A stretch of DNA of 29,894 nt from Deltaproteobacteria bacterium (GTDB lineage Bacteria; DRYD01). Location: the NCBI GenBank assembly GCA_028276365.1, contig JAPYWL010000011.1, positions 1 to 29,894 of the forward strand. Direction: 5' to 3'. The notes under the pieces are model-generated. The model made no database searches and was not told the DNA's origin. It worked only from the letters and a program-made list of their open reading frames with translations. Shown here in pieces: positions 1 through 29,894 of this stretch. The position numbers were made by a program, and so were the translations under genes. The first letter of the stretch is position 1. The number at the start of each line of letters is the position of its first letter.

Positions 1-112
1 TAATAATTACATTAGCTCCTGCTTGCGCTAACTTATAACATATAGCTGCTCCTATCCCTCTTGAACCCCCAGTTACTAATGCATTCTTATTACTTAAATC
101 TATAGTCAGCAT
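1..112 (-). CDS. 3-oxoacyl-ACP reductase-like short-chain dehydrogenase, N-terminal part (cut by window edge)
   Basis: Only the first 37 codons lie in the window. The N-terminus carries the short-chain dehydrogenase cofactor motif TGGSRGIG (TGxxxGxG) after the usual first beta strand (NKNALVTGG), which is the NAD(P)-binding start of a Rossmann fold. FabG of fatty-acid synthesis is the commonest protein with this sequence, but other short-chain reductases share it and the catalytic Tyr-x-x-x-Lys lies outside the window. The ATG at 112 is preceded by a purine-rich GGGGGAAA ribosome binding site at a normal distance. Family certain, exact substrate not. Confidence 0.75.
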   Translation of the reverse strand, partial: MLTIDLSNKNALVTGGSRGIGAAICYKLAQAGANVII

Positions 113-199
113 ATTTTTATTTCCCCCATTTTAATAATTATAATATTTTTTTATAAGTTATTTTTTATATTTATTTTTTCTAAACCTAGTTGAACAAAA

Positions 200-773
200 T
201 TATCCACTATCCTTAGAATCAACATCATTTATAAAATATTCTCTTAACTTTTTATAAATACTTAAAGTAAGATTAGATTTTAAATAATCCCTAAAAGTTA
301 TCATTAAGTTCCATCTTTCTATATTTCTTATCCATATTTTTGTTATCTTCTATTTTTCTAGCAGCGAATAATGCATCTGTTTCTATTATATTACAATTAT
401 GGATATTATGATCATTAAATATTTTCTTAAAAACTAAAATTCCTCCTAATTTTGAAGAAAATAGAATTATATTATGAATTTTGGGGTTAAAATTTTTAGC
501 GTTTGCTAATTTTATCACCATTTCCTCATAATACATTGCAATAGATGTTATAAATATATCAGGAGTTAATAATAAAAACTCTTCTAAGTTTGTAGTTATA
601 TAGAAATCCTTGTCTTTTGTTAGTATATGTTCTATTTTGGCAATAGAAAAAATATTAATTAAATCTAAGTTTTTCGAATTATTTGTAAAAACTATTATTT
701 TTTGATTAAATTTCTTATTTAAATAAGTGAGTAAAGCTAATCCTATATTACCTAAACCGTATATCCCTATCAT
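200..773 (-). pseudogene. Opine dehydrogenase-like NAD-binding domain, truncated and probably frameshifted
   Basis: The open frame at 291-773 encodes 160 residues that begin with a dinucleotide-binding motif (GIYGLGNIG). Near residues 127-138 it reads NIIETDALFAAR, resembling the ETxTLPYxxR signature that follows the Rossmann domain of the octopine/opine dehydrogenase family; a preceding hydrophobic strand and GG also match. Family members are about 350 residues, with a second catalytic domain that is absent here. After the stop at 291 a shifted frame stays open to 200 (about 30 codons from a position overlapping the stop) with protein-like composition, which suggests a frameshift followed by loss of the 3' half. 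Only about 90 bases then remain before the fabG-like gene. It could instead be a stand-alone NAD-binding protein; the opine link is moderate. Confidence 0.45.
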
Positions 774-869
774 TAAAATAATATTAATTCAGTTTTTTAA
801 TATTTAACCTTTCTAATGATAAAATTTTACATTTAACTAATTTATCCTTGATTTTTTAGTTTATATAAG

Positions 870-906
870 ATAAAAAAAAATAAAAAGCCCCCATTTGTAG
901 GGGGCT
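870..906 (-). terminator. Rho-independent terminator of the flagellar operon
   Basis: A perfect 7-base-pair stem (AGCCCCC / GGGGGCT, 886-892 and 900-906) with a 7-base loop is followed, on the leftward strand, by TTTTTATTTTTTTTTA (870-885). The GC-rich stem stands out in this DNA. It sits 57 bases after the stop codon of the flgF/flgG-family gene and separates it from the broken dehydrogenase gene. Confidence 0.9.
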
Positions 907-962
907 AAACTAAAAATATCAAATTAAAAATTTAAAAAAGGTTTAAAAAACAGTGAATTAAA

Positions 963-1772
963 TTATCTAACTAATTGTGAAGCATTTTTAACCATATCAT
1001 TAAGGGCTCTAAAAGAGGACATAGTAGCGTTGTATTGCATTTGAGCTAACATAGCTTGTTGAACTTGTTCTGGAATATTAATATTTGACATTTCTAAGTG
1101 TTTAGCTTTGATTTCTCCAAAAGCACCCGTTCCTGCTTCACCTATAGACGGTTTTACATCTTTTGCATCAAATACAGTATCTGATTTTCTTGTTAAAATA
1201 GAAGGATCGCTAAAATTAGCTAAAGCTATCTTATATATTGGTTCTTTTTTAGTTATTGTTTGATTAGTTATAGGATCTGTATATCTTAAAATCCCATTAA
1301 CTACACCGTTATCATCTATTTCATAATCATTATATTTACCCAATATTAGACCATTTTTATCAATAGATAAATCAACATCTACTAATTTATCTGTTTTCTT
1401 ACCTGATTCATCTACTTTAAAAGCTTTAACTACTAAATTTCCTTCAGGACATACTAATTTCCCATCCTTTATTTCAAAATCCCCACGTCTAGTATAATAA
1501 TTTTTTTCTCCATCTGATACAATAAATAATCCATTTCCTTGAATAGCTAAATGATTTTTACCACCAGTTTTTTTAACATTACCTTGAGTAAATAAAGTTT
1601 TGGTTTCAGTTTTAACAGCTCCTGTTCCTACGTTGTCGTTATATATTTCAGTAAAAGTTTTTACCTCTGCTTTATATCCTACTGTATTAAATTTTTGTAG
1701 ATTTTTAAATTGGTTATTTATTAACTCATAAGTAGAGTTAATAGCGTTCATTTGATTATAGAAATCAAACAT
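963..1772 (-). CDS. Flagellar hook/basal-body rod protein, FlgF/FlgG family
   Basis: This 269-residue protein belongs to the axial flagellar family (FlgE/FlgF/FlgG), which builds the rod and hook outside the cytoplasmic membrane after export through the flagellar type III apparatus. The N-terminal rod motif reads NTVGYKA at residues 29-35. A central block has the family pattern NHLAIQGNGLFIV followed by YYTRRGDFEI. The C-terminal 50 residues (SNINIPEQVQQAMLAQ and on) form the second amphipathic helix, which packs with the N-terminal one. Length fits FlgF or FlgG (about 250-265), so which of the two is open. A strong GGAGGTGA precedes the ATG. It is the last gene of a leftward operon with fliK and two lytic transglycosylases, just upstream of a terminator. 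Confidence 0.88.
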   Translation of the reverse strand: MFDFYNQMNAINSTYELINNQFKNLQKFNTVGYKAEVKTFTEIYNDNVGTGAVKTETKTLFTQGNVKKTGGKNHLAIQGNGLFIVSDGEKNYYTRRGDFEIKDGKLVCPEGNLVVKAFKVDESGKKTDKLVDVDLSIDKNGLILGKYNDYEIDDNGVVNGILRYTDPITNQTITKKEPIYKIALANFSDPSILTRKSDTVFDAKDVKPSIGEAGTGAFGEIKAKHLEMSNINIPEQVQQAMLAQMQYNATMSSFRALNDMVKNASQLVR

Positions 1773-1804
1773 TTTTCTTCACCTCCTTTTTTTACTTTTA
1801 TTTT

Positions 1805-2650
1805 TTATTCCTTTTTATTTTGAGTATATAATTTAATCAAATTTACTAATTCATTAATATAATTTTGATCTAATTTAGATTCTATTTTTTGCATTCTTAG
1901 TAATAAATCATCTACTATTTGATTATAATTAACAGCTTTTCCTACACTAAGGTAAATATTATCTATTCTTTTATTTAATTCATCTATTCTTTGAGTATTC
2001 TCAAATACTTTCTTTAAAACTTCCTCTCTTGAATCATTTATAAGTTTAATTAATTCTAATCTAGTGCTATCAATTTTTGTATTTAATCTGATTTCTATAT
2101 TATCAATTTTGGTATTTAATTTATTCTCTAAATTATCAATCTTTTTATCCAATTTGCTTTCTATATTATCAATTTTGGTATTTAATTTATTCTCTAAATT
2201 ATCAATCTTTTTATCTAATTTGCTTTCTACATTATCAATTTTAGTATTTAGCTCATTTGTAAAATTATCAATCTTGGTATCTAGTTCATTTCTAAAATTA
2301 TCAATTTTGGTATCTAATTCATTTCTAAAATTATCAATCTTTTTATCTAATTCATTTCTAAAATTATCAATTTTTTTATCTAGTTCATTTCTAACATCGT
2401 CTATTTTGGAATTTAATTTATCAATTCTAACCTCAATGTTATTTAATCTATTTTCAACACTGTTAATTCTATTTTCAATGGAATTCATTCTATCATTAAT
2501 AGAAACAAGAGATATTTTAATTCCTTCTAATTCTCCTTTAATTTGTCCTCTAAATATTTCAAATTCTTTTTGTAAATCTGATATTATAGCTTCCTTTACT
2601 ATCTGTGCTATTTTCTCTGGATTAAATATATCAAATATTTTCTTAAACAT
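1805..2650 (-). CDS. Hendecad-repeat coiled-coil protein in the flagellar operon
   Basis: I do not recognise a named family. The 281-residue protein has an amphipathic N-terminus (residues 1-40), then an almost uninterrupted coiled coil. Residues 79-199 are eleven near-identical 11-residue repeats of the type LDKKIDNFRNE / LNTKIDNIESK, with hydrophobic residues at fixed spacing; an 11-residue (hendecad) period suggests a straight or slightly right-handed coiled coil. The last 60 residues are helical and less repetitive. There is no signal peptide or membrane segment. It lies between fliK (stop 17 bases upstream of its ATG) and the flgF/flgG-family gene, with a GGGAG ribosome site, so it is co-transcribed with hook genes. 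A structural or ruler-like role is only a guess from context. Confidence 0.8.
   Translation of the reverse strand: MFKKIFDIFNPEKIAQIVKEAIISDLQKEFEIFRGQIKGELEGIKISLVSINDRMNSIENRINSVENRLNNIEVRIDKLNSKIDDVRNELDKKIDNFRNELDKKIDNFRNELDTKIDNFRNELDTKIDNFTNELNTKIDNVESKLDKKIDNLENKLNTKIDNIESKLDKKIDNLENKLNTKIDNIEIRLNTKIDSTRLELIKLINDSREEVLKKVFENTQRIDELNKRIDNIYLSVGKAVNYNQIVDDLLLRMQKIESKLDQNYINELVNLIKLYTQNKKE
2054..2416 (-). repeat. Eleven tandem 33-base repeats inside the coiled-coil gene
   Basis: The DNA repeats with a 33-base period (11 codons), for example the recurring 'aaattatcaat' blocks. Some neighbouring units are nearly identical and others pair into a 66-base superunit (ESKLDKK... alternating with ENKLNTK...). 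This pattern points to recent slippage or unequal crossing-over, so copy number may vary between strains. Confidence 0.85.
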
Positions 2651-2666
2651 TAATTTTCAATCTCCC

Positions 2667-3452
2667 TTATTTATTTTCTACTTCCTCTTCATATTCTACT
2701 TTAATGTTATCAACAACTAAATTTCTATTTTTTAGCATACTTTTTAATTCATTAACATTATTTTTAAGTAAATCTAAAGCGTACTTAGAATCGGTTTTAA
2801 ATAAAACAATTACTTTATTATCCTCATTAACTATATGTACTTTAAGATTACCAAAAATTTCCTTATTAATATTAATTTCTACTACTTTTTTATTTTCCAA
2901 TTCTTTAATATTGATATTATCCACTAATTGTTGAATAATTTTGCTTTCCTTTATTTTTTCTTCCTTAGAGATTTCTTTTAAAGAGTTATAAAGTTTCTCA
3001 AATTTTTCAAAAGGATTAATATTAATATAATCTTCTTTTAAGCTATCAATTTTTTTAACAGTTTTAAAAAATTGATTTTCACTTTTTAAAGGATTTTCTT
3101 GTTTTAGATTCTCTAATTTTTCAGGATTTCTTTTTATATTTAACAAATTTTTGTCATCTAAATTTAAACTTTGCTTTAAGTTAATACTTAACAAATCTTT
3201 GTTAATATAAGGTAAAACAAATAGTTTAAGATCTGTTAAATCTTTTAGCTTGGATTTTTCAGATTGTTGATCTTTTATATTTTCTATATTATCTTCTTTA
3301 GATTCCTTTTTATCTTTTTTGTCTTGATTATTAATTTTTTTATCTATTTCTTTTTGAAAATCTTGTTCTAGTTTGTTATTATTATTAATATTGCTTTCTT
3401 TTAATTTAGATTCATTATTTATGGATTTATCAATTTTATTATTTATTTGCAT
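2667..3452 (-). CDS. fliK: Flagellar hook-length control protein FliK
   Basis: The 261-residue protein has a long Lys/Asn/Glu-rich, low-complexity N-terminal part (residues 1-110, probably disordered) and a C-terminal Flg_hook domain at about residues 188-255. The domain shows the expected pattern: strand EININ, then FGNLKVHI, a polar turn, a strand IVLFKT, a helix DLLKNNVNELKSMLKN, then LVVDNIKV. FliK measures hook length and switches export specificity. The Flg_hook domain is the only recognisable part, as usual in this fast-evolving family. The protein is shorter than E. coli FliK (375). A GGAGGGTTAGGGT ribosome site precedes the ATG. Its operon neighbours support the call. Confidence 0.82.
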   Translation of the reverse strand: MQINNKIDKSINNESKLKESNINNNNKLEQDFQKEIDKKINNQDKKDKKESKEDNIENIKDQQSEKSKLKDLTDLKLFVLPYINKDLLSINLKQSLNLDDKNLLNIKRNPEKLENLKQENPLKSENQFFKTVKKIDSLKEDYININPFEKFEKLYNSLKEISKEEKIKESKIIQQLVDNINIKELENKKVVEININKEIFGNLKVHIVNEDNKVIVLFKTDSKYALDLLKNNVNELKSMLKNRNLVVDNIKVEYEEEVENK

Positions 3453-3483
3453 ACCCTAACCCTCCAATTTATTTTTTACGCTT

Positions 3484-4146
3484 TTATTTATAATATTTTA
3501 AGTACTTTTGATAGTAATTAGTTACAGATTTTATATAATTTTTAGTTTGTTTATTTATTGGTAGTTTAGATACATCTATATTGTTATCATATTTTTTTAA
3601 GGTTTTAACTGTTTTAGAATTTGGTCCTGCATTGTAAGCTCCTAATGCTAATCTTAAATCTCCATTAAATTTATTTAATAAGTATTTTAGATAAAATGTT
3701 CCTCCCATTACATTCTGCTTTATATCATAAGGATCTGTAATTTTTAAATCTTTATTCCTAGAATTTATAAACTTAATGGTGTTAGAAGTTAATTGCATCA
3801 ATCCTTTAGCCCCAACTTTAGATGTAGCTTTATGCTTAAATGTACTTTCTTTGGTTATAACAGCTAAAATTAAAGCTTTATCAACTCCATATTTTTCAGA
3901 AGCTTCTTCTACAGCTTGTATTATTTCCTTTTTTTGATTTGGATTTAAATGTTTTGGTAGAATAGCTTCATAATCAAGAGCTTTTTCATAATTATGAGAT
4001 AATCTCTCTTGAATTTGAATAAGTTTCTGTTTATCTGCATTATTAAAAACAATTTCATTATTACTAATAACATTACCAACTGTATTCCTATTTAAACTGT
4101 TTATAATACTGTTATTGCTTATATTATTTTCATTACCTATTCTCAT
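3484..4146 (-). CDS. Lytic transglycosylase (SLT domain), flagellar operon copy 1
   Basis: This 220-residue protein carries a C-terminal soluble-lytic-transglycosylase domain (about residues 72-220), which cleaves peptidoglycan glycan strands to leave 1,6-anhydro ends. The catalytic Glu100 lies in AVITKESTF, followed by GAKGLMQL (113-119) and GAYNAGP (169-175), the three diagnostic blocks. The first 70 residues are polar with no signal peptide, so export must be by another route; in a flagellar operon the flagellar export apparatus is the natural candidate, as for FlgJ- or SltF-type hydrolases that open the wall for the rod. An AGGGGGG ribosome site precedes the ATG. It is a diverged duplicate of the next gene upstream. 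Confidence 0.9.
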   Translation of the reverse strand: MRIGNENNISNNSIINSLNRNTVGNVISNNEIVFNNADKQKLIQIQERLSHNYEKALDYEAILPKHLNPNQKKEIIQAVEEASEKYGVDKALILAVITKESTFKHKATSKVGAKGLMQLTSNTIKFINSRNKDLKITDPYDIKQNVMGGTFYLKYLLNKFNGDLRLALGAYNAGPNSKTVKTLKKYDNNIDVSKLPINKQTKNYIKSVTNYYQKYLKYYK

Positions 4147-4170
4147 TTTTTAACCCCCCTAAAATAATAA

Positions 4171-4782
4171 TTAAGCTAAATTATTTTTATAATTAATATA
4201 ATTATCAAGAACTTTAGCTACATAATTTTGGGTTTCACTAAAGGGAGGAATTCCATTATATTTCATAACATTTCCTGGACCTGCATTATAAGCTGCTATA
4301 GCTAATTTTATATCCTTAAATTGATCTAATAGCTGCTTTATATACTTAGTACCTCCCATTATATTTTGTCTAATATCAAAAGGATCAGATACCCCAAGAT
4401 CTTTTGCTGTTTCAGGCATTAATTGCATTAATCCACAAGCTCCTACATATGAAACTGCTTTAGGATCAAAATTACTCTCCTGTTTTATTATAGCTAATAT
4501 CAATTCTTTATCAACCCCATACTTCTTAGATGCTTCATCTACTACATCCATTATCTCTTTCCTTATTTCATCTTTACTCAAATTGTTATTAACCAAATTA
4601 GATAAATTAATTGAATTATTGGAATTTAGATATTTTGAAAAAATTTCATTAAATTCTTTTGATTCTTTAGCTGCTTCTGCTTTGTTATTAGAACCTATAC
4701 TATCAAAAATTTGATTTACTTTATCTAGCTTCTCATTTATTCTATTATTAAGAATTTCATCTAGTTTATTAAAAACATCCAT
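4171..4782 (-). CDS. Lytic transglycosylase (SLT domain), flagellar operon copy 2
   Basis: The 203-residue protein has the same layout as its downstream neighbour: a polar, signal-less N-terminus (about 70 residues) and an SLT domain with catalytic Glu102 in [19 protein letters not shown] (115-124) and AAYNAGPG (163-170). It keeps the typical C-terminal motif [11 protein letters not shown], so it is the more canonical of the pair. It is probably the first gene of the leftward flagellar operon, with GGGGGTAAATAATTT before the ATG. Similar length, architecture and 24-base spacing suggest a tandem duplication followed by divergence. A role in opening the cell wall for the flagellar rod is inferred from context. 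Confidence 0.9.
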
Positions 4783-4843
4783 AAATTATTTACCCCCTTA
4801 GTCCATTTCCTATATTGAATTGTAGATAAAAAATATTAAAAAT

Positions 4844-4872
4844 ATATTAAAAAAAAGTAAAAAAAATGTTAA
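4844..4872 (-). promoter_or_regulatory. Possible promoter of the flagellar operon
   Basis: Reading leftward, TTAACA (4867-4872) and TAATAT (4844-4849) are separated by 17 bases, a fair match to a vegetative -35/-10 pair, about 60 bases before the first transglycosylase start. In such A+T-rich DNA such matches arise by chance, and I see no sigma-28 or sigma-54 type promoter. Confidence 0.3.
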
Positions 4873-4884
4873 TAAAATTAATCT

Positions 4885-5067
4885 AAGATATTGGTAATTT
4901 CTTAATTTAATCTACCTAAACAAATATGTAAACTATCATCAATATTATCTCTTATCATCAATATTCAATTTTATATATACCTTCCCATTAGAAAACTTTA
5001 TATTTTTATCTATTTTATTACCTCCTATAGTATTTGAGTGGAATATTTTAAGCAATTACCAAGATAT
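4885..5067 (-). other. Intergenic segment bounded by an imperfect 20-base inverted repeat, with an orphan Shine-Dalgarno
   Basis: The 285-base gap between ribF and the flagellar operon holds an inverted repeat: 4885-4905 and 5048-5067 pair at 17 of 20 positions (core TTGGTAATT). Inside, reading leftward, TATAGGAGGT (5019-5028) is an excellent ribosome site, but 7 bases downstream stands ATA, not ATG. From it a 22-codon frame is open (5013 to 4945), and a shifted frame continues to 4902. It looks like a decayed small gene or small mobile remnant, or a leader peptide with a rare AUA start. No known family is recognised. Confidence 0.35.
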
Positions 5068-5901
5068 TTAAATTTGAGCTAATTCGATATCTTTCTTGAT
5101 TTGTTCTTTTAATTTATCTAAATTAGGGAAATTTTTAATTTTTCTCAAAAATTGTAATATTTCAATATTTATTTCTTTATAATATATGTCTTGATTAAAA
5201 TTTTTAATCCATACTTCAATAGAAGTATCAAAATCGTTAATAACAGGTCTAGGTCCTAAGTGTAAAAGTCCATAATATATATTATTTTCTACCTTTACCT
5301 TTACTTTATAAATTCCATAAGGAGGCATTATCTTAGATGTACTTACTAATAAATTAGCAGTAGGAAACCCTATTTTTCTTCCCATTTTATTACCTTCTAT
5401 AACTACTCCTGAAAAAGAATAATTTCTATTTAGCATCTTAAAAACCCAATCTAGCTTACCAGCTTTTAAATATTCTCTTATATATCTACTATGAACAATT
5501 TTATTATCAACTTTAATAGGTTTAATTACTACTAATTCATAGTTATACTTTTTCTGAAATTTTTTTAAGGTTAATATGTTTCCCGAAGCATTAACACCAA
5601 ATCTAAAATCATATCCTACCTTTATATACCTAAAATCATATAATTCTTTTAGAAGTTTTATAAATTCCTCAGGTAGTAAATTATAGATTTTTTTAAAAAT
5701 AAAAAACTCTACTTTAGTTTGAGGATATTTTTCCCTTATTAAAAAACATTTCTCAAAGTTAGTAGTTAATAAATTATTAGAATTAATTTTATTAAAGAAT
5801 GCTTTAGGATAAGTATCAAATGTTATAACTATATTAGAATCTTTTATAACTTCTTGGTGAGCTATATGAAATCCGTCAAAAAAACCGACTGAAATAACCA
5901 T
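5068..5901 (-). CDS. ribF: Bifunctional riboflavin kinase / FAD synthetase
   Basis: RibF converts riboflavin to FMN (kinase) and FMN to FAD (adenylyltransferase) in the cytoplasm. The N-terminal adenylyltransferase domain shows VGFFDGFHIAHQ (GxFDGxHxGH pattern, residues 5-16), VGYDFRFG (95-102) and SRYIREYLKAG (138-148). The C-terminal riboflavin kinase domain has GRKIGFPTANL (174-184) and PPYGIYKV. Length 277 is slightly below the usual 300-315. The ATG directly abuts the TAG stop of the upstream HIT gene (TAGATG), so translation is probably coupled. It is the last gene of the rsmI-HIT-ribF run, with no clear terminator before the inverted-repeat region. Confidence 0.93.
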   Translation of the reverse strand: MVISVGFFDGFHIAHQEVIKDSNIVITFDTYPKAFFNKINSNNLLTTNFEKCFLIREKYPQTKVEFFIFKKIYNLLPEEFIKLLKELYDFRYIKVGYDFRFGVNASGNILTLKKFQKKYNYELVVIKPIKVDNKIVHSRYIREYLKAGKLDWVFKMLNRNYSFSGVVIEGNKMGRKIGFPTANLLVSTSKIMPPYGIYKVKVKVENNIYYGLLHLGPRPVINDFDTSIEVWIKNFNQDIYYKEINIEILQFLRKIKNFPNLDKLKEQIKKDIELAQI

Positions 5902-6231
5902 CTAAACTTCTCCAAATTTTTGACCTGATAATATATGAAAATGTATATGAAAAACTCTTTGCCCTGCTTCATACCCACAATTCATTACTAATTTATAACT
6001 ATTGATCCCTTTTTCCTTAGTAAATTTATTTATAATCAAATGAATATATCCCATTAATTCTTGATCCTTATCATCTATATCCATATGAGTAGGTATATGT
6101 TTTTTAGGAATAGCTAAATAATGGATATTAGCTTTAGGATAAATATCTTTTATTATTATCATTTTATCATCTTCATATAAAATTTCAGAATTAAGTTCTT
6201 TATTTATTATCTTACAGAATACACAATCCAT
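5902..6231 (-). CDS. HIT-family nucleotide hydrolase (HinT-like)
   Basis: This 109-residue protein has the complete histidine-triad signature near its C-terminus, HIHFHIL at residues 95-101, and the family N-terminus CVFCKIINKE. HinT-type proteins hydrolyse phosphoramidates of AMP, such as lysyl-AMP or adenosine phosphoramidate; the true substrate here is unknown. Cys3 and Cys6 at the N-terminus resemble half of the zinc site found in some members. The size matches the family (105-120). TATAGGAGGTGATT precedes the ATG, one of the strongest ribosome sites in the window. It sits between rsmI and ribF. Confidence 0.92.
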   Translation of the reverse strand: MDCVFCKIINKELNSEILYEDDKMIIIKDIYPKANIHYLAIPKKHIPTHMDIDDKDQELMGYIHLIINKFTKEKGINSYKLVMNCGYEAGQRVFHIHFHILSGQKFGEV

Positions 6232-6248
6232 AAAAATTCAATCACCTC

Positions 6249-6962
6249 CTATAAAGTACGCTTATAAAGTATAACAGTATATTCTCCTTTTTCTATTAAA
6301 TTATCTATTTCTTTTAACTTTTTTAGTATAAATTTTTGATTTATCTTTGTTAATTCATGAGCAATTAAAATATAGTTATCTGAAAAACTCTCTTTAAAAA
6401 GAGATAATGTTTTATTAATTCTATAAGGAGATTCAAAAAATATAATACTTTTTATAAACTCATCATTAAATAAGGTTTTAATTTTATCAATTGTTTTTTT
6501 TAATTGAGTATTTTTTTTTGGTAAAAATCCTAAAAAAACAAAAGGGGTATGATAAAAAGGAGATACACTTAAAATAGCAGTTAAAGCTGAAGGTCCAGGA
6601 ATTACTTCTATTTCTATTAAATTTTCATAACAATAGTTAACAAGATTAACAGGTGGATCTTCTAAATTAGGAGTACCTGCTGAGCTTAAATACGCTACTT
6701 CCTCTACTTTACTTAGTAAATCTAAAATTTTTGATCTTACATTTTTATAATTTTGGGCATATTTTACTTTATTTTCTGATACTAAATCACTGTCATGTAA
6801 TTTAACTATTCTCTTTTTAATATTATAAAAATTAAGTAATTTAATAGTAATATTAGGTTCTTCAGCTAAAATTAGATCAACCTTTTTTAAGGTATTTATT
6901 AACCTAAAAGATACATCACCTAAATTACCAATTGGACTAGCACATAAATAAAGTTTTTTCAT
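6249..6962 (-). CDS. rsmI: 16S rRNA (cytidine-1402 2'-O)-methyltransferase, divergent
   Basis: The family methylates the ribose of C1402 in the ribosomal decoding centre using S-adenosylmethionine. Supporting motifs are ASPIGNLGDVSFR (residues 8-20), IPGPSALTA (121-129), FVFLGFLPKK (141-150) and FFESPYRI (175-182). Two normally conserved blocks are changed: the usual EDTR reads EEPN (34-37), and the usual SDAGTPxxSDPG reads SSAGTPNLEDPP (93-104). The length of 237 is short of the usual 270-290 because the C-terminal extension is missing. RsmI is the best fit in the tetrapyrrole-methylase superfamily, but the changes leave activity open. The ATG has no obvious Shine-Dalgarno. Confidence 0.82.
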   Translation of the reverse strand: MKKLYLCASPIGNLGDVSFRLINTLKKVDLILAEEPNITIKLLNFYNIKKRIVKLHDSDLVSENKVKYAQNYKNVRSKILDLLSKVEEVAYLSSAGTPNLEDPPVNLVNYCYENLIEIEVIPGPSALTAILSVSPFYHTPFVFLGFLPKKNTQLKKTIDKIKTLFNDEFIKSIIFFESPYRINKTLSLFKESFSDNYILIAHELTKINQKFILKKLKEIDNLIEKGEYTVILYKRTL

Positions 6963-7043
6963 ATTTAAATATTTAAAAAATTTTTAAATCAAAATTAAAT
7001 TGCAAAAATGACGTATTAGTAAATATAGATATATTACTTGAGA

Positions 7044-7691
7044 TTAAAACAATTCGTTAGCTTGTTCAACAGGAATCGGTTCTGCTTTCATTATAATAAG
7101 CTTTCCTTCTTTTATTTCAGAAGTAGCTGGTTTTTCTTCTTTTATAATATTAGTTTCTAAGTAATTAGTATCATTTGTAACTTTAATTTCAGACATTTCT
7201 CTTTTATTAGTTTCTAAGTTATGTAGAACTTCTGATTTTGCTGCTTCCTTTATTTCTCTTGCACTTACTCCTACATTCCTTGCTAACTCCTCAAATATTT
7301 TATCTTCTTTATCAACTACTGATTTAGAAGTATCCAAAGAAATACCAGAAATATCTTCCTCTTCCTTAATATCTCCTTTATAAACTCCTGCTTCCTTAGA
7401 AGGAACAAATAATTCATAGTCATTTTGTAATTCATCTTCTTTTTCTAATTCTTTATTAGTTAATGATTGATTGATTAAACCTGTATCTTTAGCATTTTCT
7501 TCTAATTCTTTAGTAGTTTGGCTTTGATCAAATACTTGATACTCCTTATTTATATCGTAATTTTGCTTTTCAAGTTTTTGTTTATCGTCAGTTTTTTTAG
7601 ACATAGCACCAAAAGTAGAAGCTACGTTTTTAGCACCCTGGTTAAATAACCTATTTACTGAGTCATGTGGATTTATTGGTCCTGTTGTCAT
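7044..7691 (-). CDS. Acidic low-complexity protein of unknown function
   Basis: I do not recognise this 215-residue protein. It has no signal peptide, membrane segment or Cys. The first 35 residues (MTTGPINPHDSVNRLF onward) look ordered and might form a short helix. Most of the rest is rich in Glu, Lys, Asn and Thr and probably disordered, apart from a helical patch, VSAREIKEAAKSEVLHNL, at about residues 140-157. GGAAGGGGTGAATTAAT before the ATG is a good ribosome site and the composition is coding-like, so the gene looks real. It is flanked by rsmI and sodA with gaps on both sides, so it may be transcribed alone. Confidence 0.6.
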   Translation of the reverse strand: MTTGPINPHDSVNRLFNQGAKNVASTFGAMSKKTDDKQKLEKQNYDINKEYQVFDQSQTTKELEENAKDTGLINQSLTNKELEKEDELQNDYELFVPSKEAGVYKGDIKEEEDISGISLDTSKSVVDKEDKIFEELARNVGVSAREIKEAAKSEVLHNLETNKREMSEIKVTNDTNYLETNIIKEEKPATSEIKEGKLIIMKAEPIPVEQANELF

Positions 7692-7840
7692 ATTAATTCA
7701 CCCCTTCCTTATTTATTATTAACTTCTCTTAAAAAAAACCCCTTCTTTTATATCTGTTTTTATTTTAAAAATTTTTAGTTAATATTTTTAGTAAAATTTG
7801 TTAAATTTTTGTTAATAGAAAGAAATAATCACTTACAAAA

Positions 7841-7886
7841 TAAAAAACAAAAAAGAAGGAACCTTAAAATTCCTTCTTTCTTTTTT
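7841..7886. terminator. Bidirectional Rho-independent terminator
   Basis: A perfect 10-base-pair stem, AAAGAAGGAA / TTCCTTCTTT (7852-7861 and 7870-7879), has an 8-base loop. Leftward it is followed by TTTTTTGTTTTTTA, placing it 50 bases after the sodA stop; rightward it is followed by a second T-rich run. The leftward role, ending sodA transcription, is the likely one because both neighbours run leftward. Confidence 0.85.
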
Positions 7887-7933
7887 TCTATTTAGAAATA
7901 AATTTTAGAAATAAACTTAATTTAATTTATAAA

Positions 7934-8575
7934 TTAAGTTTTAGCTAATTGTTTTACTTTATCTTTGGCTTTTTGATAATTTTGTTCAATAACATTCCAA
8001 TTTAGGACGTTCCAAACTGCGTTTAAGTAATCTGCTCTTCTATTTTGATATTTTAAATAATAAGAATGTTCCCAAACATCAATTCCCATTAAAGGAATAA
8101 ATCCTTCTAAGTAAGGACTATCTTGGTTAGGATAAGATATTATATGTAGCTTTTGAAATCTGTCTAATACTAAGAATGCCCAACCAGATCCAAATCTTGA
8201 CATAGCTGCTTTATTAAATTCTTCTTTGAATTTTTCAAAACTTCCCCATATTTTTTGTATTTCATTTGCTAATTCCCCTACTGGAACATTACTTCCACCT
8301 GGTTTTAATATCTCCCACCATAAGGAGTGATTTAAATGTCCACCGCCATTATTCCTTACATCTTCTCTTATATCATCTGGTAGTGCCCTTAAATTAGCTA
8401 ATAAATCAATTAAGCAAAAAGAATGTAAATAAGGATATTTTTCTAAAGCAGCATTTAGATTATTAACGTAACCTCCATGGTGTTTAGTATAATGAATTTC
8501 CATCGTCTCCTTATCTATATATGGTTCTAAGGAATCATAAGAATAGGTTAATTCAGGTAATTTATATGGATACAT
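7934..8575 (-). CDS. sodA: Superoxide dismutase, Mn/Fe family, Mn-type signature
   Basis: The 213-residue enzyme disproportionates superoxide. Metal ligands are His28 ([14 protein letters not shown]), His83 (LNHSLWW), Asp166 and His170 ([15 protein letters not shown]). Gly79 just before the conserved His and Gln151 in NQDSP match the residues that mark Mn-specific enzymes; Fe types have Gln and Ala/His there. The frame stays open 57 codons farther upstream, but I chose the ATG at 8575 because AAAGGGGGTGATAAG lies directly before it and the family starts here (MYPYKLPEL). The upstream extension is not family-like. No signal peptide, so cytoplasmic. Followed by a terminator. Confidence 0.95.
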
Positions 8576-8819
8576 AATCTTATCACCCCCTTTTAAACTT
8601 TTAGCACTTTTATTTTCAGAAATATATACATAAATATTTAAATCCTGGTTATTATATTTATAATAATTAATCTTATAATCACTTATTAATAAACTATTTA
8701 AAGCAGCAGAAAAATAAATTGATTTTAAAATTAAAATTATTTCCATCTTACAATATAATATTTCATTTTTTAAATTAAAATCCTTTAAATAAAATTGGCT
8801 TAATTTTAATTAAAATATT

Positions 8820-9899
8820 TTAAAAAGGAATAAAATCAATTAATTTTTTATTTTGTTCTATTTCTTTGATAGTATAAGCAATTAATTTTACAGCATTATC
8901 CAAATCATTTAGATTACATATTTCTCCTGGAGTATGTAAATATCTAGTAGGTATAGATATTAAAGAGGTAGCAGGTCCTTCACGAGTTATTTGAATTATA
9001 TTAGCATCAGTTCCTGTACCTCTAGGAGCAGGCTGTATTTGGTAAGGAATTTCATTCTTTATAGCAACACTTATATGTAATTCATAGAGTTTAGGATTTA
9101 TATTAGGTCCTCTAGTAATAACAGGTCCTTTAGATAATTTTATATCTCCTATTAATTTAGAAGAATCTTTAGTACCGGGATCATCAGATAAGAATGTAAC
9201 ATCAACAGCAATACCAAAATGTGGATTAACTCTATAAGCACTGGTATAAGCTCCTCTTAAACCTATTTCTTCTTGAACAGTAGCTACACTATATATAGCT
9301 GATTTGACATTTAGCTCCTTTAGTAACCTTAATACTTCAGCAACAACAAAAGCCCCCACTCTATTATCTATTGATTTTGAAATTATATTGTTATTTAAAA
9401 TTTCAACTGGAGAATAATCTAAGATAATTGGATCACCTACAGATATTAATTTCTCAACTTCCTCTTTAGAAGAAGCACCTATATCTATCCACATATCTTC
9501 TATTTTAACATCTTTTTTTCTTTCTTCTTCTGTTCTTAATAAATGGATTGGTTTTTTACCAATTGTTCCCTTTATTTTTTTACCTTCTTTGTTTTTAATG
9601 ATAACCCTTTGACCTTGTACAATAGCTGTATCCCAACCACCTATAGGGACAAATCTAATAAACCCATCTTCTTCTATTTTACTAACCATAAAACCTATTT
9701 CATCAATGTGTCCAGATAATAAAAATCTATATTGTCCATCTTCATTTAAAATACCATATGAGTTTCCATGAAAATCTGTAAAAACCTTATTAGCAAATTT
9801 TGAAACATAATTTTTCCAAATAAAAGCAGCTTCTTCTTCATAACCCGATGGTCCAAAAGAATTTAATAAATCAAATAAAAATTCCTTATTAATAAACAT
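8820..9899 (-). CDS. M42-family metallo-aminopeptidase
   Basis: This 359-residue protein is a cytoplasmic M42 (PepA/FrvX/YsdC-type) aminopeptidase; such enzymes form large tetrahedral dodecamers that trim peptides. The metal and catalytic residues are in place: His64 (SGHIDEIGF), Asp178 (KSIDNRVG), Glu210-Glu211 (VQEEIGLRG), Asp233 (AVDVTF) and His322 (RYLHTPGE). An internal PDZ-like insertion around residues 85-160 is typical. The length is normal (340-360). AAAAGGAGGG precedes the ATG. The family was often annotated as endoglucanase in error. Substrate preference (Glu, Leu, Lys types) cannot be read from sequence. It is the first leftward gene after the divergent region. Confidence 0.93.
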   Translation of the reverse strand: MFINKEFLFDLLNSFGPSGYEEEAAFIWKNYVSKFANKVFTDFHGNSYGILNEDGQYRFLLSGHIDEIGFMVSKIEEDGFIRFVPIGGWDTAIVQGQRVIIKNKEGKKIKGTIGKKPIHLLRTEEERKKDVKIEDMWIDIGASSKEEVEKLISVGDPIILDYSPVEILNNNIISKSIDNRVGAFVVAEVLRLLKELNVKSAIYSVATVQEEIGLRGAYTSAYRVNPHFGIAVDVTFLSDDPGTKDSSKLIGDIKLSKGPVITRGPNINPKLYELHISVAIKNEIPYQIQPAPRGTGTDANIIQITREGPATSLISIPTRYLHTPGEICNLNDLDNAVKLIAYTIKEIEQNKKLIDFIPF

Positions 9900-9982
9900 A
9901 AAAACAACCCTCCTTTTTAGATTAATTAATTATTTAAAATTAACTATCATACATTATTTCATTTATCTTTTTTTTTATCTTT

Positions 9983-9992
9983 ACCTCCTATA
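9983..9992 (-). promoter_or_regulatory. Orphan Shine-Dalgarno upstream of the M42 peptidase
   Basis: Reading leftward, TATAGGAGGTAAAG is followed 5 bases after GGAGG by ATA, then a 12-codon frame ending in TAA, and only later by the true peptidase ribosome site and ATG. There is no ATG at a usable distance. It may be a leader peptide with a rare start, a decayed gene or chance. The whole 222-base divergent gap (9900-10121) shows nothing else that I can name. Confidence 0.25.
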
Positions 9993-10121
9993 AATGAATT
10001 TATAATATATATTATGGAATAATTTTTTAACAATATTTTAAATAATATTTAAAGGGTTACTAAAGTAAAAATTATAATTAAATTAAAGGATGCCAAAAAA
10101 AATTTAGAGGTGATATTCTTA

Positions 10122-11969
10122 ATGGAAAAAATAAAGTCAAATGATTTATTTAGCACATATCTATATATCCAAGATAAATTTAATCCTTTAAATTTTTCAA
10201 ATGAGGTATATAAAAGTATACAAGATGAATTGAATTTAATAGAGTACAATTTTTATATAGATAAATCTAAGGTTAATTTGGAAAATATACTAAGCAATAT
10301 ATATGGATTATTTTCTCAAACATTAGTTCCAAATTATAACTATTTAGTAGAAATAGCAACTAAAGTAGCTATGATTTTATCTAATCCTAATAAATCTTAT
10401 ATTGACTTTCAAACTAAAAATTTATTAAATAATATAATTAATACAATGAAGCAAAATAATGATAACTTAGGTTTAAATTTGGAAAAAATAATAAATTATT
10501 ATTCATATTCTAATCCTACTATAGTATTTAAAACAGTAGAATTTATATATGATAATTTCAAATCCCAAAGTGGGTGGGTAGCAAATAAGGATAATTTACC
10601 TGATTCTAATAAATTATTACAAATCCAATTTAAAGCAAAAACTTTACAAAATATAATAAATAAAAAACAAGTAATAGATATCTTTATTCAAAATGAAATA
10701 AAGGAATTTTTAAAAGAGGTCTTTAATATTTTTCCAAATCTAAAAAATGCAATAGATCTAAATGATCCTATAATAATGAATAATAAAGATTTTTGGTTAA
10801 AATTTTTAAGTATAATAAGTGATAGTTTAAGCGTAGTTAATGAATTTATAAAGCCTTATAATATTAAAGATAATATAGAAGCTTCAAAATTAATGACTAC
10901 TCTATATTACCTTAATTTAGCTAAAAGTAATCCAGTAAATATATATTCTGCCTTATCTTATATAAATCAGGAACATAAAAATATAATAAATACAATAAAT
11001 AGCCAATACTTAAAATTTGGATTAAATTCTGAAGAAGTTAATAAAAATGTAGCAAATGACTTATATAATACCTATGGAGGGATATTAGCTTCATATTTTA
11101 AAGGATTAATAAAAAAAGGAGACTTAACTAATGGGGATTGTTTAGATTTTTTAACTCTATATCTTAAAAGCTCTATTATCTTAGATTATATTAACAATAA
11201 TAAAGATAAAATTGATAATAACAAATTAAATAATATGATGAATGATTTAAGATCATTTATGATTTCTAAACCTTATTTAAAAGATTTATATAATTTAAGC
11301 TTTACAAACGATATAAATAATATAAAATCTTTATTAGAGGTATTAAAAAAGATCGGTCAGAAAGTTGCTCCTTGGGTTATTTCAAAAAGTCCCAATATGC
11401 CTAAAAATAGAGAATTCTGGTTAAGAACTAATTTATTAATTAAAATTATTCAAAAATTAGATAAAAAAGATCCTAATTATAATAATATTTTAAATCAACT
11501 TGAAAATTATTTAAAAAATGAGATAATCTTAACTTACTCTGATACTTTATTTTTTAGTAATTCTATAATAAATAATATCTATAATAATAGTATCTACAAT
11601 GATAAGGATAGTTTTGTAAATAATTTTAGTAGTATATTAAATACTATATCAGGTTTTCCCATAGCTACTAAATTTGATCCAGATTACTTATTTAGTAATT
11701 TAGTATTAAGTAATTACTTAAAAGAAATAAATAAACAAATTGAACAAAATAGAGAAAATAATAATATCAATTTGCAAAACTATGAAAACAATATATTAAA
11801 TAAGCTATTACTAAATATAATGTCAAAAGATACAAATTTACAAAAAGTTTTATATGATTACAATAATTATAAAAATATAATAAAAGAGGATGTTTTAAAA
11901 GATGCTTTACTAAATGTAATAAATACTTTTTACGGGGCTAGTACATATTATCTTGATTTTGAAAACTAA
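10122..11969 (+). CDS. Large all-helical protein of unknown function (615 residues)
   Basis: I do not recognise a family. The protein is rich in Asn, Lys, Leu and Ile, has no signal peptide or clear membrane span, and looks helical along its length. Two blocks resemble each other, NNKDFWLKFLSII near residue 224 and KNREFWLRTNLLI near residue 432, which suggests an internal duplication or a helical-repeat architecture of HEAT/TPR type. Conserved-looking Trp and Gly (GWVANKD at 151-157; YGGILASYFKG at 318-328) may mark functional sites. A GTG lies 12 bases upstream in frame but falls inside the ribosome site AGAGGTGAT, so I start at ATG 10122. It is the first gene rightward from the divergent region, 159 bases before speD. 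Confidence 0.72.
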   Translation: MEKIKSNDLFSTYLYIQDKFNPLNFSNEVYKSIQDELNLIEYNFYIDKSKVNLENILSNIYGLFSQTLVPNYNYLVEIATKVAMILSNPNKSYIDFQTKNLLNNIINTMKQNNDNLGLNLEKIINYYSYSNPTIVFKTVEFIYDNFKSQSGWVANKDNLPDSNKLLQIQFKAKTLQNIINKKQVIDIFIQNEIKEFLKEVFNIFPNLKNAIDLNDPIIMNNKDFWLKFLSIISDSLSVVNEFIKPYNIKDNIEASKLMTTLYYLNLAKSNPVNIYSALSYINQEHKNIINTINSQYLKFGLNSEEVNKNVANDLYNTYGGILASYFKGLIKKGDLTNGDCLDFLTLYLKSSIILDYINNNKDKIDNNKLNNMMNDLRSFMISKPYLKDLYNLSFTNDINNIKSLLEVLKKIGQKVAPWVISKSPNMPKNREFWLRTNLLIKIIQKLDKKDPNYNNILNQLENYLKNEIILTYSDTLFFSNSIINNIYNNSIYNDKDSFVNNFSSILNTISGFPIATKFDPDYLFSNLVLSNYLKEINKQIEQNRENNNINLQNYENNILNKLLLNIMSKDTNLQKVLYDYNNYKNIIKEDVLKDALLNVINTFYGASTYYLDFEN

Positions 11970-12058
11970 TTTTTTAAATACTGAATAAAAAATGTTGAAT
12001 AAAAGAGGATTTATTAAGTAAAAATAGAAAAATAAAAGTGTAATTTACTAATTCTTAG

Positions 12059-12067
12059 TAGGAGGTG
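12059..12067 (+). promoter_or_regulatory. Orphan Shine-Dalgarno in the speD leader
   Basis: TAGGAGGTG lies about 60 bases before the speD start and is followed by ATT codons, not ATG. A frame from ATT at 12069 encodes eight residues and then stops at TGA, ahead of speD's own AAGGAGGG site. It could be a tiny leader peptide with a rare start that controls speD, or a chance site. Confidence 0.25.
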
Positions 12068-12128
12068 TATTTTTATTCGATATAAATTTAAGTGAAAAAT
12101 AAAAATTAAAGAAGGAGGGTATATAGGA

Positions 12129-12719
12129 GTGATTGAAAAAGAGTTAACAAATAATAAATATTCTAAATCATCAAAGGTTCAAAATGTTCCAGTTATTCCT
12201 ACTTTAGGTAGACATATAATAGTAGAGTTATCAGGGTGTTTAGAGGAAACAATTAATGATTTGTCAAAAGTCGAAGCTTTAATGAATGAAGCTGCTAAAA
12301 AAGCTAACGCTACTATTATAAAGAGTGTTTTCCATAAGTTTTCTCCAATGGGAGTTAGTGGGGTCGTTGTTATATCTGAATCCCATCTATCTATCCATAC
12401 TTGGCCAGAGTTAGGGTACGCTGCTATAGACATCTATACCTGCGGATCCAATACTAAACCATTTAAAGCTTGTTATTTTTTAGCCCAAAAATTCAAAGCT
12501 AAAAAAATTAAAGCTACTTATATAATAAGAGGAATAGAAAAGAAATCAAAGAATAAGGAATATAATTTTTATACCCATAAAATAAAGATGATGGAAGGGA
12601 ATGTTAATACCTTAAAAATATTACCCACCCTTGTAAAAAAAATCCAAAATAATGGGAATAATCATAAAAAAGAAAAAAAAGAAGATAATAATATGTTATT
12701 ATTGGTAGGTGAAAAATAA
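12129..12719 (+). CDS. speD: S-adenosylmethionine decarboxylase proenzyme, prokaryotic class 1B
   Basis: The enzyme decarboxylates S-adenosylmethionine to provide the aminopropyl donor for polyamine synthesis. It self-cleaves between Glu84 and Ser85 in VISESHLSIHTWPE, Ser85 becoming the pyruvoyl cofactor; His90 and Cys105 (DIYTCG) are the other processing/catalytic residues. The core (residues about 27-140) matches the 120-130 residue bacterial form, but here a Lys/Asn-rich tail of about 55 residues is added. The start is GTG at 12129, with AAGGAGGG 10 bases upstream; no ATG is available before the core. Its TAA overlaps the next ATG (TAATG), giving translational coupling to the aminopropyltransferase. 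Confidence 0.95.
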   Translation: MIEKELTNNKYSKSSKVQNVPVIPTLGRHIIVELSGCLEETINDLSKVEALMNEAAKKANATIIKSVFHKFSPMGVSGVVVISESHLSIHTWPELGYAAIDIYTCGSNTKPFKACYFLAQKFKAKKIKATYIIRGIEKKSKNKEYNFYTHKIKMMEGNVNTLKILPTLVKKIQNNGNNHKKEKKEDNNMLLLVGEK

Positions 12720-13699
12720 TGACATTGTTTTTACCAATGGATGATTACCAAAAATTTAATGAGTCTCTACCTTTACAGTGGTTATGGTATTATGAATATC
12801 ATAGCCCTTATGAAATACATTCTCATGCTGTCAAAAATGTGTTAATAAGAACAAAAAGCAAATACCAGCAAATAGATGTGATAGATACCTTTAATAGTGG
12901 TAAATTATTGATATTAAATAGTGAGCCTCAATCAGCACAAGTAGATGAGTATATTTATCACGAAGCTTTAGTTCATCCAGCAATGATTGTTGCTAAAAAA
13001 ATTGATAATGTTCTAATAATTGGAGGTGGAGAAGGAGCCACTTTAAGAGAAGTAGTTAAGTACAAAGGCGTTAAAAAGATAATTATGGTTGATATAGATG
13101 AAGATTTACACAAAGTAGCTAAAGAATATTTAAAAGAATGGCATCAAGATTCATTTAATGATAGTAGAGTTACTATTATATTTGATGATATTAAAAATTA
13201 TGTTGATAAAGCTATAGAAAATAATGAAAAATTTGATGTTATTATCTCAGATCTAAACGAGCCTACAGGTAGCACTCCTGCATTTAAAATATACACTCCA
13301 GATTTTATTGAAAAAATCTTAAAAATATCAAGTGAAAATTTAATTATGGTTTTACAAGCATCTGATTTAAAAGATATACTATTTTGGGAATATAGGCAAG
13401 ATAAAGAATATCCTATTATTTTTGAACATTTTGAATTATTTTATAAATATTTTAAGGACGTGTTACTATATCATGCTTTTATACCTTCTTTCTTTAGTGA
13501 CTGGGCTTTTATTATTGCATCTAAATCTACTATATCTTTTGATGTAAATAATATTGATAATATAATAAATCAAAGAGTTTCTGGTGAATTAAAATTTTAC
13601 GACTCAGAAACTCATCAATTACTATTTTCTTTACCTAAATTTGTTAGAAAAGTTTTAAAAAAATTTAGTAATAAAAAAGAGGGAGTGGAAATCATATGA
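12719..13699 (+). CDS. Aminopropyltransferase, spermidine synthase family, thermospermine synthase (ACL5)-like
   Basis: It transfers the aminopropyl group from decarboxylated S-adenosylmethionine to a polyamine acceptor. The family blocks are DEYIYHEALVHPAM (76-89), the glycine loop IGGGEGATLREV (101-112) and MVDID (123-127). Classical spermidine synthases read GGGDG and a following D-S/T-x-D-P-x-G block; here the loop is GGGEG and the block is SDLNEPTG (177-184), both like the plant and bacterial ACL5 clade. The C-terminal segment FYDSETHQLLFSLPKFVRK (from residue 293) also matches that clade. I infer thermospermine or another longer polyamine rather than spermidine as product. Length 326 is longer than most SpeE (about 285). 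TAGGTGA precedes the ATG that overlaps the speD stop. Confidence 0.88.
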   Translation: MTLFLPMDDYQKFNESLPLQWLWYYEYHSPYEIHSHAVKNVLIRTKSKYQQIDVIDTFNSGKLLILNSEPQSAQVDEYIYHEALVHPAMIVAKKIDNVLIIGGGEGATLREVVKYKGVKKIIMVDIDEDLHKVAKEYLKEWHQDSFNDSRVTIIFDDIKNYVDKAIENNEKFDVIISDLNEPTGSTPAFKIYTPDFIEKILKISSENLIMVLQASDLKDILFWEYRQDKEYPIIFEHFELFYKYFKDVLLYHAFIPSFFSDWAFIIASKSTISFDVNNIDNIINQRVSGELKFYDSETHQLLFSLPKFVRKVLKKFSNKKEGVEII

Positions 13700-13953
13700 A
13701 AAAAAACATTCATCCAACAGTTTACGAAACCACAGTTGTATGTGGTTGTGGAAACACTTTTAAAACTATTTCTACTAAGAAAGAATTGAAAGTAGAAATT
13801 TGTTCTAATTGTCATCCGTTTTATTTAGGCCAAACTACTACTACAGTAGAAGCTAAAGGTAGAATTGAAAAATTCCTATCTAAATTCGGGGATAAATACA
13901 AAGATAGTATATTAAAGCAACACTCTAAATCTAAGCAAAAAACTAAAAAATAA
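13696..13953 (+). CDS. rpmE: 50S ribosomal protein L31, zinc-binding (C+) type
   Basis: This is ribosomal protein L31, located at the bridge between the two subunits. The start MKKNIHPTVYETTVVC and the four zinc-ligand cysteines (Cys16, Cys18, Cys36, Cys39: CxC and CxxC, the latter in CSNCHPFY) define the C+ form, which binds zinc and is swapped for a Cys-less paralogue under zinc limitation in some bacteria. The 85-residue length includes a Lys/Ser-rich C-terminal tail beyond the usual 66-70. The ATG overlaps the upstream TGA by four bases (ATGA), with GAGGGAG before it, so it belongs to the speD operon. That is an unusual place for rpmE. Confidence 0.95.
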   Translation: MKKNIHPTVYETTVVCGCGNTFKTISTKKELKVEICSNCHPFYLGQTTTTVEAKGRIEKFLSKFGDKYKDSILKQHSKSKQKTKK

Positions 13954-13960
13954 CTAATAA

Positions 13961-15082
13961 ATGGATAATAAACAAAAATTGCCAAAAATTTTAAAAAAAT
14001 ACAAAATAGAATATATAACAGTTGCATTTATAGTATTTGCTTTTGTTGGAATTTTCTTATGTTTTATGTTTCCTCTTAATATAGCTATAGCTATCCTTTT
14101 ACTAATTTTTATTTATGGATATTATCAACGGAAATTTAATATCAGTTTTAAAAAAGAATTAATTAATGATGTATTGATCAAAACATTAAAAGAGTATGAT
14201 TTAAATGAATCTGATATATATTACTTACCTTCTATAAATAAAAATAAAATTAAAGATGAAAATAATTCGGTATTTAAAGATTCTTTAGCTAAATTAGATT
14301 ATATTATAGAACAAATATATAACCACATTTTTCAAAAATATATTATTAATTTTTTTTTAAAACAATTTCAAGTACCAACATATGTTAGTGCTTTTTATGA
14401 TGATATAGTACAGATAAATAAAATTAAAAATAATTACAACATAGAGGATATAATTAAACTTAACATAAATAAAGAAATACTAATAACAGATGTTAGCCTA
14501 GAGGTTATAATTGATTATATTACAAAGTATGATGTTTTAGAGAGTAAATATAAGTACTTTTCAGGATTACTAATATCATTTCCCTTAAGAAATATTTATA
14601 TACCTAATCCTATATTAGTATTTTTTGTAAAGAATATTTTGAATGATCCTATTAATTTTATCAAAGCTAATTACGTAATTGATAAAAAATATGAAAATTT
14701 ATTTAATTCTGATTTATTTAAATATTCTAAATATTCTAGCATTTCATTTAAAATAAACGAAATTTATAATGAAAATGAATATAAAATTCTAGATGAAGAT
14801 ATATTGTGTTATACTTCAAATTTAAATGAAATAGATAAATATAAAACAATAATTGATAATTTAATTATGAAGTATTATAAAGAAAATAAATATTATTTTT
14901 CGTTTTTTGTTATATATGAAGATAAGTTGTATAATTTCCTTCATTATGAAGATTTAAATATAAAAAACAAGGATTTATTTCATGTTCCAAATTTTTTAAA
15001 TATTAAAGAAGATGAAATAAAAGAATTAGAACAAAAATATCAACAAGAATTTAAAAAAATACTTAACATTATTTTTAATTGA
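13961..15082 (+). CDS. Membrane protein of unknown function, weakly DUF3137-like
   Basis: The 373-residue protein has two adjacent hydrophobic segments at about residues 20-39 and 42-57, then a long soluble domain. After the membrane hairpin comes YYQRKFNISFKKELINDVL, and near residue 200 KYFSGLLISFPL. This layout (short N-terminus, membrane hairpin, soluble region with an F-x-G-L-[FIL] strand) faintly recalls DUF3137 proteins, but the resemblance is by eye. There is no catalytic motif. It starts 7 bases after rpmE, so it is co-transcribed, but without a visible Shine-Dalgarno. Function unknown. Confidence 0.55.
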   Translation: MDNKQKLPKILKKYKIEYITVAFIVFAFVGIFLCFMFPLNIAIAILLLIFIYGYYQRKFNISFKKELINDVLIKTLKEYDLNESDIYYLPSINKNKIKDENNSVFKDSLAKLDYIIEQIYNHIFQKYIINFFLKQFQVPTYVSAFYDDIVQINKIKNNYNIEDIIKLNINKEILITDVSLEVIIDYITKYDVLESKYKYFSGLLISFPLRNIYIPNPILVFFVKNILNDPINFIKANYVIDKKYENLFNSDLFKYSKYSSISFKINEIYNENEYKILDEDILCYTSNLNEIDKYKTIIDNLIMKYYKENKYYFSFFVIYEDKLYNFLHYEDLNIKNKDLFHVPNFLNIKEDEIKELEQKYQQEFKKILNIIFN

Positions 15083-15105
15083 TAAAATTAAAATGAGTTA
15101 GAAAA

Positions 15106-15145
15106 GAATGAAAATTATGGATAAGGAATGAAAATTATGGATAAA
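15106..15145 (+). repeat. 20-base tandem duplication covering the kdd start region
   Basis: The 20-mer GAATGAAAATTATGGATAAG occurs twice in direct tandem (15106-15125 and 15126-15145, one mismatch at the last base). Each copy holds two ATGs. Since 20 is not a multiple of 3, the upstream ATG at 15108 opens only MKIMDKE before a TGA that overlaps the downstream ATG (AATGA). Confidence 0.9.
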
Positions 15146-16174
15146 GAATTAGAATATTTAGGAATTCATAGAAGTATAGAACCCAAACACATTTTACCTC
15201 AAGCTGCTTATAAGGTCGATAATTCATTACCAATAAAAGATAGTGAAATATTATTTGAATTAGATTCTTTAAATATAGATTCAGCATCCTTTTATCAACT
15301 TAAAAGTAGTTTAAATAATGATAAAGATTTAATAAAAAAAGAAATATTGAAAATAGTAAGAGAAAGAGGAAAAATGCATAACCCAATTACTAATTCAGGA
15401 GGTGTTTTTCTAGGTAGAATAAAAGAAATTGGAAAAAACTATAAAAATAAAGACTTAAAAGTAGGAAGCAAAGTAATTTCACTAACATCTTTAACTTATA
15501 CTCCATTATACTTAGAAGATATAATTGATATTAATTTAGATACTAATAGTGTATATGTAAAAGGGTATGCGATATTGTTTTATAATAGCCCATTCTCTGT
15601 AATAGATGGGATAAATATAGAGGAAGAAGTATTGATGATGGTATTAGATGTAGCAGGTGCTCCTGCTTATGCAGCTAAATATTCTAAAGTAGGTAATATA
15701 GTTATAATATTAGGGGGAGGAAAGTCTGGGGTTTTATCAGCTTATCAAGCTTACTTAAGAGTTAAACCTACAGGAAAAGTATTTATATTAACTAAAGAAC
15801 AAGAAGAAGTAGAAAAATTATCAGAATTAGGTATAGCAGATAAGGTCATAAAATGCGATGCCACTGATCCTATAAATACATTAAAAGAATATTTAAAACA
15901 TAATAATGAATTAGCTGATTTGGTTATAAATTGTACAAATGTAGGTAATACTGAAGCTACTTCAATTCTTTTAGCTAAAGATCAAGGGAAAGTTATTTTC
16001 TTTTCAATGGCTACTTCATTTACTCAAGCAGCATTACAAGCAGAAGGTATAGCTAAAAATGTCGAATTAATAATAGGGAATGGATATTATCCAGGACATG
16101 ATAAAATTGCTATAGACTCCCTCTTAAAAAACCAAAAAATATACCAATTTTTTAAAAATAAGATAAAAAAATAA
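15137..16174 (+). CDS. kdd: L-erythro-3,5-diaminohexanoate dehydrogenase
   Basis: Kdd performs the NAD-dependent oxidative deamination of 3,5-diaminohexanoate to 5-amino-3-oxohexanoate in lysine fermentation to acetate and butyrate. Recognisable features are LGIHRSIEPKHILPQ (8-22), LNIDSASFYQLK (45-56), RERGKMHNPITNSGG (75-89), VLDVAGAPAYAAK (169-181) and the Rossmann loop ILGGGKSG (191-198). Full length is about 345, as in the family. I prefer ATG 15137 because AAGGA lies 9 bases before it; ATG 15128 would add three residues with the ribosome site too close. The other lysine-fermentation genes (kamA, kamDE, kal, kat, kce) that usually adjoin are absent from this window. Confidence 0.88.
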   Translation: MDKELEYLGIHRSIEPKHILPQAAYKVDNSLPIKDSEILFELDSLNIDSASFYQLKSSLNNDKDLIKKEILKIVRERGKMHNPITNSGGVFLGRIKEIGKNYKNKDLKVGSKVISLTSLTYTPLYLEDIIDINLDTNSVYVKGYAILFYNSPFSVIDGINIEEEVLMMVLDVAGAPAYAAKYSKVGNIVIILGGGKSGVLSAYQAYLRVKPTGKVFILTKEQEEVEKLSELGIADKVIKCDATDPINTLKEYLKHNNELADLVINCTNVGNTEATSILLAKDQGKVIFFSMATSFTQAALQAEGIAKNVELIIGNGYYPGHDKIAIDSLLKNQKIYQFFKNKIKK

Positions 16175-16196
16175 AAATCTTAAAATATAATAAATT

Positions 16197-16580
16197 ATGA
16201 AAAAAATAAATAAAAATACCTATAAAATCCATCTGGTTAATATTTCTGCTTTAATTAATTTGAAAAAGATAGATGAATGTCAAGACTATATAACAAATAT
16301 TTTTGATTTAGAATTAGATGAATCTGAAATAATATTCTTTGAATCAATCTTGGAAATACTTAATTTAATTAAAGAAATAAAAAATCAACATTATAAAGAT
16401 TATAAAAATTTAGCAACTATTGAAGCTAAATTATCTAAAATTAATGAAAATATAGAAAAATTAAAAACATTTGATAAAATAATAGAAAAAGAATTTATTG
16501 AAGAATTAATAAATACTTTATTTTCTACAAGAGATTATAAGTTATCTAGATTTTTTATAAACTGGCAAACCTTAATATAG
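16197..16580 (+). CDS. Small helical protein of unknown function
   Basis: This 127-residue protein is not recognised. It is strongly helical with heptad-like Ile/Leu spacing in the middle (IEAKLSKINENIEKLKTF, about residues 76-93), no signal peptide and no membrane segment. The start ATG has no Shine-Dalgarno, like several genes in this rightward run. It lies 22 bases after kdd and 19 bases before the HD hydrolase, so it is part of the same transcription unit. The reading frame is real-looking, but the start is uncertain. Confidence 0.5.
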   Translation: MKKINKNTYKIHLVNISALINLKKIDECQDYITNIFDLELDESEIIFFESILEILNLIKEIKNQHYKDYKNLATIEAKLSKINENIEKLKTFDKIIEKEFIEELINTLFSTRDYKLSRFFINWQTLI

Positions 16581-16599
16581 TTTAAAATAGAGCATAAAC

Positions 16600-17139
16600 A
16601 TGAATTTAGTAGAAAAAGCATTGAGAATAGCCGTATTATATCATAAAGATCAAAAAAGGAAAGTAGATAATTTACCTTATATAGTGCATCCTGTTATGGT
16701 TGCTTTAAAATTAGCTAAATATGGATTTGATGATGTGGTAATCGCTGCTGCTTTGGTACATGATATCCTAGAAGATACTGATTTTACTAAGGAAAATTTA
16801 GAAAAGGAATTAGGTCCTAAAGTATTAGAAATAGTTGAATCAATTAGCCATGATGATAATATAAAAGATTGGGTTGAAAGAAAAAAAAGATACATACAAA
16901 AAGTAAGAAATGCTTCTTTTGAAGCTAAAATAGTGTCTATTGCAGATAAAATACATAATTTAGAGAGTTTATTAATAGCTTATGAACAATTAGGGCCATC
17001 TGTTTGGGATAAATTTAATACTACCAAAGATAAAAAAATATGGGCAGAAAATGAATTATTAAAAATGTATAAAGAAACTTTAAATCATCCTTTAGTAATT
17101 GAATACCAAAATTTAGTCAATAAAATTAATCAATTATAA
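16600..17139 (+). CDS. MESH1-like HD-domain hydrolase, candidate small alarmone hydrolase
   Basis: The 179-residue protein is a single HD domain of the SpoT/RelA hydrolase type, with no synthetase domain. Metal ligands by position are His30 (YIVHPVMVA), His54-Asp55 (ALVHDILEDT) and Asp116 (IADKIHNL), and Glu58-Asp59 complete the ED motif. The size and motif order match stand-alone MESH1-type enzymes, which hydrolyse (p)ppGpp (and in animals also NADPH). Substrate here is inferred from family only. No Shine-Dalgarno is visible before the ATG, so translation may depend on the upstream gene. Confidence 0.85.
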   Translation: MNLVEKALRIAVLYHKDQKRKVDNLPYIVHPVMVALKLAKYGFDDVVIAAALVHDILEDTDFTKENLEKELGPKVLEIVESISHDDNIKDWVERKKRYIQKVRNASFEAKIVSIADKIHNLESLLIAYEQLGPSVWDKFNTTKDKKIWAENELLKMYKETLNHPLVIEYQNLVNKINQL

Positions 17140-17215
17140 CTAAAAGAAAGAAGGAAAAATTAATAAAAAAAATTAATCTAATAATAGAAAACAAATCTAA
17201 AAGGAATATGAATTT

Positions 17216-17857
17216 ATGATTAAAGGAATATCTAATTTCTTTTATAGAATAACTAATGGTAATAATAATGAAATAACTAGAAACAATAATACCATCGGAC
17301 CAAACAATAAAAATTATAATAATAATACTATAGAAAATACTATAGAAAATAATGAAGAAAATTTGGAAATACATCAAATAGATAGTTATAATAAGGTTAA
17401 TAATAATGCAATTCAAACATTTCATGATGAAGCAGCTGTAGAAGTTAGTGTAGGTGTTGAAGGAAAATCTATTGAAGATAAAATTAATATACTAAAATAT
17501 ATAATGTATGATAAAACAATTAGCGTTAAAAATTATGTAATAGAAGGTAATTTTAAGGTTGATTACGCTGATTATACTTCTATTACTATACATATAAATG
17601 GTAAGAAAGAGACAATAAGTGATAATGATTCACAACAAGATAGCAAGCCTCCTAATTTAGATAACAATCTTTCAGATGATGGTTATATTATCTCAAATAA
17701 TGGAGTAAATAACAAACATAATAATGAAAATATAAATAATAAAAATAATAATAACCGTATTACTTTTAAAGCATTGATGGAAGCAGTATATCTTATCTCT
17801 GGAAGAACTAATAATAATAACAAGCTTAAAATATTTGAAATTATAAATAAAAAATGA
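17216..17857 (+). CDS. Asparagine-rich protein of unknown function
   Basis: Not recognised. The 213-residue protein has two Asn-rich stretches (about residues 15-45 and 155-185) flanking an ordered-looking middle, in which residues 68-130 read as alternating strand and turn (for example VEVSVGVEGKS and YTSITIHINGKK). There is no signal peptide. The Asn runs come from AAT repeats, which are common in such A+T-rich DNA. The ATG at 17216 has AAAGGA 10 bases upstream. Its TGA overlaps the ATG of the ureohydrolase (ATGA), so the two are probably translationally coupled. Confidence 0.55.
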   Translation: MIKGISNFFYRITNGNNNEITRNNNTIGPNNKNYNNNTIENTIENNEENLEIHQIDSYNKVNNNAIQTFHDEAAVEVSVGVEGKSIEDKINILKYIMYDKTISVKNYVIEGNFKVDYADYTSITIHINGKKETISDNDSQQDSKPPNLDNNLSDDGYIISNNGVNNKHNNENINNKNNNNRITFKALMEAVYLISGRTNNNNKLKIFEIINKK

Positions 17858-18807
17858 AATCTTTTTTAAAAATGTATATAGAAAATGAATTAAAGTTTTT
17901 AAGGGACCCTAAAAATTCTAAATTGAAAGATCTTATAAATATAATCCAAAATCCAGATATATATATCCAAACTTTAGAATTAGAAAACAGAATAAAGGAT
18001 ATAGCAATATTAGGGATAGGGTGGGATAGTAGTACCGCTGGAAAACCAGGAGCTAGATTTGCTCCTAAATATCTTATAGATAAGCTATTAACCTTATCAT
18101 TATATACCCAAGATTTTGATAAAACAATAGATTTTTTAGGATTCCTTAAAATCATATTATCTAATAAGGAACTAACTTTTTATAATATAAAGCACATTAC
18201 CAATAAATTACTAAAAGTATATAGAACCAATATTTTTTTAGGTGGAGATCATAGCATAACCAATCCAATATTGGAAAGCTTTTTAAGTAAATATAATAAC
18301 CTAAATTTGATAGTATTTGATAGTCATTTTGATTTAAGGGAAATAGAAGAGGGTTTAAGTGGAGGTACTTACCTAATTGATACTATTAAGTATTCAGTCA
18401 AAAATAATTTTAACCTAAATGTAGTTATCTTAGGGATTAAAGAAAGTGCTAATCCATATTATTTATTTAAAAACGCCCAAAAATATAATGTTAAATTTTT
18501 AAGAGCATTCGATTTACTTAATAATAGAAATTTAGCTATTGATTTTATTGATAAAAATATAGATAAGAACTATCCTACTTATGTAAGTTTAGATGTAGAT
18601 AGCATAGATAGTACTTTTATTGATAGCGTTAATTCCGCTTATGGAGTTAATCTAAAACCTTTTGATGTAATTTATATTATTGACTTTATAAAGAAAAATT
18701 ATAAATTAGTAGGAATGGATATAGTAGAGTTTAACCCATTAGTAGGTAATTTAGATAAATCTCTTAATAATTTAGTTGAAATCCTTTATTACTTTCTTTT
18801 TAATTAA
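17854..18807 (+). CDS. Ureohydrolase (arginase/agmatinase family), candidate agmatinase
   Basis: The family hydrolyses guanidino or formimino groups with two Mn ions. All ligands are visible: His133 (FLGGDHSI), Asp156, His158 and Asp160 (VFDSHFDLRE), Asp247 and Asp249 (YVSLDVDSID). Glu292 sits in GMDIVEFNP, and the N-terminal GIGWDSSTAGKPGARFAP fits the R-P-G-A-R-x-G-P start. Agmatinase (agmatine to putrescine and urea) is favoured by the polyamine genes nearby. However, the ligand block reads FDxRE with SGGT after it, closer to formimidoylglutamase than to the DAHTD of agmatinase, and the usual DP after the third ligand pair is DS. Family certain, substrate open. Length 317, normal. Confidence 0.85.
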   Translation: MKSFLKMYIENELKFLRDPKNSKLKDLINIIQNPDIYIQTLELENRIKDIAILGIGWDSSTAGKPGARFAPKYLIDKLLTLSLYTQDFDKTIDFLGFLKIILSNKELTFYNIKHITNKLLKVYRTNIFLGGDHSITNPILESFLSKYNNLNLIVFDSHFDLREIEEGLSGGTYLIDTIKYSVKNNFNLNVVILGIKESANPYYLFKNAQKYNVKFLRAFDLLNNRNLAIDFIDKNIDKNYPTYVSLDVDSIDSTFIDSVNSAYGVNLKPFDVIYIIDFIKKNYKLVGMDIVEFNPLVGNLDKSLNNLVEILYYFLFN

Positions 18808-18833
18808 TTATTTAATTTAATTTAAATAGTTAA

Positions 18834-19547
18834 ATGAATTCATTTATTTATTCTTTAGTAAATAATTTCTCATTAATAACTAATATTATATTTGGTAATG
18901 ATAAATGTATAGTTTGTAATAAATTTTGCTTTTATAGTATTTGTGAATCCTGTAAATCTAATATTACTGCTAATTATATTTCTTACTTTAAAGTAGATCA
19001 AACAAATTTTTACCATTTTGACAAATTATATTTTAATGATGTATATTCTGTTAGTAATTATTCTAATTTACTCCCCTTAATAAGAGAATATAAATTTAAT
19101 AACAAGATTTATTTATCTTTATTTTTAAGTTCTTTAGTTAGAAACTTAGTAAATAAATACTCCTTAGAATTTGATCTAATAGTAAATGTGCCCAATCATG
19201 ATTTTTTTCAATATACTTTTTATTTATCACTAAATTTATCAAGAATATATAAAAAGCCTCTTTTTAATATAATATCACTTTCAGATAATTATCAAAAACA
19301 ACATTTCATAGAAAATAAAACAGAGAGAATAAGAAATGTTAAAAATAAATACAAAATAAAGAATTTAAACAAAGCAAATAAAATTTTAAATAAACTTTGT
19401 TTAAAATTAAATAAGGATAAGCTAAATATTTTGTTAGTAGATGATATAATAAAGACTGGGGCAACAGTTAACGAAATCTCAAAGTTAATAAAAAATAATT
19501 TTAAATTAATAAATAATATAATTGTAGTATCATTAGCTAAAGCTTGA
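18834..19547 (+). CDS. comF: ComF-family phosphoribosyltransferase-like protein
   Basis: The 237-residue protein has an N-terminal zinc finger (Cys25, Cys28, Cys37, Cys40: CIVC and CESC) and a C-terminal type I phosphoribosyltransferase fold with the PRPP-binding motif LLVDDIIKTGAT (200-211). The family includes ComFC of natural transformation, a cytoplasmic partner in DNA uptake, and relatives of unknown role. A prepilin and a PilC-like protein elsewhere in the window would suit a competence system, but they are not in the same operon. No Shine-Dalgarno precedes the ATG. It is the last gene of the rightward run; no clear terminator follows in the 60-base gap to the convergent pilC-like gene. 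Confidence 0.85.
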   Translation: MNSFIYSLVNNFSLITNIIFGNDKCIVCNKFCFYSICESCKSNITANYISYFKVDQTNFYHFDKLYFNDVYSVSNYSNLLPLIREYKFNNKIYLSLFLSSLVRNLVNKYSLEFDLIVNVPNHDFFQYTFYLSLNLSRIYKKPLFNIISLSDNYQKQHFIENKTERIRNVKNKYKIKNLNKANKILNKLCLKLNKDKLNILLVDDIIKTGATVNEISKLIKNNFKLINNIIVVSLAKA

Positions 19548-19607
19548 ATTAAGTTAATGAATATATATCTACATAACTACATAACTAAGGTATATAAAAT
19601 AATTAAT

Positions 19608-20621
19608 TTAATTAATATCTTGTAATAAAGGTAAATAAATACTTAAAAAAGAAATAGTTATTAAGAACCCTAAAAACAAAACACTCAATACAATAATAAA
19701 AACTAATATCTTGAAAAATCTAGCTTTAAGAGAGTTTGTAGCTTCAGAATGTAATCTATTACCTAATTTTATTAATTCATCATCTATATTACCTGTACTA
19801 AAGCTATTTACTAAAAGTAAATGGTAGTCCTTAGGAAAAACAAGAAATATTTTATTAGCTATATTTAAATTAAATTCAGTAAAATTGTTAGTATGGTTTT
19901 TAAAATCTTTATAAATTAATTCTTTTAAAATAGAATTTTCTATAGTTAAAACAGATATGTGAAGTGCTAAAGGAATAGGTAGAGCACTCCTTATTAAATT
20001 CCCAATAATTATCATTAAATTAGATAAAATTAAATTCCTGTACGGCTTTCCTAAAATATAATACTCAAAAATATCTAAAAAAATATTTCTAAAAGATAAC
20101 AAAATTGCAAGCAAAACAATTAAAATAAATAAAATAGAAATACTGGTAAAATTTAATAAACTATTTAGATTTTTAATAAATGTTGTAAAATTATTTTGAG
20201 TATTAATATCCTGTAAAACAATTAAAAAAACATTATTGAAAATGAATTTAAAAAGTAAAATCCCTAAGATTATTAAGAATAAAACAAATAAAATGTAGAT
20301 TTTATATATTTTAGTTTCTTGCTTAATTTTTTCAAAGTTTTCAAGAATATTTATTAAAGCTGATATTAATTCAATAATAGTTCCACTTTTTTCTCCTGCC
20401 TCCAATATATAAGATACATAATCAGGAACAATATTATTTTTTCTTAATGAAATACTTAGAGGTATTTTATTATTAATTGTATCGTTTTCTATTTTTAATC
20501 CAATATTCTTAAAAATAAATGAACTTTTTAGATTATTTACTATGTTACCTACAAGCAATCCTGTATTAAAAGAATCTTTTAAATATTCTAAAAAATTAAT
20601 TAAAATTTTACCTTTTAACAT
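19608..20621 (-). CDS. Type IV pilus / type II secretion inner-membrane platform protein (PilC/GspF family)
   Basis: GspF/PilC proteins form the inner-membrane platform that couples the assembly ATPase to pilus or pseudopilus growth. This 337-residue copy has the family layout: a cytoplasmic domain with LEAGEKSGTIIEL (73-85), membrane segments at about 108-136 and 158-176, a second F domain with FSTGNIDDELIKLGNRL, and a C-terminal membrane segment at about 305-332. It is shorter than PilC (about 400), close to ComGB (about 320-350). No assembly ATPase, prepilin peptidase or major pilin gene lies next to it. The ATG has no clear Shine-Dalgarno. Confidence 0.85.
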   Translation of the reverse strand: MLKGKILINFLEYLKDSFNTGLLVGNIVNNLKSSFIFKNIGLKIENDTINNKIPLSISLRKNNIVPDYVSYILEAGEKSGTIIELISALINILENFEKIKQETKIYKIYILFVLFLIILGILLFKFIFNNVFLIVLQDINTQNNFTTFIKNLNSLLNFTSISILFILIVLLAILLSFRNIFLDIFEYYILGKPYRNLILSNLMIIIGNLIRSALPIPLALHISVLTIENSILKELIYKDFKNHTNNFTEFNLNIANKIFLVFPKDYHLLLVNSFSTGNIDDELIKLGNRLHSEATNSLKARFFKILVFIIVLSVLFLGFLITISFLSIYLPLLQDIN

Positions 20622-20751
20622 TTCAATTATTTATTCAAAAAAATAAAAAAGATAAATATTGAAAACAAGCCGCACTAAAAAAAGAAAATGAACGCCCCCT
20701 ACCACAAAACAATAGTTATTTTAGTTAGTTAAATTAGTTAAGTTACTTAAG

Positions 20752-21150
20752 TTATTTAATTTCTACTTTAGCACCAGCTTCTTCTAATTTCTTCTTAATT
20801 TGTTCAGCTTCCTCTTTAGTTACTCCTTCTTTTAAAGGTTTAGGAACACTTTCTACAAAGTCTTTTGCTTCTTTAAGTTGCATATTGGTTAATTCCCTTA
20901 CAACTTTAAGAACATTTAATTTTTTATCAGCAGGTACTTCTTTAACAATAACATCAAAAGAAGTTTTTTCTTCTTTTTCTTCAGCAGCAGCTGTACCAGC
21001 TGCTCCTGGCATCATAGCAGGTGCAAAAGCTACAGGAGCACTTGCTTGTACCCCAAATTTGTCTTCTATTGCTTTTATTAAATCCACTAATTCTAATACT
21101 GTCATATTTGAAATAGCTTCTATTATTTGATCTTTAGTAACAGTACTCAT
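20752..21150 (-). CDS. rplL: 50S ribosomal protein L7/L12
   Basis: L7/L12 forms the ribosomal stalk that recruits translation factors. The N-terminal dimerisation helix pair ([17 protein letters not shown]), the Ala/Gly/Pro hinge (about residues 36-57) and the globular C-terminal domain ([20 protein letters not shown] to [10 protein letters not shown]) are complete at 132 residues. AAAAGGAGGTAAAAAA precedes the ATG. It follows rplJ by 73 bases. The usual next genes rpoB and rpoC are absent; a PilC-like gene follows 130 bases on. Confidence 0.97.
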
Positions 21151-21223
21151 TTTTTTACCTCCTTTTTACTTAATTACTTATAATATTTATAATTCTATAT
21201 TATTATAATTTAACGCTTTTATA

Positions 21224-21829
21224 TTACTTACCTTCTTTTTTTTCTTTAACAGCATTTAAAGCCCATACTAACTTATTTAAAACATTCTTTAAAACTACAG
21301 CGAAATTGGTTATAGGAGCTTTCATAGTACCTAATAACTGAGCTAATAATACCTCTTTAGGTGGTAGATTAGCTAATTTCTTAACTTCTTCAGCTGAAAT
21401 CAGCTTCCCATTAAGAATACCAAAAGCAATTTCTGGAACATCTTCTTTTATATTTTTTTCCTTTTTAAAGTATGAAATGATTTCATTAATTTTTTTAGCT
21501 AAACTAATAGGATCTTTTTTAGTGTAATTTATAATTAAAGCCCCTCTCATTTTTGGAGCAATTTCTTTTAAATTGCTTTCCTCCAATGCTATTTTTAATA
21601 TACTATTTCTAATTACTTTTATATCTCCACCTATTTCCTCTATATCTAAATTATACTTAACTAAATCTGTTGCTTTTAATGAAATATTTTCTTTTTGATA
21701 TCTAGTAAAAATAATTATTGAAGAATTATTTATAATATCTTTAGCAGTTTCTAATAATTTAGTTTTATCGGGATTTATTTTAGGAGAATAATCAGCTTTT
21801 TTTTGTCTTGGCTTTTCTTTTAATAACAT
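21224..21829 (-). CDS. rplJ: 50S ribosomal protein L10
   Basis: L10 anchors L7/L12 dimers to the ribosome. Recognisable are KVIRNSILKIALEE (the KVxKNTLxxxA helix), the central strand MRGALIINYTKKDP and the LPPKEVLLAQLLGTMKAP segment before the C-terminal stalk helix that binds L12. The 201-residue protein is longer than the common 165-175, mainly through an N-terminal Lys-rich extension of about 20 residues. GGAGGGGGAATATTAAAG precedes the ATG. The standard partners rplK and rplA are not upstream; a 393-base gap without genes precedes it. Confidence 0.95.
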   Translation of the reverse strand: MLLKEKPRQKKADYSPKINPDKTKLLETAKDIINNSSIIIFTRYQKENISLKATDLVKYNLDIEEIGGDIKVIRNSILKIALEESNLKEIAPKMRGALIINYTKKDPISLAKKINEIISYFKKEKNIKEDVPEIAFGILNGKLISAEEVKKLANLPPKEVLLAQLLGTMKAPITNFAVVLKNVLNKLVWALNAVKEKKEGK

Positions 21830-22147
21830 CTTTAATATTCCCCCTCCTAATTAGTAAAACCTATATTATAATAATTCTAAATTATTTTATATTTTCCTTT
21901 TATATTTCCATAATACTTTCCCATTACAATAAAATAAAAAAACAATATAAATAAAATTTAACAAAAGGAATAATACTTAGATTTTTATCAAGAACTCTAA
22001 AATCATTTCTTCATTCTCTTACAGATGCTCATTGAAAGCTGCTCGTAATTGTTTCAAATACTGCTGATAATTTTAGTATTTTTAGACCAACTAAAGTTGC
22101 GTTAGCACCTTTGTTAAAAGTTTGTATTAAATAATATATGAAATATA
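21830..22147. other. Gene-free stretch upstream of rplJ with a less A+T-rich patch (possible leader RNA or gene remnant)
   Basis: No intact gene is present. Positions 22018-22120 are visibly less A+T-rich than the flanks. Leftward, this patch can form a hairpin (AAATACT / AGTATTT, about 22056-22082) and contains GGTGCTAACGC, faintly like the L10 leader that autoregulates rplJ in other bacteria, but I could not fold the full L10 leader. Leftward it also has about 35 open codons up to a TGA near 22040, without a start. A structured RNA, an rplJ leader or a decayed gene are all possible. Confidence 0.3.
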
Positions 22148-22203
22148 AGTTAGAGTTTTACTTTTTTATGAATTTGATAAAACTCTAACTCTTCTTTTTT
22201 TTT
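22148..22203 (+). terminator. Strong terminator hairpin between fliH and rplJ
   Basis: A perfect 13-base-pair stem (22148-22160 with 22178-22190: AGTTAGAGTTTTA / TAAAACTCTAACT) has a 17-base loop and is followed rightward by CTTC and nine T. No rightward gene is known upstream. Leftward it lies 33 bases after the fliH stop, but its downstream run there is only TTATATTT, a poor U-tract. It may end fliH leftward, an unseen rightward RNA, or both. Confidence 0.65.
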
Positions 22204-22222
22204 GAAGCATTTGTTATCATAT

Positions 22223-23215
22223 TTAGATATTTTTAAAAATAATTTCTTTTAGTACTTCTAGTTTAGTGGAGATTCTAGCATCTATTTTACCGAAATTAGT
22301 TTCTATGATACATCCTCCCTTTTCTATCCTACTATCTGGAGCTATATTTATATTCTCTACATCCTCTACTAAATTTTTTAATTTTTCTTTAGAAAGTCTT
22401 ACATATTCTATTTCATTAGGATTAATCCAAATGGTTATATTTTTAGCTTGCTCTATTTTAGGAAGTAATTCTATTAGGTAATTAGATACCAATTCGGGTT
22501 CTTCTTCTATTTTTTTATTGATAACTTTTTCGGCTACTTTTATAGCCAATTCTACAATATCTTTTTCCATTTCTTTTACTAATGATTCTTTTAAATTTAA
22601 TATGTTTTTTATTTGCTCTTGTAACTCATTAATTTTTTGTTGATATTCTTGTTCTAATTTGTTTTTAACTTCATTATATCCTTGAGAATACCCTTGATTA
22701 TAAGCTTGTTCCAATATTTGTTGGGCTTTATTTTGAGCCTCTTGAATAGCTTTATTAACTATCTCTTGAGCTTTAATATTAGCTTGATTTATTATCTCTG
22801 ATTTCGTATTTTCTACTTCTTTTATTTTTTCTTCTAATTCTAATTGCTTTTGTTGCAATTGCTTATTGAGTTCTTGGTATTTGTTTTTTTCTTCCTCTAA
22901 TTCTAAGTTTAAAGCACTTGTACTTACTATTTGAATATCCTCATTTAACCCTTCTTCCTTTTGGACAATAGAAACTGGTTCATTTATACTCCCTTTTTTT
23001 ATTACTTTACTAAAAACAGGAGTTTCTAACTTAGTAACATTTAATTCTAAATCACTATATTTTAAACTATCAGATTTTATTACCTTTGAACCTATTATTT
23101 TTGATTCTTTTATGTTAGTATCTTCTAAATTTTTTGAATTTTCTATTTGATTTGTTTGATTATCTATATTTTTTACCTCTTCATTTATATTTTTATTTTT
23201 CTTTATTAACCCCAT
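22223..23215 (-). CDS. fliH: Flagellar assembly protein FliH
   Basis: FliH binds and regulates the flagellar export ATPase FliI in the cytoplasm. The 330-residue protein has a variable polar N-terminus (1-100), a long Gln/Glu/Lys coiled coil (100-215) with the family's glycine-spaced segment AYNQGYSQGYNEV (171-183), and a conserved C-terminal domain: VELAIKVAEKVINKK (221-235), ITIWINPNEIEYV (260-272) and EKGGCIIETNFGKIDARI (298-315). The fliF, fliG, fliI and fliJ genes that usually flank it are missing. The ATG lies directly after AGTAGG, an unusually close ribosome site; no alternative ATG is nearby. Confidence 0.9.
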   Translation of the reverse strand: MGLIKKNKNINEEVKNIDNQTNQIENSKNLEDTNIKESKIIGSKVIKSDSLKYSDLELNVTKLETPVFSKVIKKGSINEPVSIVQKEEGLNEDIQIVSTSALNLELEEEKNKYQELNKQLQQKQLELEEKIKEVENTKSEIINQANIKAQEIVNKAIQEAQNKAQQILEQAYNQGYSQGYNEVKNKLEQEYQQKINELQEQIKNILNLKESLVKEMEKDIVELAIKVAEKVINKKIEEEPELVSNYLIELLPKIEQAKNITIWINPNEIEYVRLSKEKLKNLVEDVENINIAPDSRIEKGGCIIETNFGKIDARISTKLEVLKEIIFKNI

Positions 23216-23292
23216 CCTACTATTATTTTATAATTTTTTCAATATTAATCCTTTATCCTAAAGAGATATTTTAAAGATATATTTAAAATTTA

Positions 23293-23880
23293 TTAATTAA
23301 TTGGTATATCAACGTAATAATTTAAGCTGTAATTTTTATTTCTAAAGGTAAAGTTTGTATTTAAATTAACTCTTATCATATTTCCTACTTTGGAAAATGA
23401 TAAATTAGCATCATTGACTTCTTTTATAGCCGGTAAAATTATTTCCTTATTTTCTATTTGCTCAAAAGATTCATAAGTATTATTTCTATTTCTATCCCAA
23501 AAAGTTTTTTTATTAAGTTTAAATAAAACACTTTTATTTTGTAAATTTTTTGATACTGTTATATCTACCATGTAAATATCAAAAGCCAAAGGATTTTCCG
23601 AAATATGAGTAGTTAAAAATTGAATATTATTGTTACTTAGATTTAAAATAGTAGATATCTCTTGATTTGGATTGGAATTCTTAGATATTTCATTAACTAT
23701 TCTTACTAATGCCAATTTACAATCATTGGAAATAGTATATTTTATAGAAATTACTTTAAGGAATTTATTTATTTGAATTGTAGCTAATGTAATTAAAAGT
23801 ATAACAACTAATGCCAAAACTGAAGATACTATTAATTCTACTAATGTAAATCCTTTAATTTTTTTTTTGTTATTTAACAT
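23293..23880 (-). CDS. Type IV prepilin-like protein
   Basis: The N-terminus is a textbook prepilin leader: a short Lys-rich leader of 10 residues ending KG, cleavage before Phe11 in GFTLVELIV, Glu5 of the mature protein (Glu15), then a hydrophobic helix (about 11-37). The remaining 155 residues look like a beta-rich pilin head with no cysteines. At 195 residues it resembles minor pilins of PilW/GspJ type rather than a major pilin. Its partners (assembly ATPase, prepilin peptidase) are not in the window, except the PilC-like gene 2.7 kb away. The ATG has no visible Shine-Dalgarno. Confidence 0.85.
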   Translation of the reverse strand: MLNNKKKIKGFTLVELIVSSVLALVVILLITLATIQINKFLKVISIKYTISNDCKLALVRIVNEISKNSNPNQEISTILNLSNNNIQFLTTHISENPLAFDIYMVDITVSKNLQNKSVLFKLNKKTFWDRNRNNTYESFEQIENKEIILPAIKEVNDANLSFSKVGNMIRVNLNTNFTFRNKNYSLNYYVDIPIN

Positions 23881-23911
23881 TTAATTTAATTTTTTTAAGT
23901 TTAAAATCATT

Positions 23912-24373
23912 TTAAGCTTTTTGAACCGTTTGATTTAAGATAAAATTCTTAATAAAATCTAAGACTTCATAGGGATTAGTTTGAGCATTAACTTTTCTAT
24001 ATATTTTAATAATTTTTCCAAGAGGATCTAGAATTATTGTATCTCTGGAAAACATTAGTTTACCTTCTACTTGAAAAATAGTAGCTAATTTCTTTTCTTT
24101 ATCAGAAATTAAATGGATATTTAAATTATATTTCTTAGCAAACTTTTGATGAGAATCTAAAGAATCTCTACTAACTCCAACTATTTGTACATTTAATTTT
24201 TCAAATTCTTCCTTAAGGTTAGTAAAATTTATTCCTTGTTTAGTACAACCCGGAGTATCATCCTTAGGATAAAAATACAAAACTGTATATTTTTTACCAT
24301 CCCCTATCGTAATTTTTTCTCCATTGTGATCTATTAGTTCCATTTTAGGAATTATATCTCCTTCCTTTATCAT
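23912..24373 (-). CDS. bcp: Thiol peroxidase, AhpC/TSA family (BCP/PrxQ type)
   Basis: BCP-type peroxiredoxins reduce hydrogen and organic peroxides with thioredoxin electrons. The active site FYPKDDTPGCTKQ places the peroxidatic Cys at residue 43. The usual resolving Cys five residues later is absent (CTKQGINF), so it is a one-Cys variant. The Arg that stabilises the site is in MFSRDTIILDP (Arg110). I start at ATG 24373 (153 residues) because the GTG four codons upstream overlaps the AGGAGGTGA ribosome site. Together with sodA it forms the visible oxygen-defence set. Confidence 0.92.
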   Translation of the reverse strand: MIKEGDIIPKMELIDHNGEKITIGDGKKYTVLYFYPKDDTPGCTKQGINFTNLKEEFEKLNVQIVGVSRDSLDSHQKFAKKYNLNIHLISDKEKKLATIFQVEGKLMFSRDTIILDPLGKIIKIYRKVNAQTNPYEVLDFIKNFILNQTVQKA

Positions 24374-24398
24374 TTTTTTATTCACCTCCTAAATTTAA

Positions 24399-25013
24399 TT
24401 AATCTTCTAAAGAATTTAATTTAATAATATACTCTTTTTTATATGTTAAATCTTTAAAGTAGAGATTGTTATATTTTAAAATTAATTTAATATTTTTTAC
24501 TAATAGATTTTTAGGAAGTTTTACTGAAAGAGAATTAGAAGAAGTAAAATAAATAAAAAGATTTTTATTATCATCTGTTTTAGCTTCTACCTGTACAAAT
24601 TCACTTAAATTATAATAAAATAATATATAAAAAATATTATAATCTTTAAACTCAAACAATTTAGTTCTAAATATTTCAGGAAATTGATAAACATAATCCT
24701 TAAAAGGCTTAAGGTTAACTTCATAAACAATATTATCTACTATTTTAAAATAATAATAACTGTTATTATTTACATTCTCAATTAAGTTTTGATATAGTTC
24801 ATTTGTTATATAAAATCTTTCATTTGTTGATAAGAATATAAAAGGTTTTGATACTATAGTAGGTTTAGAAATATACCTTATAATACCTTCCCTAAATTTA
24901 ATATCATCAGATTTTACTACATCTAAAAACAAATATAAAAACAAAAATAAATTAAATAAAATAAATAAAATTTTTATATTATTATTCCTGATTTGTCTTA
25001 TATACCTGCTCAT
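24399..25013 (-). CDS. Single-span membrane-anchored protein of unknown function
   Basis: I do not recognise this 204-residue protein. A hydrophobic segment at about residues 14-32 (after a basic RQIRNNNIK) is an N-terminal signal anchor; the rest is probably outside the cytoplasmic membrane and beta-rich, with many Tyr and Phe. It has no cysteines. Its start overlaps the 3' end of the upstream unknown gene by 32 bases and has no Shine-Dalgarno, which suggests translational coupling or a later start that I cannot identify. It lies 25 bases upstream of the bcp start. Confidence 0.55.
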   Translation of the reverse strand: MSRYIRQIRNNNIKILFILFNLFLFLYLFLDVVKSDDIKFREGIIRYISKPTIVSKPFIFLSTNERFYITNELYQNLIENVNNNSYYYFKIVDNIVYEVNLKPFKDYVYQFPEIFRTKLFEFKDYNIFYILFYYNLSEFVQVEAKTDDNKNLFIYFTSSNSLSVKLPKNLLVKNIKLILKYNNLYFKDLTYKKEYIIKLNSLED

Positions 25014-25455
25014 TTATATTCAGTAACTCATTAAAATTTAATAATAATATACTTATCCCTGAAATAATTAAATCTAATTCATTAATAACTTCCACTAATT
25101 TTTGTTTTTGGATTTTTAATAAGCTATGTTTATAATTGTATCCGACTTTTGAATAGCTTAAATTTAATATTTCATAAATGTTATTAATTATTGTTAATAT
25201 ATTGTTAATTATAGTATAAAACAGATTAATGTTTTCAAAATAAAGCTCATCTATGTTATTTTTATACACAAAAATACCTTTATAATAAAGATTTAAATAA
25301 TTTACAATAGGATTTAGAAGTTCATTATAATCTGATATTAATTTTTCAATATTAAAATTTATTTGGTTTATATTTGATATTTCTATGTTATCTAAATGAA
25401 CAAGATCATATAAACTATTTTTAAGATTTTCCATAGAATTTATAAATTGCTCCAT
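24982..25455 (-). CDS. Helical protein of unknown function
   Basis: Not recognised. The 157-residue protein is predicted helical throughout by composition (Leu, Ile, Asn) with heptad-like spacing; its middle (FYTIINNILTIINNIYEIL, about residues 79-97) is amphipathic rather than a membrane span. It is preceded by ACATGG without a clear ribosome site and lies 27 bases after eno. It probably works with, or is at least co-expressed with, the overlapping membrane-anchored protein. Confidence 0.5.
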   Translation of the reverse strand: MEQFINSMENLKNSLYDLVHLDNIEISNINQINFNIEKLISDYNELLNPIVNYLNLYYKGIFVYKNNIDELYFENINLFYTIINNILTIINNIYEILNLSYSKVGYNYKHSLLKIQKQKLVEVINELDLIISGISILLLNFNELLNINEQVYKTNQE

Positions 25456-25482
25456 GTTAAATTAAGTTTTATTTTAATTGTT

Positions 25483-26778
25483 TTAACTAGTTACCAAATA
25501 ATTTGATTTATAAAGTGTAGCATAATAATTTAAATTATAAAAATTATAGATTCTAAGGAGTTCATTGTATTTAGAATTTCTTTCACTTCTTGCTGGTGCT
25601 CCCGTTTTTATAAAATACGAATTATTTGTTGCTAAATGAGATATTGTATTATCTTCAGTTTCTCCTGATCTATGTGATATTATAGTTTTATATCCATTTT
25701 TATTTGCCAAAGAAATAGCTTTTATAGTTTCACTTAAAGTACCTATTTGATTCAATTTAATTAAAACAGCATTAGCTACATTATTATTTATCCCTTTTTC
25801 TATCCTCTCTATATTGGTTACAAAAATATCATCCCCTACTATTAGTATTTTATTTTTATACTTATTAGTAAATTCTTTCCACGCTTCCCAATCATTTTCA
25901 TCAAAAGGATCCTCTATTGAAAATATCGGATAACTTGAAATTAATTTTTCATAAACATTAATTAATTCTTTATGATTTATAGGGTTTTTTAAATAGATGT
26001 ATTTATTATCTTTAAAAAATGAACTTGCTGCTACATCTATAGAAATATAAAAATCTTTACCAACTTTATAACCACTTTTTTCTATAGCAGCTATTATAAA
26101 TTCACAAGCTTTAAACGGAGAATCTATTCTAGGAGCAAACCCACCTTCATCTCCTACACTAACACTTAAATTATTTTCCTTTAATATTTTTTTTAAACTA
26201 TTATATACTTCACTACTTGCTTTTATAGCATTAGAAAAATCCTCAAATCCTAATGGAACTATCATAAACTCTTGAAAATCTAAATCATTATCTGCATGAA
26301 CCCCACCATTTATTATATTCATCATAGGAATAGGTAAGTAATATTCATAACTCTTAGTCCAAAAAGATAAGTATTTAAAAAATGGCATATCATAAGATTT
26401 AGCAACAGCTTTTGCTATAGCTACCGATACCCCTAAAATAGCGTTTGCTCCCAAATTTGATTTATTCTTAGTACCATCTAATTCTATTAACTTCCTATCT
26501 ACTTCAAATATATCATCTACATGAGTATTATAAAGATGATCCAAAATATAGGAAACATTTTTAATAGCTTTATTAACCCCTTTACCATGAAAATCTTTTT
26601 CGTTATCTCTAAGCTCTAAAGCTTCAAATTCACCTGTAGATGCTCCTGATGGTACTATAAAACTATCTACAAATATATCCCCTTTCCTTTGAACATATGC
26701 AAAAACTTCTACAGTAGGATTTGATCTACTATCTAATACCCATATAGCTTTTAAATCCTTTAAGATTGGCCTAAACAT
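25483..26778 (-). CDS. eno: Enolase
   Basis: Enolase converts 2-phosphoglycerate to phosphoenolpyruvate in glycolysis. Catalytic and metal residues are in place: the loop SGASTGE (44-50), Glu170 (FQEFMIVP), Glu211 (GDEGGFAP), Asp248 (ISIDVAAS), Glu289 (IEDPFDE), Asp316 (VGDDIFVT), Lys341 (IKLNQIGT), SHRSGETED (368-376) and Lys391 (IKTGAPARSER). The Gly of DSRGNPTVEV is Ser here (Ser19). I start at ATG 26778 (431 residues, normal length) because the in-frame GTG three codons upstream falls within the ribosome site AGAGGTGAGG. No other glycolytic genes flank it. Confidence 0.97.
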   Translation of the reverse strand: MFRPILKDLKAIWVLDSRSNPTVEVFAYVQRKGDIFVDSFIVPSGASTGEFEALELRDNEKDFHGKGVNKAIKNVSYILDHLYNTHVDDIFEVDRKLIELDGTKNKSNLGANAILGVSVAIAKAVAKSYDMPFFKYLSFWTKSYEYYLPIPMMNIINGGVHADNDLDFQEFMIVPLGFEDFSNAIKASSEVYNSLKKILKENNLSVSVGDEGGFAPRIDSPFKACEFIIAAIEKSGYKVGKDFYISIDVAASSFFKDNKYIYLKNPINHKELINVYEKLISSYPIFSIEDPFDENDWEAWKEFTNKYKNKILIVGDDIFVTNIERIEKGINNNVANAVLIKLNQIGTLSETIKAISLANKNGYKTIISHRSGETEDNTISHLATNNSYFIKTGAPARSERNSKYNELLRIYNFYNLNYYATLYKSNYLVTS

Positions 26779-26801
26779 TAACCTCACCTCTTTTTATTTA
26801 T

Positions 26802-26819
26802 TATAATTATATAATTATA
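26802..26819. promoter_or_regulatory. 18-base perfect palindrome upstream of eno
   Basis: TATAATTATATAATTATA is a perfect palindrome in the short gap between the sigma-factor stop and the eno ribosome site. It includes TATAAT on both strands, so it may be a -10 element or an operator. Pure A/T palindromes are common in such DNA, so weight is low. Confidence 0.25.
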
Positions 26820-26825
26820 TTATAT

Positions 26826-27980
26826 TTAACTATACAATTCAATAATATCTTTAGGTATGTATTTTTTCAATTTAATTAAAGCTTTATTTAGAATTTGTCT
26901 AATTCTTTCTTTTGATAATCTTTTACCATAAACAGTAAAATATAAATCAGTTAATTCATTTAGATTAAGTGGTCTTTTATCAAGAATACCAAATGATGAA
27001 ACAACTAATAGTTTTTCTTCATTATCCAAATAAGTATTAATGTACTCTAAGATTTTAGATTTTAGATATGATTTATTAAATAAATTCTCTGGAGATTCTT
27101 CTATTTTATTTTCAATATAATCTTCAAATGTTCTATTACCTTCATCATATTTAAAATCCTGTAAAGATATTTCTATTTTATAATTACTTAATTTTAATAT
27201 CTTAGAATATTTATTAACTAATTCTTTTATTTTTAATTTATATCTTTTTTTAAAAATTTGGTCATTAGGAGTAATATTTTCCTCTTGTAGTAATTCCTTA
27301 GTAATAGTATCTTTAAATAAGTATTCTATTACTTCTTCTAATGATACTTTTCTATTATATTTATTTTCTAAAAACATTTTAGTCTTTATTATTTTTTGAT
27401 ATTCTGTATATATAGACAATGGAACTTTTAAAAGATTATCTTGATTATAATTGGTTTTAAATAGGGAATGATAAATCCAGTAAGTAGCATATGTAGAGAA
27501 TCTAACATTATAATTGAGATCAAATCTTTCTATTGCTTCTAATGCCGCTGCTATACCCTCAGAAATATATTCTGAATATTCTAAATTCTTACCTATTAAA
27601 CTTTTATATATCTTTATTATAAAAGGAAAAATAATAGAGATTAGTAAAATTTTAGCTTGATAATTTCCTTCTTTTGCATCTTTTATTATTTCCCTTTCTA
27701 AATCCAATGGTATATTTTTAAACCTTTGATAATTATCTATTAACCAATTATAATTATTAAAAGATCCTAGCTTGAGTTTTTTGTATATCTCCTCTTTATT
27801 TGTTGTTATATTAGAAAAAGTAGAATCTTCTTTAAAAATATCTTCTTCAGTTATATTCTTTAATAAATTTACTAATGGATCTTTTTTTGATTTTTTCAAA
27901 AACTCAGAATTATTTAAAGTCTTTTTACTTTTATTAATATTAATTTTATCATTTTGATCACTCTTTTTAGGCATCTTCAT
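26826..27980 (-). CDS. Divergent sigma-70 family RNA polymerase sigma factor
   Basis: The 384-residue protein has sigma-70 regions in order. Region 2 covers about 82-175, with EYSEYISEGIAAALEAIERF (134-153) and RFSTYATYWIYHSLF (160-174). Region 3 covers about 185-225. Region 4 covers about 310-376, with VVSSFGILDKRPLNLNEL and KRLSKERIRQILNKALIKLK. There is no region 1.1; the first 45 residues are polar and Lys-rich. Differences from housekeeping sigma are marked: WWIRQAI of region 2.4 is YWIYHSL, and the NLRLV core-binding block reads IIFPF. It could be an alternative sigma or the lineage's own principal one. It sits between hisS and eno. The ATG has a weak ribosome site. Confidence 0.85.
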   Translation of the reverse strand: MKMPKKSDQNDKININKSKKTLNNSEFLKKSKKDPLVNLLKNITEEDIFKEDSTFSNITTNKEEIYKKLKLGSFNNYNWLIDNYQRFKNIPLDLEREIIKDAKEGNYQAKILLISIIFPFIIKIYKSLIGKNLEYSEYISEGIAAALEAIERFDLNYNVRFSTYATYWIYHSLFKTNYNQDNLLKVPLSIYTEYQKIIKTKMFLENKYNRKVSLEEVIEYLFKDTITKELLQEENITPNDQIFKKRYKLKIKELVNKYSKILKLSNYKIEISLQDFKYDEGNRTFEDYIENKIEESPENLFNKSYLKSKILEYINTYLDNEEKLLVVSSFGILDKRPLNLNELTDLYFTVYGKRLSKERIRQILNKALIKLKKYIPKDIIELYS

Positions 27981-28013
27981 ATTTATATTTATATCTTTTA
28001 AATAAAAAACCTT

Positions 28014-29336
28014 TTATCTATTTAATTTATCTAAGAAATCATTAATATTTTTTACTAATAAATTTATTTCATTTAAAGAGAATTCTTTTTGCTTACCTGT
28101 TTTTAGATTTTTAATTTGGAATATATTTTTTTCTATTTCTTGCTCCCCTATAAATATAATATAATCTAAATCCATATTATTAGCTAATTTCAAAGCAGAT
28201 TTTAAGCTATTATCTATACTAAAATAAAATGAATAATTATCTTTTAATAAATTTGCATTAGTATTTATATTTTCAATTGTGCTTAATAAATACTTAAAAA
28301 TACCTAATCCCTTTTGCTCAGATATTAAACTAAATAAAATTTTTATCATATTAAATGATTTTTGGGGATTATAATTATTGATAATAAGAGTTAATCTTTC
28401 TAAACCACCTGCAAATCCACAACCCGCTATATTATAATTATTATCAATAAAATTAGCTAAGTAATCGTATCTTCCACCTCCTGCTAAATCTATTGTATTA
28501 TTATCTAATATCGTTTTTACCTCAAAAACTGTCCTATTATAATAATCTAAACCTCTTACTAAGTAATTATCTATTACAAAATTTATATTGTTCATTTTTA
28601 ATAAATTTAATAAATTTTCAAAATGATTTTTACATTCTAAACATAAATAATCAACTGATTTTGGAGCATTCAATGAAATATTCCTACAAACCATATTCTT
28701 ACAATCTAAAATCCTTAATACATTTGAATTTAATCTTTTTTGACAATCCTGACATAGATCTTTTTCATAATTAACAAAATATTCATATAATTTTTGTTTG
28801 TAATTTGGTCTACAATTATTACAACCTATTGAATTAATGTGTATTTTAAATTCTATATTTTTTATATTAAAATTATTAAAAATATACCTATATAAATTTT
28901 GAGTTAAAAATATTATTTCAAAATCAGCCAAAAATGAAGGATTACCTAAGTATTCTATTCCAAATTGCGTAGCCTGCCTAAATCTACCTAATTGTGGCCT
29001 TTCGTATCTAAATATAGGTCCAATGTAATAAAACTTTAAATGATTATTATTATATAATCTATTTTGAATAACAGCTCTAACAACTGAAGCAGTTAGTTCT
29101 GGCCTTAAAACCAAGTCCCTCCCTTTTTTATCTTTAAACTCATACATTTCTTTTAATACAATATCACTTGTATCTCCTACACTTCTCTTAAAAAGCTCTG
29201 ATTTCTCAAATATTGGAGTCTCTATTAATTTATATCCAAAAATTTTTAAATATTCCGAAATTAGTTTTATTATTTTTTCTCTTAATATGCTCTCAGGTGG
29301 GATAAAATCATTAGTACCTCTTGGTCTTTCTATCAT
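28014..29336 (-). CDS. hisS: Histidyl-tRNA synthetase
   Basis: HisS, a class II aminoacyl-tRNA synthetase, charges tRNA-His. Visible are the start RPRGTNDF, motif 1-type helix and strand, motif 2 FRYERPQLGRFRQ, the histidine signatures LVRGLDYYNRTVFE and AGGGRYD, and motif 3 GGLERL. A central block of Cys pairs (CNNC, CQDC, CxxC-like LCLEC) suggests a zinc-binding insertion. I start at ATG 29336 (440 residues) since AAAGGAG lies 5 bases before it; an in-frame TTG 18 bases upstream contains that site. Its ribosome site lies within the end of miaB, so the two are coupled. Confidence 0.96.
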   Translation of the reverse strand: MIERPRGTNDFIPPESILREKIIKLISEYLKIFGYKLIETPIFEKSELFKRSVGDTSDIVLKEMYEFKDKKGRDLVLRPELTASVVRAVIQNRLYNNNHLKFYYIGPIFRYERPQLGRFRQATQFGIEYLGNPSFLADFEIIFLTQNLYRYIFNNFNIKNIEFKIHINSIGCNNCRPNYKQKLYEYFVNYEKDLCQDCQKRLNSNVLRILDCKNMVCRNISLNAPKSVDYLCLECKNHFENLLNLLKMNNINFVIDNYLVRGLDYYNRTVFEVKTILDNNTIDLAGGGRYDYLANFIDNNYNIAGCGFAGGLERLTLIINNYNPQKSFNMIKILFSLISEQKGLGIFKYLLSTIENINTNANLLKDNYSFYFSIDNSLKSALKLANNMDLDYIIFIGEQEIEKNIFQIKNLKTGKQKEFSLNEINLLVKNINDFLDKLNR

Positions 29337-29346
29337 CTTTACTCCT

Positions 29347-29894
29347 TTAATCAAAATTTAATAAAGTTCCTTCTAACCCCCATAAGTAACTCTTTGTTAC
29401 TCTTACTTTAACAAACTTACCTACTAAATCTTTTTCAATTTTATCAAATACTACTATTTTATTGGTTTCTGTTCTACCTTCGAGTTTATTAGGATTCTTT
29501 TCACTTTCTCCTTCTACCAAAATTTCTAATTCTTTTCCTACATATTCTCTATTCTTTTCAATAGTTATTTCATTTTGAACAGATATTAATTCATATAATC
29601 TTTTTAATCTTTCTTTTAGAGGTAATTGTGGATAAGTAGCAGCTTTGGTTCCTTCCCTTTCACTATAAGCAAACATAAAAGCTTGATCAAATCTTACTTG
29701 TTTTACTATACTTAAAGTATCTTGAAATTGTTCATCAGTTTCATAAGGAAAACCTACTATAATATCGGTAGATAGCGCAATATTTGGACATAACTCCCTA
29801 AATTTATAAACTACTTCCAAAAATTTTTCTACAGTATATCTTCTTGCCATTCTTCTTAATATTTCATTGTTTCCACTTTGTAAAGGCAGATGCA
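29347..29894 (-). CDS. miaB: tRNA-2-methylthio-N6-dimethylallyladenosine synthase, C-terminal part (cut by window edge)
   Basis: MiaB adds the methylthio group to i6A37 of tRNA with a radical-SAM mechanism. The frame enters at the window edge with HLPLQSGNNEILRRMARR (canonical HLPLQSGSxxxLxxMxR), continues with STDIIVGFPYETDEQF and MFAYSEREGTKAA, and ends with a TRAM domain (EILVEGESEK, LEGRTETNK, FVKVRVTKSYLWGLEGTLL). These favour MiaB over the related RimO and MtaB. The radical-SAM cysteines lie outside the window. The start is beyond position 29894. Confidence 0.93.
   Translation of the reverse strand, partial: HLPLQSGNNEILRRMARRYTVEKFLEVVYKFRELCPNIALSTDIIVGFPYETDEQFQDTLSIVKQVRFDQAFMFAYSEREGTKAATYPQLPLKERLKRLYELISVQNEITIEKNREYVGKELEILVEGESEKNPNKLEGRTETNKIVVFDKIEKDLVGKFVKVRVTKSYLWGLEGTLLNFD

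Follow-up and report, generated by a model that had tools for sequence, protein, structure and literature searches.

The speD and speE genes of this DNA are a translationally coupled pair, real and ordinary for a known clade, and would provide both the aminopropyl donor and the transferase needed for polyamines of the spermidine type. We place a probability of about 0.68 on a route in which a flexible SpeE of the GGGEGA clade makes spermidine derived from agmatine, BpsA branches the product, and the neighboring genes are unrelated to polyamines. The gene identities, the clade and predicted fold of SpeE, the order speD-speE-rpmE and the presence of homologues of the other enzymes are direct observations. 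A preliminary description of positions 12129–18807 had gone further, to a host that makes thermospermine and to a possible co-regulated module, and both of these exceed the evidence.

The window, meaning the whole stretch of 29,894 nucleotides that was analyzed, corresponds to contig C29 in a draft genome of 1.59 Mb and has a GC content of 23%. The genome is 87% complete, so that enzymes missing from it are weak evidence of absence. The search for relatives turned up only five further genomes from the same family and one more from the order.

The speD-speE-rpmE unit

Three genes follow one another with overlaps or a conserved order:

12129..12719, + strand: speD, class 1b S-adenosylmethionine decarboxylase, 196 aa (PF02675, 141.7 bits; TIGR03330; processing motif)
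12719..13699, + strand: speE-type aminopropyltransferase of the GGGEGA clade, 326 aa (PF01564, 117 bits; PRK00811; trees; model)
13696..13953, + strand: rpmE, ribosomal protein L31 (PF01197, 95.6 bits; tblastn synteny)

SpeD scores 149.8 bits against TIGR03330, above the cut-off of 75.65, and its processing site ESHLSIHTWPE (ISESHLSIHTWPE), including the processing serine, is intact, as is the YTCG motif. The score and the processing serine together identify it as a class 1b AdoMet decarboxylase. As previously described, speD overlaps the transferase gene: both genes are intact and share a single base at position 12719, where speD ends and speE starts (TAATG). A further four bases are shared between speE and rpmE (ATGA, rpmE starting at 13696), and the order of the three genes is kept in six of six family genomes according to tblastn synteny.

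Past its decarboxylase domain, SpeD carries a C-terminal extension of ~60 residues rich in Lys and Asn. Directly upstream of speD (window 10110–11969) lies a gene for a 619-aa protein with 79% identity in the sister species, for which a search of Pfam and NCBIfam gave zero matches.

SpeE belongs to the GGGEGA clade

SpeE reaches 220.9 bits against PRK00811, under the equivalog cut-off of 260, and the PDB sequences closest to it are Thermus SpeE, Medicago ACL5 (thermospermine synthase) and Pyrobaculum SpeE. The GGGEG loop and the SDLNEP block noted previously are both found, in the motifs GGGEGA, MVDID and SDLNEP. Classical spermidine synthases combine GGGDG(G) with placement in the SpeE clade; the window SpeE instead has GGGEGA, and its motifs (hhhhGGGEGA, MVDID and DLx(D/E)P) and fold are those of GGGEGA-clade aminopropyltransferases. 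Nearly all of the ~50 clade members that we examined, from many bacterial phyla and the Thermoproteota, have GGGEGA, and DLTEP is present in several unrelated groups. GGGEG and SDL(T/N)EP thus mark a broad clade, not ACL5 and the thermospermine synthases specifically.

The phylogeny proposed in the preliminary description separates the classical GGGDGG synthases from the remaining rows, window SpeE included, on a branch with 100/100 support. Inside the non-classical clade the window family forms a long branch of its own, with 1.0 to 1.1 changes per site, but AU tests allow it beside ACL5 (p-AU 0.61), beside Thermus SpeE (p-AU 0.67) and adjoining the classical clade as a whole (p-AU 0.49). The placement within the clade is equally compatible with ACL5 and with Thermus SpeE. 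The AlphaFold model (pLDDT 89.3) fits best to three structures from the GGGEG clade, 6bq2 with Z 39.2, 1uir with Z 38.4 and 7xif with Z 37.7, and matches the classical enzymes with Z 35.5 or less; fold Z values less than 1 apart count as ties, and 6bq2 and 1uir are tied. The earlier assignment to the thermospermine-synthase clade stands insofar as SpeE is non-classical and, by sequence and predicted fold alike, is similar to ACL5 and Thermus SpeE, but the motifs are clade-wide.

Compared with the Thermus thermophilus SpeE, a triamine/agmatine aminopropyltransferase (1uir, 3anx) of the same GGGEGA clade with ~35% identity, the window enzyme has a family insertion, an N-terminal extension and DLNEP in place of DLTDP, and its activity is predicted. 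The plant ACL5 (Medicago MtTSPS, 6bq2) shares the GGGEG and MxDID motifs and the highest Z value, whereas identity is ~34%, the sister relation lacks support and the motif is common to nearly the whole clade. The insertion, of ~9 residues, follows QASD(L/M)KD (SpeE residues ~217–235), is common to the aligned family members and is found only in this family. It lies close to the acceptor-binding loop and is modelled at lower confidence (pLDDT ~69); it could alter the specificity of SpeE.

In one locus of the same order (L021, genome G006, contig C199) the speE homologue is far diverged, with 38% identity and GGGDGM, and lies in a frame of 528 codons, perhaps as a fused or membrane-linked form.

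A predicted route to spermidine and branched polyamines

The genome has one SpeE-type match only, and a search of the 87% complete draft for a fold-III decarboxylase of the Orn/Arg/DAP (carboxyspermidine) type found none; given both results, no separate source of spermidine was found. Since it is the sole SpeE-type enzyme found, SpeE most likely makes spermidine, and perhaps thermospermine too. All substrates, all products and the direction of flux in the following route are predictions. SpeD would produce decarboxylated AdoMet, from which SpeE, probably a substrate-flexible enzyme of the GGGEGA clade, would transfer the aminopropyl group. Arginine would probably be converted to agmatine by an OKR-type decarboxylase on contig C94 (OKR_DC homologue, 146 bits, best PDB match 2x3l); arginine is its probable substrate, and ornithine or lysine could be used. 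The agmatinase on contig C54 (174.4 bits, equivalog cut-off 174.3) would turn agmatine into putrescine, from which SpeE would form spermidine. Alternatively, SpeE would form N1-aminopropylagmatine and an agmatinase-type enzyme would hydrolyze this to spermidine; 17 of 18 tested bacterial spermidine synthases accept agmatine too (PMC11107197). BpsA, on contig C87, would then probably convert spermidine to branched polyamines, with thermospermine as a possible second SpeE product.

The route resembles the Bacillus-type pathway of speD, speE, speA and speB in having a class 1b SpeD, an OKR-type decarboxylase and an agmatinase in the genome, and differs from it in the GGGEGA-clade SpeE, in the location of the decarboxylase and agmatinase on other contigs, and in the addition of BpsA. 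Of 80 loci from named relatives, 54 carry speD no farther than 6 kb from speE, and in 12 a decarboxylase of the same, arginine-decarboxylase type lies inside that distance.

BpsA, the branched-chain polyamine synthase, is encoded outside the window in six of six family genomes (L188–L193), and in the host genome it is the following gene:

L189 1483–2559 (genome G000, contig C87): BpsA (BpsA_C, 248.6 bits against 27; GDDD; YYDDEAY)

This protein has the BpsA_C domain, the GDDD motif and the acidic C terminus of a BpsA, and scores 203 bits against BpsA of T. kodakarensis (5xnc). A homologue was also found in Thermus in a control search. BpsA converts spermidine to N4-bis(aminopropyl)spermidine, mainly found in thermophiles (PMC12979288). 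Of the signs of unusual polyamines in this lineage, BpsA is the strongest and the more informative. That longer polyamines are made, as previously proposed from the transferase, is plausible for longer or branched ones, but on the basis of a gene elsewhere in the genome. With this, an uncultivated lineage of very low GC is added to those bacteria for which branched-chain polyamines are predicted.

The arginase-family and kdd-like genes

Two enzymes encoded farther along the run bear on the question of whether it is a polyamine cluster:

15128..16174, + strand: kdd-like, L-erythro-3,5-diaminohexanoate dehydrogenase (NF052381, 191 bits, cut-off 200)
17854..18807, + strand: arginase-superfamily hydrolase, HutG (formimidoylglutamase)-like (PF00491, 136 bits)

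The product of 17854–18807, previously described as agmatinase-like, scores 103.6 bits against the agmatinase model TIGR01230, below the cut-off of 174.3, and a better agmatinase is found on contig C54. The arginase-fold metal ligands are kept. The protein has SGGT where agmatinases have SHxx, lacking the histidine, has SVNSAYG at the place of SpeB T244, and is without PGTGT; H163 and T244 of E. coli SpeB are proposed guanidinium contacts (PMC8049259). A score below the cut-off and the loss of both contact residues led us to reject it as a typical agmatinase. The same xGT pattern occurs in formimidoylglutamases, and in the tree the window group falls on the HutG side (92/96). The score against the HutG model TIGR01227 is 88.3 bits, below its cut-off of 229.15, hence we call the protein HutG-like and do not file it as HutG. 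It shares with Bacillus subtilis HutG (3m1r) the xGT that replaces SHxx, the absence of the agmatinase PGTGT and the metal ligands, whereas identity is low, the branch is long and the genome encodes FtcD as an alternative. From these features the protein is probably not an agmatinase and resembles HutG. An agmatinase-like label beside speE can mislead, and the likelier agmatinase sits on another contig (C54).

We consider it unlikely that the protein is instead an N1-aminopropylagmatine ureohydrolase, which would make the run a polyamine cluster and leave agmatine to the C54 enzyme. Two arginase-family paralogues are retained in five of six family genomes, the gene shares a contig with speDE within the genus, and AU tests do not reject its grouping with agmatinases (p-AU ~0.2), nor other placements. 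However, the equivalents of SpeB H163 and T244 are missing, the agmatinase score is far under the cut-off, in the sister genus the gene sits on a different contig from speDE, and histidine-pathway genes are present in the genome.

A role in amino-acid fermentation would fit both genes. HutH-type and HutU homologues occur in six of six genomes, HutU being confirmed at 895 bits, and FtcD in five of six. A Kce homologue is likewise present in all six, and for this reason kdd fits lysine fermentation and is probably outside polyamine function. The histidine and lysine fermentation genes are thus family-wide, and therefore kdd and the HutG-like gene fit amino-acid catabolism. FtcD can carry out the same step as HutG on formimidoylglutamate; HutG as the only formimidoylglutamate route was rejected, as FtcD is encoded too and the need for HutG is weakened.

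The fermentation genes are scattered over the genome, with Kce at L185 (C87), HutH at L159 (C52), HutU at L146 1874–3511 (C66) and FtcD at L167 1456–2370 (C6). In the sister genus (G002, L149 4560–8160 and 8260–9297) the genes close to kdd are lysA and two that encode a probable aspartokinase and a protein-kinase-like product, and speE is not among them.

Thermospermine as a possible SpeE product

Assays of bacterial aminopropyltransferases showed that GGGEGA does not split spermidine/N1-aminopropylagmatine synthases from thermospermine synthases, both of which fall inside the GGGEGA clade, and that most of the assayed thermospermine synthases make spermidine from putrescine as well (Li et al. 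2024; PMC11107197). Since clade and motif include spermidine/N1-aminopropylagmatine synthases and the place of SpeE in the clade is not fixed, thermospermine cannot be inferred from SpeE, and the earlier conclusion that the host makes it is not supported. The locus adds to the cases that warn against deducing thermospermine from a GGGEG 'ACL5-like' motif.

A dedicated thermospermine (or norspermine) synthase, with spermidine obtained by another route or by uptake, strikes us as rather improbable. GGGEGA and MVDID do fit such enzymes (PMC11107197), and the Medicago enzyme is the best fold match, by a margin the size of a tie. Nevertheless, the motif occurs in spermidine/aminopropylagmatine synthases as well, the assayed enzymes mostly have the dual activity described above, and the genome has a single SpeE-type enzyme and yielded no fold-III decarboxylase. 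More doubtful still is a combined scheme in which one flexible aminopropyltransferase with the insertion would draw on agmatine and, together with BpsA, yield thermospermine as well as branched polyamines. Putrescine would play no part in it, and the second arginase-family enzyme would be a new ureohydrolase subfamily in the route.

Neighboring genes and synteny

The preliminary description correctly listed rpmE, a membrane protein, kdd and a MESH1-like hydrolase as intervening genes. The remaining features of the run and its downstream neighbor are:

13961..15082, + strand: orphan membrane-like protein (no Pfam/NCBIfam match; absent from this place in the loci of relatives, sister species included)
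16197..16580, + strand: small orphan protein (conserved only in the genus)
16600..17139, + strand: MESH1/SpoT-HD-like hydrolase (PF13328, 66.9 bits; not here in any relative examined)
17216..17857, + strand: Asn-rich orphan ORF (at this place in this species only)
18834..19547, + strand: comF-like phosphoribosyltransferase (TIGR00201, 55.1 bits; neighbor conserved in the genus)

That 12129–18807 is a co-regulated stress or nucleic-acid-stabilizing module is very improbable: all of its genes run on one strand with small gaps, but a comparison of gene order in five relatives and at 80 named speE loci speaks against any module past speD-speE-rpmE, which we rejected. Elsewhere in the genus, the locus reads speD-speE-rpmE-kdd-small ORF-arginase family-comF and lacks the membrane, HD and Asn-rich genes, as it does in the sister species. 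In the sister genus only speD, speE and rpmE are together, kdd and the arginase-family gene being on other contigs. Within 6 kb of the 80 named speE loci, some of which end at contig ends, rpmE and an arginase-family gene occur in one locus each, and kdd, the HD gene and comF in none. An Rfam search for regulatory RNAs at E 0.5 gave no match, and a scan for promoters and terminators gave counts at chance level. In the reading that we favor, kdd and the HutG-like gene would belong to amino-acid fermentation, and the other neighbors would be lineage-specific.

At window positions 1805–2650, flanked by flagellar-looking genes, is a gene for a coiled-coil protein of repeated LDxKIDNxxNEL units.

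Signs of thermophily

The host is an uncultivated, probably thermophilic, amino-acid-fermenting bacterium. In five genomes, seven tRNA genes representing three kinds reach a GC content of 61–64%, against 23–30% in their surroundings:

L031 2240–2312: GC-rich tRNA gene
L146 6–77: GC-rich tRNA gene
L147 4643–4714: GC-rich tRNA gene
L152, L153, L154 and L156: GC-rich tRNA genes

Few such genes were examined, and their composition suggests a thermophile.
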